The position numbers and the translations under genes were made by a program. 64,000 bases of DNA from assembly GCF_004145405.1 (NCBI RefSeq), contig NZ_SELQ01000001.1:744001-808000 (forward strand). The letters run 5' to 3'. This stretch comes from Salipiger sp. IMCC34102 (GTDB taxonomy: Bacteria; Pseudomonadota; Alphaproteobacteria; Rhodobacterales; Rhodobacteraceae). Of the stretch, positions 1 through 64,000 are shown in pieces (the stretch's first letter is position 1; each line of letters begins with the position of its first letter). The notes beneath the pieces are model-generated. The model saw only the letters and a program-made list of their open reading frames with translations. It was not told where the DNA came from and ran no database searches.

Positions 1-1
1 G

Positions 2-844
2 CGGATCGAGGCCGAGGATGCCCGCGTGCTGTCGCTCTCCGCCATTCATGGCTTCATGGCGGGCGACGTGCCCGAGATGGGGACCAAGATGATCGCCGTG
101 ACCGACGGCGACGCGGCGCTTGGAGCCGAGCTTGCGGAACGGTTGGGGCAGGAGCTCTTCGCCAACCGGGGCCGTCACATGATGCCGGTCCTGAGTGGCG
201 AGGAGGCGGTGGCGCAGGCCATGGCGGCAGAGGTCTTTCCGGTCGTGATCGCCGACATCTGGGACAACCCCGGCGGCGGCACCGCGGGCGATGCAACGGT
301 GGTCCTGAAGGCGCTGATGGCGCGCGGGGCGACCGGCGTCGCCGTCGGCACGATCTGGGACCCGATCGCCGTCGGCCTGTGCACCGCCGCGGGGGTGGGT
401 GGCGTCATGCCGTTGCGCTTCGGTGCGAAATCCGCGCCCGACACCGGCGAGCCGGTCGATGCGCTGGTCCGCGTCGAGGCGGTCGAGCCAGAGGCCGCGA
501 TGGTCTTCGGCGAAAGCGTGGTCCCCTTCGGCCCGGCGGCGCTCATCGCCCTGCTCGATGCGACGGGACAGGACACGGGCGTCCAGGTGATCCTGAACAC
601 GGTGCGCGCGCAAAGCTACGACCCCTCGCTCTTCACGGCCATGGGCATCGATCCCACGGCGCAGAAGATCCTGGTGCTGAAATCCACCAACCACTTCTAC
701 GCGGCCTTCGCGCCGATCGCGGCGAAGATCCTCTATTGCTCTGCCGGCAAGCCCTATCCCAACGATCCCGCGACGAACCCTTACCGCTTTGTGCGGCCCG
801 ACATCTGGCCCCGCGTGGCCGATCCCTTTGCGACTGGAGCCTGA
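2..844 (+). CDS. M81 family (MlrC-type) metallopeptidase, C-terminal part
   Basis: The open frame runs in from the window edge, so the N-terminal part, which carries the metal-binding region in this family, is not visible. The visible 280 residues match the C-terminal half of MlrC/microcystinase-C-like proteins: a DNPGGG segment followed by GDATVVLKAL, then the late LKSTNHFYAAFAPIA stretch and a proline-rich end. Characterised MlrC hydrolyses linear microcystin peptides; most relatives have no known substrate. The stop lies one base before the next gene's ATG, so the genes are translationally close. Association with amino-sugar genes suggests a role on a peptide- or amide-containing substrate, but this is inference. 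Confidence 0.8.
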   Translation, partial: RIEAEDARVLSLSAIHGFMAGDVPEMGTKMIAVTDGDAALGAELAERLGQELFANRGRHMMPVLSGEEAVAQAMAAEVFPVVIADIWDNPGGGTAGDATVVLKALMARGATGVAVGTIWDPIAVGLCTAAGVGGVMPLRFGAKSAPDTGEPVDALVRVEAVEPEAAMVFGESVVPFGPAALIALLDATGQDTGVQVILNTVRAQSYDPSLFTAMGIDPTAQKILVLKSTNHFYAAFAPIAAKILYCSAGKPYPNDPATNPYRFVRPDIWPRVADPFATGA

Positions 845-845
845 G

Positions 846-1934
846 ATGGACTTCCCCTGGCCCGATGCGGGCACGCCGCTGTCCGATGTCCTGACCCCCA
901 TGCCCGTGATCGACGAGGATCGGCTGGCTGCGAACATCGCCCGGGCGCAGGACTACATGACATCGCACGACCTGCCGTTCCGCCCGCACATCAAGACGCA
1001 CAAGATCCCCCAGGTCGCGCGCCAGCAGGTGGAGGCCGGGGCCATCGGCATCAACTGCCAGAAGGTGAGCGAGGCCGAGGTCTTTGCAGATGCGGGCTTC
1101 GACGACATCCTGATCACCTACAATATCCTCGGCCCCGCGCGGCTTGCGAGACTGGTGGCGCTGAACGACCGGGTGACGACCCTTCGGGTGGTCGCCGACA
1201 GCGCGGTCACCGTGGCGGGCCTGTCGAAGGCCGTGGGGCAGGGCAAGCCCCTGCGCGTGCTGGTGGAATGCGACACCGGCGGCGGACGCTGCGGCGTGCA
1301 GGGGGCCGAGGCGGCGGTGGCGCTGGCGCAGCGGATCGCGGCGGCCCCCGGACTTCGGTTCGACGGGCTGATGACCTACCCCGCCATCGGCGGCGCGGCA
1401 GAGGTCGAGGCCTTCCTGCAGGACGCGATGGCACGGCTCGCGGCGGTGGGCCTCGACTGTCCCGTGCGGTCGAACGGCGGCTCGCCGGACCTCTTCGCGG
1501 CGCACCTCGTGCCGAGCGCCACCGAGCACCGTGCGGGAACTTACGTCTACAACGACCGCGCGATGCTGCGGGCGGGCGAATGCGGTGCACAGGACATGGC
1601 GATGGAAATCCTCGCCACCGTCGTCTCGCGTCCGACGGCCGACCGGGCCGTGCTCGATTCGGGCTCGAAGGCGCTGACCTCCGACCTGCTGGGGTTCGAG
1701 GATCACGGCACGATCCCGGCGCTGCCGGGTGCGCGGATCGTCTCTCTGTCGGAAGAGCACGCGGTGGTCGACCTGACGGACTGCGGGGCGGATCGCCCAG
1801 GCGTCGGCGCTCAGATTCGGATCGTGCCGAACCACGCCTGCGTGGTGTCGAACCTGTTCGACCGCATGGTCTTTCATCGCGACGGTATCGTCACGCGGGT
1901 GCTGCCCGTCGCGGCGCGCGGCACGGTGTGGTAA
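846..1934 (+). CDS. D-threonine aldolase / D-serine dehydratase-fold PLP enzyme
   Basis: A 362-residue protein of the fold-III (alanine racemase-like) PLP family. The N-terminal barrel contains RPHIKTHK, whose lysine is the expected Schiff-base residue. The C-terminal region has the PNHAC segment that supplies the histidine and cysteine metal ligands in D-serine dehydratase/D-threonine aldolase relatives. I chose ATG 846 over in-frame starts further upstream because those lie inside the preceding gene. Family members cleave D-3-hydroxy-amino acids or dehydrate D-serine using PLP and a divalent metal. The actual substrate cannot be read from the sequence. It sits between the M81 gene and nagA, so it probably acts on a product of the same compound. 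Confidence 0.85.
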   Translation: MDFPWPDAGTPLSDVLTPMPVIDEDRLAANIARAQDYMTSHDLPFRPHIKTHKIPQVARQQVEAGAIGINCQKVSEAEVFADAGFDDILITYNILGPARLARLVALNDRVTTLRVVADSAVTVAGLSKAVGQGKPLRVLVECDTGGGRCGVQGAEAAVALAQRIAAAPGLRFDGLMTYPAIGGAAEVEAFLQDAMARLAAVGLDCPVRSNGGSPDLFAAHLVPSATEHRAGTYVYNDRAMLRAGECGAQDMAMEILATVVSRPTADRAVLDSGSKALTSDLLGFEDHGTIPALPGARIVSLSEEHAVVDLTDCGADRPGVGAQIRIVPNHACVVSNLFDRMVFHRDGIVTRVLPVAARGTVW

Positions 1935-1942
1935 CCGACCCC

Positions 1943-3082
1943 ATGACCATGACGACCGCCTATCACGCGCCACGCATCTTCGACGGGACCGAATGGCACG
2001 ACGAGGCCGCGCTTCTTGTCGCGGACGGGTGCGTCACGGGGATCGTTCCGCGGGCCGAGGCGCCGGAGGGCGAGGTGCTGGAGCATCCGTTGGTGCCGGG
2101 GTTCGTCGATCTTCAGGTCAACGGCGGCGGCGGCGTGCTGTTCAACAACACCCCCTCCACTGACGGGATCGCCGCGATCTGCGATGCGCATGCCCGCTTC
2201 GGCACCACCTCGACCATGGTCACCCTGATCACCGACACCGCAGAGGTCACGGGCCGGGCCGTCGCGGCGGCGCGCGCCGCCCGCCACCCCGGCTTCCTCG
2301 GCCTGCACCTCGAAGGGCCGCACCTTGCCCTGTCCCGCAAGGGTACGCACGATCCGGCCCTCATCCGTCCGATGGATCCGGAGGATCTGCAGGTGCTGAC
2401 GGATGCGGCGCAGGGGCTGGACCGGATGATCTCCACCGTGGCACCCGAAACGGTCACGCCCGCGCAGATCGCGACGCTGGCGAAAGCCGGCGTGGTTGTG
2501 AGCCTCGGTCATTCGGATTGCGACATGGGCGTGGCCCGGGCCGCCGCCGATGCTGGTGCCACGATGGTCACGCACCTTTTCAACGCGATGAGCCAGCTGG
2601 GGCACCGGTCCCCGAACCTCGTCGGTGCGGCGCTGGACGACGGGCGGCTTTGGGCCGGGCTGATCGCCGATGGCTTTCACGTCGACCCCACGGCGCTGCG
2701 CATCGCCTTGCGGGCGAAGGCGGGGCCGGCGGGTCTGTTCCTAGTGTCCGATGCCATGTCGACCGTGGGGACCGACGCCAGCGAGCTGATCCTGAACGAC
2801 CGGCGCATCCTGCGAAAGGGCGGTCGGCTGACGCTTGAAGACGGCACGCTCGCGGGCGCCGACATCGCGCTGGTCGATGCGGTACGTTACCTTCACCTGA
2901 CCCTCGGCGTCGCGCTGGGGGAGGCGGTCACGCTGGCCTCCGCCGCGCCGGCGGCGGCGATGGGGCTGAGTGATCGCGGTCATCTGCGGCCCGGGGCGCG
3001 TGCCGATTTCACCTGTCTTACGCCGGGGATCGAGGCCGTTGGAACGTGGATCGCGGGCCGCCGCGCGGACGCCGCGGCATGA
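1943..3082 (+). CDS. nagA: N-acetylglucosamine-6-phosphate deacetylase
   Basis: A 379-residue amidohydrolase-superfamily protein. It shows the NagA signatures in order: PGFVDLQVNG near the N terminus (the QxN form of the metal site, as in Escherichia coli NagA), LHLEGPHL with the metal-binding glutamate, GHSDCD and THLFNAMSQLGHR with the metal histidines, and VSDAMST with the catalytic aspartate. It would hydrolyse GlcNAc-6-P to GlcN-6-P and acetate in the cytoplasm. The start at ATG 1943 lies 8 bases after the previous stop; ATG 1949 is an alternative. Its stop overlaps the kinase start (ATGA), which indicates coupled translation. No nagB deaminase is visible, so the next step is outside the window or differs. 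Confidence 0.9.
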   Translation: MTMTTAYHAPRIFDGTEWHDEAALLVADGCVTGIVPRAEAPEGEVLEHPLVPGFVDLQVNGGGGVLFNNTPSTDGIAAICDAHARFGTTSTMVTLITDTAEVTGRAVAAARAARHPGFLGLHLEGPHLALSRKGTHDPALIRPMDPEDLQVLTDAAQGLDRMISTVAPETVTPAQIATLAKAGVVVSLGHSDCDMGVARAAADAGATMVTHLFNAMSQLGHRSPNLVGAALDDGRLWAGLIADGFHVDPTALRIALRAKAGPAGLFLVSDAMSTVGTDASELILNDRRILRKGGRLTLEDGTLAGADIALVDAVRYLHLTLGVALGEAVTLASAAPAAAMGLSDRGHLRPGARADFTCLTPGIEAVGTWIAGRRADAAA

Positions 3083-3987
3083 TCCTGTGCTGCGACATCG
3101 GCGGAACCGCCATCAAGCTGGCCGAGGCGCGGAGTCCCGATGATCTGGTCCTGAAGGCGCGCATTCCGACGCCCACGCAGGACTTCGATGCCTTCGTCAA
3201 GGTGCTGCGCGACGCCATCGCCGCGGCATCCGCGCCGCCCGCGGCGATCGCCTTCTCTCTCGCCGGTGTCGTCGAGCCGGGCACGGGGGTGGCCACGATG
3301 GCCAACATTCCCTGCCTGACCGGTCGACGGCTCGAGGATGATCTCACCGCGGCCCTCGGGCTGCCGGTGATACTGGCGAACGATGCGGATTGTTTCGCGC
3401 TGGCCGAGGCGGAGCTTGGCGCCGGTCGGGGACATGAGGTCGTCTTCGGCCTGATTCTGGGCACCGGTGTCGGCGGTGGCGTCGTCGTGCGGGGGCAACT
3501 GGTAAACGGGGCCGGGTTCGCGGGCGAGATCGGGCACGGTCCGGTGGCGGCGCGGATCCTCGACGACCTTGGCGTCACCTTGCCTGCCATTCCCTGCGGT
3601 TGCGGATTGACGGGGTGTCTCGACGTCGTCTGCTCCGCCCGCGGAATGGAGCGCCTGCACCTTCACCTGCACGGGCGGGCGGCAGACAGCCGCGAGATCG
3701 TCGCGGGCTGGCAGGCCGGGGAGCCGGACGCGGGCCTCACCATTGCCGCCTGGCTGGAGGTCCTGTCCGGCCCGCTTGCCATGGTCGAGAACGTACTTGG
3801 GGCCGGGATCATCGCGGTCGGCGGCGGGCTGTCCACTGCACCCGACCTGATCGCGGCCCTCGACGTCGCGGTGCGCGCAAAGATTCTCCGGCGGTTCGAC
3901 AGGCCCCTGGTCGTGCCGGCGCAATGCATCGTCGAACCGGGACTGATCGGGGCCGCGATCCTGGGTCTGTCACTGGCATCCCGTTAA
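3079..3987 (+). CDS. ROK family sugar kinase (N-acetylglucosamine/N-acetylmannosamine kinase type)
   Basis: A 302-residue ROK protein without a DNA-binding domain, hence a kinase rather than a repressor. Visible marks are the N-terminal phosphate loop DIGGTAIK, the ANDADCFALAE segment with the catalytic aspartate, GTGVGGG, the GEIGHGPV histidine and the zinc-type CGCGLTGCLD cysteine cluster. Substrate specificity cannot be fixed from motifs; the translational coupling to nagA through an ATGA overlap favours an N-acetyl-hexosamine. Together the two genes would phosphorylate and deacetylate an imported amino sugar. Confidence 0.88.
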   Translation: MILCCDIGGTAIKLAEARSPDDLVLKARIPTPTQDFDAFVKVLRDAIAAASAPPAAIAFSLAGVVEPGTGVATMANIPCLTGRRLEDDLTAALGLPVILANDADCFALAEAELGAGRGHEVVFGLILGTGVGGGVVVRGQLVNGAGFAGEIGHGPVAARILDDLGVTLPAIPCGCGLTGCLDVVCSARGMERLHLHLHGRAADSREIVAGWQAGEPDAGLTIAAWLEVLSGPLAMVENVLGAGIIAVGGGLSTAPDLIAALDVAVRAKILRRFDRPLVVPAQCIVEPGLIGAAILGLSLASR

Positions 3988-3991
3988 CGCA

Positions 3992-4007
3992 TCAGGATTT
4001 GTCCTGA
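3992..4007. repeat. Short perfect inverted repeat after the kinase gene
   Basis: TCAGGA and TCCTGA form a 6-bp stem around a TTTG loop immediately after the kinase stop. A-rich rather than T-rich sequence follows, so it is a poor intrinsic terminator on the plus strand. It could be a protein-binding site or a weak 3'-end structure. Confidence 0.4.
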
Positions 4008-4019
4008 GGCAAAAAAGGG

Positions 4020-4123
4020 CAACATTTGTGAAAATGAATTACAGGGTTCCCGGCTGATTGAAAAAATATGCGGAAATAACTTGACGTAAACGCCATGTAA
4101 CGGCCAACATCAGAAAATGAATT
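4020..4123 (+). promoter_or_regulatory. Two spaced direct repeats upstream of the Gfo/Idh-ABC operon
   Basis: CAACAT followed by GAAAATGAATT occurs at 4020-4040 (4-base gap) and again at 4105-4123 (2-base gap), about 8 helical turns apart. The stretch is clearly more AT-rich than the flanking genes and precedes the first gene of the operon. TTGACG at 4081-4086 is a possible -35 hexamer, but no good -10 follows at normal spacing. The repeats are candidate activator or repressor sites. No linked regulator gene is visible. Confidence 0.45.
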
Positions 4124-4142
4124 TCGTTTGTGGAGTCGTGGC

Positions 4143-5306
4143 ATGAAGGTCGCCATCATCGGTTTGGGGTATCGCCTGGGATACCTCGGTCACGTCTTCA
4201 ACGAGATGGATCCCGACTTCGAAATCGTCGGGTTTCACGACCCCGAACCGGCCGGAATGACCGTTCTGGACGAACACGGCATCAGCCCGGGACTGCAGCA
4301 CGCCTCGCCCGAAGAGCTGGTGAAGGCGGGCGGATACGACCTGCTGATGATCGGCTCGCCAAATCACCTGCACCTCGATCACATCCGGCTGGGGCTGGAG
4401 GCGGGCAACAAGATCTTCAGCGAGAAGCCCATCGTCTCGACCATCGAGCAGACCTTCGCCCTGGCCGAGCTCATGGCGAAACACGGACCGGAACGTCTGC
4501 TCGTGGGGCTGGTGCTGCGCTACGCGCCGCTCTACCGCGACCTGATCAAGGCGCGCGACGACGGGTTGCTGGGCAAGATCGTCTCTGTCGAGGCGGCGGA
4601 GCACATCTATCCCTATCACGGCGCCTTCTTCATGCGCGACTGGCGCCGCTACGAGAAATGGTCCGGCAGCTTCATGCTGGAAAAATGCTGCCATGACCTC
4701 GACCTCTACAACGGTCTGATCGGCGCGCGGCCCGAACGGGTGGCCAGCTTCGGCGGGCGCAAGACCTTCGTGCCGGAAAACGATCCGCGGTCCGAGGGCG
4801 TCAACGACATGAGCCTTTTCCACCGCAAACCTTCGGGCTGGAACGGGTCGGACAAGGTCTTCGACAATGACGGGGACATCATCGACTACCAGGTGGCGAT
4901 CATCGAATACGCCAATGGTGTCGGCATGAACTTCCACACCAACCTGAATGCGCCCGACCAGTTTCGCCGCTTCGCCGTCTTCGGCACCAAGGGCCAGGCG
5001 GAAGGCGACTTCATCAGGGCGGACTTCAAGGTCACCGATGTTCTGACGGAGGCGACCACCATCGACAAGACCTACCAGGCCACCGCCCTTTCCCAGCACT
5101 ACGGCGCGGACGAGACGATGGCCGCCGAGGTCGTGGCACACGTCATGAAGGATGGACCGCTGCCGGTCTCGCCGCTCGACGCGCTCGAGGCCGGTATCCT
5201 CGCGCTGACGATGGACGATGCGCGGCGCAGCCGGCAGGTGATCGACATGCGCCCGATCTGGGACCGCTACGACGAGGCGCTGACCCGCAAGGGAGCCGTC
5301 GCATGA
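4143..5306 (+). CDS. Gfo/Idh/MocA family NAD(P)-dependent oxidoreductase
   Basis: A 387-residue sugar-dehydrogenase-type protein. The N terminus (MKVAIIGLGYRLGYLG) is a Rossmann dinucleotide-binding motif. SEKPIV carries the conserved EKP lysine, and the later CCHDLDLYN carries the family's catalytic-region histidine and aspartate. ATG 4143 has a GGAG ribosome-binding site 7 bases upstream at 4132-4135. The gene is first in an operon whose next gene, a sugar permease, overlaps its stop (ATGA). It probably oxidises the sugar brought in by that importer, but the substrate is unknown. Confidence 0.87.
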   Translation: MKVAIIGLGYRLGYLGHVFNEMDPDFEIVGFHDPEPAGMTVLDEHGISPGLQHASPEELVKAGGYDLLMIGSPNHLHLDHIRLGLEAGNKIFSEKPIVSTIEQTFALAELMAKHGPERLLVGLVLRYAPLYRDLIKARDDGLLGKIVSVEAAEHIYPYHGAFFMRDWRRYEKWSGSFMLEKCCHDLDLYNGLIGARPERVASFGGRKTFVPENDPRSEGVNDMSLFHRKPSGWNGSDKVFDNDGDIIDYQVAIIEYANGVGMNFHTNLNAPDQFRRFAVFGTKGQAEGDFIRADFKVTDVLTEATTIDKTYQATALSQHYGADETMAAEVVAHVMKDGPLPVSPLDALEAGILALTMDDARRSRQVIDMRPIWDRYDEALTRKGAVA

Positions 5307-6187
5307 CCCAATCGCGCGCCGCATGGTATTTCGCCTGGGCGCTTCTGGCGCCGGCGATCCTCTACGTGCTGGTCATTGTGGCCTGGCCGCTGGTCGAGAC
5401 CGTCCGGCTGTCGTTCACCGATGCCTCGTTGCGCAAGACGGTGAATTACGTCGGATGGGAGAACTACACCCGGATCTTCGACCGCGACTTCGCGGAGATC
5501 ATCCTGCGCACCTTCACCTGGACGTTCTTCTCGGTCCTGCTGAAGATGGTGATCGGCATGTTCGGCGCGGTCTTGCTGAACTGCGCGGTGCCGGGGCGGA
5601 ACCTCTTTCGGATCCTGACGATGCCGCCGTGGATCGTGCCCATGGCGATCGGCATCTTCATGTGGGGCTGGATGTACAACGGCCAGTTCGGGATGATCTC
5701 CGGCCTGTTGCAGCGGTTCGGCTTCGTCGACGGACCCGTGGCCTTCCTAGCCTACGGCAACACCGCCTACTGGGCGACGATCGTTACCGATGTCTGGATC
5801 GGCGTGCCGATGGTCACGATCTATTTCCTGGCCGCGATCCAGGCCATTCCCCGCGACCTCTACGAGGCCGCCTGGACTGATGGAGCAAGCCGCTGGTACC
5901 GCTTCCGCCGGATCACGCTGCCACTGATGGCGCCCGCGATCATCACCATGTCGATGTTGTCGCTGATCGCCACGTTCAACAGTTTCGACATCATCTGGAT
6001 CCTCACGCAGGGCGGCCCCTCGGGATCGACCACGACGATGATCATCGACACCTACCAGACCGCGATCGGGTCGAAGAAATACGGGCAGGGCGCCGCACGG
6101 GCCGTCGTGATCTGCATCTTCCTGTCGCTGTTCTGCATCGCCTACTTCCGCATGACCCGCAAACTGTCCCGCCAGGAAAAGGTCTGA
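5303..6187 (+). CDS. Sugar ABC transporter permease, MalF/UgpA type (system A)
   Basis: A 294-residue integral membrane protein with about six hydrophobic segments. The cytoplasmic EAA loop reads YEAAWTDGASRWYRFRRITLP, which contacts the ATPase in this family. It resembles CUT1 (MalFG-type) permeases for oligosaccharides and glycerol-phosphate-like substrates. The start codon overlaps the upstream dehydrogenase stop, so the permease is part of the same operon. It forms a heteromeric channel with the next gene. Confidence 0.92.
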   Translation: MTQSRAAWYFAWALLAPAILYVLVIVAWPLVETVRLSFTDASLRKTVNYVGWENYTRIFDRDFAEIILRTFTWTFFSVLLKMVIGMFGAVLLNCAVPGRNLFRILTMPPWIVPMAIGIFMWGWMYNGQFGMISGLLQRFGFVDGPVAFLAYGNTAYWATIVTDVWIGVPMVTIYFLAAIQAIPRDLYEAAWTDGASRWYRFRRITLPLMAPAIITMSMLSLIATFNSFDIIWILTQGGPSGSTTTMIIDTYQTAIGSKKYGQGAARAVVICIFLSLFCIAYFRMTRKLSRQEKV

Positions 6188-6194
6188 GCCCGCC

Positions 6195-7112
6195 ATGATG
6201 AACCCAGCCCGCCGTGCCACCCGCATCCTGACACTGGCCAATCCCTTCTCGAAGCGGACCCGGACGAGCGCCATGATGGACCGCTACACCTGGTTCGAGG
6301 TCGTGCTGATCTACCTTGGGATCTTCGTCTTCCTGGCCTTCATGCTGGCCCCCTTCGTCGAAGGGTTCCTGGTCAGCCTCAAGCCGCTGTCGCAGCTCTT
6401 CTCCACGCCCTACAACTTCTGGCCGGAGAACGCCTCGTTCGAGGCCTATGTGACCATGTGGGATCGGATCCCCTACTTCGCGCTCTACATCTTCAACTCG
6501 CTGCTGATCGCGACGGCGGCGACGCTCATCGTGCTGGTCCTCGTGGTGCCGGCGGCCTATGCCTTCGCGCGGTTCAGCTTCAAGGGCATGCCGCTGTTGC
6601 TGGGGGCGTTCCTCGCGGTGTCGATGTTCTCGGGCGCGGTGCTGCTGATCCCGCTCTTCCGGCTGATGCGCACGCTGGGGATCCTGAACACCTACTGGGC
6701 GATGATCATCCCCGGGGCGGCCTTCCTGATCCCCTCGGCGATCTGGCTGTTGCGCACCTACATGATGCGGATCCCGCCCGAGCTGAACGAGGCGGCCTAC
6801 ATGGACGGCGCGTCGCAGTTCTACACCTTCCGCCGGGTGATCCTGCCTCTGGCGCGCCCGGGCATCATCGTGGTGGCGATCATGACCTTCATCGGCGCCT
6901 ATGCGCAGCAGTTCATCTTCGCGCTGACGTTCAACTCGAAAACGGAATTCATGCCGTTGCCGGTGGGGCTCTTCGCCTTCTTCGGCCGGCAGGAGGTCGT
7001 CTGGAACGAATTGATGGCGGCCAGCTTCGTGGGGATCGCCCCCGCGCTGGTCATCATCTTCTTCCTGCAACGCTATCTCGTCGGCGGGCTGACCGCCGGG
7101 GCGATAAAATAA
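6195..7112 (+). CDS. Sugar ABC transporter permease, MalG type (system A)
   Basis: A 305-residue second CUT1 permease subunit with a basic N-terminal cytoplasmic tail of about 30 residues before the first membrane helix. The EAA loop is NEAAYMDGASQFYTFRRVILP. ATG 6195 and 6198 are both possible starts. It begins 7 bases after the partner permease gene and precedes the binding-protein gene. It would sit in the inner membrane, pairing with the 5303 product. Confidence 0.92.
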   Translation: MMNPARRATRILTLANPFSKRTRTSAMMDRYTWFEVVLIYLGIFVFLAFMLAPFVEGFLVSLKPLSQLFSTPYNFWPENASFEAYVTMWDRIPYFALYIFNSLLIATAATLIVLVLVVPAAYAFARFSFKGMPLLLGAFLAVSMFSGAVLLIPLFRLMRTLGILNTYWAMIIPGAAFLIPSAIWLLRTYMMRIPPELNEAAYMDGASQFYTFRRVILPLARPGIIVVAIMTFIGAYAQQFIFALTFNSKTEFMPLPVGLFAFFGRQEVVWNELMAASFVGIAPALVIIFFLQRYLVGGLTAGAIK

Positions 7113-7139
7113 CAAACCATCCAACAAGGAGAGTTCGAC

Positions 7140-8357
7140 ATGACCACACCCGTCCAGAAAAGCCTGATCGGCGTGATGCTGGCCTCGACGACGGCGCTGC
7201 CCGCCTTCGCCGAGGACATCAGCTGGATCTACTGCGGCGACAGCATCGACCCGGTGCACGAGCAGTACATCGCCGAATGGGAAGCCGAGAACGAAGGCTG
7301 GACCGTCACCCCCGAGGTCGTCGGCTGGGCCCAGTGCCAGGACAAGGCCACCACGCTGGCCGCCGCGGGCAGCCCCGTCGCCATGGCCTACGTGGGCTCG
7401 CGCACGCTCAAGGAATTCGCCCTGAACGAGCTGATCGTGCCGGTGCCGATGTCCGAGGAGGAGCAGGCTGAGTACTACCCCAACATCGTCGAGACGGTGA
7501 CCTTCGAAGGCACCCAGTGGGGCGTGCCGATCGCCTTCTCGACCAAGGCGTTCTACTGGAACAAGGGCATCTTCGAGGAAGCCGGCCTCGACCCCGAAAC
7601 GCCGCCCGCCACCTGGGAAGAGACGATCGACTTCGCCCGTCAGATCACCGAGAACACCGACAAGGCGGGTTACGGTCTTCCGGCGAAGACAATGGACAAC
7701 ACCATGCACCAGTTCCTGCATTGGGTGTACACCAACAACGGTCAGATCATCGACGCCGACGGCAACATCGTCATGGACAGCCCCGAAGTGCTGGCCGCCC
7801 TTGAGGCCTACCAGGACATCACGCCCTATTCGGTCGAAGGCGCCACCGCCTACGAGCAGAACGAGATGCGTGCCATCTTCCTCGACGGGTCCGTGGGCAT
7901 GATCCAGACCTCCGTCGGGGCGGCCTTCCTGCTGGAGGACACCGACATCGACTGGGGTGTGGCCGATCTGCCGCTGGGCCCCGATGCCGAAGGTCCGGGC
8001 ACGCTGTTGATCACCGACAGCCTCGCGATCTTCGACGGCACCGGGGTCGAGGACAAGGCGATCGAATTCGCCAAGTTCATCACCTCGCCCGAAGTACAGG
8101 AAGCTTATGAAGCGGGCGGTGCGGCCAGTCTGACGCCGCTGCGTCCGGGTCAGGCCGTGGACGACATGCTGGCGGCCGGGCCGTACTGGCAGCCGTTCAT
8201 CGACGGCATCGAGTTTGGCGGACCCGAGCCGCTGTTCACCGACTACAAGGGCTTCCAGAATGTCATGATCGAGATGGTGCAATCGGTCGTGACCGGCGCG
8301 GCCGAGCCGCAGGAGGCGTTGTCCGACGCCGCCGGGGAACTCGAAGAGTACAAGTAA
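7140..8357 (+). CDS. Extracellular sugar-binding protein (system A)
   Basis: A 405-residue periplasmic solute-binding protein of the CUT1 family. The first 25 residues form a signal peptide ending near ALPAFA, with mature sequence starting about EDISWIYCGDS. AAGGAGAG lies just before ATG 7140, a strong ribosome-binding site that fits the high expression expected for a binding protein. Typical features are a central WGVPIAFSTKAFYWNKGIF segment and a C-terminal helical lobe. The gene follows both permeases and is separated from the ATPase gene by a strong hairpin. The ligand is unknown. Confidence 0.92.
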   Translation: MTTPVQKSLIGVMLASTTALPAFAEDISWIYCGDSIDPVHEQYIAEWEAENEGWTVTPEVVGWAQCQDKATTLAAAGSPVAMAYVGSRTLKEFALNELIVPVPMSEEEQAEYYPNIVETVTFEGTQWGVPIAFSTKAFYWNKGIFEEAGLDPETPPATWEETIDFARQITENTDKAGYGLPAKTMDNTMHQFLHWVYTNNGQIIDADGNIVMDSPEVLAALEAYQDITPYSVEGATAYEQNEMRAIFLDGSVGMIQTSVGAAFLLEDTDIDWGVADLPLGPDAEGPGTLLITDSLAIFDGTGVEDKAIEFAKFITSPEVQEAYEAGGAASLTPLRPGQAVDDMLAAGPYWQPFIDGIEFGGPEPLFTDYKGFQNVMIEMVQSVVTGAAEPQEALSDAAGELEEYK

Positions 8358-8363
8358 GACCAA

Positions 8364-8392
8364 GCGTGCCCGGCCCCCGGGGTCGGGCACGC
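8364..8392 (+). other. GC-rich hairpin between binding-protein and ATPase genes
   Basis: GCGTGCCCG (8364-8372) and CGGGCACGC (8384-8392) form a perfect 9-bp stem with an 11-base loop, 6 bases after the binding-protein stop. No T tract follows. It is more likely an mRNA 3'-stabilising or partial-attenuation structure than a full terminator, because the ATPase gene of the same system follows. Confidence 0.6.
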
Positions 8393-8441
8393 CTTCAACT
8401 GCCCATCGCGGCCATACCCAGAATTTCGCAGGAGACCCGCC

Positions 8442-9593
8442 TTGGGCCAGCTATCCCTCAAGCAGATCACGAAGACGTTCGGGACCTTCGAGGTCGTGAA
8501 GGACGTGTCGCTTGACGTCCACGAAGGTGAATTCATGGTCTTCGTCGGGCCGTCGGGTTGCGGCAAGTCCACCTTGTTGCGCATGATCGCGGGGCTGGAA
8601 CACACCACGGACGGCGACATCGTCATCGACGGCAAGCGGGTCAACGACCTGGCGCCCGTCGACCGCGGCATCGCCATGGTGTTCCAGTCCTACGCGCTCT
8701 ACCCGCACATGTCCGTCTTCGAGAACATCGCCTTTCCCCTCCGCGTCGAAGGCGCGCCCGCGTCCGAGATCAAGTCCAAGGTCGAATCCGCGGCCCAAAT
8801 CCTGCACCTGGAGAACCGGCTCGACCAGCGCCCCGGCAACCTGTCGGGTGGCCAGCGTCAGCGGGTCGCGATCGGCCGGGCCATCGTGCGCGAACCAGAG
8901 ATCTTCCTGTTCGACGAGCCATTGTCGAACCTCGACGCGGCCCTGCGCGCCGACATGCGCATCGAGCTTACACGCCTGCACAAGCAGCTTGGCGCCACGA
9001 TGATCTACGTCACGCACGACCAGATCGAGGCGATGACGATGGCCAACCGCATCGTCGTGCTGAACGCAGGCGACATCGCCCAGGTCGGTGCGCCGCTCGA
9101 GCTTTACCACAAGCCGCAGAACACCTTCGTCGCGGGCTTCATCGGCAACCCGCGCATGAATTTCCTGCCCGTCACCTGCAAGGAGGTGACGGACACGGGC
9201 GTGACGGTCGATTTCAACGGCCAACGCCTGCATGTCGAGGTCGAGGCCCCGCCCAGCCGGCGGTCGCAGCTTGCCGGTGCGCCGCTTACGCTGGGCGTCC
9301 GGCCAGAGCATATCACCCTCGGCGGCGGGAACGCGTCGATGACCGTAACCCCCTCGGTGATGGAATATCTCGGTCAGAATACCATCGGCTACGCACCGCT
9401 GCCCGACCGGGAGGAGACGTTCTGCTTCGTCCTGCCGGGCACGCAAACCGTTCCGGCGGAAACCCCGATCGACGTGACCTTCTCGACCGCCGATTGCCAC
9501 CTCTTCGATTCCGACGGCCGGGCGCTGCCGCGGCGTGCGAATACGGCGGACCTCGGGGCCCCGGCGCTTCAGATCGAGCGCCCGACGGCCTGA
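8442..9593 (+). CDS. Sugar ABC transporter ATP-binding protein, UgpC/MsmK type (system A)
   Basis: A 383-residue ATPase. It has Walker A GPSGCGKST, signature LSGGQRQRVAIGRA, Walker B IFLFDEPLSNLD and switch histidine VTHDQIEAMT, followed by a C-terminal OB-fold regulatory region of about 140 residues, as in UgpC/MalK. The start is TTG 8442 (MGQLSLKQ), placed after a clear GCAGGAG ribosome-binding site; no ATG fits the family N terminus. It energises the 5303/6195 permeases. Confidence 0.92.
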   Translation: MGQLSLKQITKTFGTFEVVKDVSLDVHEGEFMVFVGPSGCGKSTLLRMIAGLEHTTDGDIVIDGKRVNDLAPVDRGIAMVFQSYALYPHMSVFENIAFPLRVEGAPASEIKSKVESAAQILHLENRLDQRPGNLSGGQRQRVAIGRAIVREPEIFLFDEPLSNLDAALRADMRIELTRLHKQLGATMIYVTHDQIEAMTMANRIVVLNAGDIAQVGAPLELYHKPQNTFVAGFIGNPRMNFLPVTCKEVTDTGVTVDFNGQRLHVEVEAPPSRRSQLAGAPLTLGVRPEHITLGGGNASMTVTPSVMEYLGQNTIGYAPLPDREETFCFVLPGTQTVPAETPIDVTFSTADCHLFDSDGRALPRRANTADLGAPALQIERPTA

Positions 9594-9736
9594 GTAGAGG
9601 GCTGGGCCTGCCGCCCCGCCTTTCAAGACGAACGCGTGCCGGTATTCCCGGTCATCGCAGGTGCCGGCGGCGGTCGTCCCGAGTCTTGCCGACGCGCAAA
9701 TATCAGGCCTGTCGAGACAGATCCTGTCTTCGGCCC

Positions 9737-9770
9737 GCCCCGCTTGGATCGCTCGGGCGCGAAGCGGGGC
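9737..9770. other. Inverted repeat between convergent genes
   Basis: GCCCCGCTT (9737-9745) and AAGCGGGGC (9762-9770) form a 9-bp stem with a 16-base loop in the 192-base gap between the system A ATPase and the convergent reductase gene. No T run adjoins it. It may contribute to transcript ends on either strand. I see no gene in the rest of this gap. Confidence 0.4.
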
Positions 9771-9785
9771 AAGCCATGTTCGGTG

Positions 9786-10631
<846 letters not shown>

Positions 10632-10708
10632 GGTTTGTCCTTTCGTCTGTCTGCTGACGGAGCTAAAAGAGCCGCGACCGTTTTGGAAGTACGCACGAAA
10701 GGGTAAGT
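10632..10708. promoter_or_regulatory. Divergent promoter/operator region of the reductase/HxlR pair
   Basis: This 77-base spacer must hold both promoters and the HxlR-family binding site. An AAGTAC-CGC-type element and GGGTAAGTA lie near the regulator start (about 10686-10709), but I cannot define a convincing palindrome by eye. Confidence 0.45.
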
Positions 10709-11107
10709 ATGGAAAAAGGTGCAAAGCCCGGTGGGCGGATCGACGAGCCGCCCGCATTTTCCCGCGGCGATCTTCTTTCGCCGAAATGTCCCTCCCGGCA
10801 GATCCTGACCCATATGACCAGCCGCTGGGGCGGATTGACGCTCTTCGCCCTCGGGCCGGAGCCGCAGCGGTTCGGAGCCCTGCGTCGTAGGATCGGCGGT
10901 ATCAGCGAGCGGATGCTGTCTCAGACCTTGAAGCAACTGACCGCCGACGGTCTGGTGGCGCGTATCTCTCATGAGACAGTCCCGCCGCACGTGAGATACC
11001 GCCTCACCCCGCTGGGCGAAGAGGCGGCGGGTAAGCTGGGCGTTCTTGCCGACTGGATCGAGGAGAGCCTGCCGCGCCTTCTGCAAGGCCGAACCGCGAC
11101 CGACTAG
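10709..11107 (+). CDS. HxlR family winged-helix transcriptional regulator
   Basis: A 132-residue MarR-like regulator of the HxlR family. The family's conserved N-terminal cysteine is in SPKCPSRQILTHMTSRWGG. The recognition region is RFGALRRRIGGISERMLSQTLKQLTADGLVAR, followed by the wing ending YRLTPLGEE. Several HxlR proteins sense oxidants or electrophiles through that cysteine. The gene is divergent from the NmrA/QorB-type reductase, whose expression it probably represses along with its own. Confidence 0.88.
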   Translation: MEKGAKPGGRIDEPPAFSRGDLLSPKCPSRQILTHMTSRWGGLTLFALGPEPQRFGALRRRIGGISERMLSQTLKQLTADGLVARISHETVPPHVRYRLTPLGEEAAGKLGVLADWIEESLPRLLQGRTATD

Positions 11108-11313
11108 AGCGCGCTGAGGGACGCGCCGTGGTCCGGGCCGCCGGTCCGGGTTCTGGATTCGTGGTCGCAGCAGTAATGCGCAAGGTATTACGATGCTTGC
11201 CCCTTGGGTTGATCATGGGCCGAAAGCGGTCGCCTCTTGGGGATAAGCATCACCATTTGTCGGCCTTCCAGGGCGTCCGTTTGGAGATTCCGGTTTTTTC
11301 ATACCCGATTTAT

Positions 11314-11322
11314 TGATACGTA
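11314..11322 (+). promoter_or_regulatory. Candidate operator TGATACGTA upstream of the ArsR-type regulator
   Basis: TGATACGTA occurs here, 31 bases before the regulator's ATG, and as its exact reverse complement at 13899-13907 upstream of the binding-protein gene of the same locus. ATACCCG also recurs at 11301-11307 and at 12340-12346 upstream of the arabinofuranosidase gene, where TGATAC (12338-12343) is again present. This is a candidate binding site for the locus regulator. Confidence 0.45.
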
Positions 11323-11353
11323 TGTCGCATTCAGCAAGCTTGCGGGCGGTTTC

Positions 11354-12277
11354 ATGTCGAATAAATTTCTGGTCGTCGATCCCCTGGACCAACTCGATGT
11401 CATCAAGGGGTTGGCCAGCAAGGTGCGTGTGCAGATCATCCGCCTGCTGGAGGCGAAGGGCCCGCTCAACGTCAACCGGGTCGCGGAAGAACTGGATCTG
11501 CCGCAGTCGACGATCTCCTCGAACCTGCAGATCCTCGAGAAGGTGAACCTGGTCCGGACCCGGACCGAAAAGGCTCGCAAGGGCAGTCAGAAGATCTGCG
11601 AGTCGGTGTTTTCGGAAATCCTCATCGGCTTCAAGGATGCGCCGGTCGAAGGCGAAGACGACGGAATGGAGGTTTCCATGCCGATCGGGCTCTATACCCG
11701 GTGCGAGGTTTCGGCGCCCTGTGGGTTGTGCGGCCCCGACGGCGTCATCGGACTTCTGGACGTGCCCGACACCTTCCTCGAGCCGGATCGCATGAAGGCG
11801 GGGCTCTTGTGGTTCACGCGCGGCTTCGTGGAATATCAGTTCCCGAACAATCTCAAGTTGTTGAATCAGAAGCCCAAGGCACTCGAATTTTCCCTGGAAC
11901 TGTCGTCGGAGGTGCCTGGGACCAGCGCCGACTGGCCGTCCGACATCTCGCTGGCGGTCAACGGGATCGACGTGGCCACCTGGACATCGCCCGGGGACTT
12001 CGGGGACAAGCGCGGCGTCTACACGCCCGACTGGTGGAAGCTGAGCGGGTCGCAATACGGCAAGCTCAAGAACTGGCGCATCAACGGGATGGGAAGCTTC
12101 GTCGACGGGGTCCGCGTGTCCGAGGTGACGCTGGGCGATCTGGCGCTGGACAATCACCGGTCCATCCGCATGCGCATCGGGGTGCGCGACGACGCCGATC
12201 ATCCCGGCGGCATGAATATCTTCGGCCGAGGATTCGGCAACTACGACCAGGACATCGTGATGCGTCTTCGGACGTGA
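11354..12277 (+). CDS. ArsR-type HTH regulator with large C-terminal sensor domain
   Basis: A 307-residue protein. Residues about 10-90 form a winged helix (LDVIKGLASKVRVQIIRLL, then LPQSTISSNLQILEKVNLV) of the ArsR/SmtB class. The remaining two-thirds is not a standard ArsR tail. It begins with a cysteine cluster, TRCEVSAPCGLCG, and continues as a beta-rich, tryptophan-containing domain. It resembles the predicted regulators grouped as COG4189. ATG 11354 is preferred over the 39-codon upstream extension, which has no HTH-family sequence. It precedes the arabinofuranosidase and importer genes on the same strand, so it probably controls them in response to an arabinoside. Confidence 0.8.
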   Translation: MSNKFLVVDPLDQLDVIKGLASKVRVQIIRLLEAKGPLNVNRVAEELDLPQSTISSNLQILEKVNLVRTRTEKARKGSQKICESVFSEILIGFKDAPVEGEDDGMEVSMPIGLYTRCEVSAPCGLCGPDGVIGLLDVPDTFLEPDRMKAGLLWFTRGFVEYQFPNNLKLLNQKPKALEFSLELSSEVPGTSADWPSDISLAVNGIDVATWTSPGDFGDKRGVYTPDWWKLSGSQYGKLKNWRINGMGSFVDGVRVSEVTLGDLALDNHRSIRMRIGVRDDADHPGGMNIFGRGFGNYDQDIVMRLRT

Positions 12278-12367
12278 TCTTGCCCATTGACAGGGGGGCA
12301 TCAATCCGTGACGGTACCCATAAATCCGGTATGAACCTGATACCCGGATACGAATGGGGAGGGGGTC

Positions 12368-13876
12368 ATGAAGGCCAAGGTCACCGCGCATGCGCGCTAT
12401 ACGATTTCGGAAATCGACAAGCGGCTTTACGGTTCGTTCCTCGAACACATGGGGCGGGCTGTCTACACCGGCATCCATGAGCCCGGTCATCCGACGGCCG
12501 ACGGCACGGGCATGCGACAGGACGTCCTGAACCTGGTCCGCGAACTGGATACGCCGATCTGCCGCTATCCGGGCGGCAACTTCGTCTCCGCTTACAATTG
12601 GGAGGACGGGATCGGCCCGAAGGAAGACCGTCCCGTGCGCCTCGATCTTGCCTGGCGCACCAGCGAATCCAACCAGGTCGGCATACACGAATTCGCCGAT
12701 TGGGCCGAACGGGCCAATACCGAGATGATGCTGGCCGTGAACCTCGGCTCCCGCGGGCTGGATGAAGCGCGGGCCTTCCTGGAATACGTGAACCATCCCG
12801 GCGGGACCTACTGGTCGGACCTGCGCAAGCAGAACGGTCGTGCCGCGCCCTGGGGGGTGAAAACCTGGTGCCTGGGCAACGAGATGGACGGCCCCTGGCA
12901 GGTTGGCCACAAGTCGGCGGAGGAGTACGGCCACCTTGCAAACGAAGTCGCCAAGGCCATGCGAGGCTACCAGAGCGACCTGGAACTGGTGGTCTGCGGC
13001 TCCTCCGGCCCCGGCATGGACACCTATCCCCAGTGGGAAGCGACGGTGCTGGAGCACACCTACGAGAACGTCGACCTGATCTCGCTGCACATGTATTTCG
13101 AGAACTACGAGAAGAACACCGCAGAATACCTGGCCCTGCCCGAGAAACTGGATCGCTACATCGGTACGATCGCGGGCACGATCGACTTCATCAAGGGCAA
13201 GAAGCGCGCCAAGCACGATGTGAAGATCTCCTTCGACGAGTGGAACGTCTGGTACCACAACCGCAAGGACGACATGGAGAAGCTGTCCAAGTGGGACTGG
13301 CCCTTCGCGCCGCCGCTGCTGGAGGACGTCTACAATTTCGAGGACGTGCTGCAGGTGGGCTGCATCCTGAACACCTTCATTCGCCGCTCCGACGTGGTGC
13401 GCGTGGCCTGCATCGCGCAGCTGGTGAACGTGATCGCGCCGATCATGACGGCACCCAACGGCGACGCCTGGCGGCAGACGATCTTCTGGCCGTTCAAGTT
13501 CGCATCCGCCCACGGGCGTGGCACGGCGCTGCGGCTGGACGTGGACTGCGCGGGTTACGGCTCCGACGTGTCCGACAACGTCTCCTACCTCGATATCTCG
13601 GGCGTGCACGATACGGAGGAGGGGGCGCTGACATTCTTCGCCGTCAATCGCCACGGCGAAGAGGCGCTGGAGGTCGACGTCGCGATCGAGGGCTTCGGCG
13701 CGGTCGGGTCGGTCGAACATACGCTGATCAAGCACGACGATCTGGAGGCGACGAACACGCAAGAGGCGCCTGACACCGTGTCGCCGCGGACGGGCGACGG
13801 GGCGCGGTTGGAGGACGGCAAGCTGACGCTGACCTTGCCGCCCTACAGCTATTCGATGTTCCGGGTCCACCTCTGA
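12368..13876 (+). CDS. abfA: Intracellular alpha-N-arabinofuranosidase, GH51
   Basis: A 502-residue GH51 enzyme of normal family length. The acid/base glutamate is E172 in CLGNEMDGPW and the nucleophile is E291 in ISFDEWNVWY. N-terminal CRYPGGNFVSAYNWEDGIG and the C-terminal beta domain ending LPPYSYSMFRVHL are family-typical. There is no signal peptide, so it acts in the cytoplasm on imported arabino-oligosaccharides, releasing L-arabinose. It lies between the ArsR-type regulator and the system B importer. The released arabinose can feed the oxidative pathway encoded at 18223-23363. Confidence 0.95.
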   Translation: MKAKVTAHARYTISEIDKRLYGSFLEHMGRAVYTGIHEPGHPTADGTGMRQDVLNLVRELDTPICRYPGGNFVSAYNWEDGIGPKEDRPVRLDLAWRTSESNQVGIHEFADWAERANTEMMLAVNLGSRGLDEARAFLEYVNHPGGTYWSDLRKQNGRAAPWGVKTWCLGNEMDGPWQVGHKSAEEYGHLANEVAKAMRGYQSDLELVVCGSSGPGMDTYPQWEATVLEHTYENVDLISLHMYFENYEKNTAEYLALPEKLDRYIGTIAGTIDFIKGKKRAKHDVKISFDEWNVWYHNRKDDMEKLSKWDWPFAPPLLEDVYNFEDVLQVGCILNTFIRRSDVVRVACIAQLVNVIAPIMTAPNGDAWRQTIFWPFKFASAHGRGTALRLDVDCAGYGSDVSDNVSYLDISGVHDTEEGALTFFAVNRHGEEALEVDVAIEGFGAVGSVEHTLIKHDDLEATNTQEAPDTVSPRTGDGARLEDGKLTLTLPPYSYSMFRVHL

Positions 13877-13898
13877 CACGGCGTACCGGTCTTTTGGG

Positions 13899-13944
13899 TA
13901 CGTATCAGTATTTCGTTGGCGCGAATCGACTGGTCCTGTACCTT
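13899..13944 (+). promoter_or_regulatory. Candidate promoter and operator of the system B importer
   Basis: TACGTATCA (13899-13907) is the exact reverse complement of the element upstream of the ArsR-type regulator. It sits just before a weak sigma70-like pair, TTGGCG (13916-13921) and TACCTT (13939-13944), 17 bases apart. The promoter assignment is tentative. Confidence 0.4.
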
Positions 13945-13986
13945 TTTCACGCGGTCTGGAGGGGCCGCCAACCTGGAGGAATTACA

Positions 13987-15243
13987 ATGAACAAGTTCTT
14001 GGCAATCGCGACCGCATCCGTGGTGGCATCCGCCGCGCAGGCTCAGGAAACCGTGGTCTGGTGGGATTTCCTGGCGGGCGGCGACGGCGTGCGCATGAAG
14101 CAGATGATCGAAGACTTCAACGCGGCCCACGAAGGGGAGATCGTGATCGACGCGACCACCCTGGAGTGGGGCGTTCCCTATTACACCAAGGTGCAGACAT
14201 CCGTCGCCGTTGGCGAAGCCCCCGACATCATGACCTATCATTCCAGCCGCATCCCCTTGGCCATCGATCAGGGCTTGCTGCAGGAGCTGACACCCGCGGA
14301 TTTCGAGACGATGGGCCTTGGGGAGGACGATTTCGCGCCGTCGATCTGGGACGCGGTCTCGGCCGACGGCGCGCAATACGGCATGCCGCTCGATACGCAT
14401 CCGATCGTGCTCTATTACAACAAGGACGCACTGGAAGAGGCCGGTCGCCTGACCGAGGACGGCCTGCCGATGGGGCTCGACTCCCGCGAAGGCTTCACGC
14501 AGACGCTGCAGGCGCTGCAGGACAGCGGCTCGGTCAACTTCCCGCTCGCCTCGGTCACGGCGGACGGCAACTTCATGTTCCGCACGATCTATTCGCTGAT
14601 GGGTCAGCAGGGCGGCGAGTTGATGACCGATGGCGAATTTCTGGCCGGCGACAACCCCCAAAAGCTGGAGAACGCGCTGACCGTCCTGCAGGAATGGACC
14701 AACGCGGGGTTCCAGTCGACCTACACGGACTACCCCGCAACCGTGGCGCTCTTCACCAACGGCGAAGCCGGGATGATGATCAACGGCGTCTGGGAAGTGC
14801 CCACGATGATCGACCTCGAAGCCGAGGGGAACCTGTTCAACTGGGGCGCGGTCGAACTGCCGGTCATCTTCGATCAGCCCGCGACCTATTCCGACAGCCA
14901 CGTCTTCGCGATCCCCGCGGGCAACGACATGTCCGAGGAAAAGCGCGCCGCGGTGCTTGAGGTGATGTCGTGGTTCTCGAACAATTCGCTGTTCTGGGCG
15001 ACGGCCGGCCATATCCCGGCCAACAACAGCGTTCAGGGCACGGATGAATACCAGGCGATGGAGCCCAACGCGACCTACTCGTCCCTGACGGAGAACATGA
15101 TCTACGATCCCAAGACGCCGCTGGCCGGTGTCGCCGGACCGATCTTCGACGTGATGTCGACCTACTTCGTCCCGACCTTGAACGGCGAAATGGACCCGTC
15201 CGAGGCGGTGGAAGAGATCACCTACGAACTCAACGACATGTAA
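13987..15243 (+). CDS. Extracellular sugar-binding protein (system B, probably arabino-oligosaccharides)
   Basis: A 418-residue CUT1 solute-binding protein. The signal peptide MNKFLAIATASVVASAAQA precedes mature QETVVWWDFLAGGDG. ATG 13987 follows a GGAGGAATTACA ribosome-binding site; the longer open frame upstream lacks a signal sequence. It heads the importer operon and sits directly after the GH51 gene, which suggests an arabinose-containing oligosaccharide ligand. The substrate is inferred from context only. Confidence 0.92.
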   Translation: MNKFLAIATASVVASAAQAQETVVWWDFLAGGDGVRMKQMIEDFNAAHEGEIVIDATTLEWGVPYYTKVQTSVAVGEAPDIMTYHSSRIPLAIDQGLLQELTPADFETMGLGEDDFAPSIWDAVSADGAQYGMPLDTHPIVLYYNKDALEEAGRLTEDGLPMGLDSREGFTQTLQALQDSGSVNFPLASVTADGNFMFRTIYSLMGQQGGELMTDGEFLAGDNPQKLENALTVLQEWTNAGFQSTYTDYPATVALFTNGEAGMMINGVWEVPTMIDLEAEGNLFNWGAVELPVIFDQPATYSDSHVFAIPAGNDMSEEKRAAVLEVMSWFSNNSLFWATAGHIPANNSVQGTDEYQAMEPNATYSSLTENMIYDPKTPLAGVAGPIFDVMSTYFVPTLNGEMDPSEAVEEITYELNDM

Positions 15244-15254
15244 GCTGATGCGGT

Positions 15255-15278
15255 CGGGGCGGGCCCGCGCCCGCCCCG
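15255..15278 (+). other. GC-rich hairpin between binding-protein and permease genes (system B)
   Basis: GGGGCGGGC (15256-15264) pairs with GCCCGCCCC (15269-15277) around a CCGC loop, with one further C-G pair outside. No T tract follows. It lies 11 bases after the binding-protein stop. It matches the hairpins after the other sugar-binding-protein genes and may set differential expression of binding protein versus permeases. Confidence 0.6.
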
Positions 15279-15305
15279 GTCCAAACCTGGCAAGAGGGCC
15301 ATGTC

Positions 15306-16187
15306 GTGCTGCGCAATACGAAGAAGGAATGGCTGATCGCCTATATCCTCGTCGCCCCCTTCGTGGCGATCTACGGGCTGATCTTCGTCTATCCCACGGT
15401 CGACATGTTCATCCTGTCCTTCCAGGATGCCCCGTTGATCGGCACCGGCGACTTCGTCGGAACGGAGAACTACGAGCGCCTGCCGCGTGACCGCCGCTTC
15501 AACACCGCCTTCTGGAACACGGCCTATTTCGTGGCGCTCACGGTCATTCCGGGCACATTGGTGGCGCTCGCCATCTCGCTGGGGGTGACGCGCCTGTCGG
15601 GACGGTTGCAGTCGCTTGTGTTGGCGCTGTTCTTCCTGCCCTACATCCTGCCCGTCTCGGTCGTGTTCCGGATCTGGGACTGGACGATGAACTTCCAGTT
15701 CGGCATCGCGATGCACCTGCTCGATGCATTGGGCCTCGAACGGGTTCCCGTCTTCCAGACAAGCACCTTCTTCATGCCGGCGGTGGCCTTCGTCACGATC
15801 TGGTGGACCTGCGGTTTCTCGGTGCTGCTGTTCCTCGCGGGCCTGCGTGCGATCCCGCAAGAGATCTACGAGGCCGCGTCGCTCGACAACACCTCGCGCT
15901 GGCGCACCTTCCGCCACCTGACCTGGCCGCTGCTGTGGCCGATCACGGCGCTGGTGCTGACGATCCAGCTGATCCTGCAGCTCAAGATCTTCGACCAGGT
16001 CTACCTGTTCAGCCAGGGCGGGCGGCCGAACGACAACCTGGTGATGGTCTACTACATCTTCCAACGCGCCTTCGTGAACAACCAGGGCGGGCGGGCCGCG
16101 GCCATCGCCGTCGTGCTGTTCATCATGGTCATCATCATCGCGGCCCTGAACTTCCAGCTCATGCGACTGTCGGAGCGCAACAAATGA
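15306..16187 (+). CDS. Sugar ABC transporter permease, MalF type (system B)
   Basis: A 293-residue membrane protein with about six helices and the EAA loop YEAASLDNTSRWRTFRHLTWP. The start is GTG 15306 (MLRNTKKEWLIAYILVAPF), with GAGGG seven bases upstream; ATG 15301 is out of frame. It follows the binding-protein gene across a hairpin spacer and overlaps its partner by ATGA. Confidence 0.92.
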   Translation: MLRNTKKEWLIAYILVAPFVAIYGLIFVYPTVDMFILSFQDAPLIGTGDFVGTENYERLPRDRRFNTAFWNTAYFVALTVIPGTLVALAISLGVTRLSGRLQSLVLALFFLPYILPVSVVFRIWDWTMNFQFGIAMHLLDALGLERVPVFQTSTFFMPAVAFVTIWWTCGFSVLLFLAGLRAIPQEIYEAASLDNTSRWRTFRHLTWPLLWPITALVLTIQLILQLKIFDQVYLFSQGGRPNDNLVMVYYIFQRAFVNNQGGRAAAIAVVLFIMVIIIAALNFQLMRLSERNK

Positions 16188-17026
16188 CCCCGAAAACAGT
16201 CAGGCGCGTGAACTGGATCGGCGGCATCACGACCGTCCTGACCGTGGTCATCGCGGTGCTCTGGGCCTTCCCGCTCTACTGGGGCATCGTCAGTTCCCTC
16301 AAGCCCGAGAACGAGGTCGTCCGCCCCTTCATCGAGCTTTGGCCCGACACGCTGACCTTCCGGCACTACTGGTTCGCCCTGACCGAGACGCAGATCGGAG
16401 CATGGTATCTCAACTCCATCGTGACGTCGCTGGGGGTGACGGTGGTGACGGTGACCACGTCGCTTTTCGCGGGCTACGCGCTGTCGCAATTGCGGTTTCC
16501 GGGCCGGACGATCCTGTGGTGGCTGATCCTGGCCAGCTTCATGGTCCCCACGCAGGTGCTGATCATCAACCACTTCGTGCTGATGGCGGACATGGGGCTC
16601 TTGAACAGTTGGGCCGGGATCATCCTGCCGCAGTTGATCCACCCGGTCATCATCATCGTCTACAAGCAGTTCTTCGACCAGGTCCCCAAGGACTTCCGGG
16701 AAGCCGCCGCCATGGACAACGCCAGCGAATGGAACGTGCTGTTCCGGATCTACATCCCGATGAACTGGGGCGTCACCACGGCCCTGTCCATCGTCACCTT
16801 CATCTGGGCGTGGAACGCCTTCCTGTGGCCATTCCTCGCCGTCACCAAGACCGAGATGATGACGATCACCGTCGGCATCACGCAGGTCTTCGATGCCTTC
16901 GGGGTCTACTACGCCCGGCAGCTCTCGGCCGCGGTTCTGGCGGGCTTCCCGGTGGCGCTGGCGTACCTGCTGTTCCAGCGCAAGGTGACGCAGGCCATCA
17001 CGCTGAGCGCGGGGATCAAGGGATGA
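16184..17026 (+). CDS. Sugar ABC transporter permease, MalG type (system B)
   Basis: A 280-residue CUT1 permease with EAA loop REAAAMDNASEWNVLFRIYIP and the usual six-helix pattern. ATG 16184 overlaps the stop of the partner permease (ATGA). The long upstream in-frame extension lies inside the previous gene and is not coding in this frame. It forms the inner-membrane channel with the 15306 product. Confidence 0.92.
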   Translation: MTPKTVRRVNWIGGITTVLTVVIAVLWAFPLYWGIVSSLKPENEVVRPFIELWPDTLTFRHYWFALTETQIGAWYLNSIVTSLGVTVVTVTTSLFAGYALSQLRFPGRTILWWLILASFMVPTQVLIINHFVLMADMGLLNSWAGIILPQLIHPVIIIVYKQFFDQVPKDFREAAAMDNASEWNVLFRIYIPMNWGVTTALSIVTFIWAWNAFLWPFLAVTKTEMMTITVGITQVFDAFGVYYARQLSAAVLAGFPVALAYLLFQRKVTQAITLSAGIKG

Positions 17027-17056
17027 CCGCCTGCAGGACGATCAAAGGGGCAGACC

Positions 17057-18127
<1,071 letters not shown>

Positions 18128-18172
18128 GTCTGGCGTTTCGGCCGACGCATGCCTTGTCAAACCACCCATGCG

Positions 18173-18201
18173 AAAAGCGCCGCCCCGAGGGGCGGCGCTT
18201 T
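18173..18201. terminator. Bidirectional intrinsic terminator
   Basis: AAAGCGCCGCCCC (18174-18186) and GGGGCGGCGCTTT (18189-18201) form a 13-bp perfect stem flanked by A and T runs on opposite sides. It lies between the convergent system B operon and the arabinose-oxidation operon and should end both transcripts. Confidence 0.85.
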
Positions 18202-18222
18202 CATTCTTGCCGACGGCTTGCC

Positions 18223-19734
18223 TTACAGGTCGCTGGGCAGAAGCGCGTCCGGCATGTTCTGGTAGCTGACGGGCCGCGTGAAGCGGCGGATCGCCAGCGT
18301 GCCGACCGAGGTCGCGCCGAAGTTGGTCGAGGCCGGGTAGGGTCCGCCGTGGACCATCGCGTCCGCGACCTCGACACCCGTGGGGAAGCCGTTGACCAGC
18401 AGGCGGCCGGCCTTGCGCTCCAGCACCGGGACGAAGGGTTTCGCCGTGTCGGTGTCGCCTTCGTCCATCTGCAGCGTGACCGTCAGCTGACCGTCCAGCT
18501 TGCGCGCGACCTCCAGCATCTGGTCGGGGCCGTCGGTGGTGACGATAAGGCCCATGGGACCGAAGACCTCCTCGGCCAGATCCTCGTTGCCCAACCAGTC
18601 CTCGGCACTGACGCGGTAGACGGCGGGTGTGGCGTTGCGGCCCGCGCCGGAGCCGGACACCAGTTCCTCCACCCCCGCGGCGGAGGCCACCCTGGAGACG
18701 CCCTTGCTGTAGGCATCGGCGATACCCTCGGTCAGCATGACCGCGGCATCGGAACCCGTCAGCGCGTCGGTGGCGGCCTTGGTGAAGGTGTCAAGATCGG
18801 CACCCTTCGGGGCAACAACGATGCCGGGGTTGGTGCAGAACTGGCCAACGCCCATGGTCAGCGACCCGGCCCAGCCTTCCCCCATTTCGGCGGCGCGGTT
18901 CGACAGCGCGGCGGGCATCGCGAAAACCGGGTTGATCGAGCCGAGCTCCCCGAAGAAGGGGATCGGCGTCGGACGTGCGGCGCACAGATCGTAGAGCGCG
19001 CGGCCGGCACCCAGCGAGCCGGTGAAACCCACGGCCTGGATCAGCGGGTGCTGGACCAGCGCGCTGCCCAACTCGTGGCTGGTGCCCTGGATCAGCGAGA
19101 AGGTGCCCGCAGGCAGACCGCACTTCTGGATCGCCGCGTGGATCGCATCGGCCACGATCTCGCCGGTGGCGGGGTGCGCGGGGTGGCCCTTGACCACGAC
19201 CGGGCAACCGGCCGCCAGCGCCGAGGCCGTGTCGCCCCCCGCGGTGGAGAAGGCCAGCGGGAAGTTCGACGCGCCGAAGACCGCGACCGGGCCGATCGGG
19301 CGTTGCACCATCTTCAGGTCGGGGCGGGGCAGGGGGGCACGATCCGGCAGCGCTTCGTCGTGACGCCGGTCGAGGTAGTCACCCTTGCGAATGTGATCCG
19401 CGAACATGCGCAACTGGCCGGTCGTGCGGCCCCGCTCGCCTTGCAGGCGCCCCTCGGGCAGGCCGGTCTCGGCGGTGCCGAGGCGGGTGATGTCCTCGCC
19501 GCGGGCCTCGATCTCGTCGGCGATGGTTTCCAGAAAGACGGCGCGGTCTTCGCGCGTGGTCCAGCCGTAGGTCGTGAAGGCCTCTTCCGCGGCCTGGACG
19601 GCCCGGTCGACCTCGGACGCGCCGCCCGAGGAATAGGATTGGCCGTCGCCCGTCACGGGCTGGGAGGTGAATGTCTGATCGCTCGCGACCCAGTCGCCCG
19701 CGATGAGGTGCTTGCCGTGTGGTTGGTATGTCAT
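18223..19734 (-). CDS. 2-oxoglutarate semialdehyde (2,5-dioxopentanoate) dehydrogenase, NADP-type
   Basis: A 503-residue aldehyde dehydrogenase. The catalytic cysteine is in MGVGQFCTNPG, the general-base glutamate region is FFGELGSINP and the cofactor region is GPVAVFGASNFPLAFSTAGGDT. This pattern matches the alpha-ketoglutarate semialdehyde dehydrogenases of the oxidative pentose pathways. It would oxidise the semialdehyde to 2-oxoglutarate, the final step before the TCA cycle. AAAGGA precedes the start. It is the last gene of the minus-strand operon, 10 bases after the dehydratase gene. Confidence 0.88.
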   Translation of the reverse strand: MTYQPHGKHLIAGDWVASDQTFTSQPVTGDGQSYSSGGASEVDRAVQAAEEAFTTYGWTTREDRAVFLETIADEIEARGEDITRLGTAETGLPEGRLQGERGRTTGQLRMFADHIRKGDYLDRRHDEALPDRAPLPRPDLKMVQRPIGPVAVFGASNFPLAFSTAGGDTASALAAGCPVVVKGHPAHPATGEIVADAIHAAIQKCGLPAGTFSLIQGTSHELGSALVQHPLIQAVGFTGSLGAGRALYDLCAARPTPIPFFGELGSINPVFAMPAALSNRAAEMGEGWAGSLTMGVGQFCTNPGIVVAPKGADLDTFTKAATDALTGSDAAVMLTEGIADAYSKGVSRVASAAGVEELVSGSGAGRNATPAVYRVSAEDWLGNEDLAEEVFGPMGLIVTTDGPDQMLEVARKLDGQLTVTLQMDEGDTDTAKPFVPVLERKAGRLLVNGFPTGVEVADAMVHGGPYPASTNFGATSVGTLAIRRFTRPVSYQNMPDALLPSDL

Positions 19735-19744
19735 GTCAGGTCCT

Positions 19745-20662
19745 TTACTTGCCCCAGCGCAGTGCGATCACGTCGCGTTCGGCCGCCAGTTGCAGCAACC
19801 GCTCGCGGGTGCGCGCCGTCATGGGTTTCAGCGGATGGCGCACGTGGTCGGATCCGATCACCCCGCCTTCCTTCATCACCACCTTGGCGGCTCGCAGGCC
19901 GCATTGGCGGTTCTCGTGATTGATCAGCGGCAGGGCGTCGCGCCAGCCCGCGAGTGCCGCATCCATGTTCCCGTCAAGGTAGTCAACCACGATCGGCCGG
20001 ATCAGTTCCGGTTGCAGGGCGGATGTCATGGTCCCCGTGCAGCCCGCATCCAGGTCGGCCAGCAGCGTGACCGCTTCTTCCCCGTCGAAGGGCCCCGCGA
20101 TGTGATCGCCCGCCGCGTCGATAAGCTGCGCCAGCTTGTCGGCGGCGAAGGGGGATTCCATCTTGAAGTAGCTGACGTTCTCGATCTCCTTCGCCATGCG
20201 CGCGAGCAGCGGCACCGACAGGGTGACACCCGAGAGCGGCGCGTCCTGCACCATGATGGGAATGTCGATCGCGTTCGAGACGGCCTCGAAGTGCTCGAAG
20301 ATGCCCTGCTCGGGCGGTGCGAGGCCCACGCCGTGATAGGGCGGCATCATCATCAGCATCGCGGCCCCCATGGACTGGGCCGTACGGGCCCGATCGACGG
20401 CGACCTGGGTGCTGAAATGGCTGGTGGTCACGATGACGGGCACCCGGCCCGCCACGTGTTCCAGCGAAAGCTTCGTCAGGGTCTCGCGTTCGGAATCCGA
20501 CAGCACGAACTGCTCGGAGTAGTTCGCCAGGATGCAGATCGCGTCCACGCCCTGGTCGATCATGCAATCGAGGACGCGGCGCATGCCGTCTTTGTCGACC
20601 GCCCCGTCGTCGTGGAACGGCGTGGGGGCGACGGGCAGGATGCCGGTCAGGGGGCTTTTCAT
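19745..20662 (-). CDS. 2-keto-3-deoxy-L-arabonate dehydratase (DHDPS superfamily)
   Basis: A 305-residue dihydrodipicolinate-synthase-fold protein. The Schiff-base lysine is K167 in VSYFKMESP, and PPYHGVG carries the tyrosine region. In Azospirillum-type L-arabinose oxidation a DHDPS-family enzyme dehydrates 2-keto-3-deoxyarabonate to 2-oxoglutarate semialdehyde, and all other pathway genes adjoin here. The start at 20662 has AAGGAG upstream. The longer open frame that begins at 21436 runs through the neighbouring gene and is not real. An aldolase activity in place of dehydratase cannot be excluded from sequence alone. Confidence 0.85.
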   Translation of the reverse strand: MKSPLTGILPVAPTPFHDDGAVDKDGMRRVLDCMIDQGVDAICILANYSEQFVLSDSERETLTKLSLEHVAGRVPVIVTTSHFSTQVAVDRARTAQSMGAAMLMMMPPYHGVGLAPPEQGIFEHFEAVSNAIDIPIMVQDAPLSGVTLSVPLLARMAKEIENVSYFKMESPFAADKLAQLIDAAGDHIAGPFDGEEAVTLLADLDAGCTGTMTSALQPELIRPIVVDYLDGNMDAALAGWRDALPLINHENRQCGLRAAKVVMKEGGVIGSDHVRHPLKPMTARTRERLLQLAAERDVIALRWGK

Positions 20663-20697
20663 AATCTCTCCTTGCGGTCGGGCCGCATCAGCCAGGG

Positions 20698-21621
20698 TCA
20701 GAATTGGAAGGGGGCCACGATCTCTCTGCGGCCGAGGGTGCAGGCGTCGGCGACCAGTGTCATCGGGGAAAGGTCCATGTCGATGCCGCCGCCTTCGACG
20801 AGCTCCGACATCTGCGCGTAAAGTCGGGGGTATTCGCCGCCCAGGGGGGCCGCCGTGCCGGAGGTCTTCCCGTCGATCTGCAGGGTGGCCCCACCATCGC
20901 TCAGCGTGAGTGTGCCTGCGTCGGTCTCGGCCTCGATGGTCCAGGTCTGGTCGCCCTCCTGCCGCCAGTCGAAGTCTGCCGACACCTGCGCGCCCTGCGG
21001 GTGAAAGAAGCGAAGTTCGGCCGCGATCGGGGTCTGCCGGTTTTCTGGCACCTTGAGCAGGGCGTCGCTGACATGGATCGGGTGGGGCAGGATCTCGGTC
21101 ACGATGGACAGGGCGTTGATGCCGGGATCGAAGACGCCCATCCCGCCGGGCTCCCAGACCCATTCCTGGCCGGGGTGCCAGCGACGGACGTCCTCCTTCC
21201 AGGTGATGTGCAGCCGGGTCAGCCGCTTGTCGGCCAGCCACGCCTTCGCCGAGCCGACCATGTCGGCCTGCCGGGAATGCCATGTGGCGTAAAGCGACAG
21301 CCCGTCGGCCTGCGCCCTGGCGGTGAGTGCGTGACATTCGGCCAGCGTCGCACCGGGCGGCTTTTCGAGCATGACGTGACGGCCCGCCTCGAGCGCCTGC
21401 ATCGCGTAGGCGAAGCGGGGCACCGGCGGCAGGCAAAGCGAGACGACGCGGATATCGGGCCGCTTTTCCAGCATCTGGTCCAGATCGGTGAAGGCCTCCA
21501 CCCCGTCGACGGAGCCGTGACGGCTGACCGTCGCGGCGAGGTCCCAGGCGGAGCTGTCCGAGATCGCGGGGATATGCTGATCCAGCGCGATCTTGCCGAT
21601 TCCGACGAGCGCGATCTTCAT
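20698..21621 (-). CDS. L-arabinose/D-galactose 1-dehydrogenase (Gfo/Idh family)
   Basis: A 307-residue protein starting MKIALVGIGKIALDQHIPAI (Rossmann motif). MLEKPPGAT carries the conserved EKP lysine, and GMGVFDPGINALSI carries the catalytic-region aspartate and asparagine. Length and motifs fit the Gfo/Idh-type aldose 1-dehydrogenases of Azospirillum and rhizobia, which oxidise L-arabinose or D-galactose to the lactone. Its start overlaps the dehydratase stop by one base (TGATG on the minus strand), so the two are co-translated. Confidence 0.86.
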   Translation of the reverse strand: MKIALVGIGKIALDQHIPAISDSSAWDLAATVSRHGSVDGVEAFTDLDQMLEKRPDIRVVSLCLPPVPRFAYAMQALEAGRHVMLEKPPGATLAECHALTARAQADGLSLYATWHSRQADMVGSAKAWLADKRLTRLHITWKEDVRRWHPGQEWVWEPGGMGVFDPGINALSIVTEILPHPIHVSDALLKVPENRQTPIAAELRFFHPQGAQVSADFDWRQEGDQTWTIEAETDAGTLTLSDGGATLQIDGKTSGTAAPLGGEYPRLYAQMSELVEGGGIDMDLSPMTLVADACTLGRREIVAPFQF

Positions 21622-23363
21622 CAATGGCTGTCCTTTCCGACGGGCGCGCCGCGGCAGCCCTTGAGGAAGTCGAGGTCGGCGCCGGTGTCGGCCCCTTCGA
21701 CGTGGGTCTGGTGCAGCATCAGGTAGCCCGAGGTCGCGACCTCGTGCATCGGTGTCCAGGCGGCCAGCCGTTCGGCCAGTTCCGCGTCCGGAATGTCCAG
21801 GTGCAGGCGGCGGTTCGCGACGTCGAGCTCGATCATGTCGCCCGAGCGCACCACGGCCAGCGGGCCGCCGGCGGCCGCCTCTGGCGAGGTGTGCAGCACG
21901 ACCGTCCCGTAGGCGGTCCCCGACATACGCGCGTCCGAGATGCGGATCATGTCGGTGATCCCCTTTCTGAGCACCTTGGGCGGTAGCCCCATGTTGCCCA
22001 CCTCGGCCATGCCGGGATAACCCTTGGGGCCGCAGTTCTTCAGCACCATGATGCAGGTCTCGTCGATGTCGAGCGCGTCGTCGTTGATGCGCGCCTTGTA
22101 GTCGTCGATATCCTCGAAGACGACCGCACGACCCTTGTGCTGCATCAGCGCGGGCGTCGCGGCGGAAGGTTTCAGCACCGCGCCGTTGGGGGCGAGGTTG
22201 CCGCGGACCACGACGATGCCGCCCGACTGGGTCAGCGCCTTGTCGGCGGGCAGGATCACGTCCTCGTTGTGGTTCTGGACGTCCTTCACCTCGTCCCAGA
22301 TCGGCCCGCCCGAGACGGTCAACGCGTCCTTGTGCAGAAGCTCCGCATCGCCCAGACGCTTGAGGACGACCGGAAGGCCGCCCGCGTAGAAGAATTCCTC
22401 CATCAGGTACTTGCCCGACGGCATCAGGTTCACGATCGTTGGCACGTCGCGCCCGCAGCGGTCCCAGTCGTCCAGCGTCAGGTCGAGCCCGACGCGGCCA
22501 GCCATGGCCAGCAGGTGGACGACGGCGTTGGTCGACCCGCCGATGGCGGCGTTGGTGCGGATCGCGTTCTCGAACGCCTGTTTGGTCATCACATCGGACG
22601 GCTTGAGGTCGTCCTTGACCATCTGCACGATCCGGCGCCCCGACATCTGCGCCATCACCCGGCGGCGGCTGTCGACGGCCGGGATGGCGGCGTTGCCCGA
22701 CAGGGACATGCCAAGCGCCTCGGCCATGCTGGCCATGGTGCTGGCGGTGCCCATCGTGTTGCAGGTGCCGGTCGAGCGCGACATGGAAGCCTCGGCTTCC
22801 AGGAAGTCCTCCTGGCTCATCTCGCCGGCCTTCACGGCTTCCGAGAATTTCCAGAGGTGCGTGCCGGAGCCGACCCGCTCGCCGCGGAAGTAGCCGTTCA
22901 GCATCGGCCCGCCAGTCACGACGATCGACGGCAGGTCGCAGGACGCCGCGGCCATCATCAGGCTGGGCGTGGTCTTGTCGCAGCCCACCAGCAGCACGCA
23001 GCCGTCCATCGGCTGACCGCGGATCGCCTCCTCGGTCGCCATGGCGGCGAGGTTGCGGAACATCATCGCGGTGGGGCGGAAGGTGTTCTCGGAGGCCGAG
23101 AAAGCCGGGACCTCGACCGGGAAACCGCCCGCTTCGAGGATACCGGTCTTCACCTTCTCGGCCAGCTCGCGCAGGTGACCGTTGCAGGGGGTGAGGTCCG
23201 ACCAGGTGTTCAGGATGCCGATGATGGGACGCCCGTCGAACATGTCGTGCGGGTAGCCCTGGTTCTTCATCCAGCCTCGGTGGTAGATCGTGTCGCGGCT
23301 GGCGCCCTCGTACCAGTCCTGCGACCGCAGCTTTCGGGGCCATTCGGCGGGTTTGAATGCCAT
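21621..23363 (-). CDS. L-arabonate dehydratase (IlvD/Edd family)
   Basis: A 580-residue IlvD/Edd-family dehydratase with three cluster-binding cysteine motifs: LTPCNGH, VGCDKTTP and STGTCNTMGTAS. Members of this length with N-terminal AEWPRKLRSQDWYEG-type sequence are sugar-acid dehydratases (arabonate, xylonate, galactonate) and not dihydroxy-acid dehydratases. Within this operon the expected reaction is L-arabonate to 2-keto-3-deoxy-L-arabonate. Sequence alone does not separate arabonate from xylonate or fuconate. Confidence 0.88.
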   Translation of the reverse strand: MAFKPAEWPRKLRSQDWYEGASRDTIYHRGWMKNQGYPHDMFDGRPIIGILNTWSDLTPCNGHLRELAEKVKTGILEAGGFPVEVPAFSASENTFRPTAMMFRNLAAMATEEAIRGQPMDGCVLLVGCDKTTPSLMMAAASCDLPSIVVTGGPMLNGYFRGERVGSGTHLWKFSEAVKAGEMSQEDFLEAEASMSRSTGTCNTMGTASTMASMAEALGMSLSGNAAIPAVDSRRRVMAQMSGRRIVQMVKDDLKPSDVMTKQAFENAIRTNAAIGGSTNAVVHLLAMAGRVGLDLTLDDWDRCGRDVPTIVNLMPSGKYLMEEFFYAGGLPVVLKRLGDAELLHKDALTVSGGPIWDEVKDVQNHNEDVILPADKALTQSGGIVVVRGNLAPNGAVLKPSAATPALMQHKGRAVVFEDIDDYKARINDDALDIDETCIMVLKNCGPKGYPGMAEVGNMGLPPKVLRKGITDMIRISDARMSGTAYGTVVLHTSPEAAAGGPLAVVRSGDMIELDVANRRLHLDIPDAELAERLAAWTPMHEVATSGYLMLHQTHVEGADTGADLDFLKGCRGAPVGKDSH

Positions 23364-23368
23364 GACGG

Positions 23369-24601
23369 TCAGCCCTTCTGCTTGTTGTAGACGTCGAAGA
23401 TGACCGCGGCGAGCAGCACGAGGCCCTTGATCATCTGCTGGTAGTCGATGCCGATCCCCATGATCGACATGCCGTTGTTGAGCACGCCCATGAGGAAGGC
23501 GCCCACGACCGCGCCGACGATCTTGCCCACGCCGCCCGACATGGACGCCCCGCCGATGAAGACGGCGGCGATCACGTCGAGTTCAAGCGCGAAGCCCGCC
23601 TTGGGTGTCGCGGTGTTGAGGCGCGCGGCGAAGACCAGTCCCGCGATGGCCGCGAGGATGCCCATGTTGACGAAGGCCAGGAACGTCAGGCGCTCGGTCT
23701 TGATGCCCGAGAGCTTCGCGGCCTTCTCGTTACCGCCCAGCGCGTAGATGCGCCGGCCCAGTACGGTCCGCTCGGTCAGGAAGGCGTAGATCACCGTCAG
23801 CACGCCCATGGTGATCAGCACGTTGGGCAGGCCGCGGAAGGTGGACAGCTTGTAGAGGATGAAGACCAGCGTCAGCGAGATGACGGCGATCCGGGCCACG
23901 AAGAAGGCGCGGGGCTCGTCCTCGATCCCGTAGGACTTGTTGCGGTTGCGTTGCTTCAGGCCCGACCAGACGACCCAGACGGCGGCGACGATGCCCGTGC
24001 ACAAGGCCAGCACGTTGAGATTGCGCACGTCGATCAACTCGGCCAGGGCGGCGCCGCCCGGCAGCAGGTCTGGGACGAAGCCGGTGGCGATGATCTGGAA
24101 CTCGCGCGGGAAGGGGCCGACCGATTGGCCCGCCAGCAGCCACAGCGACAGACCCCGGAACACCAGCATGCCCGCCAGGGTGACGATGAACGACGGGATC
24201 TTCCAGTAGGCGATCCAATAGCCCTGCGCGCCGCCGATGAGCGCGCCGACGGCGATCGAGGCGATCATCGTCACGCCGATCGAGTAGCCCAGGTTCACCA
24301 CCATGACCGCCGCCAGAGCACCGACGAAGCCCATCACCGACCCCACCGACAGGTCGATGTGGCCTGCGACGATGACGATCAGCATCCCCAGCGCCATGAT
24401 GACGATATAGCTGTTCTGCAACAGAAGGTTCGTCACGTTGATCGGCCGCAGCAGCGTGCCGTCGGTGACGATCTGGAAGAACGCCATGATGGCGATGAGC
24501 GCGAACAGCAGCCCGTATTCGCGTAAGTTGGCGGCCAGATAGGCACCGACGCCGCCACGCCCCTGTTCCGGGCTTTCCAGTTTCTCTTCGGCGATGGTCA
24601 T
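23369..24601 (-). CDS. gguB: Monosaccharide ABC transporter permease GguB
   Basis: A 410-residue RbsC/XylH-type permease with about ten to twelve hydrophobic segments, including the family motif IVIVAGHIDLSVGSVMGFVGA. The C-terminal half has the usual GGNEKAAKLSGI loop that contacts the ATPase. GGGGAGG lies 9 bases before its start. It forms a homodimeric or pseudo-dimeric channel with GguA and receives ligand from ChvE. It lies 15 bases after gguA and 5 bases before the arabonate dehydratase gene. Confidence 0.92.
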   Translation of the reverse strand: MTIAEEKLESPEQGRGGVGAYLAANLREYGLLFALIAIMAFFQIVTDGTLLRPINVTNLLLQNSYIVIMALGMLIVIVAGHIDLSVGSVMGFVGALAAVMVVNLGYSIGVTMIASIAVGALIGGAQGYWIAYWKIPSFIVTLAGMLVFRGLSLWLLAGQSVGPFPREFQIIATGFVPDLLPGGAALAELIDVRNLNVLALCTGIVAAVWVVWSGLKQRNRNKSYGIEDEPRAFFVARIAVISLTLVFILYKLSTFRGLPNVLITMGVLTVIYAFLTERTVLGRRIYALGGNEKAAKLSGIKTERLTFLAFVNMGILAAIAGLVFAARLNTATPKAGFALELDVIAAVFIGGASMSGGVGKIVGAVVGAFLMGVLNNGMSIMGIGIDYQQMIKGLVLLAAVIFDVYNKQKG

Positions 24602-24616
24602 GCCGTGGGCCTCCCC

Positions 24617-26140
24617 TTAGTGATTGACGATGAGCGACATGATCCGCTCCTGGCTGGCTTCGGCCACCGGCATCTCGCCGACGAAGGCGCCTTCGTTCAT
24701 GACGTAGATGCGGTCGCACATGCCCAGAAGTTCCGGCATCTCGGACGAGATCATGACCACGCCCTTTCCGGCCGCGGCCAGATCGTTGATCAGGCCGTAG
24801 ATTTCGTATTTCGCACCGACGTCGATGCCGCGCGTGGGCTCGTCGAGGATTAGCACCTCGGGCCCGGCGAAGAGCCATTTCGACAGCACGACCTTCTGCT
24901 GGTTGCCGCCCGACAGGTTGCCCACCTTCTGGAAGACCCCCGGCGTGCGGATCGCGAGATCGGTGCGGTATTTCTCCGCCACGGCGGTTTCGGCGTGTTC
25001 GTTCAGCACGACCCCGTTCGAGACCTCGCCCAGGTTGGCCAGCGTGATGTTGCGCTGGATCGTGTCGTCGAGGATCAGGCCCAGGCTCTTGCGGTCCTCG
25101 GTCACGTAGGCCAGCCCGTTGTCGATGGCCCGCGTCACGGTCGAGACGTCGACCGGTTTGCCACGCATCTCGACCTGGCCGCTGATGCCCTGACCCCAGG
25201 ACCGGCCGAAGATCGACATCGCAAGCTCGGTCCGTCCCGCGCCCATCAGGCCCGCGATGCCCACGACCTCTCCGGCGCGGACGTCGAAGTCGACGCCGTG
25301 GATCACGCGGCGGTTGGCGTGTTCGGGATGGTGCACCGACCAGTCGGAGACTTTCATGATGCGCTCGCCGATCTTGGGCGTGCGGGCGGGATAGCGGTTT
25401 TCCATCGACCGGCCGACCATGTCGCGCACGATCCGGTCCTCGGTGATGCCATCGCCCGCCGTGTCGAAGCTGGAGACCGACTGGCCGTCGCGGATCACGG
25501 TGACGGTATCGGCGATGCGGCGGATCTCGTTGAGCTTGTGACTGATGATGATCTGCGTCATCCCCTGCGCCTTGAGCTCTAGCATCAGGTCCAGCAGCGT
25601 CTGGCTATCGCTTTCCGACAGGGCCGCGGTGGGCTCGTCCAGGATCAGCAGCCGCACGTCCTTGGCCAGCGCCTTGGCGATCTCGACCAGCTGCTGCTTG
25701 CCGACGCCCAGCTTGTCGACCAGCGTGGTGGGCGCGTCCGACAGGCCGACCTTGCGCAGCAGGCCCTCGGCGCGCTGGTTGGTCTCGTGCCAGTCGATGA
25801 TGCCGCGCCCGGCGTTCTCGTTGCCCAGAAAGAGGTTTTCGGCGATCGACAGAAGCGGGACCAGCGCCAGTTCCTGGTGGATGATGATGATGCCGCTGCG
25901 CTCGCTGTCGGCGATGTCGCGGAATTGGGCCAGGCCGCCGTCGTAGTGGATCTCGCCCTCGTAGGTGCCGGCGGGATAGACGCCGGACAGCACCTTCATA
26001 AGGGTCGACTTGCCGGCGCCGTTCTCCCCGCAGATCGCGTGGATCTCGCCGGTGCGGACCTTGAGCGATACCTCGTCGAGCGCCTTGACGCCCGGAAAGG
26101 TCTTGGTGATGGAGCGCATCTCCAGCAGAGTGTCCTGCAC
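24617..26140 (-). CDS. gguA: Monosaccharide ABC transporter ATP-binding protein GguA
   Basis: A 507-residue protein with two ABC domains in tandem, as in RbsA/XylG. The first has [17 protein letters not shown] with Walker [16 protein letters not shown]. The second has the degenerate [16 protein letters not shown] with signature [15 protein letters not shown] and [13 protein letters not shown]. The start codon is GTG 26140 with AGGA seven bases upstream. It powers GguB. A hairpin-rich 122-base spacer separates it from the upstream binding-protein gene. Confidence 0.93.
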
Positions 26141-26168
26141 GGCAACATCCTGACTTGTCTCATGGAAA

Positions 26169-26254
26169 GACGGCGAACATGCCGTCGGGGCGGCGGGCCG
26201 GGCCGACCGATCGGCCCAGCCCGCCGGTGGGGTGCGGCGCAGGGCTGCGCCGCA
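26169..26254 (-). other. Three consecutive hairpins between chvE and gguA
   Basis: In transcript order (minus strand) there are three. TGCGGCGCAG/CTGCGCCGCA lies at 26233-26254. A nested structure follows, with outer CGGCGGGC (26191-26198) and GCCCGCCG (26219-26226) and inner GGGCCG (26200-26205) and CGGCCC (26212-26217). GACGGC/GCCGTC lies at 26169-26186. No T tract follows. They probably protect the chvE mRNA 3' end or attenuate downstream transcription. Confidence 0.65.
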
Positions 26255-26262
26255 GTCCGGTC

Positions 26263-27318
26263 TTACTGGATCTGGTCCATCGTGTAGTAGCCCGTGTCGA
26301 TCAGGCGCTCTTCCCAGTTCTCTTCCGTCACCTTCAGCGGCTCCAGCAGGTAGGAGGGCACGACCTTGACGCCGTTGTCGTAGGTCTCGGTGTCGTTGAT
26401 CTCGGGCTCGCCGTCTTCCAGCACCGCCTCGACCATGCCCACGGTGACGCGGGCCAGTTCGCGGGTGTCCTTGAAGATGGTCGAGTACTGCTCACCGGCG
26501 AGGATCGACTTGACCGAGGGGACTTCCGCGTCCTGCCCGGTCACGATCGGCATCGGCATGTCGCCTGAGCCGTAGCCCACGCCCTTCAGCGACGACAGGA
26601 TGCCGATGGACAGGCCGTCGTAGGGCGACAGCACGCCGTGGACCTGTTCGTTGGTGTAATGCGCGGACAGAAGGTTATCCATGCGGGCCTGTGCCACCGC
26701 ACCGTCCCAGCGCAGGGTGCCCACGGTGTCCATGCCCTGCTGGCCGGAAACGATGGTCACGCTGCCGTCGTCGATCAGAGGCTGGAGCACCGACATCGCG
26801 CCGTCGTAGAAGAAGTAGGCGTTGTTGTCGTCGGGCGAGCCGCCGAACAGCTCGACGTTCCAGGTCTCGGCATCGGGGAAGCGTTCCTCGAGGCCCGCGA
26901 CCAGTGTCTCGGCCTGCTGCACGCCGACCTGGAAGTTGTCGAAGGTGGCGTAGTAGCTGACATGCTCGCTGTCGCGGATCAGGCGGTCGTAGGCAATGAC
27001 CTCGATGCCGGCATAGCTGGCGTTCTCCAGCGCGTTGGACAGGGTGGTGCCGTCGATGGCCGCGATCACCAGCGCGTCGACGCCGTTGGTGATCATGTTC
27101 TCGATCTGCGCCAGCTGGTTGGGGATGTCGTCTTCCGCGTACTGCAGGATGGTGTCGTAGCCGGCTTCCTCGAACTGGCGGACCATCGATTCACCGTCCG
27201 AGATCCAGCGCGCCGAAGACTTGGTGGGCATGGCGATCCCGACGAGGCCATCGGCGACAGCGCCGGTCGCCAGGGTCGAGACGAGCGCCGTGCTCACGAG
27301 AATTGATCTAAGGGTCAT
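26263..27318 (-). CDS. chvE: Multiple sugar-binding periplasmic protein ChvE
   Basis: A 351-residue periplasmic-binding-protein type I. The signal peptide [22 protein letters not shown] is followed by [20 protein letters not shown], closely resembling ChvE of Agrobacterium. The start at 27318 has an excellent GGAGGA ribosome-binding site; the 27-codon upstream extension is unlikely. ChvE-type proteins bind L-arabinose, D-galactose, D-xylose and D-glucose. It heads the importer and arabinose-oxidation operon and is divergent from a GbpR-like regulator, the conserved arrangement in Agrobacterium and Azospirillum. Confidence 0.92.
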
Positions 27319-27386
27319 GTTTTTCCTCCACATGTCTGCGGTCGTCCTCCGCCGCAAATCCGTGGGCCGTGGGTAATCTATCACGT

Positions 27387-27436
27387 CATACCATTCCAAT
27401 GCGAAAAAGCTTCACATGCATAGCAAAGTCGGTATG
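27387..27436. promoter_or_regulatory. Candidate LysR (GbpR) binding region between chvE and gbpR
   Basis: CATACCATTCC (from 27387) and GGTATGGTTCC (from 27431) contain the inverted pair CATACC/GGTATG with starts 44 bases apart, about four helical turns. The second copy lies only 8 bases before the regulator's ATG. This spacing and the divergent layout are typical of LysR-type control of the binding-protein promoter with autorepression. Confidence 0.5.
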
Positions 27437-27444
27437 GTTCCTGC

Positions 27445-28365
27445 ATGTCCGTCGCGTTCCCCTTCGCAAACCGTCTCAAGCCCAGTCACCTGCGCCTGAT
27501 CCGCGCCATCGAGGACACCGGCAAGCTTCAGACCGCCGCCGAGACGGTGGCCATGTCGCAACCGGCGGCGTCGCGCCTGTTGTCAGAGATCGAGACCGAG
27601 ATCGGCGGCGCGCTCTTCGACCGTCTTCCGCGAGGCATGGCCACCACGCCGCTCGGGGTGGCCTTCCTGCGGCACGCGCGCGTGATCCTGGCGGAGGTCG
27701 ATGCCCTTTCGGACAACTTGGCCAAGTTGCAGGGTGGTCAGGCGGGCGCGGTCCGGGTGGGGTCGGTGACCGGGCCGCTGGTCAAGGCGCTGGTGCCCGC
27801 CTTGCAAGAGGTGCGCGAAAGCGCCCCCGACATCCAGCCGACAATCGAGGTCGCCCCCTCCGTCGTGTTGCTGCGCGGGCTCGAGGAAGGCCGCTTCGAC
27901 TTCGTCCTCGCCCGCATCGGGGCTGGCCGCAATCCACGGTCGCTGCGGGCCCATCCCGGCCGCGCCGAGCGGATACGACTTCTGGCGCGCGCCGATCACC
28001 CGCTGGCCGGACGAAGGGTGACGCTGGCCGAGACGTTGGCGTTCGAATACGTCATCCAGGAACCCGGATCGCCGATCCGCACCGCGGTCGACCGGCGGTT
28101 CCTGGAAAGCGGCCTGCCGATGCCGGGCCGTGTCACCAACAGCTCTTCTCTGCTGGCCGCACTCAGCATTGTCACCAGTTCGCATGCCATCGCACCACAG
28201 ACCCGGGAGGTGGCCGAGATGCTCTCGCGCGGCAATTCGGAACTGGGGATCATCGAGCTCGAGGAGGAGATCACCGTTTCGCCCTTCCTCGTCCTGCAGG
28301 CCCCGGACCGCAGCCTGACCCCCATTGCCGGGCGGCTGCTGGAAGCGGTGCTGCGCCGGCTGTAG
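27445..28365 (+). CDS. gbpR: GbpR-like LysR family regulator
   Basis: A 306-residue LysR-type regulator. The N-terminal winged helix (LRLIRAIEDTGKLQTAAETV, then SQPAASRLLSEIETEIGGALF) is followed by a long co-inducer-binding domain. It is divergent from chvE with a 126-base spacer. This position and the sequence style match GbpR, which activates chvE and the ggu genes in response to arabinose, galactose or fucose. It ends before a hairpin terminator that separates it from the convergent xylA. Confidence 0.87.
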   Translation: MSVAFPFANRLKPSHLRLIRAIEDTGKLQTAAETVAMSQPAASRLLSEIETEIGGALFDRLPRGMATTPLGVAFLRHARVILAEVDALSDNLAKLQGGQAGAVRVGSVTGPLVKALVPALQEVRESAPDIQPTIEVAPSVVLLRGLEEGRFDFVLARIGAGRNPRSLRAHPGRAERIRLLARADHPLAGRRVTLAETLAFEYVIQEPGSPIRTAVDRRFLESGLPMPGRVTNSSSLLAALSIVTSSHAIAPQTREVAEMLSRGNSELGIIELEEEITVSPFLVLQAPDRSLTPIAGRLLEAVLRRL

Positions 28366-28370
28366 AGTCC

Positions 28371-28393
28371 GGCACCGCGTGGCCCGCGGTGCC
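28371..28393 (+). terminator. Hairpin terminator after gbpR
   Basis: GGCACCGCG (28371-28379) and CGCGGTGCC (28385-28393) form a perfect 9-bp stem with loop TGGCC, 5 bases after the gbpR stop. The following TCTGCGCATTT is only moderately T-rich, so termination may be partial. Confidence 0.6.
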
Positions 28394-28507
28394 TCTGCGC
28401 ATTTCATGTCGACCAACAGGGGGGCCCGCCAGTTGGACGGCGGCCCGGTCGCGAAGACCGCCCCGATGGGGGAGGGGCAAGGCAACCGGGCGTTGCGGAC
28501 GCCGGGA

Positions 28508-29812
28508 TCAGACGAAGCGGTTGACCCAGTTTTCCAGCCGTTCCTGCGCGCCGGAGCGAGGCGCGGGGTTCACGCCGTCGTTCAGCACGCGCGACTGGAT
28601 CGCTCCCAGGTCGCTGTCCAGCATGGACTTCGCCTCGGCGCTGTCCCAACCGGCGTAGCGGTCGGTCAGGGCCGTCTCCAGCCCGCCGTCCTCGAGCATG
28701 GCGGCGGCGGCCTTCAACCCGCGCGCGCAGATGTCCATGCCGCCCGCGTGCGCCGCGATCAGGTCGACCGGGTCGATGGACTGGCGCCGCAGCTTGGCGT
28801 CGAAGTTGGTGCCGCCCTTGCCCAAACCGCCGGCCTTGAGGATGTGATAGTAGCAAAGCGCCACTTCGGGGGTGTTGTTGGGGAACTGGTCCGTGTCCCA
28901 GCCCGACTGGTAGTCGTTGCGGTTCATGTCGATCGAGCCCAGCATGCCGTCGGCGCAGGCGACCGCGATCTCGTGCTCGAAGCTGTGGCCCGCCAGGATC
29001 GCGTGCCCCTGTTCGAGGTTCAGCTTCACCTCGTTCTCCAGCCCGTACTTGCGCAAGAAGCCGATGCAGGTGGCCGCGTCGAAGTCGTACTGGTGCTTGG
29101 AAGGCTCCTGCGGCTTCGGCTCCACCAGGATCTGCCCCTCGAAGCCGATCTTGTGCTTGTAGTCCACGACCATCGACAGGAAGCGGCCCATGTGGTCCAG
29201 CTCGCGGCCCATGTCGGTGTTCAGAAGCGTCTCGTAGCCCTCACGCCCGCCCCAGAGCACGTAGTTCTGGCCGCCGAGCTTGTGGGTGGCGTCCATACAG
29301 CCCTTCACGGTCGCGGCGGCGAAGGCGAAGACGTCCGGATCGGGGTTCGTCGCGGCCCCCGCCATCCAGCGCCGGTGCGAGAACATGTTGGCCGTCCCCC
29401 ACAGCAGCTTGGTGCGCGCGGAGTCCATCTTGGTGCCGATGTAGTCGGTGATCTCTTCCAGCGTGGCGAGATTGCCCGCGTAATCGCCCTGGTCGGGCCG
29501 CAGGTCGGTGTCGTGCCAGCAGAAGAACGGGGCCTGCAGGATGTCGAACATCTCGAAGGCGACATCGGCCTTCATCTTGGCCCGGCCCATGTCGTCCTGC
29601 GGATGCCAGGGCCGCTCGAACGTGGGGCCGCCGAAGGGGTCGCCGCCTTCCCAGGCGAAGGAATGCCACCAGGCCACGGCAAAGCGCAGGTGCTCCTCCA
29701 TGGTCTTGCCCATCACGACCTCCGTGGGGTCGTAGTGACGGAAGGCGAGCGGGTCGTCGCTCTCGGGGCCCTTGTAGGTGACCTGGGCGATGTCGTCGAA
29801 GAAGGTGGTCAT
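28508..29812 (-). CDS. xylA: Xylose isomerase
   Basis: A 434-residue class II xylose isomerase. Visible motifs are [12 protein letters not shown] with the ring-opening histidine, [16 protein letters not shown] with the metal glutamate and catalytic lysine, [16 protein letters not shown], and [20 protein letters not shown] with metal aspartates. It converts D-xylose to D-xylulose in the cytoplasm. Its start overlaps the stop of the LacI-type regulator (ATGA), so regulator and isomerase are one transcript. The xylulokinase needed next lies some 30 kb away at 59143. Confidence 0.96.
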
Positions 29813-30858
29813 GGAGTGCTCTCTCTCGGTGGGTGTTCTGGGGGAAGCGTGTCGCGCAGGACGATCGTCGGGCAGATCGGCGGCGGTGGCGAAAGGTCCA
29901 TCCGGTCGCTCATGCGGCGCAAGAGTTTCAGGGCGGTCGCGATCTCGACCTCGGGGCGCTGGTCGATGACCACGTCGAAGGTGTCGCGTTCGAGGGCCGC
30001 GCGCGAATGCGCGACGAGTTCGTGCACGATGCAGAACGGCCGCGACGGGCGGCGGTCCAGCGCGCGGGCCAACCCGCTGTTGCCCGCGCCCGCGTTGTAG
30101 ATGGCGGTGATGCCGGGATCCGCGTCGAGCGCCTGGGCCACGCGCCTGTCGACCGTTTCGGCGTCGTCGCGTCCCTCTATGATCGGCAGCACCGCAACGC
30201 CGGGAAAATCGTCAGCCAGGACCGCGCGAAAACCCGCGAGCCGTTCGGCGTGGTCGGGGGCATTCAGCGCACCGACGACCGGCAGCACGCGGCCCGGGCC
30301 GCGTCTGTGCGACAGGCCCACGAGCCGCGCGGCGGAGCGTCCGGCGACGGCGTTGTCGATGCCCACGAAAGGGGCCGCACTGGACCGGGGCAGGGGCGAG
30401 ACGAGCGAGACGACTGGAACGCCGCGTGCTGCCAGCGCCTCCAGGGGGGCTGCGAGTTCCGGACCATCGAGGCCGACCACGGCGATCCCGTCCACCGGCC
30501 CGTGCGACAGCGCATCGAGCCCGGCGGCCAGGCTGGCTGCATCGAAGGCCGCGACTTCCAACACCTCAAGCTGCACGTTGGTCGCGGCCGCGCGCGCGGC
30601 CCGTGCGGCGATCAGCGTGCGCATCCGCTGGAAGAAGGCATTGCGACCCGTGGGAAGCACGAAGGCGAACCGATAGACCCGTCCCTTCGACAGGTTCGCC
30701 GCGGCCACGTTGCGGGTGTAGCCCAGTTCCGCGACCGCCGCCTGAACCCGGTCGGTACTGCGAGCGGAGACCCGGGCACGCCCATTCAGGACGCGGTCCG
30801 CCGTCGCGTAGGAAACCCCCGCCCGATCGGCGACGTCCTGTAGCGTCGGTGGTCTCAT
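29809..30858 (-). CDS. LacI family transcriptional regulator of the xylose genes
   Basis: A 349-residue LacI/PurR-type repressor. The N-terminal HTH is [23 protein letters not shown], followed by a hinge ([11 protein letters not shown]) and a periplasmic-binding-like sensor domain. ATG 30858 starts exactly at the HTH; the open frame extends 38 codons upstream without similarity. It is co-transcribed with xylA and divergent from the GH43 beta-xylosidase gene. A perfect 18-bp palindrome in the intergenic region is the obvious operator. Sugar ligand is inferred to be xylose or a xyloside. Confidence 0.9.
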
Positions 30859-30896
30859 GTGTCCTCCATCGCGCGATCGGCTGCGGTCGAACCATG

Positions 30897-30926
30897 TTGA
30901 CAGAAGCTTTGATAGACGTCTATCAA
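30897..30926. promoter_or_regulatory. Promoter with overlapping 18-bp LacI-type operator
   Basis: TTGATAGACGTCTATCAA (30909-30926) is a perfect palindrome with the central CG typical of LacI operators. A consensus -35, TTGACA (30897-30902), lies 18 bases before TATCAA (30921-30926), so the operator fills the promoter reading toward the GH43 gene. The regulator/xylA operon starts 39 bases to the left, so one site can control both directions. Confidence 0.75.
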
Positions 30927-30992
30927 TTTTCTGCGGCCTTCGATGTTCCGACCGGAACGGCGGCGGACGCACTGACCGGGAGGGGCCAGTTC

Positions 30993-32627
30993 TTGAGGAT
31001 CAGCAATCCGATTCTGCCGGGGTTCAACCCCGATCCGTCCATCGTCCGCGTGGGCGAAGAAGTGTTCATCGCGACCTCCACCTTCGAGTGGTATCCGGGG
31101 GTTCAGATCCACCGGTCGCGGGATCTCAAGAACTGGGAACTGGCGGCGCGGCCGCTCGACCGGGCCTCGCTGCTGGACATGCGGGGCAATCCCGACTCGG
31201 GCGGTGTCTGGGCCCCTTGCCTGACTTACGCGGACGGGCGGTTCTGGCTGGTCTACAGCGACATGAAGCGCCGCGACGGGGCCTTCAAGGATTGCAGGAA
31301 CTACCTTACCACGGCGCCCTCCGTCGAAGGCCCGTGGTCCGAACCTGTCTACCTGAACGCCAGCGGCTTCGACGCCTCGCTCTTTCACGACGAGGACGGG
31401 CGCAAGTGGCTGGTGAACATGATCTGGGACCACAACCAGACCGGGGCCGACCGCTTCGGCGGCATCGTGATCCAAGAATACGATGTAGGCGAAGCCCGGC
31501 TCATCGGTAAAATCCGCAACATCTACTGCGGCACCGATCTCGGCCTGGTCGAGGGGCCGCACCTCTACCGTCGCGACGGCTTCTACTATTTGCTCACCGC
31601 CGAAGGCGGGACCGAGTTCGATCACGCGGTGACGATGGCGCGGTCGCGCGATCTGTTCGGCCCTTACGAGACCGATCCGATCAAGCACATGCTGACCGCC
31701 AAGGACACCGGGCCGGAGCATCTGCTGCAACGCGCGGGCCACGCCGACATCGTCGAGATGGGCGACGGATCCCTTTTCATGGTGCACTTGTGCTCCCGCC
31801 CGCTGCCGGAGACGCGGAACCTGCCGGTGGGGGCCGCCAAGAGAGACCACTGCCGCTCGCCTCTGGGGCGCGAGACCGCGATCCAGCGGCTCGTCTGGGA
31901 GCCGGGCGCGTTCCCTCGCCTCGCCCACGGCGGCGTGGCCCCCGCTGCCGAGATCGACGGACCCGAGCTGCCGGAAGCCCCGGTCGAGCCGATCTCCGGT
32001 CACCGGACGTTCGACGCAGGTCTTCCGCCGGAGTTCCAGTGGCTGCGCACACCACAACCTGAGCGGGTATTCTCCCTCGACGCGCGGCCTGGTCATCTGC
32101 GCATCTTCGGGCGTGAAAGTCCGGGTTCCACGTTCGAGCACGCGCTCGTCGCGCGCCGGCAGGACGCGATGTCCTGCCGGGCCGAAACGCGGATCGACGT
32201 GAGCCCCGGTGACTACCAGCAGTTCGCGGGGCTGATCAGTTGGTATTCGGGTCACAAGTTCCATTATCTCGCCGTCACCGCGGACGAAGCGGGCGCACGG
32301 GTGCTGACCGTCTACAGCTGTCCTGCCGACTGGCCGGACCGGACCATGACCCGCGTGATCGATCCCATTGCCCTGCCAGGCAAGGCCCCCATCGACCTTG
32401 GCTGCGATGTCGACGGCGCGCGGCTGCGGTTTCGCTACCGCGTCCAGGACGGCGATTGGACCGACGCGGGCGTCACGCTCGACCAGTCCGCGATCTCGGA
32501 CGAATCGGCCGACGGGGCAGGCAACAACTTCACGGGCGCCTTCATCGGTCTATGCGCCCATGACACATCCGGTCGAGGGCGGCACGCCGACTTCGACCGC
32601 TTCAGTTATCGCGCGACGCCCGGCTAG
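30993..32627 (+). CDS. Beta-xylosidase / glycoside hydrolase family 43
   Basis: A 544-residue GH43 enzyme. The catalytic base is D14 in GFNPDPSIVR, the pKa-modulating aspartate is D127 in GFDASLFHDEDG and the general acid is E187 in LVEGPHLYRR. About 200 C-terminal residues form the beta-sandwich domain common in bacterial beta-xylosidases. I chose TTG 30993 because GGGAGGGG lies 8 bases upstream and the family N terminus begins here; the far longer open frame overlaps the LacI gene. No signal peptide is present, so it cleaves imported xylo-oligosaccharides. An arabinofuranosidase side activity is possible. Confidence 0.9.
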   Translation: MRISNPILPGFNPDPSIVRVGEEVFIATSTFEWYPGVQIHRSRDLKNWELAARPLDRASLLDMRGNPDSGGVWAPCLTYADGRFWLVYSDMKRRDGAFKDCRNYLTTAPSVEGPWSEPVYLNASGFDASLFHDEDGRKWLVNMIWDHNQTGADRFGGIVIQEYDVGEARLIGKIRNIYCGTDLGLVEGPHLYRRDGFYYLLTAEGGTEFDHAVTMARSRDLFGPYETDPIKHMLTAKDTGPEHLLQRAGHADIVEMGDGSLFMVHLCSRPLPETRNLPVGAAKRDHCRSPLGRETAIQRLVWEPGAFPRLAHGGVAPAAEIDGPELPEAPVEPISGHRTFDAGLPPEFQWLRTPQPERVFSLDARPGHLRIFGRESPGSTFEHALVARRQDAMSCRAETRIDVSPGDYQQFAGLISWYSGHKFHYLAVTADEAGARVLTVYSCPADWPDRTMTRVIDPIALPGKAPIDLGCDVDGARLRFRYRVQDGDWTDAGVTLDQSAISDESADGAGNNFTGAFIGLCAHDTSGRGRHADFDRFSYRATPG

Positions 32628-32692
32628 GATCCGGCGCGCACCTCATCGGTTCCCCCGCCGATCCGCGCAGATGCCCGTTTACTTGCGGTTGC

Positions 32693-32704
32693 GTTTGCGC
32701 AAAC
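32693..32704. promoter_or_regulatory. Palindromic operator GTTTGCGCAAAC upstream of system D
   Basis: A perfect 12-bp palindrome with central CG lies in the 188-base spacer between the GH43 gene and the system D binding-protein gene, 112 bases before its ATG. It has the form of a LacI-family site but differs from the 18-bp palindrome at 30909, so a second LacI-type regulator may act here. The rest of the spacer shows no gene. Confidence 0.5.
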
Positions 32705-32815
32705 ATCCAGGGGGTCTCGCCGGTCCGTTGCGGTCGGCGAGGGAAGGGTCGCCTTGGGAGGGGCGGCCGAAATCACGATCATCTGCCGCGGATGCGGCTT
32801 CTGGGAGGAATTGAG

Positions 32816-34066
32816 ATGAACAACCTGAAAACGATCCTGATGGCCAGCACGGCCACGATCCTGGCGGGCTCCATAGCCTTCGCCCAATCGGAGGGCGGGA
32901 CCGAACTCGAGGTCACGCACTGGTGGACCTCCGGCGGCGAGGCCGCCGCCGTCAGCCGCCTGGCCGAAGAGTTCGAGGCCAACACCGACAACACCTGGGT
33001 CGACGGGGCCATCGCCGGTTCCGGCGGGACCGCGCGCCCGATCATCATCAGCCGCATCATCGGCGGTGATCCGATGGGGGCCACGCAGCTCAACCACGGC
33101 CAGCAGGCCGCCGAGCTGATCGAGGCCGGATTGATGACCGACCTCACCGACCTGGCCGAGGAGGAAGGCTGGCGCGATTTCGTGAACCCGACCTCGTTGC
33201 TGGATGCCTGCACGCTGGACGGCCGCATCTACTGCGCACCCGTGAACATCCACTCGGCCCAGTGGCTCTGGCTCAGCCGCGATGCCTACGAGAGCGCGGG
33301 CCTCGACGTGCCGAACAACTGGGACGAATTCGTCGAAACCGCCCCGCAACTGCGCGAAGCGGGGCTGCAACCGCTCGCCATGGGGCAGCAGGGCTGGCAG
33401 CAGTCACTGGCCTTCGGCGCGATCGCCATCGGCGTGGCTGGCCTTGACGCTTGGCGCGCGGTGAACGTCGACAAGGACACCGAGGTGGCGATGGGCCCCG
33501 AGTACACCGCCGTCTGGGAAGCCGTGGCCAACGCGCGCGAATTCGCTCGCGGCTCGAACGTGCAGGACTGGAACCAGGCCACCAACATGGTGATCACGGA
33601 CAGCGCCGGTGCCCAGATCATGGGTGACTGGGCGCAGGGTGAATTCGCCGTCGCCGGAGAGACGGCGGGCGAGGACTACGAATGCCTGCCCGGCCTGGGC
33701 CTGAACGCGGTGCTGGATACCGGCGGTGACGCCTTCTACTTCCCGCTGGTCGAGGACGAGGCCGTGAAGGCAGCCCAGATGGAGCTTGCCTCCACCCTGA
33801 TGAGCCCCGAGACGCAGGTGGCCTTCAACCTCGCCAAGGGGTCCCTGCCGGTGCGGGGCGACGTGGACATGTCGACCGCCAACGCCTGCATGCAGAAGGG
33901 ACTGGAGATCCTGGGCGATGGCAACATCCTGCCGTCGGGCGACATCAACTTCTCGGCCGACATCCAGACCCAGATCGAGGACCTGATGGCCGAGTTCTGG
34001 GCCGGTGACATGAGTGCGGCCGACGCCCAGCAGCGCTACGCCGACCTCGTCGGCCAGGCGGATTAA
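32816..34066 (+). CDS. Extracellular sugar-binding protein (system D, probably xylosides)
   Basis: A 416-residue CUT1 solute-binding protein with signal peptide MNNLKTILMASTATILAGSIAFA and mature QSEGGTELEVTHWWTSGGE. GGGAGGAATTGAG precedes ATG 32816. The N-terminal VTHWWTSGGEAAAV pattern is common in glucose/xyloside-binding members of the family. It follows the GH43 gene and heads a full importer operon. The ligand is inferred from context. Confidence 0.92.
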   Translation: MNNLKTILMASTATILAGSIAFAQSEGGTELEVTHWWTSGGEAAAVSRLAEEFEANTDNTWVDGAIAGSGGTARPIIISRIIGGDPMGATQLNHGQQAAELIEAGLMTDLTDLAEEEGWRDFVNPTSLLDACTLDGRIYCAPVNIHSAQWLWLSRDAYESAGLDVPNNWDEFVETAPQLREAGLQPLAMGQQGWQQSLAFGAIAIGVAGLDAWRAVNVDKDTEVAMGPEYTAVWEAVANAREFARGSNVQDWNQATNMVITDSAGAQIMGDWAQGEFAVAGETAGEDYECLPGLGLNAVLDTGGDAFYFPLVEDEAVKAAQMELASTLMSPETQVAFNLAKGSLPVRGDVDMSTANACMQKGLEILGDGNILPSGDINFSADIQTQIEDLMAEFWAGDMSAADAQQRYADLVGQAD

Positions 34067-34081
34067 TCCCCTCGGACACGG

Positions 34082-34106
34082 CGGGCCGGGGAACGTCCCC
34101 GGCCCG
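34082..34106 (+). other. GC-rich hairpin between binding-protein and permease genes (system D)
   Basis: CGGGCCGGGGA (34082-34092) and TCCCCGGCCCG (34096-34106) form an 11-bp perfect stem with loop ACG, 15 bases after the binding-protein stop and without a T tract. It is the same arrangement as after the system A and system B binding-protein genes. Confidence 0.65.
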
Positions 34107-34144
34107 ATCCTGATGCATGGCCGATCCGGGGAGGGACCGACGCG

Positions 34145-35083
34145 ATGACTGCAATTGAACAAGACCGCGCGCGCGGGGCCGCGGACGGCCGGCGCGAAAA
34201 ATCGACGCGCCCATCGCGGATCTTCCGCAACCCGATGGCCAAGCTTGCCTCACTCCCGATGATCTTCACGGCCCTCGTGGTCTTCGTCGGCGGCACCGCC
34301 TGGACGGTCTTCTATTCCTTCACCAGTTCCAGCCTGCTGCCACGCACGGACTTCGTGGGGTTGGCGCAATACGAACGGCTCTGGACCACCTCGCGCTGGA
34401 TCGTGTCGATCAAGAACCTCGCCATCTACGGGGTCTGCTCGCTGGTCCTGACGCTGGTGATCGCCTTCGTGCTGGCCGCCCTTCTGGACCGCAAGATCCG
34501 CGGCGAGGCGGTGTTCCGCTCGATCTTCCTCTATCCGTTCGCGCTGTCGTTCATCGTGACGGGCCTCGCGTGGCAGTGGATCCTGAACCCCGACTTCGGA
34601 CTTCAGGGCCTCGTGCGCGGCTGGGGGTGGGAGAGCTTTTCCTTCGATCCGTTGAACAACCCCGACATCGTCATGTTCGGCCTGCTGATCGCAGGGCTGT
34701 GGCAGGGCACGGGGCTGATCATGTGCATCATGCTGGCGGGCCTGCGCGGCATCGACGACGACATCTGGAAGGCCGCCCGCGTCGACGGGATCGGCACGGT
34801 CAAGACCTACGTGCGGGTCATCATCCCGATGATGCGGCCCGTCTTCATCACGGCGCTGGTGCTGATCGCATCCGGCATCATCAAGCTCTACGATCTCGTG
34901 GTGGCCCAGACCAACGGCGGGCCGGGTCTCGCGTCTGAAGTGCCCGCGAAATACGTCATCAACTACATGTTCCAGGCGCAGAACCTCGGTCAGGGCTTCG
35001 CCGCCTCGACCATGATGCTGCTGTCGGTGGTGATCATCCTGATCCCGTGGGCCTATCTTGAATTCGGGGGCAGGAAGCAATGA
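34145..35083 (+). CDS. Sugar ABC transporter permease, MalF type (system D)
   Basis: A 312-residue permease with a long basic cytoplasmic N terminus and about six membrane helices. The EAA-type loop is WKAARVDGIGTVKTYVRVIIP. GGGAGGG lies just before ATG 34145. Its stop overlaps the partner's start (ATGA). It belongs to the CUT1 family. Confidence 0.92.
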   Translation: MTAIEQDRARGAADGRREKSTRPSRIFRNPMAKLASLPMIFTALVVFVGGTAWTVFYSFTSSSLLPRTDFVGLAQYERLWTTSRWIVSIKNLAIYGVCSLVLTLVIAFVLAALLDRKIRGEAVFRSIFLYPFALSFIVTGLAWQWILNPDFGLQGLVRGWGWESFSFDPLNNPDIVMFGLLIAGLWQGTGLIMCIMLAGLRGIDDDIWKAARVDGIGTVKTYVRVIIPMMRPVFITALVLIASGIIKLYDLVVAQTNGGPGLASEVPAKYVINYMFQAQNLGQGFAASTMMLLSVVIILIPWAYLEFGGRKQ

Positions 35084-36009
35084 GCAACGTCTCCGACCTC
35101 AACATGGGCGCGATCGCGGGTCAGATCGACAGCGAACCCCGCGGCCCGCGCCCGCGCCGCCGGTTTTCACGGGCCAACATCTTCATTTACGGCACGCTCC
35201 TGCTGGTGTCGGTTTACTACCTGCTGCCGCTTTACGTGATGATCGTGACCTCGCTGAAGGGCATGCCCGAGATCCGCATGGGCAACGTCTTCGGCCCCCC
35301 GATGGAGATCACATTCGAGCCCTGGGTAAAGGCCTGGGCCGAGGCCTGTACGGGTATCAACTGCGACGGTCTTTCTCGCGGGTTCTGGAACTCTGTGCAG
35401 ATCCTCGTGCCTTCGGTGCTGCTGTCGATCGTGATCGCGAGCGTGAACGGTTACGCCCTGTCGAACTGGAAGTTCAGGGGATCCGAGCTGTTCTTCACCA
35501 TCCTGATCATCGGCGCCTTCATTCCCTACCAGACGATGCTCTATCCGATCGTGATCATGCTGCGCGAGATCGGCCTGATGGGCGATCTGGGCGGGCTCGT
35601 GCTGGTGCATACCGTCTTCGGCATGCCGATCCTCACGCTGCTCTTTCGCAATTACTTCGCTTCGATCCCCGAGGAGCTCTTCAAGGCCGCGCGCGTCGAC
35701 GGGGCCGGGTTCTGGGGGATCTATTTCCAGATCATGCTGCCCATGGCCCTGCCGATTCTGGTGGTCGCGGTGATCCTGCAGGTCACGGGGATCTGGAACG
35801 ATTTCCTGTTCGGCGTGATCTACACCAAGCCCGAGACCTACCCGATGACGGTCCAGCTCAACAACATCGTCAACTCGGTGCAGGGCGTGAAGGAATACAA
35901 CGTCAACATGGCCGCGACCCTGCTGACCGGGTTGGTGCCGCTGGCGATCTACTTCGTTTCCGGAAAACTCTTTGTCCGCGGTATCGCCGCCGGCGCCGTA
36001 AAAGGCTGA
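35080..36009 (+). CDS. Sugar ABC transporter permease, MalG type (system D)
   Basis: A 309-residue CUT1 permease with about 30 residues of cytoplasmic tail (GPRPRRRFSRANIF) before the first helix and EAA loop FKAARVDGAGFWGIYFQIMLP. It is translationally coupled to the 34145 permease, and the ATPase gene starts 3 bases after its stop. Confidence 0.92.
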   Translation: MSNVSDLNMGAIAGQIDSEPRGPRPRRRFSRANIFIYGTLLLVSVYYLLPLYVMIVTSLKGMPEIRMGNVFGPPMEITFEPWVKAWAEACTGINCDGLSRGFWNSVQILVPSVLLSIVIASVNGYALSNWKFRGSELFFTILIIGAFIPYQTMLYPIVIMLREIGLMGDLGGLVLVHTVFGMPILTLLFRNYFASIPEELFKAARVDGAGFWGIYFQIMLPMALPILVVAVILQVTGIWNDFLFGVIYTKPETYPMTVQLNNIVNSVQGVKEYNVNMAATLLTGLVPLAIYFVSGKLFVRGIAAGAVKG

Positions 36010-36012
36010 CAT

Positions 36013-37125
36013 ATGACAGACACGATGACCAACCCCAGGCAGACGACCGAGCATTCGGTCGAGATCCGCAACCTCGACCTGTCGTTCGGCGCGGTAAAGG
36101 TGCTGCGGGACTTGAACCTCGACATCCGCGACGGCGAGTTCCTGGTACTGCTCGGTTCCTCGGGCTGCGGGAAGTCCACGCTTCTGAACTGCATCGCGGG
36201 CCTGCTGGAGGTGACGGACGGGCAGATCTTCATCAAGGGCAAGAACGTCACCTGGGCCGAACCCAGCGCGCGCGGCATCGGCATGGTGTTCCAGTCCTAC
36301 GCGCTCTATCCGCAGATGACGGTGGAGGGAAACCTGTCCTTCGGGCTGAAGAACGCGCGGGTGCCCAGGGACGAGATCAAAAGCCGCATCAAGCGCGCCG
36401 CCGACATCCTGCAGATCGAGCCGCTGCTCAAGCGCAAGCCCGGCGCGCTGTCCGGCGGGCAGCGCCAGCGGGTCGCCATCGGGCGCGCCATGGTGCGCGA
36501 CGTGGACGTGTTTCTCTTCGACGAGCCGCTGTCGAACCTCGACGCCAAGCTGCGCGCCGACCTGCGAGTCGAACTCAAGCGTCTGCACGAGCGGCTCGAC
36601 AACACCATGATCTACGTCACCCACGACCAGATCGAGGCAATGACGCTGGCCGACCGCATCGCGATCATGAAGGGCGGTGCGATCATGCAGCTCGGCACCC
36701 CGGCGGAGATCTACAACCGGCCGCAGAACCTTTACGTCGCCGATTTCATCGGCAGCCCGTCGATGAACTTCCTGCGCGGCACCTACCGCGACGGTGCCGT
36801 GCACGGCGCCGACATGATGGTGCCGATGGACGGCTACGCCTGGGCGGGCGACTGGCCCGAGGGGCGCGAGGTGATCTTCGGGATCCGGCCCGAGCATATC
36901 GTCACCGGCGACCGCCTGCCCTCCGTCCCCGTGAAGACCGAGGCGCGGATCGACCTGGTGGAGCCGATGGGGTCCGACACGCTGGTCTACGCGCAGATGG
37001 ACGGGCGGGACGTGAACATCCGCATGGAAGGCACCGCGGAAGTGCGCCCGGGCGACACGGTCCCGGTGGGTTTCAATCCCGCGCGCGCCTCGCTCTTCGA
37101 CCCCGAAACCGAAAAACGCCTCTGA
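36013..37125 (+). CDS. Sugar ABC transporter ATP-binding protein (system D)
   Basis: A 370-residue UgpC/MsmK-type ATPase with Walker A GSSGCGKST, signature LSGGQRQRVAIGRA, Walker B FLFDEPLSNLD and a C-terminal OB-fold ending SLFDPETEKRL. It follows the permease gene by 3 bases and precedes two catabolic genes in the same direction. Confidence 0.93.
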   Translation: MTDTMTNPRQTTEHSVEIRNLDLSFGAVKVLRDLNLDIRDGEFLVLLGSSGCGKSTLLNCIAGLLEVTDGQIFIKGKNVTWAEPSARGIGMVFQSYALYPQMTVEGNLSFGLKNARVPRDEIKSRIKRAADILQIEPLLKRKPGALSGGQRQRVAIGRAMVRDVDVFLFDEPLSNLDAKLRADLRVELKRLHERLDNTMIYVTHDQIEAMTLADRIAIMKGGAIMQLGTPAEIYNRPQNLYVADFIGSPSMNFLRGTYRDGAVHGADMMVPMDGYAWAGDWPEGREVIFGIRPEHIVTGDRLPSVPVKTEARIDLVEPMGSDTLVYAQMDGRDVNIRMEGTAEVRPGDTVPVGFNPARASLFDPETEKRL

Positions 37126-37136
37126 AAGGGCCACCG

Positions 37137-37877
37137 ATGCAACTTTCTTACCAGCTTTATTCCGCGCGTAACGCCGGTGCGCTCGAGGATATCCTCGATG
37201 CCGTGGCGAAGGCGGGCTTCACCGCCGTCGAAGGCTACGGCGGCGTCTACGGCGATCCGCAGAAGACCCGCGCGGCGCTCGATGCCCACGGGCTGACCAT
37301 GCCCGGCGGCCACTTCGCGCTCTGGGACGTGGAGGCGGACGCCGCCGCCCAGATCGAAATCGCGCGTGCGCTGGGCGTGCAGACCATGATCGCCCCTTTC
37401 CTGATGCCGGACGACCGCCCCACCGACCGCGCGGGCTGGGAGGCCTTCGCCACCCGCGTCGCAGAGGCGGGCAAACCGGTGCGCGACGCGGGCCTTGCCT
37501 GGGGCTGGCACAACCACGACTTCGAGCTGGTCGACCTGGGCGGCGTGACACCGCTCGACCTGATCGCGCAGGCGGACGCCGACACCATGCTCGAACTGGA
37601 TATCGGCTGGGTGAACCGGGCGGGGGCCGATCCCTTGCGCTACATCGCCGACTACGGGTCGCAGATCGTGAGCGCTCACATCAAGGATATCGCCCCCGAG
37701 GGCGAGGCGCGGGACGAGGACGGCTGGGCCGACGTGGGCCAAGGTGTCACCGACTGGGGACCGATCCACGCGGCCCTGAAGGCGGCCGGCGTCACGCTTT
37801 ACGTGGCCGAACACGACAATCCCTCCGACGCGGTGCGTTTCGCCCGCCGTTCGGCGCAAGCGATGAAATCCTTCTGA
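37137..37877 (+). CDS. Sugar phosphate isomerase/epimerase (TIM-barrel, AP-endonuclease-2 family)
   Basis: A 246-residue protein of the xylose-isomerase-like TIM-barrel family. Expected metal-site residues are visible in AWGWHNHDFEL, MLELDIGWVNRAG and SAHIKDIAPEG. GAAAGGG precedes ATG 37137; the very long open frame upstream in this frame runs antisense-like through three other genes and is rejected. It lies between the importer ATPase and a Gfo/Idh dehydrogenase. Such isomerase/dehydrogenase pairs occur in inositol- and 3-keto-sugar-type pathways. The substrate is unknown. Confidence 0.85.
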   Translation: MQLSYQLYSARNAGALEDILDAVAKAGFTAVEGYGGVYGDPQKTRAALDAHGLTMPGGHFALWDVEADAAAQIEIARALGVQTMIAPFLMPDDRPTDRAGWEAFATRVAEAGKPVRDAGLAWGWHNHDFELVDLGGVTPLDLIAQADADTMLELDIGWVNRAGADPLRYIADYGSQIVSAHIKDIAPEGEARDEDGWADVGQGVTDWGPIHAALKAAGVTLYVAEHDNPSDAVRFARRSAQAMKSF

Positions 37878-37888
37878 AGGTCCCGGAC

Positions 37889-39034
37889 ATGAAAACACTT
37901 GGCATCGGCGTCATCGGCTGCGGCAACATCTCGGCCGCCTACATGCAACTGACCCCGCTCTTCGCGGGGATCGAGATGCGCGCCTGCGCGGACAGGGACA
38001 TGGATGCCGCCCGCGCCCGGGCCGAGGAATTCGGCCTGCGCGCCCTTTCGGTCGATGACCTGCTGGCCGCCGAGGATATCGACATCGTCGTCAACCTCAC
38101 CGTTCCGGCCGCGCATTACGAGATCTCGCGCCGCATTCTCGAAGCGGGCAAGCATTCCTACTCCGAAAAGCCCTTCGTCCTGACGCTGGAAGAAGGGGAG
38201 AGCCTGCGCAAGCTGGCCGAGGACAAGGGGCTGCGGGTCGGCTCCGCCCCCGACACCTACATGGGCGGGGCGCATCAACTGGCGCGCGCCGTGCTGGATG
38301 AAGGCCGGATCGGTCGCGTGACGGGGGGCACCTGTCACGTGCTTTCGCCGGGGATGGAGCATTGGCATCCGAACCCCGATTTCTTTTTCCAGCCCGGCGG
38401 TGGCCCGATCCTGGACCTTGGCCCCTATTACGTCACCAACCTCGTGCAGTTGATCGGCCCGGTGGAAAGCGTCCAGGCGATGACCGGCCGCGGCCGCGAG
38501 ACACGCACGATCGGCAACGGCCCTCGCCTGGGCGAAGAGATCCCGGTGCAGACCCCGACGAACGTCCAGGCGCTGCTGCGTTTCCAATCGGGGGCCATCG
38601 TGACCTTCGGCGCAAGCTGGGACGTGAAGGCGCACCGTCACGAGAACATGGAGCTTTACGGCACCGACGCGTCGCTCTACGTGCCCGATCCGAACTTCTT
38701 CGGGGGCGAGGTCATCGTGGCGGACGCTGACGGGGCCACGACGCTTGACGGGCGCGATCACCCGTTCTCGGTCACCAACATGCAGGACGGCCAGGGGATC
38801 GACCGCGCGAACTACCGCTGCGCGGGACTGGCGGAGATGGCCACGGCGATCCTCGAAGACCGCCCGCACCGCTCCTCGCTCGACCTCGCGCTGCACGTGA
38901 TCGAGGTACTGACCGGCATCCTGCAGGCCGGCGAGACGGGCGAAACGGTCGCGATGACGACCACCTGCGACCGGCCCGACGCCCTGTCGCCCGACGATGC
39001 GCGCGCGCTTCTGGTGCCGCAGGCCGCGCTGTAA
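37889..39034 (+). CDS. Gfo/Idh/MocA family oxidoreductase
   Basis: A 381-residue protein with N-terminal Rossmann sequence IGVIGCGNISAAYMQL, the EKP lysine in YSEKPFVLT and the active-site region GGGPILDLGPYYVTN. It follows the TIM-barrel gene by 11 bases and is the last gene of the system D operon. Together with the isomerase it probably modifies a sugar derived from the imported xyloside. The specific reaction cannot be assigned. Confidence 0.87.
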   Translation: MKTLGIGVIGCGNISAAYMQLTPLFAGIEMRACADRDMDAARARAEEFGLRALSVDDLLAAEDIDIVVNLTVPAAHYEISRRILEAGKHSYSEKPFVLTLEEGESLRKLAEDKGLRVGSAPDTYMGGAHQLARAVLDEGRIGRVTGGTCHVLSPGMEHWHPNPDFFFQPGGGPILDLGPYYVTNLVQLIGPVESVQAMTGRGRETRTIGNGPRLGEEIPVQTPTNVQALLRFQSGAIVTFGASWDVKAHRHENMELYGTDASLYVPDPNFFGGEVIVADADGATTLDGRDHPFSVTNMQDGQGIDRANYRCAGLAEMATAILEDRPHRSSLDLALHVIEVLTGILQAGETGETVAMTTTCDRPDALSPDDARALLVPQAAL

Positions 39035-39295
39035 TCCTTAGCCGGGGTCGGTTCGTATTTCGGTGCTGGGCGCGTGCTGCAAAAAGGCCGGGCCTGCGGC
39101 ACGATGCCTCCGGCGGGAGTATTTGGAAAAAAGCGAGGAAGGGTGCCAGGTGGCCGGGGTCATCTCGATGTCGCTTGGCGGATGTGACGATGCAAGGGTG
39201 ACAAGGTCACGGCTCAGGCGCGCGGCGATCGTCCCACTTGTTCTGAGGCGCGGGTGCGAATTGCGTTCCCGGCGCTTTGCGGGAAGATTGGCGTC
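39035..39295. other. Non-coding spacer with a Rhodobacterales-type extragenic motif
   Basis: This 261-base gap has no credible gene. GCCTCCGGCGGGAGTATTTG begins at 39106 and is followed by an A-rich tract. From memory, closely similar CCGGCGGGAGTATTT elements recur between genes in many Rhodobacteraceae genomes. On the minus strand the A tract becomes a T run preceding the GC part, so it is not a plain terminator for the upstream operon. Confidence 0.45.
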
Positions 39296-40489
39296 ATGAC
39301 CGTTCCCGTGTTGCCCAACCTCACGGCGCGCCGCCTGTTTCTGGATCGTCACCTGCTTCTGCGGCCCGGGTCGGGCTCCGGGAGCGGGACGGACCTGGCC
39401 AGGGTCATCGAGGATCTGGGCTTCGTCCAACTCGACAGCGTGACTACGCTCGCCCGGGCGCACGACACGATCCTCTGGGCACGCCGGGCACGCTATCGTC
39501 CGGCGGCGCTGACCCGAGCGGTGGGGCGGGATCGGACGGTCTTCGAGCACTGGACCCACGATGCTTCCGTCATCCCGATGGGCTTCTACCCGATGTGGCG
39601 GCTGAAGTTCGCCCGCGACCGGGCCCGGATGGAAGGGCGCTGGTCGCAGGATCGCCGCGCGGGATGGCAGGCAGAGGTCGACACCGTGCTGCGCCATATC
39701 CACGATCACGGTCCGACCTCTTCGCGCGACGTAGGGCAGGGCGAGGTCAGGGGATCGTCCGGCTGGTGGGACTGGCATCCGTCCAAGACGGCGCTGGAAT
39801 ACCTCTGGCGGTCGGGACAATTGGCGGTCAGCCACCGGGCCGGGTTCCGCAAGATCTACGACCTGGCCGAGCGGGTGATCCCCCGCGATGTCTTCGACGC
39901 CCGAGTCACCCGCGAAGAGACGCTCGACTGGACCATGACCGCAGCGCTGGACCGGCTGGGCTTCGCGACAAGCGGCGAGTTGGCCGCCTTCTTCGACATC
40001 GCGACCCCGGCGGAGGCGAAGGCATGGTCCGCCGCGGCCCTGGCCGAAGGCCGGATCATCCCGGTCGACGTCGAGATAACGGACGCCACGCGCAGGCGCT
40101 GCGTCATCACGCCAGCCCTGCTGGATCTGGCGGGGGAGTTGCCTGCCCCCACCAACCGGGTCCGGCTGCTGTCGCCCTTCGATCCCGCCCTGCGCGATCG
40201 CGCGCGGGCGCGGCGGCTCTTCGGGTTCGACTTCCGGATCGAGATATTCGTGCCCGAAGCGCAGCGCCGCTACGGCTATTACGTCTTTCCGATCCTGCAG
40301 GGCGACCGGTTGATCGGGCGGCTGGACGCGGCACGTCGCGGGGACGCGCTTGTCGTGCGCGCCTTCTGGCCGGAGCCGGGCGTGCGCCTGGGAAAAGGAC
40401 GCGTGACCGCGCTGGAGGCGGAACTGAACCGCGCGCGACATCTGGCGAATGCGGACCATGTGACGTGGCAGGAGGGCTGGGTGCGGTGA
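39296..40489 (+). CDS. YcaQ/AlkX-type winged-helix DNA glycosylase
   Basis: A 397-residue member of the HTH_42 (YcaQ/AlkX/AlkY) family. The diagnostic QxD motif is present in LGFVQLDSVTTLARAHDTILWAR, followed by tandem winged-helix regions and the C-terminal LLSPFDPALRDRARARRLFGF. Characterised relatives remove alkylated bases and unhook interstrand crosslinks. ATG 39296 (MTVPVLPNL) is preferred to an upstream start. It stands alone between the xyloside operon and the pyrimidine genes. Confidence 0.85.
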   Translation: MTVPVLPNLTARRLFLDRHLLLRPGSGSGSGTDLARVIEDLGFVQLDSVTTLARAHDTILWARRARYRPAALTRAVGRDRTVFEHWTHDASVIPMGFYPMWRLKFARDRARMEGRWSQDRRAGWQAEVDTVLRHIHDHGPTSSRDVGQGEVRGSSGWWDWHPSKTALEYLWRSGQLAVSHRAGFRKIYDLAERVIPRDVFDARVTREETLDWTMTAALDRLGFATSGELAAFFDIATPAEAKAWSAAALAEGRIIPVDVEITDATRRRCVITPALLDLAGELPAPTNRVRLLSPFDPALRDRARARRLFGFDFRIEIFVPEAQRRYGYYVFPILQGDRLIGRLDAARRGDALVVRAFWPEPGVRLGKGRVTALEAELNRARHLANADHVTWQEGWVR

Positions 40490-40550
40490 CCGCTTCGTCG
40501 CCGTCTCGCTCGCTGATATGCGCGGGGCGCGAATTTTCAAGCTGCCTAAA

Positions 40551-40568
40551 ATTTACCGTTTGATAAAA
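40551..40568. promoter_or_regulatory. Candidate RutR operator upstream of preT
   Basis: ATTTACCGTTTGATAAAA lies 44 bases before the preT ATG and is very similar to the site at 44143-44160. Both resemble the E. coli RutR consensus TTGACCAnnTGGTCAA, this copy less closely. TAAAAT at 40546-40551 could be a -10 hexamer, which would place the operator at the transcription start. Confidence 0.6.
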
Positions 40569-40612
40569 TTCCGGCCTGTGCCAACGTGATCCCCAGCAAG
40601 AGGGACACGATC

Positions 40613-41989
40613 ATGGCAGACACCCACACTCCCGGCATCACCGCCCACCGCCTGAGCGAAGCGCAGATCGCGGAAAACTTCTCGGATCTGCATCCGCCGC
40701 TCGACCGGCACGAGGCCCGGGTCGCTGCGGATCGGTGCTATTTCTGCTACGATGCGCCCTGTGTGACGGCCTGCCCGACGGAGATCGACATCCCGCTTTT
40801 CATCCGTCAGATCGCGGCAGGCCAGCCGGAGTCGGCGGCGCGGACGATCTTCGATCAGAACATCCTGGGCGGCATGTGCGCCCGCGTCTGCCCGACCGAG
40901 GACCTGTGCGAAGGGGCCTGCGTACGCGAGGCCGCCGAAGGCAAACCGGTGGAGATCGGGCGCCTGCAACGCCATGCCACCGACGCGCTCATGGCCCGGC
41001 AAAGCCACCCCTTCACCCGCGCCGCGGAGACAGGCAAACGCGTGGCGGTCGTCGGGGCGGGTCCCGCGGGGCTTGCCTGCGCGCACCGGCTGGCGATGCG
41101 CGGGCATACGGTCACGCTTTACGATGCGAACCGCAAACCCGGCGGCCTGAACGAATTCGGCATCGCCGCCTACAAGTCCGAAGGCGACTTCGCGCAGGCG
41201 GAAGTCGACTGGCTGATGCAGATCGGCGGCATCAGCCTCGAAGGTGGCAAGGCGCTGGGCCGGGATCTGTCGCTGGAGGCGCTGGTGTCCGACTTCCATG
41301 CCGTCTTCCTTGGCGTCGGACTGGCGGGCGTCAACGCGTTGCGCGCCGAAGGCGAGGACCGCGACGGCGTGCAGGATGCCGTGCGCTTCATCGCCGAGCT
41401 GCGCCAGGCCCCCGACAAGTCCACCTTGCCAGTGGGCCGCAACGTCGTGGTCATCGGCGGCGGCATGACGGCCATCGACGCGGCCATCCAGTCGAAGCTC
41501 CTCGGGGCGGAGACGGTGACGATCGCCTACCGCCGCGGGCGCGACCGGATGGGGGCCTCGGAGTACGAGCAGGACCTCGCGACTTCCAAGGGTGTGCGGA
41601 TCATCGAGAACGCGATGCCCGTGGCGGTGCACGGCAACGGCGCCGCGCAGGAGGTCGAGCTGGAATACACGACCGACGACGGATCGGGCCTGACAGGCAC
41701 GGGCGAGCGGATGCGCTTGCCTGCCGACCAGGTCTTCAAGGCGATCGGCCAGACCATGACCCTCGACTGCGGGTTGAAGCTGGAACGCGGCAAGATCGCC
41801 GCAGATGCGTCCGGGCGCACCTCGATGGACCGCGTCTGGGCCGGCGGCGACTGCGTGGCCGAAGGGGCGGACCTGACCGTCTGGGGCGCGGCGCAGGGAC
41901 GCGACGCGGCAGAGGACATTCACGCGACGCTGATGGGGGTGGCGGCGGCCTCCACCGGTGCGGTCATGGGCGAAGCGGCGCGGACTTGA
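40613..41989 (+). CDS. preT: NAD-dependent dihydropyrimidine dehydrogenase subunit PreT
   Basis: A 458-residue flavoprotein related to the glutamate-synthase small chain. The N terminus carries Fe-S cysteines in DRCYFCYDAPCVTACP and GGMCARVCPTEDLCEGAC. Two nucleotide-binding motifs follow, VAVVGAGPAGLACAHRLA (FAD) and VVVIGGGMTAIDAAIQSK (NAD). The C-terminal VWAGGDC is family-typical. With PreA it reduces uracil and thymine to dihydro-forms. AAGAGGG precedes ATG 40613. A candidate RutR site lies upstream, and a repeat-rich spacer separates it from preA. Confidence 0.93.
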   Translation: MADTHTPGITAHRLSEAQIAENFSDLHPPLDRHEARVAADRCYFCYDAPCVTACPTEIDIPLFIRQIAAGQPESAARTIFDQNILGGMCARVCPTEDLCEGACVREAAEGKPVEIGRLQRHATDALMARQSHPFTRAAETGKRVAVVGAGPAGLACAHRLAMRGHTVTLYDANRKPGGLNEFGIAAYKSEGDFAQAEVDWLMQIGGISLEGGKALGRDLSLEALVSDFHAVFLGVGLAGVNALRAEGEDRDGVQDAVRFIAELRQAPDKSTLPVGRNVVVIGGGMTAIDAAIQSKLLGAETVTIAYRRGRDRMGASEYEQDLATSKGVRIIENAMPVAVHGNGAAQEVELEYTTDDGSGLTGTGERMRLPADQVFKAIGQTMTLDCGLKLERGKIAADASGRTSMDRVWAGGDCVAEGADLTVWGAAQGRDAAEDIHATLMGVAAASTGAVMGEAART

Positions 41990-41993
41990 AGCA

Positions 41994-42058
41994 CCCGTCC
42001 CGGACTTGATCCGGGCCCCGCGCGAATGAGGGCGGCCCCAAATCAAGTCCGGGGCGGG
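41994..42058. repeat. Large extragenic inverted repeat between preT and preA
   Basis: CCCGTCCCGGACTTGAT (41994-42010) pairs with ATCAAGTCCGGGGCGGG (42042-42058) over 17 positions with one G-U, and GGGCC/GGCCC pair further inside. The left arm contains the self-complementary CCCGGACTTGATCCGGG (41999-42015), which recurs exactly at 45458-45474. It is a repeated extragenic palindrome unit in head-to-head orientation, 5 bases after the preT stop. Confidence 0.8.
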
Positions 42059-42089
42059 GGCGAAATTGAGTGATGAAGGAGTACGGCAC

Positions 42090-43394
42090 ATGGCGGATCT
42101 GACGACGGACTTCGTGGGCATCAAGAGCCCGAACCCCTTCTGGCTGGCCTCCGCGCCGCCGACGGACAAGGCTTACAACGTCCGCCGTGCTTTCGACGCA
42201 GGCTGGGGCGGCGCCGTCTGGAAGACGCTGGCCTCCGAAGGCGAGGAGATCGTGAACGTCAACGGTCCGCGCTACGGCGCGATCTACGGGGCCGACCGGC
42301 GTCTTCTCGGGCTCAACAACATCGAGTTGATCACCGACCGCCCGCTGTCGGTGAACCTCGAGGAGATGGCGGCGGTGAAGGCCGACTATCCCGACCGTGC
42401 ACTCATCGCCTCGATCATGGTGCCCTGCGAGGAGGAGGCCTGGAAGGCGATCCTGCCCCGCGTGGCGGAGACGGGCTGCGACGGAATCGAGCTGAACTTC
42501 GGCTGCCCCCACGGCATGTCGGAGCGCGGCATGGGCGCCGCGGTGGGCCAGGTGCCCGAATACATCGAGATGGTCACCCGCTGGTGCAAGCAATACTACG
42601 ACCGCCCCGTCATCGTGAAGCTGACGCCCAACATCACCGATATCCGCAAACCCGCGATGGCGGCGAAAAACGGCGGTGCCGATGCGGTCAGCCTGATCAA
42701 CACGATCAACTCGATCACCTCGGTCGATCTGGACAACATGGCCCCGCAGCCGACCATCGACGGCAAGGGCAGCCACGGCGGCTATTGCGGACCTGCGGTG
42801 AAACCCATCGCCCTGTCGATGGTCTCGGAGATCGCGCGCCATGCCGAGACGGCGGATCTGCCGATCAGCGGCATCGGCGGCATCACCACCTGGCGGGACG
42901 CCGCCGAATTCCTGGCGCTGGGCGCCGGAAACGTGCAGGTCTGCACCGCGGCGATGACCTACGGTTTTCGAGTTGTGCAAGAGATGACCGCCGGCCTGTC
43001 GGCCTGGATGGACGAGAAGGGCTACACCTCCGTCGCCCAGATCACCGGGCGCGCCGTGCCGAACGTGACCGACTGGCAGTACCTGAACCTCAACTACGTG
43101 ACCAAGGCGCGCATCGACCAGGATCTGTGCATCTCGTGCGGGCGCTGCTTCGCGGCCTGCGAGGATACGTCTCACCAGGCGATCTCGATGTCGGCCGATC
43201 GCACCTTCGACGTGATCGACGCCGAATGCGTGGCCTGCAACCTGTGCGTCGATGTCTGCCCGGTGGAGGATTGCATCACGATGGAGCGTCTCGCCCCCGG
43301 CAGCGTCGATCCGCGCACCGGGCGAGAAGTGCAGGCGGACTACGCCAATTGGACCACCCATCCGCAGAACCCATCCGCCGTGGCGGCCGAGTGA
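42090..43394 (+). CDS. preA: NAD-dependent dihydropyrimidine dehydrogenase subunit PreA
   Basis: A 434-residue FMN-barrel dihydroorotate-dehydrogenase-like protein fused to a C-terminal ferredoxin region. The barrel shows IELNFGCPHGMSERGMGAA and PVIVKLTPNITDI. Two 4Fe-4S motifs begin near residues 347 (CISCGRCFAAC) and 380 (CVACNLCVDVCPVEDC). It is the pyrimidine-reducing subunit partnering PreT. AAGGAG lies before ATG 42090. It converges with rutR, whose stop is 3 bases beyond. Confidence 0.95.
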   Translation: MADLTTDFVGIKSPNPFWLASAPPTDKAYNVRRAFDAGWGGAVWKTLASEGEEIVNVNGPRYGAIYGADRRLLGLNNIELITDRPLSVNLEEMAAVKADYPDRALIASIMVPCEEEAWKAILPRVAETGCDGIELNFGCPHGMSERGMGAAVGQVPEYIEMVTRWCKQYYDRPVIVKLTPNITDIRKPAMAAKNGGADAVSLINTINSITSVDLDNMAPQPTIDGKGSHGGYCGPAVKPIALSMVSEIARHAETADLPISGIGGITTWRDAAEFLALGAGNVQVCTAAMTYGFRVVQEMTAGLSAWMDEKGYTSVAQITGRAVPNVTDWQYLNLNYVTKARIDQDLCISCGRCFAACEDTSHQAISMSADRTFDVIDAECVACNLCVDVCPVEDCITMERLAPGSVDPRTGREVQADYANWTTHPQNPSAVAAE

Positions 43395-43397
43395 CCT

Positions 43398-44012
43398 TCA
43401 CACCTGCAGCATCCGGGTGAAAAGAGTGTCGAGGTGCATCGCAGCGGCGTCCCAGGGGTCCGCATCGTCCAGCACCGCCGCCACCTGGACGCCGAAGTCT
43501 GCGTAATGCTGCGTCAGCGCCCAGATCGACATGATCAGGTGCCTGCCATCCACCGGCGCGATCCGGCCCGCTTCGGCCCAGCCTTCGATAACTTTCGCTC
43601 TGTCGGCAACCAGTTCGCGCAACTCGCCGCGCAGGTTCGTTCCGATCAGCGGTGCGCCCTGGACGATCTCCGTCGCGAAGAGGCGGCTTTCCAGCGGCAG
43701 ACGCCGAGAAAGGTCAAGTTTCGCGCGGACGTAGCCCAGGATCTCGGTCATCGGATCGCCGCCCGGGTCGAGCGCGCGCAGCGGGTCGAGCCAGGTGTCC
43801 AGCAGTCCGGTCAAAAGATCCTCGTAGATCGCCTCCTTGCCGGCGAAGTAGTAAAGGATGTTGGGCTTCGACAGGCCGGCTTCCTCGCCGATCATGTCGA
43901 GCGTCGCACCCCGCCGCCCGTGGTCGGCAAAGACCTTCAGCGCAGCCGCCAGGATCACCGCGCGGTTGCGGGCCTGGATGCGCGTGCGCACGCGAGGCTG
44001 ACCGTCAGCCAC
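43398..44012 (-). CDS. rutR: TetR family regulator RutR
   Basis: A 204-residue TetR-family protein strongly resembling E. coli RutR. The HTH is ATLDMIGEEAGLSKPNILYYF. The ligand domain has SRLFATEIVQGAPLIG and the very characteristic WALTQHYADFGVQV. RutR binds uracil and releases DNA. I place the start at GTG 44012, which has AAAGGA upstream; GTG 44027 would add five residues. The gene lies between preA and the amidohydrolase gene, with matching operators at 40551 and 44143, so it is the uracil-responsive repressor of the whole locus. Confidence 0.9.
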   Translation of the reverse strand: MADGQPRVRTRIQARNRAVILAAALKVFADHGRRGATLDMIGEEAGLSKPNILYYFAGKEAIYEDLLTGLLDTWLDPLRALDPGGDPMTEILGYVRAKLDLSRRLPLESRLFATEIVQGAPLIGTNLRGELRELVADRAKVIEGWAEAGRIAPVDGRHLIMSIWALTQHYADFGVQVAAVLDDADPWDAAAMHLDTLFTRMLQV

Positions 44013-44142
44013 GGGCGGTCCTTTCACCGGTCAATCGCTGGGCAGTGGCAGCGATCGACCGTTTGGAACCGCCCGAAAAATCATCACTTGCCCAACTCAT
44101 GCGCGCCATCCTTGACTGGTTTCGGCGCGGTGGTAGCGTGAC

Positions 44143-44160
44143 TTTTACCGCTTGGTCAAA
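44143..44160. promoter_or_regulatory. RutR operator upstream of the amidohydrolase operon
   Basis: TTTTACCGCTTGGTCAAA matches TTTGACCAnnTGGTCAAA at all but two fixed positions. It lies 21 bases before ATG 44182 and within the rutR/amidohydrolase divergent region. TTGACT at 44112-44117 is a possible -35 for the rightward promoter, with a weak TAGCGT -10. The site could serve repression of both genes. Confidence 0.75.
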
Positions 44161-44181
44161 TCGAGAGTGACAGGAGCCTTC

Positions 44182-45435
44182 ATGCCAGACGCCCCCGGCC
44201 AGAACATGCAGATCGACGGCGACCGCCTGTGGGACAGCCTGATGGAGATGGCCCGGATCGGCCCCGGCGTGGCGGGCGGCAACAACCGGCAGACCCTGAC
44301 CGACGAGGATGCCGAAGGCCGGGCGCTGTTCCAGTCATGGTGCGAGGACGCGGGCTGCGAGATGGGCCTCGACTCGCTTGGAAACATGTTCGCCCGCCGC
44401 GAGGGGACCGCTCCCGACGCGCTGCCGGTCTACGTGGGCAGCCACCTCGACACGCAGCCCACGGGGGGCAAGTACGACGGGGTCCTGGGCGTGCTTGCGG
44501 GGCTGGAGGTCATCCGGACCCTCAACGACCTTGGCGTGAAGACCAAACATCCCATCGTCGCGACCAACTGGACCAACGAGGAGGGCACTCGCTTCGCCCC
44601 CGCGATGCTGTCCTCCGGCGTCTTCGCAGGCGTTCACGACCAGGACTGGGCCGAGGACCGCACCGACGCCAAGGGCCTGCGCTTCGGCGACGAGCTCGAC
44701 CGGATCGGCTGGCGCGGGGAAGAACCCGTGGGGCAGCGCAAGATGCACGCCTTCTTCGAGCTGCACATCGAACAGGGCCCGATCCTCGAGGCCGAGGACA
44801 AACAGATCGGCGTCGTCACCCACGGGCAGGGCCTGTCCTGGACGCAGGTGACGATCACCGGCAAGGATGCGCACACCGGCTCGACCCCGATGCCGATGCG
44901 CAAGAACGCAGGGCTCGGCATGGCCCGCGTGCTGGAGGCGGTCGACCGGATCGCCTGGTCGCACAAGCCCGACGCCGTTGGCGCCGCGGGCCACATCGAC
45001 GTCTATCCCAACAGCCGCAACGTGATTCCCGGCCGCGTGGTCTTCACCGTCGATTTCCGCTCACCGGACCTGTCCGTCATCGAGGACATGGAACGCCGCC
45101 TGCGCGAGGAGGGCATCGAGATCTGCCGCGAGATGGGCCTCGGCATCGAGTTCGAAAAGGTCGGCGGTTTCGACCCCGTTGAGTTCGACGCCACGCTGGT
45201 CGGCTCTGTCCGCAACGCCGCCGAACGCCTGGGCTATACCCACCGCGACATCGTCTCCGGCGCGGGCCACGACGCCTGCTGGATCAACCGCGTCGCCCCC
45301 GCGGCGATGATCATGTGCCCCTGCGTCGACGGGTTGTCCCATAACGAGGCCGAGGAGATCACCAAGGACTGGGCCAAGGCCGGCGCCGATGTGCTGCTGC
45401 ATGCGGTGGTCGAGACGGCGGGGGTGGAGGGGTGA
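44182..45435 (+). CDS. N-carbamoyl-beta-alanine amidohydrolase (beta-ureidopropionase type)
   Basis: A 417-residue M20-family zinc hydrolase of the hydantoinase/carbamoylase group. Metal-site motifs are YVGSHLDTQPTGGKYDGVLG, TNWTNEEGTRFAPAM and ELHIEQGPILE; a dimerisation domain around residues 220-340 follows, with C-terminal SGAGHDACWINRVAPAAMI. It would hydrolyse N-carbamoyl-beta-alanine to beta-alanine, CO2 and ammonia, the last reductive step of uracil breakdown. CAGGAG precedes ATG 44182. L-carbamoylase or allantoate specificity cannot be excluded by motifs alone. Confidence 0.88.
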   Translation: MPDAPGQNMQIDGDRLWDSLMEMARIGPGVAGGNNRQTLTDEDAEGRALFQSWCEDAGCEMGLDSLGNMFARREGTAPDALPVYVGSHLDTQPTGGKYDGVLGVLAGLEVIRTLNDLGVKTKHPIVATNWTNEEGTRFAPAMLSSGVFAGVHDQDWAEDRTDAKGLRFGDELDRIGWRGEEPVGQRKMHAFFELHIEQGPILEAEDKQIGVVTHGQGLSWTQVTITGKDAHTGSTPMPMRKNAGLGMARVLEAVDRIAWSHKPDAVGAAGHIDVYPNSRNVIPGRVVFTVDFRSPDLSVIEDMERRLREEGIEICREMGLGIEFEKVGGFDPVEFDATLVGSVRNAAERLGYTHRDIVSGAGHDACWINRVAPAAMIMCPCVDGLSHNEAEEITKDWAKAGADVLLHAVVETAGVEG

Positions 45436-45456
45436 CGCGTCTCAAAGCCAATCCCG

Positions 45457-45475
45457 CCCCGGACTTGATCCGGGG
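45457..45475. repeat. Extragenic palindrome left of the GIY-YIG gene
   Basis: CCCCGGACTTGATCCGGGG forms a 7-bp stem with loop CTTGA. Its central 17 bases are identical to 41999-42015. It follows the amidohydrolase stop by 21 bases and lies 65 bases before the GIY-YIG start. Confidence 0.8.
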
Positions 45476-45540
45476 CCTCGTGCCTCCGGGGGCAAAGGTT
45501 TGTAAACGATGCATTAGCGCGTCCGTCACATACCGATTTC

Positions 45541-45825
45541 ATGGCGCACACAGTCTATATCCTGGCCTCTCGCCCACATGGCGCGATCTACATCGGACAC
45601 ACAACCAACCTTTCGTGGCGATTGAAGCATCATCGCGCAGGGCTCTGCGGTCACACCGCTCGCTACGCCATTCACATACTCGTCTGGTTCGAGAACCACG
45701 ACAACTTCGAGGCTTCGTTGCTGCGCGAACGTCGCATCAAGCGGTGGCGGCGCGCATGGAAAGACCAGTTGATAACAGACGCCAACCCCGACTGGCGGGA
45801 TCTGACATATCGTTTATCACCCTGA
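45541..45825 (+). CDS. Small GIY-YIG nuclease-domain protein
   Basis: A 94-residue protein consisting only of a GIY-YIG domain of the COG2827 type. VYILASRPHGAIYIGHT carries the two halves of the motif, NLSWRLKHHRAG the catalytic-position arginine, and SLLRERRIKRWRRAWK the metal-binding glutamate. Base composition is visibly less GC-rich than its neighbours. It sits between two palindromic repeats (45457-45475 and 45834-45854) and splits the amidohydrolase and dihydropyrimidinase genes, which suggests insertion as a unit. Its biological role is unknown; it is too small for a homing endonuclease with a separate binding domain. Confidence 0.9.
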   Translation: MAHTVYILASRPHGAIYIGHTTNLSWRLKHHRAGLCGHTARYAIHILVWFENHDNFEASLLRERRIKRWRRAWKDQLITDANPDWRDLTYRLSP

Positions 45826-45854
45826 CCCGCGGGGTCCCGGCGCAAGGCCGGGAC
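45826..45854. repeat. Extragenic palindromes right of the GIY-YIG gene
   Basis: CCCGCGGG (45826-45833) directly abuts the GIY-YIG stop codon. It is followed by GTCCCGGC (45834-45841) and GCCGGGAC (45847-45854), an 8-bp stem with loop GCAAG. It belongs to the same general class of CCGG-rich extragenic palindromes as the left element but has a different loop. Confidence 0.75.
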
Positions 45855-45886
45855 GGGGTGGGCAAGGCCCCAAAGCGGAGACTTCC

Positions 45887-47341
45887 ATGACCACCGTCAT
45901 CAAGAACGGCACCATCGTCACCCATGACCTGACCTACGCCGCCGACGTCCTGATCGACGGCGGCAAGATCGTCGAGATCGGGCCGGATCTGAAGGGCGAC
46001 ACCCAGCTCGACGCGACCGGCTGCTACGTCATGCCGGGTGGGATCGATCCTCATACGCATCTGGAAATGCCCTTCATGGGCACCTTCTCGACCGACGATT
46101 TCGCCTCGGGCACGCGGGCGGCGCTGGCGGGGGGGACCACGATGGTGGTGGACTTCGCGCTGCCACAGCCGGGGCAGGGGCTTCTGGATGCTTTGCAGCA
46201 ATGGGACAACAAGTCCCGGCAGGCGGCCTGCGACTATTCCTTCCACATGGCCGTGACCTGGTGGGGAGAGCAGGTCTTCGACGACATGAAGGCCGTCACG
46301 CTGGACCGCGGCATCAACACCTTCAAGCACTTCATGGCCTACAAGGGCGCGCTGATGGTGCAGGACGACGAGATGTTCGCCTCGTTCCAGCGCCTGTCGG
46401 AACTGGGGGCCATCGCCATGGTGCACGCCGAGAACGGCGACGTGGTGGCCGACCTCTCCGCCAAGCTGCTGGCCGAGGGCAACACCGGGCCCGAGGCGCA
46501 TGCCTACTCCCGCCCGCCGCAGGTCGAGGGCGAGGCGACCAACCGCGCGATCATGATCGCCGACATGGCGGGTGTGCCGCTTTACGTCGTGCACGTCTCC
46601 TGCGAGGACAGCCACGAGGCGATCCGCCGCGCGCGCCAGCAGGGCAAGCGCGTCTGGGGCGAGCCCTTGATCCAGCACCTGACGCTCGACGAAAGCGAGT
46701 ATTTCAACACCGACTGGGACCACGCCGCCCGCCGCGTGATGAGCCCGCCCTTCCGAAACAAGAAGCACCAGGACAGCCTCTGGGCCGGCCTGCAATCGGG
46801 CTCTCTTTCGGTCGTGGCGACGGATCACTGCGCCTTCACCACCGAACAGAAGCGCTTCGGTGTCGGCGACTTCACCAAGATCCCCAACGGCACCGGCGGG
46901 CTGGAGGACCGGATGCCGATGCTCTGGACCTACGGCGTAGGCACGGGGCGGCTGACGCCGAACGAGTTCGTGGCCATCACCTCGACCAACATCGCCAAGA
47001 TCCTGAACTGCTACCCCCGCAAGGGCGCCGTTGCCGTGGGCGCGGATGCGGATCTGGTGGTCTGGGACCCTGAGAAATCCAAGACCATCGCCGCCGACAA
47101 GCAGGTCAGCGCCATCGACTACAACGTCTTCGAGGGCAAGGAGGTCAAGGGCCTGCCGCGCTTCACCCTCACCCGAGGCCACGTCGCGGTGCACGACGGA
47201 GACCTGCGCACGCAGGAAGGCCACGGGGAATTCGTCAAACGTGCGCCCAAGGGGCCGGTGAACCAGGCGCTGTCGTCGTGGAAAGCCCTCACCGCGCCGC
47301 GCCCCGTGGAGCGATCCGGTATTCCGGCGAGCGGGGTCTGA
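45887..47341 (+). CDS. Dihydropyrimidinase (D-hydantoinase)
   Basis: A 484-residue amidohydrolase. Metal ligands are H56 and H58 in IDPHTHLE, the carboxylated lysine K153 in HFMAYKG, H180 in MVHAENG, H236 in VVHVSC and D313 in VATDHCAF. It opens the ring of dihydrouracil and dihydrothymine to N-carbamoyl-beta-amino acids, between the PreTA and amidohydrolase steps. GCGGAG precedes ATG 45887. The tight spacing to the ABC genes (7 bases) puts uptake and degradation on one transcript. Confidence 0.94.
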   Translation: MTTVIKNGTIVTHDLTYAADVLIDGGKIVEIGPDLKGDTQLDATGCYVMPGGIDPHTHLEMPFMGTFSTDDFASGTRAALAGGTTMVVDFALPQPGQGLLDALQQWDNKSRQAACDYSFHMAVTWWGEQVFDDMKAVTLDRGINTFKHFMAYKGALMVQDDEMFASFQRLSELGAIAMVHAENGDVVADLSAKLLAEGNTGPEAHAYSRPPQVEGEATNRAIMIADMAGVPLYVVHVSCEDSHEAIRRARQQGKRVWGEPLIQHLTLDESEYFNTDWDHAARRVMSPPFRNKKHQDSLWAGLQSGSLSVVATDHCAFTTEQKRFGVGDFTKIPNGTGGLEDRMPMLWTYGVGTGRLTPNEFVAITSTNIAKILNCYPRKGAVAVGADADLVVWDPEKSKTIAADKQVSAIDYNVFEGKEVKGLPRFTLTRGHVAVHDGDLRTQEGHGEFVKRAPKGPVNQALSSWKALTAPRPVERSGIPASGV

Positions 47342-47348
47342 GAGCGGA

Positions 47349-48158
47349 ATGGGTCAAGCGCCGGTGACGAGTATTGAGGCCGAGGCGGTCGTCGAGGCGC
47401 GCAATCTCGATCTAACCTTCCGCACCAATGACGGCCCCGTCCACGCGCTCAAGGACGTGAACCTGGCCGTCGATCCGGGCGATTTCGTCAGCTTTATCGG
47501 CCCATCGGGTTGCGGCAAGACGACGTTCCTGCGTTGCGTCGCTGCCTTGGAGACGCCCACCGGCGGCTCGCTGTCGGTCAACGGCATGTCCCCCGACGAG
47601 GCCCGTCGCGCGCGATCCTATGGCTACGTTTTCCAGGCGGCGGGGCTTTACCCCTGGCGGACCATCGGCGGCAATATCCGCCTGCCGCTGGAGATCATGG
47701 GCTTTACCAGGGAAGAGCGCGACACCCGCGTGCGCGACACGCTCAAGCTCGTGGATCTCGACGGGTTCGAGCACAAGTATCCCTGGCAGTTGTCGGGGGG
47801 CATGCAGCAGCGCGCATCCATCGCGCGGGCGCTGGCGTTCGATGCGGACCTTCTGTTGATGGACGAACCCTTCGGCGCGCTGGACGAGATCGTGCGCGAC
47901 CGCCTGAACGAGGAGTTGCTGGCGCTCTGGGCGCGGACGGGCAAGACGATCCTCTTCGTGACCCATTCGATCCCCGAGGCGGTGTATCTGTCCACCAAGA
48001 TCGTCGTCATGTCCCCGCGCCCGGGGCGGATCTCGGACGTGATCGACAGCCCCCTGCCGCGAGAACGCCCGCTCGACATCCGCGACAGCGCGGAATTCAT
48101 CCAGATCGCGCACCGGGTTCGGGATGTCCTGCGGGCCGGAATGGAGGAGCCCGCGTGA
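47349..48158 (+). CDS. ABC transporter ATP-binding protein, nitrate/taurine/thiamine-precursor type (system E)
   Basis: A 269-residue SsuB/TauB/ThiZ-like ATPase with Walker A GPSGCGKTTF, signature LSGGMQQRASIARA, Walker B LLMDEPFGALDEI and switch VTHSIPEAV. It lies 7 bases after the dihydropyrimidinase gene and overlaps the next permease start (GTGA). By context it powers pyrimidine or hydropyrimidine uptake. Confidence 0.9.
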   Translation: MGQAPVTSIEAEAVVEARNLDLTFRTNDGPVHALKDVNLAVDPGDFVSFIGPSGCGKTTFLRCVAALETPTGGSLSVNGMSPDEARRARSYGYVFQAAGLYPWRTIGGNIRLPLEIMGFTREERDTRVRDTLKLVDLDGFEHKYPWQLSGGMQQRASIARALAFDADLLLMDEPFGALDEIVRDRLNEELLALWARTGKTILFVTHSIPEAVYLSTKIVVMSPRPGRISDVIDSPLPRERPLDIRDSAEFIQIAHRVRDVLRAGMEEPA

Positions 48159-49159
48159 GCGAGACGACCGCCCCGATCGCCGGACACTCCGCTGGCATCG
48201 GGCGGTCCGCCCGCATCAGCCGGCAGGTCGCGCGGATGCGGCACACGGGCCTTCCGGTGCTCACGATCGTGACGGCGCTGCTGGCGATCTGGTACCTGGC
48301 CTGCGTGCCGATGAACGCCGCGCAATCGGTGCTGTCGGCGGCGCGGGCGGACGTGGTGGTGCGCCCCGAAAGCCCGCGGGACCGGCGCGAGATGTCGGGC
48401 CTTGCCCTGGCCGTTCTGAACCCGGGCGTCTCGATCACGCGCGCCTTCACGCAGGACCGCCCGCGACTGCCCGCCCCGCACCAGGTCGCAACGGAGCTTT
48501 GGGCCACGACCGCGATGGTGGCGCCCACCTCGAACAAGAGCCTGATCTATCATGCCTGGGTCACCTTCTCCGCGACGCTGACTGGCTTCGTGATCGGTAC
48601 CGTGCTGGGGATCCTGCTGGCCGTAGGCATCGTGCACAGCCGGGTGATGGACCGCAGTATCCTGCCCTGGGCCATCGTCAGCCAGACCGTGCCGATCATC
48701 GCCATCGCCCCCATGATCATCGTGGTGCTCTATTCCATCGGGGTGCAGGGGCTGCTGCCCAAGGCGATCATCTCGGCCTACCTGTCGTTCTTTCCCGTCG
48801 TCGTGGGTATGGTGAAAGGCCTGCGCAGCCCGGATGCGATGCAGCTGGACCTTTTGCGGACCTATGCCGCGAGCGGGTCCAAGACCTTCTTCAAGCTGCG
48901 GCTGCCCGCATCCACGCCCTACCTCTTCGCCTCGCTCAAGATCGGCATCGCGGCGAGCCTCGTTGGGGCCATCGTCGGAGAGCTGCCGACCGGTGCCGTC
49001 GCAGGTCTCGGCGCGCGGCTGCTGGCGGGCAGCTACTACGGTCAGACCGTGCAGATCTGGTCGGCGCTCTTTGCCGCGGCGATCCTCGCGGCGCTGGCGG
49101 TCGGGGTGATCGGCGTGATCGAGCGGGCGGCTTTGAACCGCATGGGACTGCGGCGATGA
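48155..49159 (+). CDS. ABC transporter permease (system E, subunit 1)
   Basis: A 334-residue permease of the SsuC/TauC family. A first helix (VLTIVTALLAIWYLACVP) is followed by a long periplasmic insert of about 90 residues and then the core permease helices with the loop DLLRTYAASGSKTFFKLRLPAS. The start is GTG 48155, overlapping the ATPase stop. Two different permease genes occur in this system, so the channel is probably a heterodimer. Confidence 0.88.
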   Translation: MSETTAPIAGHSAGIGRSARISRQVARMRHTGLPVLTIVTALLAIWYLACVPMNAAQSVLSAARADVVVRPESPRDRREMSGLALAVLNPGVSITRAFTQDRPRLPAPHQVATELWATTAMVAPTSNKSLIYHAWVTFSATLTGFVIGTVLGILLAVGIVHSRVMDRSILPWAIVSQTVPIIAIAPMIIVVLYSIGVQGLLPKAIISAYLSFFPVVVGMVKGLRSPDAMQLDLLRTYAASGSKTFFKLRLPASTPYLFASLKIGIAASLVGAIVGELPTGAVAGLGARLLAGSYYGQTVQIWSALFAAAILAALAVGVIGVIERAALNRMGLRR

Positions 49160-50076
49160 GTGTGGCGGGAACGTCCACCGGGCCGCGGATGCGCGCGGCC
49201 TTCATCGCCCTGCCGCTGCTCGTTCTGGCGACGGTGGTGAATTGGCGGCTGGGGTTGGTGCTGGCGGTCTGGGTGCTGGGCTGGTGGGTCAACGCCCGGC
49301 TGGCGCGTCTCGATACCCGCGCGGCACGGTTGGCGGTGCCCATGCTCTTCGGCGTCACGCTGCTGATCCTGTGGGAGATGACGGTGCGGCTCTTTGGCGT
49401 GCCCGGTGTGATCCTGCCCGCGCCATCGGCCATCGGCGCCGCCTTCGTCGCGAACGGGCCGACGCTTTGGGGGGATTTCGTGCAGACGGTCGTGAAGGGC
49501 GCGCTTTCGGGCTACGTGATCGGCTGCGTCGCGGCCTTCGCCTTCGCGCTGCTGGTGGACCGTTTCGACTTTCTCAAGCGCGGGCTGCTGCCGGTCGGCA
49601 ACTTCATGGCGGCCCTGCCCATCGTGGGCACCGCACCGATCCTGGTGATGTGGTTCGGCTTCGATTGGGAGTCCAAGGCCGCCGTGGTGGTCGTGATGAT
49701 CTTTTTCGTGGTGCTCGTGAACACGGTCGCGGGCCTGGCCGACACCCAGCCGATGCAGCGGGACCTGATGCGGACCTACGGGGCCAGCTACTGGCAGTCC
49801 TTGCTGAAACTGCGCCTGCCTTCGGCCATGCCCTTCGTCTTCAACGGGCTGAAGATCGCGACCACGCTGGCGCTCGTCGGTGCCATCGTTGCCGAATTTT
49901 TCGGCAGTCCGGTGCAGGGTGTCGGCTTTCGCATCTCCGTTTCGGTCGGACAGCTGGCGCTGGACATGGTCTGGGCCGAGATCGTCGTCGCGGCCCTTGC
50001 GGGAAGCGCATTCTACGGCATCATCGCCGCAATCGAAAACCGGGTGACCTTCTGGCACCCGTCAAACCGGGGCTGA
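49156..50076 (+). CDS. ABC transporter permease (system E, subunit 2)
   Basis: A 306-residue SsuC/ThiX-type permease with extra N-terminal hydrophobic segments and the coupling loop DLMRTYGASYWQSLLKLRLPSA. ATG 49156 overlaps the partner's stop. Its own stop codon lies inside the loop of a short CCGGGG/CCCCGG hairpin. Confidence 0.88.
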   Translation: MSVAGTSTGPRMRAAFIALPLLVLATVVNWRLGLVLAVWVLGWWVNARLARLDTRAARLAVPMLFGVTLLILWEMTVRLFGVPGVILPAPSAIGAAFVANGPTLWGDFVQTVVKGALSGYVIGCVAAFAFALLVDRFDFLKRGLLPVGNFMAALPIVGTAPILVMWFGFDWESKAAVVVVMIFFVVLVNTVAGLADTQPMQRDLMRTYGASYWQSLLKLRLPSAMPFVFNGLKIATTLALVGAIVAEFFGSPVQGVGFRISVSVGQLALDMVWAEIVVAALAGSAFYGIIAAIENRVTFWHPSNRG

Positions 50077-50083
50077 ACCCCGG
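50067..50083 (+). other. Hairpin spanning the permease stop codon
   Basis: CCGGGG (50067-50072) and CCCCGG (50078-50083) form a 6-bp stem with loop CTGAA, which contains the TGA stop. It precedes the highly expressed binding-protein gene and could mark an mRNA processing boundary. Confidence 0.5.
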
Positions 50084-50109
50084 ACCACCAACCGGAGAGG
50101 GAACGACCC

Positions 50110-51105
50110 ATGAGAACGACACTTGCCTTGGCAGCCCTTGCCGCCACCGCCATGACACCGCTAGCCGCACAAGAGGCCGACGCGGTCACCCTGCAGCTCA
50201 AATGGGTCACGCAGGCCCAGTTCGCGGGCTACTACGTGGCCGAGGATCAGGGGTTCTACGACGAAGAAAACCTCGACGTCACGATCAAGCCCGGCGGCCC
50301 CGACATCGCCCCCGAGCAGGTCATCGCGGGCGGCGGGGCGGACGTCATCGTCACCTGGATGGCCGCCGCATTGGCCGCGCGCGAACGGGGCGTGCCGCTG
50401 GTGAACATCGCGCAGCCGTTCTCGACCGGCGGGCTCCAGCTGACCTGCCTTGCCGAAACCGGGGTCGAGACGCCCGAGGACTTCCCGGGCCGCACGCTGG
50501 GCGTCTGGTTCTTCGGCAACGAATACCCGTTCTACGCCTACATGGCCTCGCTCGGCATCCCCACGGACGGCAGCGAGGAGGGCGTCGAGGTTCTCAAGCA
50601 GGCGTTCAACGTCGATCCGCTGCTGCAAGGGCAAGCCGATTGCATCTCGACCATGACCTACAACGAATACGGCCAGGTGCTGGACGCGGGCTACACCGAG
50701 GAAGAGCTGGTCAACTTCAACTACCTCGACGAAGGGGTCGGCATGCTGGAAGACGGCCTTTACGTCATGGAAGAGAACCTCGACGATCCCGAGTTCGAGG
50801 ACAAGATGGTCCGCTTCGTGCGCGCCTCGATGAAGGGCTGGAAGTGGGCCGAGGAGAACCCCGAGGAGGCGGCACAGATCGTCGTGGACAACGATACGTC
50901 CGGCGCCCAGACGCTGGATCATCAGGTCTACATGATGAGCGAAGTGGCCAAGCTGACCGAAGGTTCCGACGGGGCGCTGGACCCGGACGCCTACGAGCAG
51001 ACGGTCGCGACGTTGCTCTCCGCCATCTCGGACGAGAACCCGGCGATCACCGAAGAACCCTCCGGCGCCTTCACGACAGACATCACGGACGCGGCGCTGG
51101 AGTAA
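50110..51105 (+). CDS. NMT1/THI5-like periplasmic binding protein (system E)
   Basis: A 331-residue binding protein. The signal peptide MRTTLALAALAATAMTPLAA precedes mature VTLQLKWVTQAQFAGYYVAEDQGFY, the hallmark of the ThiY/NMT1 family. GGAGAGGG lies upstream of ATG 50110. Relatives bind hydroxymethylpyrimidine or other pyrimidine- and flavin-like molecules. Location at the end of the pyrimidine-degradation operon suggests uracil, thymine or a dihydro or hydantoin derivative. A terminator follows. Confidence 0.9.
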   Translation: MRTTLALAALAATAMTPLAAQEADAVTLQLKWVTQAQFAGYYVAEDQGFYDEENLDVTIKPGGPDIAPEQVIAGGGADVIVTWMAAALAARERGVPLVNIAQPFSTGGLQLTCLAETGVETPEDFPGRTLGVWFFGNEYPFYAYMASLGIPTDGSEEGVEVLKQAFNVDPLLQGQADCISTMTYNEYGQVLDAGYTEEELVNFNYLDEGVGMLEDGLYVMEENLDDPEFEDKMVRFVRASMKGWKWAEENPEEAAQIVVDNDTSGAQTLDHQVYMMSEVAKLTEGSDGALDPDAYEQTVATLLSAISDENPAITEEPSGAFTTDITDAALE

Positions 51106-51149
51106 GCCTCTCCCCTCGCGGGACACGTCTCCCGCGTCCGGCAGAAGAC

Positions 51150-51183
51150 GAGGACCCGCGTCTTGGCGCGGGTTCTCTTGTGT
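51150..51183 (+). terminator. Terminator after the pyrimidine operon
   Basis: GAGGACCCGCG (51150-51160) and CGCGGGTTCTC (51167-51177) form an 11-position stem with one G-U and a TCTTGG loop, followed by TTGTGT. It lies 45 bases after the binding-protein stop. Confidence 0.7.
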
Positions 51184-51293
51184 CGCGGCTTGGCCGTCGA
51201 TTGCGAGGATAAGGCAATCTGACGGTAAGGGACCTTATCGTTAGCGCATCGCGAAGGCGGTCTTGCGATGCAAGGGCCCCCTGTGCGCCGGGT

Positions 51294-53069
51294 TCAAGCC
51301 GTTGCCCCGGTCTCGGCTTCGGACAAGGCCGCTGCGCGGGCGTCGATCTCCGACAGGTCCACGTCGGCGGGAAACTTCCCGCGCAATCTCTGGATCTCGC
51401 GCAGGACGGGCAGGTCCCCACGGGTCCGGGCCAGCTTTACCACGAGGGCCGGCCAGCGGGGACCGGGATCGGGCAACCGCTCGATCCGGTCGAGCAGGAC
51501 CGGAAGCAGGTGCGCATGCTGGCCTTCGCGCATCATCGCCTGCACCAGGTAGCTGAACACCCGTTCCTGATCGTCGAAGGACAGGGCGTCTTCGGCCTCC
51601 AGCAAACTGATGCTGCGCTTGATGACGCCCAGGTTGTCTTGCGCTTTCAGCGCGGAGGCGGCGGCCTCGATCTGAACCCGGACATCGCGGGGCAAGTCGG
51701 GAAAGGCCGGTGCGGGGGCCGGACCGTCGGGCAAAGTGACGTGGTCCGCGCCCTCTTCGGTCTGCCTTTCGTCGAAGGCGGGCGCAACTTCCGGCGTTAC
51801 CTGCGACAAGTCCGGGGCCGGCTCATCGTCGGGCCGACCATCCTGGCCCGAAACCGCAAGCAGCCGGTCGATCTGGGCGAGCGTGCCGTGACTCTCCACA
51901 AGGTCGAGCGTCGTGGCGTAGATCCGGTCGGGGTCCGTCGCGCGACCGCCTTCGAGCCGGTCGAGCAGCAGGTCGATCGCCTCGGCCTGCCGATCCACTC
52001 CGGCCAGGGCGCGGGCGTGGATGAGGCCGATCTCGTCGTCGGGCCACCCATTCGCCGCCATGGCGGGCGTCGTGGCCTCCAGCGCGGCACCGGGGTTTCC
52101 GGCAAGTAGCCGGGCTGCGCCGTGACCCCGGGCATGCAGAAGCGCTTGCGCGGGATCGGGGTCGGCATAGGCCTCCAGCAGATCGGCCATGACGCGGGCG
52201 GCGAGATCCGGCGATGTCTGCCCGGGGTCGGTGTCGAGATAACCGAAGCGCGCGTCCGAGAGGATCGCGGATTCCAGCGCAGGCAGGTATTCGACGCCGT
52301 CACGGTCGCGCACGATCCGCGCGCAGGCGATGCGTTGGATCGCCTGGCCGAGGAACGTATCCGCTACAGGATCTTCCGATCCGGAGTCCGCGACTGGCGA
52401 GACGGCCAGCAGCACGAGGGCACCGGGCTTGCCGTGGGTTTTGACGAGGGCGCAGAACCGGGTCAGCTGCGCCTCGACAGCCGCAAGGTCGAGCCGATGC
52501 AACTCGAACCGGTCGGGGTAGAGTTCCGTCATGCGTGGGCTGGGCTTGGCGCCCAGGTAAAGGCCCGTGTGGCGGTCGAACCATTGCTCGACCCCGGTGG
52601 TGACGGCCAGGATCACGTCTGCCTGCGCGATCCGCTCGAATTCGGCGGTGCGGCGGCGGCGCAGGCTCCGTGCCTCCTCCAGTTCATGCGAGACGTCGGG
52701 ACGGGCCTGCATGTCGATCCAGCGGCCATCGACCTCGATCAGCGCGTCGTCCTGGCCGTCCTCTGCCGCGAATGCCCAGCCAAGCGCGTTCGAGGCCACG
52801 TCGAGGTTGCCGATGCCCGGCCGCCCGGTCGTGTCCGCGTCCCGCGGTGCGGATAGCACGTAACGGTCCACGGCGCGCAAGGCGTCTTCGAGCGCGCGGG
52901 CGAAGCCGTCGCCCACCACGAAGAAGGTCGCGTCGGGGGCGATGCGGCTGTCGGTCGCTATGCGTGGTTGCACGTAGCCGAAACGCCCGCTGCCGGTTTG
53001 CACCTCGGAGGAGCGGTTGGCGGCCAGGCGGGCGCGGACCGCGTCGGGGGTGAAGACCTCGACCGTCAC
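51294..53069 (-). CDS. Divergent GSCFA-domain protein with C-terminal helical repeat region
   Basis: A 591-residue protein. Residues about 25-300 follow the order of GSCFA-family (PF08885-like) motifs. The nucleophile block reads FFVVGDGFARAL where GSCFA is expected. TTGVEQWFDRHTGLYLG, LVLLAVSPVAD and VEYLPALESAI match later conserved blocks. The remainder is alpha-helical and alanine/leucine-rich, resembling TPR-like repeats. GTG 53069 is the preferred start, with GGAG seven bases upstream; no ATG exists in frame near it. The family is related to SGNH/GDSL esterases and is thought to act on surface polysaccharides; function here is unknown. Confidence 0.65.
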   Translation of the reverse strand: MTVEVFTPDAVRARLAANRSSEVQTGSGRFGYVQPRIATDSRIAPDATFFVVGDGFARALEDALRAVDRYVLSAPRDADTTGRPGIGNLDVASNALGWAFAAEDGQDDALIEVDGRWIDMQARPDVSHELEEARSLRRRRTAEFERIAQADVILAVTTGVEQWFDRHTGLYLGAKPSPRMTELYPDRFELHRLDLAAVEAQLTRFCALVKTHGKPGALVLLAVSPVADSGSEDPVADTFLGQAIQRIACARIVRDRDGVEYLPALESAILSDARFGYLDTDPGQTSPDLAARVMADLLEAYADPDPAQALLHARGHGAARLLAGNPGAALEATTPAMAANGWPDDEIGLIHARALAGVDRQAEAIDLLLDRLEGGRATDPDRIYATTLDLVESHGTLAQIDRLLAVSGQDGRPDDEPAPDLSQVTPEVAPAFDERQTEEGADHVTLPDGPAPAPAFPDLPRDVRVQIEAAASALKAQDNLGVIKRSISLLEAEDALSFDDQERVFSYLVQAMMREGQHAHLLPVLLDRIERLPDPGPRWPALVVKLARTRGDLPVLREIQRLRGKFPADVDLSEIDARAAALSEAETGATA

Positions 53070-53381
53070 GCCGGCGCTCCGGAGGGGGTGGAAACAGGGT
53101 GCATCTGAACTGACGTCGGTCTGCCGGTCATCGAAGCTTCCTTTCGTGCAGGCGCCGGGGGGGGGGGCGGCCCCGACATCCGCCCCACATATGACCCGGC
53201 ATCGGCGCGTTTGCGACCCCGTTCTGCTTTCGGCCCGAGGCACGGGTAATATCCCAGACGCCGATTTTCATTTGCGCCACTGGTCGTACGCAATGAACGT
53301 CGTATAAACTGGGTATCGTTCCGTCGCCGTGCAAGGCGCGCGATTTCCTGCCCGCCTCCCGTTGCCGTCAAAGGTCAATCG
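53070..53381. other. Divergent spacer between the GSCFA gene and the oxidase operon
   Basis: This 312-base gap contains no credible gene. It includes an uninterrupted run of 11 G (53157-53167) and an AT-richer stretch at about 53270-53310, the likely promoter area for the oxidase operon. AAAGGT precedes the coxB start. Confidence 0.5.
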
Positions 53382-54389
53382 ATGCTTCCAGACCACGCGA
53401 CACGGTCCCGGATGTCCGGGGCAGGGAAGATCGGGCTGGCCGCCCTGACGCTGACCGGCTGCGGCGGCCCGCAATCGGTGCTGAACACCGCAGGGTCCGA
53501 CGCACGGGTTCTGCTGACGATGCTGTCGGTCATGCTGGTCGGGCTGGTGATCATCTGGATCCTGGTGAACGGCATGATGCTGTTCTTCAACCAGCTGCAA
53601 ACCGGCGCGCACGAGGAACGCTACGCCCGCTACCTGATCGTGGGCGGCGGGATCTTCTTTCCCACCTTGGTCATCACCGCCCTTCTGGTCTGGGGCCTGT
53701 CCATTATGCCGGACCAGCGCGCGCCCGGCGACGGGCTCCGGGTCGAAGTGACCGGAGAGCAATGGTGGTGGCGCATCGCCTACTGGCCCGAAGGGGCCGA
53801 GACGCCGGTGATCGCCGCCAACGAGATCCGCCTGCCCGTTGGCCAACGGGTGGAGTTCGACCTCAAGAGTGCCAGGGTCATCCACTCGTTCTGGATCCCC
53901 GCGCTGGGCGGCAAGATGGACATGTTCCCGGGCCGCGACACCCGGCTGTCGCTGGAGCCGACCGAGGTCGGCATCTTCCGCGGCCAGTGCGCCGAGTTCT
54001 GCGGGGCGTCCCACGCGCTCATGGCCTTCCACGTCGTCACGATGGAGCCTGCCGACTTCGACGCCTGGCTTGCGGCGCAGGCCGCGCCCGCGATGGCTCC
54101 CGACGGTGATCTGGCCCGGCGGGGTGCCGCGATCTTCGCCGAACAGGGCTGCGGGGCCTGTCATGCGGTGCGCGGCAGCGATGCCTCCGGCCAGGTGGGG
54201 CCGGACCTGACCCATGTCGGCAGTCGCCTCAGCCTTGGCGCCGGGATCCTTGCGCCCACGCTGGCGAACTACATGGCCTGGATCGACCACACCGGCGACA
54301 TCAAGCCCGAGGTCGAGATGCCTGCCTACGATCACCTGGGCGACGACGAACTGACCGCGCTTGCGACCTACCTGATGGGGCTGAAATGA
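53382..54389 (+). CDS. Cytochrome c oxidase subunit II with fused cytochrome c domain
   Basis: A 335-residue protein. A possible lipobox (LTG-C27) is followed by two membrane helices (about 42-70 and 84-108). The CuA domain has H168, C203, E205, C207, H211 and M214 in HSFWIP and GQCAEFCGASHALM. A C-terminal haem-c domain has CGACH (257-261) and an axial methionine candidate at 313. This is a caa3-type subunit II. The second helix lacks the usual Glu-x-x-Trp-Thr lead-in; LIVGGGIFFP is found instead. It overlaps the next gene by ATGA. Confidence 0.9.
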   Translation: MLPDHATRSRMSGAGKIGLAALTLTGCGGPQSVLNTAGSDARVLLTMLSVMLVGLVIIWILVNGMMLFFNQLQTGAHEERYARYLIVGGGIFFPTLVITALLVWGLSIMPDQRAPGDGLRVEVTGEQWWWRIAYWPEGAETPVIAANEIRLPVGQRVEFDLKSARVIHSFWIPALGGKMDMFPGRDTRLSLEPTEVGIFRGQCAEFCGASHALMAFHVVTMEPADFDAWLAAQAAPAMAPDGDLARRGAAIFAEQGCGACHAVRGSDASGQVGPDLTHVGSRLSLGAGILAPTLANYMAWIDHTGDIKPEVEMPAYDHLGDDELTALATYLMGLK

Positions 54390-56974
54390 TCGACGACCCC
54401 TTCGCCGCCTATTCCGGCACGAACCGCCCCAAGCCCGAGGGTATCTATCCTCCGACCGAGGAGATGCTGTCCGAACCCGTCGACCCGCAGTGGAAGGCCG
54501 CCTGCGAGGACCGGCTGAGGAAAGCCTGGATCGCGCCGAAGGGGCTGGCCTATTTCACGGCCGTGAACAACGACAAGATCGGCGCATGGTATTCGCTGAC
54601 CGCACTCTTCTTCATGCTGATGGCGGGGGTGCTGGCGCTCTTGATGCGGGTGCAGCTGGCGGTGCCGGACAACACCTTCCTGGATGCCGACCGCTACAAC
54701 CAGTTCTTCACGATGCACGGCTCGGCGATGATGTTCCTCTTCGCCGTCCCGATGTTCGAGGCGATTTCGATCCTCGTGCTGCCCGCGTTCCTGGGCGCGC
54801 GCGACATGCCCTTTCCGCGGCTGTCGGCCTACGGGTTCTGGTGCTTCGTGATCGGTGGCATCTTCGTGATGGGATCGATCCTGTTCGACGCGGCGCCCAC
54901 GTCGGGCTGGTTCATGTATCCGCCGCTGTCGACCGAGGCGGAGGGCATCGGCACCGACATCTGGCTGCTGGGCCTGGCGTTCATCGAGGTCGCCTCCATC
55001 GCCGCGGCGGTGGAGCTGATCGTGGGCGTTCTGAAGTGCCGCCCGCCGGGGATGCGCGTGAACCTGATGCCGCTTTACGCGTGGTACGTGCTCGTCGTGG
55101 GGGGCATGATCCTGTTCGCCTTCCCGCCGCTGATCGCGGGGGATTTCCTGTTCGAGCTGCAGCGCGGCTTCGACTGGCCGTTTTTCGACCCGACCCGGGG
55201 CGGCGATCCGATGCTGTGGCAGCACCTGTTCTGGATCTTCGGCCACCCGGAGGTCTACATCATCTTCCTGCCCTCCATCGCCATCGCCGCGATGGTGATC
55301 CCGACCGTCGCGCAGCGGCCCATCGTGGGCTATTCCTGGATCGTCCTCTCGGCGGTCGGCGTAGGCTTCCTGTCGTTCGGCCTGTGGGTGCACCACATGT
55401 TCACGACCGGGTTGCCCAATATCTCTCTGGGGTTCTTTTCGGCCGCGTCGGAGGCGGTGGTGATCCCCACCGGCATCCAGATCTTCGTCTTCGCGGCGAC
55501 GCTGATGGTGGGCAAGGTCCAGAAATCCCTGCCGATGCTGTGGATCTCCGGAGCGCTCGCGATCTTCGTGCTGGGCGGGCTGACCGGGGTGATGCTGGCG
55601 ATCGCGCCGTTCAACTGGGCGGTGCACGATACCTATTTCATCGTGGCGCACCTGCATTACACGCTTTTCGGTGGCATGATCTTCCCGGTCATCGCGGGGA
55701 TCTATTACTTCTACCCGTTCTTCCGGAAGGGAAAGATGATGTCGAAGACGCTGGGACGCTGGTCGTTCTGGCTGATCTTCGTGGGCTTCAACGCGGCTTT
55801 CCTGCCGATGCACTACACCGGGCTGATCGGAATGCCGCGCCGGGTCTATACATATGGCGAGAACGTCGGCTGGGGCTGGCTGAACATGCTGTCCACCGCG
55901 GCCAGTTTCGTGATCGCGGCGGGCTTCCTCGTCTTCGTCTGGGACCTTTTGCGCCCCAAGCGCGATTTCGAGATAGAGAAGCGCAATCCCTGGAACGCCG
56001 GCACGCTGGAATGGTCGCACAATGTCCCCGAGGAGCAATGGGGTGTGCGTTCGATCCCGCACGTCACCTCGCGCTATCCGCTCTGGGACCAGCCGCGGCT
56101 GGTCGAGCGCATGGATGCCGGGCGCTACTACCTGGCCGACACGGAGTTCGGCTACCGCGAGACGCTGATCACCTCGGTGCTGGATGGACAGCCGATGCAC
56201 GTGCAGCGCGTGACGGGGCCGGCCTACGTGACGTTGCTGGCGGCCGCCTTCACTGGCGGTGCCTTCATTTTCCCCACCTTCGGCTGGTACGCCCCCGCGA
56301 TCGTCAGCGGAGCCTTCGCCATCGTCTGCGTGCTCTATTGGCTCTGGACGGCCACGGCGCAGATCCCCGAGAAACCGACCAGCGACGTGGGCCTGGGCCT
56401 GCGCTTGCCGCGCTATGCGTCGGGCCCGGATGCGCCGGGGTGGTGGGCGGTCTGGATCACCATGCTGGGCGATGCCACCGCCTTCGCCAGCCTGATCTTC
56501 GGCTTCTTCTTCTACTGGACGGCGAACGAGGCCTTCCCTCCGCCGCTCGCGGAGCACGCCGACGGCGCGCTCGTGGCTGCCGCCGCGGTGCTGGTCTCCC
56601 TGTCCTGGGGCGCGACCCGCGGGGCGCGCTGGCTGAACCGTCATGACCACGTGCCCGCGGCGCAGGCGGCCCTGCTCGTGGCCTGCCTGTCGAGCGCCCT
56701 GTGCATCGCAAGCGCCTACGGGGCCGTGGCGGACCTGCGGCCCACCGCGCATGTCTATCCCGCGCTCATTTGTGCGATGGCGGTCTGGCTGATCGGGCAC
56801 CTTGGCCTGGGTCTGATCGGGCAGGGATATTGCCTTGCGCGCAGCCTGGCGAAACGGCTGACGCCGATCTTCGATGCGGACCTGGCGAACGTCACGCTGC
56901 TGTGGCACTTCATCACGTTGCAGGCGCTCATCACCTGTGTGGTCATCGGGCTGCTGCCGGGGTGGATGACATGA
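54386..56974 (+). CDS. Cytochrome c oxidase subunits I and III, fused
   Basis: An 862-residue fusion: residues about 60-525 are subunit I and about 605-860 a subunit III-like domain. Haem and copper ligands are intact: H111, H287-P-E289-V-Y291 (CuB histidine, Glu and cross-link Tyr), H336/H337, H422/H424 and R485/R486. The D-channel entry D140 is present. However, the segment PTGIQIFVF places Gln365 where A1-type oxidases have the K-channel lysine (PTGIKVF), and positions aligned with the two D-channel asparagines are I129 and S147. It reduces O2 using electrons from subunit II; proton pumping is uncertain. Confidence 0.9.
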   Translation: MIDDPFAAYSGTNRPKPEGIYPPTEEMLSEPVDPQWKAACEDRLRKAWIAPKGLAYFTAVNNDKIGAWYSLTALFFMLMAGVLALLMRVQLAVPDNTFLDADRYNQFFTMHGSAMMFLFAVPMFEAISILVLPAFLGARDMPFPRLSAYGFWCFVIGGIFVMGSILFDAAPTSGWFMYPPLSTEAEGIGTDIWLLGLAFIEVASIAAAVELIVGVLKCRPPGMRVNLMPLYAWYVLVVGGMILFAFPPLIAGDFLFELQRGFDWPFFDPTRGGDPMLWQHLFWIFGHPEVYIIFLPSIAIAAMVIPTVAQRPIVGYSWIVLSAVGVGFLSFGLWVHHMFTTGLPNISLGFFSAASEAVVIPTGIQIFVFAATLMVGKVQKSLPMLWISGALAIFVLGGLTGVMLAIAPFNWAVHDTYFIVAHLHYTLFGGMIFPVIAGIYYFYPFFRKGKMMSKTLGRWSFWLIFVGFNAAFLPMHYTGLIGMPRRVYTYGENVGWGWLNMLSTAASFVIAAGFLVFVWDLLRPKRDFEIEKRNPWNAGTLEWSHNVPEEQWGVRSIPHVTSRYPLWDQPRLVERMDAGRYYLADTEFGYRETLITSVLDGQPMHVQRVTGPAYVTLLAAAFTGGAFIFPTFGWYAPAIVSGAFAIVCVLYWLWTATAQIPEKPTSDVGLGLRLPRYASGPDAPGWWAVWITMLGDATAFASLIFGFFFYWTANEAFPPPLAEHADGALVAAAAVLVSLSWGATRGARWLNRHDHVPAAQAALLVACLSSALCIASAYGAVADLRPTAHVYPALICAMAVWLIGHLGLGLIGQGYCLARSLAKRLTPIFDADLANVTLLWHFITLQALITCVVIGLLPGWMT

Positions 56975-57375
56975 GTGAGAACGAGCTGAACCACGATGAA
57001 TTCGGCACCGGCGTCGGCACGCTGATGTGGATCACCCTCGCGCCCTGGATCTGGGCGTTCCATTTCACGATCTGCTACGGGTTGACGGCGATCCTGTGCG
57101 AAAAGGCGATCCCCGACGGCGACGTGGGCACCCTGAGGCTGGTGCTTGTCGCGGTGACCGTGATCGCCTTGGCGGGCATCGCCGCGGCGGGCCTGTCGGG
57201 CTGGCGCAACTGGACCGAGGGCGGATTACTGGACAAGCGGGGGGAGACGGGCCTTGGCGATCTGGCCAGCCGCAACCGGTTCCTGGGCCAGGTCTCGGTC
57301 TTCCTGGCGGTCGTCTCCTTCATCGGGGTGGTCTTCGTGATCCTGCCAATCCTGATGTTCGGGTCCTGCCGATGA
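56971..57375 (+). CDS. Small membrane protein of the oxidase operon
   Basis: A 134-residue protein with three hydrophobic segments, beginning near WITLAPWIWAFHFTICYGL, VLVAVTVIALAGIAAAGL and VFLAVVSFIGVVFVILPIL. ATG 56971 overlaps the oxidase stop and its own stop overlaps the CtaG-type gene, so it is translated with the complex. I do not recognise a named family with certainty. It could be a small structural (subunit IV-like) component or an assembly protein. Confidence 0.75.
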   Translation: MSENELNHDEFGTGVGTLMWITLAPWIWAFHFTICYGLTAILCEKAIPDGDVGTLRLVLVAVTVIALAGIAAAGLSGWRNWTEGGLLDKRGETGLGDLASRNRFLGQVSVFLAVVSFIGVVFVILPILMFGSCR

Positions 57376-57935
57376 GGGGCCTGGGACTTCTGGGCGTGGC
57401 GGTGGCGCTGTCGCTCTGGACCTGGCCGTGGGACGCCTGGCTTGGCCCCTTCGGCGCGCACATGGTCCGCCACATGGGGCTGGTCGCCGTGGTGGCGCCC
57501 TTGTTCGTGCTGGGGTTCCCGCGGTTGGGTGCGCTCTTCGCGATCTCTCCAGTCGCGGCGGCGGTGCTTGAGTTCGTCGTGGTCTGGGGCTTCCATCTGC
57601 CCGCGCTGCACGAGGGGGCTGCCTTCAATCCGCCGGTCTTCGTCCTCGAACAGGGGGTGTTCCTGGCCGTTGGCCTGTGGGTCTGGGCCGGGTGCCTGCG
57701 GACCGGTGGACTTGCCGGGGCGGGGGGGCTGTTGCTGACTTCGATGCACATGACGTTGCTGGGCGCGCTGCTGACACTGGCGCCGCGCGTGCTTTATGCC
57801 CCCGGCTGCGTGGGATCGCTGGCAGAGCAGCAGCTGGGCGGCATGTTGATGCTGGCCATCGGGACGCCGATCTACCTGGTCGCGGGATTGTGGCTGACGG
57901 GCCGCGCGTTGACCCTCAAGGACGAGCCTGCATGA
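57372..57935 (+). CDS. CtaG-type (caa3_CtaG) cytochrome c oxidase assembly protein
   Basis: A 187-residue polytopic membrane protein with about five helices. The HMVRHMGLVAVVAPLFVLG segment and the later SMHMTLLGALLTLAPRVLY supply the conserved histidines and methionines of the Bacillus-type CtaG family (distinct from Cox11). Such proteins are needed for caa3 assembly, probably in CuB insertion. It is shorter than typical relatives. It is flanked by overlapping oxidase-operon genes. Confidence 0.82.
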   Translation: MRGLGLLGVAVALSLWTWPWDAWLGPFGAHMVRHMGLVAVVAPLFVLGFPRLGALFAISPVAAAVLEFVVVWGFHLPALHEGAAFNPPVFVLEQGVFLAVGLWVWAGCLRTGGLAGAGGLLLTSMHMTLLGALLTLAPRVLYAPGCVGSLAEQQLGGMLMLAIGTPIYLVAGLWLTGRALTLKDEPA

Positions 57936-58993
57936 AACGCGTGATCCAGACCCTTGCGGTTCTCGCCGCCGTCGCGGCACTTGCCGGGGCCGCCGTCGTC
58001 CTCGGAGGGCTTTACAACGTCTCGGCCCGGGCGGGGCATTGGCCGGGCGTGCCGTTCGTGCTGCACACGACCTACGAGCAGTCCGTCGACCTGCGCGCAC
58101 CGTCCGAGGCGGAAGTGCCCGACCTGAAGGCCCCCGGCATGGTCGCCCTCGGGGCAAAGCACTTCGACGAAAGTTGTCGGATGTGCCATGCCGCCCCGGG
58201 GCTGGAGCGCTGGGCGATCCCGCAGGTGATGGTGCCGGAACCGCCTCATATCACCCGCGCCGTCGCGGGCTGGACCGCCGCCGAACTGCATTGGATCGTC
58301 GACGAGGGCGTGAAGATGTCGGGCATGCCGCATTGGCCAGCCGCCCGGATCGACGACGTCTGGCCGGTCGTGGCCTTCCTGCGCCAGGTCGAGGAGATGT
58401 CGGCCACGGACTACGCGGATCTGACCCGCCAGCCTGCCCGGCCCGAAGGCGCCCCCGACGCGCTTCCCTATTGCGCGACGTGCCACGGCATCACGGGACG
58501 CAGCGACAATCCGCAGATCCCACGGCTGGACATCCAGGACCGGGACTACCTCGAACAGGCGTTGCGGGCCTATGCGGACGGCAGTCGTGACAGCGGCATC
58601 ATGCATGTCGCCGCGACGCGCGTGCCGCGGGCGCAACTGGCCGACCTCGCGGCCTGGTTCGCGGACCAGCCGGTCGACACCGCCCCCGCCGCGCCGGTGC
58701 TGGACGAGGGCCTGGCAGAGGACGGGGCGGTACTGGCACGGGCCGGCACGACCGAGATCCCCGCCTGCGTGGCCTGCCACGGGCCCGGGGTCGCGCGGAA
58801 GGACGAGACCTTTCCCCGCCTCGCCGGCCAGTCGCAGATCTACCTTGCCCAGCAGCTACGTCTATGGCGCGACGGTGTCCGAGGTGACGGCCGGCAGTCC
58901 GATCTGATGGTCAAGGCGGCCGAGGATCTGACCGACGACGATATCGCGGCCCTCGCGGCCTGGTACGCCAGCCTGCCGGCCGAGGCGCGGTAG
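57932..58993 (+). CDS. Membrane-anchored three-haem cytochrome c
   Basis: A 353-residue protein with an N-terminal anchor or signal (VIQTLAVLAAVAALAGAAVVLG) and three CxxCH sites: C82-H86, C181-H185 and C279-H283. The last two lie in a tandem cytochrome c4/class I-like pair and the first is in a separate domain. It probably donates electrons to the linked oxidase, perhaps from a bc1 complex or a periplasmic dehydrogenase. It is the last gene of the operon, coupled to the CtaG-type gene by ATGA. Confidence 0.88.
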   Translation: MKRVIQTLAVLAAVAALAGAAVVLGGLYNVSARAGHWPGVPFVLHTTYEQSVDLRAPSEAEVPDLKAPGMVALGAKHFDESCRMCHAAPGLERWAIPQVMVPEPPHITRAVAGWTAAELHWIVDEGVKMSGMPHWPAARIDDVWPVVAFLRQVEEMSATDYADLTRQPARPEGAPDALPYCATCHGITGRSDNPQIPRLDIQDRDYLEQALRAYADGSRDSGIMHVAATRVPRAQLADLAAWFADQPVDTAPAAPVLDEGLAEDGAVLARAGTTEIPACVACHGPGVARKDETFPRLAGQSQIYLAQQLRLWRDGVRGDGRQSDLMVKAAEDLTDDDIAALAAWYASLPAEAR

Positions 58994-59108
58994 AGATCCG
59001 GTCGTGATTCCTCGTGCCGCATCGCACGCGGCAGGGACGGCCGGGCCCGTCATCGCAGCCGAAGTTTTCGGTCACGACCGCCGTTGCCCCGGGCACGGTC
59101 TCATGCTC

Positions 59109-59122
59109 TGTTAGCGCCCACA
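59109..59122. promoter_or_regulatory. Candidate LacI-type operator upstream of xylB
   Basis: TGTTAGCGCCCACA is an imperfect 14-bp palindrome (5 of 7 pairs) with a central GCGC, 20 bases before the xylB ATG. It differs from the linked xylA-region operator. It could bind a LacI-family protein and bring this distant gene under pentose control. Confidence 0.4.
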
Positions 59123-59142
59123 ACCGGACGGGGAACTTCTGA

Positions 59143-60588
59143 ATGAGTTATCTTGGCATCGACCTTGGCACCTCCGGGGTGCGCGCCTTGCTGGTGGACG
59201 AGGACGGGGCGCCGCTCGCCTCGGTCACGCGGCCCTGCGCGGTTTCGACCCCGCACCCCGGCTGGTCCGAACAGGACCCTGCCGAATGGACCGACGCGCT
59301 GGAGCAGGCCATCGGGGAGTTGCGGGATACCGCCCCCACCTTCGCCGACCTCAAGGGGATCGGTGTCGCGGGGCACATGCATGGCGCGACATTGCTGGAT
59401 GCCGAGGACCGCGTGCTGCGCCCCTGTATCCTGTGGAACGACACGCGCAGCCACGCGCAAGCAGCGAAACTGGACGGCACTGCGGATGTCCGAGAACTGT
59501 CGGGTAACATCGTCTTTCCGGGGTTCACCGCGCCAAAGCTGCTTTGGGTGCGCGACAACGAGCCCGAGGTCTTCCAGCGGGTCGCGAAGGTGCTTCTGCC
59601 CGCCGCCTACCTCAATCACTACCTGACCGGCACCCACGTCGCCGACATGTCCGACAGCGCCGGGACCTCCTGGCTGGACGTGGGCGCGCGCGCCTGGTCG
59701 GATCGCCTGCTGGAGGCCGGCGACATGCGGCCCGGGCAGATGCCGCGCCTCGTCGAAGGCTCTGCACCCGCAGGCCAGTTGCGTGCGGATCTTGCGGAAA
59801 AATGGGGCGTCGGCACGGTCGTGGTGGCGGGCGGCGCGGGCGACAACGCCGCGGCGGCCTGCGGGATCGGAGCGATGGCCGAAGGGCAGGGGTTCGTCTC
59901 GCTCGGGACTTCGGGCGTGGTGCTGGTGGCGCGGGACGGCTACGCCCCCGATCCGGAAAGCGCCGTGCACACCTTCTGCCACGCTGTGCCGGGCCAGTGG
60001 TACCAGATGGGCGTGATGCTCTCGGCCACGGACGCGCTGAACTGGCTGGCGCGGATCACCGGCGCCACGCCTGCGCAACTGACCGCAGAGGTGGACGGAA
60101 TGCGCGCACCGGGGTCCGTCCGTTTCCTTCCGTATCTCTCGGGCGAGCGGACACCGCACAACGACGCGGATATCCGTGGGAGCTTCACCGGGCTTTCGAC
60201 CGCGACCACGCGGGCCGATTTGACCCGCGCCGTGCTGGAAGGCGTGGCCTTCGGCTTGCGCGACAGCCTGGAGGCCCTGCGTTCGACCGGGGCCGCCCCC
60301 GAAGCGCTGCTGGCGATCGGCGGCGGTGCGGCGTCGCGCCTGTGGTTGCGGATCATCGCGACCGCCTTCGATCTGCCCCTTCAACTGCCCGCGGGGGCCG
60401 AGTTCGGTGCCGCACTGGGCGCCGCCCGGCTGGGCCTGACCGCCGCGACGGGCCGGGCCCCGGAAGAGGTCATGACAGCGCCCGCGGTCGCCGAGACGAT
60501 TCATCCCGACCAGGACCTGGTTGCAGCCTTCGATGCGGCCTACGCCGACTTCCGGGCGGCCTACCAGGGGATTCGGGCCGTCCAGTAA
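59143..60588 (+). CDS. xylB: Xylulokinase
   Basis: A 481-residue FGGY-family kinase. N-terminal SYLGIDLGTSGVRALLVDEDG is the phosphate-binding motif. GVAGHMHGATLLDAEDRVLRPCILWNDTR is the xylulose-binding region typical of XylB. VVAGGAGDNAAAACG and the C-terminal ALLAIGGGAASRLWLRIIA are FGGY signatures. It phosphorylates D-xylulose to xylulose-5-P. GGGGAA precedes ATG 59143. Unlike in many relatives it is not adjacent to xylA and stands as a single gene. Confidence 0.92.
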   Translation: MSYLGIDLGTSGVRALLVDEDGAPLASVTRPCAVSTPHPGWSEQDPAEWTDALEQAIGELRDTAPTFADLKGIGVAGHMHGATLLDAEDRVLRPCILWNDTRSHAQAAKLDGTADVRELSGNIVFPGFTAPKLLWVRDNEPEVFQRVAKVLLPAAYLNHYLTGTHVADMSDSAGTSWLDVGARAWSDRLLEAGDMRPGQMPRLVEGSAPAGQLRADLAEKWGVGTVVVAGGAGDNAAAACGIGAMAEGQGFVSLGTSGVVLVARDGYAPDPESAVHTFCHAVPGQWYQMGVMLSATDALNWLARITGATPAQLTAEVDGMRAPGSVRFLPYLSGERTPHNDADIRGSFTGLSTATTRADLTRAVLEGVAFGLRDSLEALRSTGAAPEALLAIGGGAASRLWLRIIATAFDLPLQLPAGAEFGAALGAARLGLTAATGRAPEEVMTAPAVAETIHPDQDLVAAFDAAYADFRAAYQGIRAVQ

Positions 60589-60653
60589 CTCGAGGCCAAG
60601 CTCACGGCGACCGCCGCGAGGCTGTGCGATAGGGCACCGACCTGTCGGCGCGA

Positions 60654-61883
60654 TCAGCGCAGGGCGGAGAGGCTTGCCCGGTCGGGCCAGCATGTGGCGG
60701 GACGTCCGACCGACTCCTGCCAGGTGCCGAGGCTCCGGCGGGTGCGGAAACCGGCGAGCCCGTCCGCGCCGCCGGTGTCGAGACCCATGGCCTGCAGGCG
60801 GGTTTGCATGATCGCCACGTCGCCGCGCGTCAACGCATCCTGCGGCGCCCAGCGACCCGTGAATGGCCCCACGCCATAGGCGATCCTGTCGCCGACGTGT
60901 CCCACGAAAAGCGCGTAGAGGTCGCTTTCGTTATACTCTTTGAGCACGTAGAAATTCGGGGTCACGAGGAAGGCCGGCCCACCCCGCCCCGCGGGCAACA
61001 TCAGCGAGGCCGGCAACCCGCGTTCGGCCTCGGGGAAGGGGCGTCCGCTGACGCGGGTGATGCCCAGCGCCTCCCACTCGGCGATGGGGCGGGCCTGGTC
61101 TGGGCCTTCCAGCGTGCAGGAGATGGCCGCGGGCAATGTGATTTCGAACCCCCAGTCACGGCCGGCCTGCCAGCCGTGCCGCGCGAGGTAAGTCCCGATC
61201 GAGGCGATGGTGTCCGCCTCCGACCCCCAGATGTCCGCGCGCCCGTCCCCGTTGCCGTCGGCGGCATGGGCAAGGAAGCTCGACGGCATGAACTGCGGTT
61301 GACCCAGCGCGCCGGCCCAGCTGCTGCGCATGGCGCGGGGGCCGACGTGACCGGCCTCGACGATGCGCAGGGCGGCAACCAGCTCTTGCGTGAAATAGTC
61401 GGATCGGCGGCCCATGAACGCCTTGGTGCCGAGCACGCGCATCGCGTCATGCGGGATCGCGGCGCGGCCGTAGGCGCTTTCGCGGCCCCAGATTGCAAGA
61501 ATGATATGGGCAGGCACGCCCGTGGCCCGTCCCGTCGCGGCAAGGGCCGCGGCGTGGCGCTGTGCTATCTGGCGTCCGGTCCCGGCGGCCCCTGCGACCG
61601 TATTGGCCGCGAAATAGCGCGCGGGTGCGCGGAACTCGGCCTGCCGCGGGATGCCTTGCGGCGCCGCCGTCGTGCCCGGCGGAACGAGATCCGGCAAATC
61701 CCAGTCGAGCGCGACCCCCCCGACCGCCGCGTCGAAGGTGCCGCGCGCCACGCCTGCTCGCTGGGCCAGCGGCCAGAGCGTCTCCTGTTTCCAGCGATCG
61801 AATTGCACCTGCACCTGCGCCCGGTCCTGGGCGAGGGCCGGGCCTGCGAGGCAAAAGAGAAGGGCAATCAGGCGTATCAGCAT
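60654..61883 (-). CDS. Lytic murein transglycosylase, MltB family
   Basis: A 409-residue secreted protein. The signal peptide MLIRLIALLFCLAGPALA is followed by an SLT-type catalytic domain with the family glutamate in AIWGRESAYG and the MltB motifs SSWAGALGQPQFMPSSFL and DIWGSEADTIASIGTYLARHGW. A C-terminal peptidoglycan-binding domain (VAIMQTRLQAMGLDTGGADGLAG) ends the protein. It cleaves the MurNAc-GlcNAc bond with formation of 1,6-anhydroMurNAc. It is convergent with xylB, which lies 65 bases away. Confidence 0.93.
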   Translation of the reverse strand: MLIRLIALLFCLAGPALAQDRAQVQVQFDRWKQETLWPLAQRAGVARGTFDAAVGGVALDWDLPDLVPPGTTAAPQGIPRQAEFRAPARYFAANTVAGAAGTGRQIAQRHAAALAATGRATGVPAHIILAIWGRESAYGRAAIPHDAMRVLGTKAFMGRRSDYFTQELVAALRIVEAGHVGPRAMRSSWAGALGQPQFMPSSFLAHAADGNGDGRADIWGSEADTIASIGTYLARHGWQAGRDWGFEITLPAAISCTLEGPDQARPIAEWEALGITRVSGRPFPEAERGLPASLMLPAGRGGPAFLVTPNFYVLKEYNESDLYALFVGHVGDRIAYGVGPFTGRWAPQDALTRGDVAIMQTRLQAMGLDTGGADGLAGFRTRRSLGTWQESVGRPATCWPDRASLSALR

Positions 61884-62175
61884 GGCCCCACCTTACCTGC
61901 AGGGGCTTTCGGCGCCAGCCGCCTTCGTTTCGTCGGCAACGCCCCGCGCGAAATGCCCCATTGGTGCCGCTGCCTTGTCGTCGGGGATTCGACCGTTCTT
62001 CGGTTCCCATCTTCGCGGCCTAAGGCAAGGCGGCATTCAGATCTGACGTAATGTGCTGCTGCGCTTCCACGGGAAATCCATGGCCGCGTTTCTTCGATCG
62101 ACAAGGGCGCGCGTGCCAATTTAGGGAAAATTTACAAGTTTGGACTTTTTTCATAGGTGAGAATGGTTTCCCGTG
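61884..62175. other. Spacer upstream of the BLUF gene
   Basis: This 292-base divergent spacer shows no credible gene. Its right part (62115-62160) is AT-rich, with GGGAAAATTTACAAG and a TTTTTT run, and probably holds the BLUF promoter. Confidence 0.4.
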
Positions 62176-62616
62176 ATGGTCGCAATGCTTCATTTTTGGC
62201 TCTATCTTTCGAAAGCAAGGGTCGATCCGCGTTCGGTGGACGACGCGCGAATCTACCTGGAAGCACGTGACAACAACGCCGCTCATGCGATCACCGGCTA
62301 CCTGCACCGGGAGGACGGCTGTTACGTGCAATATGTCGAAGGGCCGAAGACCGCGCTCGATCGGCTGAGACGTGGGATTGTCCGGGACTGGCGACACGAC
62401 GATCTACGTGTCCTATCCGAAGGCCTGATCCCGGTCCGGCGATTCTCCGGCTGGGACATGGCCTTCACGATCGAGGAGACGACCTCCTTCCGGAGATACC
62501 AGGCCCGACGTGGTGTCGAGTTGGACATCGCGAACGCCTCCAAGGCCGAGATCCTGAGGTTCATGACCGAGATGATCGCGACCGGGCAGGCCCGCTCGGT
62601 CGCCGAGGCGGCATGA
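62176..62616 (+). CDS. Stand-alone BLUF-domain blue-light photoreceptor
   Basis: A 146-residue protein that is essentially a single BLUF domain plus a C-terminal helix of about 40 residues. Counting from ATG 62176, Y10, N34, Q52, W93 and M95 have exactly the spacing of AppA Tyr21, Asn45, Gln63, Trp104 and Met106, so the flavin hydrogen-bond switch is intact. Other motifs are AITGYLHREDGCYVQYVEG and IVRDWRHDDLRVL. GTG 62173 and ATG 62185 are alternative starts; no strong ribosome-binding site decides. It has no output domain and must signal through a partner. Confidence 0.92.
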   Translation: MVAMLHFWLYLSKARVDPRSVDDARIYLEARDNNAAHAITGYLHREDGCYVQYVEGPKTALDRLRRGIVRDWRHDDLRVLSEGLIPVRRFSGWDMAFTIEETTSFRRYQARRGVELDIANASKAEILRFMTEMIATGQARSVAEAA

Positions 62617-62758
62617 GCGAATACCCCGGGCGGCCTTGTGAAGAATCGACGGGTCGAGGGCAGGCGGTCTAGCCAGCCGTCGAGAAATTGGCCGATAGAA
62701 AGACACCACAGCACGCTTGCAGTCGTGCGGTCGGAGCGCCGATCAAATGAGGGGAATT

Positions 62759-62834
<76 letters not shown>

Positions 62835-62903
62835 GTGACGCGCTGTCTATGCAGCCCCCGCGGCGAGATCAAGGGACAAAATCACGCCGCGGGATGGGTT
62901 TTT

Positions 62904-63230
62904 TCAGTCTTCGTCAGACTTCGAGACGTCGGCGATCTCGTCGAGGCTGACCGTGTCCTCGTCGTCGTCGTCTTCTAGCACGTCATCGCCCAGATCGACG
63001 TCCTCTTCGTCGGCGTCGTCCTCGAGCACCAGATCGTCCTCCTCCTCGGAAGCCTTGGCCTTCTTGCTTTGCGCATCCTCGGCGTCCGCGACCATCGTGC
63101 GGGTCTTGGAGGTGTCGACGGTGACCACGTTGCCCGTGTAGGGGCTGACGATGGGGTCCTTGTTGAGATCGTAGAATCGCTTGCCCGTCTCGGGGCACAG
63201 GCGTTTGGTGCCCCATTCTTCTTTCGGCAT
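62904..63230 (-). CDS. FYDLN acid family protein (TIGR02300)
   Basis: A 108-residue protein with the diagnostic N terminus EEWGTKRLCPETGKRFYDLN and a second half that is almost entirely aspartate and glutamate. It is a conserved alphaproteobacterial family of unknown function. The acidic tail suggests a disordered partner of a basic protein or nucleic-acid-binding complex. AAGGGG precedes the start. It lies next to the tRNA-Ala gene and divergent from the YgjP-type peptidase gene. Confidence 0.93.
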   Translation of the reverse strand: MPKEEWGTKRLCPETGKRFYDLNKDPIVSPYTGNVVTVDTSKTRTMVADAEDAQSKKAKASEEEDDLVLEDDADEEDVDLGDDVLEDDDDEDTVSLDEIADVSKSDED

Positions 63231-63348
63231 GAAAATCCCCTTTTCATCTGGCGGTCAGGTGGCCTTGCGGCAATCGGTGGTCCCCTGCCATAAGGGCGGG
63301 ACCGTGTCGAGAGCCGCCTTGGCCCCCGGTCTCAGTCAAAGGTTGGAT

Positions 63349-64000
63349 ATGGCCCGCGCCCTTTGCATTGGCAACCCCCCGATCACGGTGCAGATGCGCC
63401 GCTCGTCGCGTGCGCGACGGCTGTCGTTGCGGGTGTCGCGACTGGACGGACGCGTCACGCTGACCTTGCCGCCGCGCGCACCGGAGACGCAGGCAATGGC
63501 TTTCCTGCGCGAGCGAGAGGACTGGTTGCGGGGACATCTTGCGGACGTCACGCCGCAGCAGGTCGCAGGTCTTGGCACGGTGATTCCCGTCGAAGGCCGC
63601 GAGCGTGTCGTGCGGACGGGCACCGGTCGCCGCGTCGTGGTGGAGGAGGATACGATCCGTCTGCCGGACGGGGCGGGGGCATTGGCGATCCAGGCGACCT
63701 TGAAGACCTTGGCGCGCGACAGGCTCGCGGCGGCCTCGGACCGCTATGCGGCACGGCTCGACCGGGTCTACACGAAACTCACCTTGCGGGACACCCGCTC
63801 GCGCTGGGGGTCCTGCACCAGTGCGGGGGGGCTGATGTATTCCTGGCGCCTGATCATGGCCCCGCCCGCCGTGCTGGATTACGTCGCGGCACACGAGGTG
63901 GCGCACCTGGTCGAGATGAACCACGCGCCTGCCTTCTGGAAGGTGGTCGAGGACCTGGTCCCCGACTACGCCCACCACCGCGCCTGGCTGCGCGAACACG
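63349..64000 (+). CDS. YgjP-type (DUF45/M48-like) metallopeptidase, N-terminal part
   Basis: The open frame runs off the window after 217 codons. It shows the family order: IGNPPITVQMRRSSRARRLS, RDTRSRWGSCTSAGGLMYSW, then the zinc motif HEVAHL beginning at residue 182 followed by EMNHAPAFW. ATG 63349 fits the family N terminus; in-frame GTG 63304 and TTG codons lie upstream. The enzyme is a predicted zinc hydrolase with unknown substrate. Only a few residues are missing at the 3' end compared with usual lengths of about 220-240. Confidence 0.88.
   Translation, partial: MARALCIGNPPITVQMRRSSRARRLSLRVSRLDGRVTLTLPPRAPETQAMAFLREREDWLRGHLADVTPQQVAGLGTVIPVEGRERVVRTGTGRRVVVEEDTIRLPDGAGALAIQATLKTLARDRLAAASDRYAARLDRVYTKLTLRDTRSRWGSCTSAGGLMYSWRLIMAPPAVLDYVAAHEVAHLVEMNHAPAFWKVVEDLVPDYAHHRAWLREH

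Follow-up and report, generated by a model that had tools for sequence, protein, structure and literature searches.

A 2025 Nature Communications paper reportedly describes small GIY-YIG nucleases, named Ssn and with many homologues, which in Neisseria cleave DNA site-specifically, at repeated sequences and only when it is single-stranded. The Ssn enzymes are reported to be stand-alone, single-domain proteins accompanied by a repeated genomic target, and the nuclease of our locus resembles them in both respects, the second being seen here as association and type matching and not as recognition. Our nuclease probably stands near these single-strand enzymes. We know of no mention in the Ssn work of the hyuC–hydA site described below or of a link to CGTC REPs. 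If the protein is an Ssn, it would be a new member of that family, tied to CGTC REPs and resident at a fixed site; otherwise it would represent a new variant of a REP system.

Among the repeat systems, REPINs are non-autonomous elements duplicated by RAYT, which is present in single copy and vertically inherited, and they are described as commoner in the E. coli genomes that possess RAYT (PMC8049555). The CGTC REPs have a stem of 8–9 and a loop of 4–5, form inverted dimers and are found mostly in Alphaproteobacteria, where they occur in all orders and apparently have no dedicated transposase (Di Nocera 2013, PMC3733652); none of six Rhodobacterales names that were sought occurs in its text. 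How these palindromes, widespread in Alphaproteobacteria, are spread was not settled by that survey, and a matching nuclease that lends itself to expression and assay makes the question directly testable. Our locus resembles REPIN–RAYT in its short palindromes in inverted pairs, its one dedicated gene and its repeats that are commoner where the gene is present, but the enzyme is a GIY-YIG protein and not an HUH/Y1 transposase. With the CGTC REPs it shares a stem of 8 and a loop of 5, and in other Alphaproteobacteria elements with a CGTC tag and a CCA tail flank relatives of our nuclease, whereas the copies next to our gene have neither the tag nor the tail. A literature search by title and beginning of the abstract, with coverage of few subscription journals, returned no link between a GIY-YIG nuclease and REPs.

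The reading that we favour, with a probability of about two in three, is that a resident GIY-YIG nuclease gene and matching hairpin palindromes form a two-part repeat system working like REPIN–RAYT. The palindromes are dispersed as singles and inverted pairs, and their type is matched to the nuclease. The data suggest that such a nuclease supplies the partner so far lacking for a class of repeated DNA that is widespread.

Table 1. Features of the nuclease locus and of the neighbouring palindrome pair in the window (the whole 64-kb stretch of DNA analysed).
Feature	Position	Strand	Sequence or basis
First half of the REPIN-like pair; forward copy differing from the pattern at 1 position	41997..42017	+	pattern match
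Second half of the REPIN-like pair; reverse copy differing from the pattern at 2 positions	42035..42055	-	pattern match
Left neighbour, M20-family amidohydrolase, here named hyuC (ORF from first start codon)	44152..45435	+	Pfam
Left palindrome, forward copy; stem 8, loop CTTGA	45456..45476	+	GCCCCGGA-cttga-TCCGGGGC
Stand-alone GIY-YIG nuclease, 94 aa	45541..45825	+	Pfam GIY-YIG domain, alignment and model
Right palindrome, reverse copy; stem 8, loop 5; 8 bases after the stop codon	45834..45854	-	GTCCCGGC-gcaag-GCCGGGAC
Right neighbour, dihydropyrimidinase-kind amidohydrolase, here named hydA	45887..47341	+	Pfam

An earlier note on this DNA had described a short, nuclease-only gene of lowered GC content that is bracketed by palindromes and opens a 451-base gap in a pyrimidine operon. 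The gene, the bracketing hairpins (Table 1) and the gap (45436–45886) were all found as described, and the GC content of the gene is 57.2% against 66.3% for the window, which ranks it within the bottom 1.2% of 285-nt windows sampled in steps of 95 bases. By Pfam the neighbouring genes encode two proteins resembling subunits of dihydropyrimidine dehydrogenase, a regulator of the TetR family, one amidohydrolase of the M20 family and another amidohydrolase, and from these matches the operon would be of the pyrimidine-degradation kind. The note also needs revision on the palindromes. The right palindrome belongs to the same family as the left one: both match GYCCCGGNCYTGMNCCGGGRC, the right one on the opposite strand, so that the nuclease gene lies between inverted copies. 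The recurrence of the left palindrome 3.5 kb away, said to be exact, is so for a 17-base core (41998–42016), but the 19-mer has two mismatches there and occurs exactly only once in the genome. The copies at this second place form a pair (41997–42055) between two genes resembling dihydropyrimidine dehydrogenase subunits, and the whole segment 41990–42062 folds into a single long hairpin with an energy of -30.4 kcal/mol (z -5.28). Perfect stems of at least 8 with a loop of 3–8 number 13 in the 64 kb, both nuclease-flanking hairpins included. The flanking copies and the pair are all intergenic in the window; outside it, a check of extragenic position by ORFs has little resolving power, since ORFs cover 0.74–0.96 of this GC-rich DNA.

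One rival reading, improbable in our view, takes the hairpins for common transcription or RNA-stability signals in an operon where the nuclease gene is present by chance. They are indeed stable and lie between co-directional genes, but intrinsic terminators were rejected because neither hairpin is followed by a T run, and the single terminator-like match within 45300–46000 lies inside the nuclease gene on the other strand. The same palindromes are also present far from the gene, their type tracks the nuclease tree, and no palindrome of the window's kind was seen before hydA in the 37 nuclease-less genomes read there, a contig end in genome G116 having one. An Rfam scan of the window gave a single match, a tRNA.

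The GIY-YIG match of the nuclease in Pfam scores 42.3 bits (cut-off 22.6), the residues Y6, Y17, R27, E63 and N82, which we take to be those usual in GIY-YIG active sites, are present, and the motif KRWRRAWK does not vary across 30 aligned nuclease sequences. The median dN/dS in 15 close pairs is 0.074; the nuclease is under purifying selection. The predicted structure (pLDDT 94.5) points to a GIY-YIG fold, and its nearest solved structure is UPF0213 BH0048 (E 5.2e-4), the sole match with E below 0.001, followed by Slx1 and UvrC domains at E of at least 0.049. The UPF0213 proteins (1zg2, 1ywl) are similar in fold and size, but the sequence scores only 20.7 bits to 1zg2 and KRWRRAWK is absent from the aligned stretch of 1zg2. 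The protein does not fit a GIY-YIG homing (intron) endonuclease: TIGR01453 gives 16.8 bits against a cut-off of 56.05, and the Rfam scan of the window, with its lone tRNA, shows no intron setting.

The arrangement is not peculiar to the window. One scan contributed relatives in named genomes, namely the 80 best among 225 that were confirmed, and searches of the host family and the class gave 30 loci, the window among them, and 29 new ones among the matches listed; the resulting 139 loci with the window were reduced to 134 distinct ones by dropping five exact gene duplicates. Hairpins stand within 200 bp on both sides of the gene in 85 of the 134 loci, against 3 of 257 control positions displaced by 1 kb. 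At least one side has a hairpin within that distance in 114 loci, and 49 do not have them on both sides. The density of hairpins is 5.41 per kb near the gene (288 in 53,216 bp) against 0.82 per kb at a distance of 500–1500 bp (212 in 258,458 bp), and a smaller set of 81 loci agrees (3.81 against 0.86).

We distinguished the palindromes by simple rules, which labelled 98 of the 134 loci and left 36 that fit none. Type A, that of the window, has a YCCCGG stem and a loop of 5–7 nt and is found at 53 loci, 45 of them with hairpins on both sides; a tagged or CCCGC stem with a 4-nt loop occurs at 19, a tagged stem with a 5-nt loop at 16, and a GCAGC-like stem with a 3-nt loop at 10, nine of which are from Bradyrhizobium. 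The orientation of the pairs is imperfect: the outermost type-A pairs (n = 43) are forward–reverse in 22 cases, forward–forward in 5, reverse–forward in 2, reverse–reverse in 2 and unclear in 12. The nearest tagged hairpin is forward upstream of the gene in 19 of 28 cases and reverse downstream in 18 of 25. CGTC tags and CCA tails adjoin nuclease relatives, for example, at loci L079, L083, L238 and L246, and in several tagged copies (L079, L238 and L246 among them) CGTC or TGTC lies outside and CCA towards the gene. The repeats also occur in inverted pairs in pattern searches: among the places listed, 16 of 19 neighbours no more than 70 nt apart are forward–reverse, as are 7 of 12 neighbours within 100 nt in sampled stretches of three genomes.

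The type of palindrome follows the type of nuclease. On a quick protein tree (134 rows by 95 columns, 68 inner branches out of 131 being open), the four types require 10 changes over the 98 labelled rows, against a mean of 41.5 and a minimum of 36 in 200 shuffles. Within the host family only (15 loci with type A; the two tagged types with 4 and 2 loci) two changes are required, the mean of the shuffles being 5.75 and none of 500 being as low. Since the type tracks the nuclease tree even inside the host family, it goes with the nuclease and not with the host alone. In genomes G025 and G230 a CTCGGG type, located with a single pattern, occurs only beside the gene, bar one doubtful match in G025, and this pattern had dispersed copies in none of 80 genomes of the host family.

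In the host family, the Rhodobacteraceae, we compared repeat number with nuclease presence in 248 genomes of 247 genera. With the nuclease profile applied at E 1e-10 and up to 20 candidates scored per genome, 26 genomes had a match and 222 had none. Type-A copies, counted with at most one mismatch, numbered at least 10 in 19 of the genomes with the nuclease and in 13 of those without it (Fisher p = 1.2e-14), and copy number differed between the groups over all 248 genomes (Mann–Whitney p = 1.6e-11). The window genome has few copies, 14 against 3 for a control pattern, but G050 has 419 type-A places. Seven nuclease-bearing genomes have fewer than 10 copies. One of them, G217, has eight; G025, G231 and G054 have another palindrome type beside the nuclease gene, and G211 has an odd 13-bp stem there. 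Next to the nuclease genes of G085 and G120 we saw no palindrome of this sort.

The 13 repeat-rich genomes without the nuclease deserve separate attention. A search with the GIY-YIG family gave a few further matches in them, none like the small gene, and each has a match in a long frame that by its size is UvrC. The region before hydA was read in 10 of the 13 (all but G221, G181 and G076). The hyuC–hydA site is present and empty in eight (G010, G105, G179, G139, G118, G126, G108 and G101), whose repeats thus persist without the gene there, and in G159 the contig starts 284 bases before hydA. In G116, with 375 copies, the contig stops 51 bp before hydA and a type-A palindrome lies 46 bp before hydA (locus L207, end of contig C31), so the nuclease locus was probably lost in an assembly gap; such gaps can hide the nuclease.

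The association extends to the class. Among 387 alphaproteobacterial genomes, with up to 13 candidates scored in each, 147 have the nuclease gene, and at least 10 matches to the CGTC-REP pattern occur in 55 of these against 14 of the 240 others (p = 1e-14, kinship and genome size being uncontrolled). Thirteen weak profile matches (E worse than 1e-20) were counted as gene-bearing and none reaches 10 CGTC-REP copies. Counts of the 4-nt-loop pattern TNCCCGCNNNNGCGGGNA were not used as a test of association, because it also matches CRISPR-like arrays; it has 65 sites in G054, 26 in G085, 12 in G003 and 6 in G231, and 69 in G178 and 54 in G102, which have no nuclease match. The same pattern caught TCCCCGCGnnnGCGGGGA-like units about 61 nt apart in G001 (C2:421757–422751) and G039 (C12:460018–460826), which are probably CRISPR arrays.

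These data bear on the simplest alternative, that the gene merely sits in a REP-rich spot and has no functional link to the repeats. REPs are described as targets for insertion sequences (PMC1525189); nevertheless, the genome-wide association and the type matching speak against a chance neighbourhood, as does the empty site, where type-A palindromes were not seen, and we consider this explanation very improbable indeed. The link between nuclease and palindromes proposed in the earlier note is real and general: flanking hairpins, repeat counts and type matching all point the same way. Its comparison with REP elements and RAYT stands, since the repeats come in inverted pairs, the gene is mostly present once and at one site, and repeats are commoner where it is, and neither the repeat counts across genomes nor the empty site, compared across genera and in one same-genus genome, contradicts it. 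Taken as a whole, that interpretation is partly supported.

The chromosomal site is shared by most members of the host family. In 21 of the 26 gene-bearing genomes, the nuclease has hyuC on one side and hydA on the other, some of these genomes carrying as much as about 2.7 kb of extra DNA on one side, and because these genomes share both neighbours it is no recent arrival at the window site; the other five are G025, G231, G054, G085 and G120. In the 37 nuclease-less genomes read before hydA, hyuC is present in all but one and the gap between the two genes is mostly 15–523 bases, in five cases 753–1230. The genus of the window is represented by one further genome, G006, which lacks the nuclease; its hyuC–hydA gap measures 76 bases and it carries two type-A copies. 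We infer that the nuclease at hyuC–hydA is an old, selected resident and is not hopping. A GGGG-ccag-CCCC hairpin or its reverse recurs in the hyuC–hydA gap of six nuclease-less loci (L180, L184, L199, L204, L206 and L214).

Another rival is a selfish gene of the homing type, whose product would cleave palindromes at other places so that the gene is copied in there along with its own flanking pair. Other Alphaproteobacteria have several nuclease copies per genome, up to 10 in one, and the gene is often found there between inverted tagged palindromes; in G025 and G230 the palindrome type, judged by one pattern, is essentially confined to the vicinity of the gene. The subfamily of the window, however, adjoins hyuC or hydA in 45 of the 53 distinct type-A loci (both in 43, one in 2, and neither in 8), and we think this explanation unlikely. 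Genomes G351, G533 and G565 each contain between 6 and 10 nucleases of this family, against the single one here.

In the two-part system that we favour, the nuclease would recognise its own palindrome, most likely in hairpin form within single-stranded DNA of the lagging strand or of incoming DNA, and would cut one strand at it; repair or recombination at the cut might then copy, move or maintain the palindrome pairs. The outcome would parallel the action of RAYT on REPINs, by different chemistry, and cleavage and mobilisation of the palindromes by the nuclease are what we infer from their association and matched types. Several observations weigh against this reading: the repeats that persist at eight empty sites, the low copy number in the window genome, the loci that lack two-sided hairpins or a type label, the seven nuclease-bearing genomes with fewer than 10 copies, the imperfect pair orientation and the undispersed CTCGGG type. 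RAYT itself is unsupported as the mover: a scan with PF01797, the RAYT transposase, found none in the window genome, and it was found in 6 of the 51 genomes scanned and absent from 45.

Alternatively, the nuclease may act on incoming single-stranded DNA in uptake control or defence, the genomic palindromes being target marks, as is reported for the Ssn of Neisseria, that are spread otherwise. This is a tentative possibility, the less probable of the two but not exclusive of the main reading, with which it is compatible. A stand-alone GIY-YIG protein with matching genomic repeats would suit it, and the dRS3 repeats of Neisseria are CGTC-1 elements (PMC3733652), but the sole other mover sought, RAYT, is missing from 45 of the 51 genomes. 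A wider form of our own reading would make the stand-alone GIY-YIG nucleases the dedicated enzymes of the CGTC-class REPs and their untagged offshoots across the Alphaproteobacteria, that is, a second REP-mobilising system, of an origin independent of RAYT and domesticated at hyuC–hydA in the Roseobacter lineage; on this proposition we find the balance even. If it is true, two unrelated enzyme folds have arrived at one and the same relationship with short palindromic repeats. The natural pairs of enzyme and target type are on offer for studies of specificity.

At the left palindrome of the window, two open reading frames, 45432–45890 (+) and 45234–45551 (-), cross the repeat and encode PAPDLIRG and APDQVRG peptides, and such frames are a likely source of spurious gene calls.
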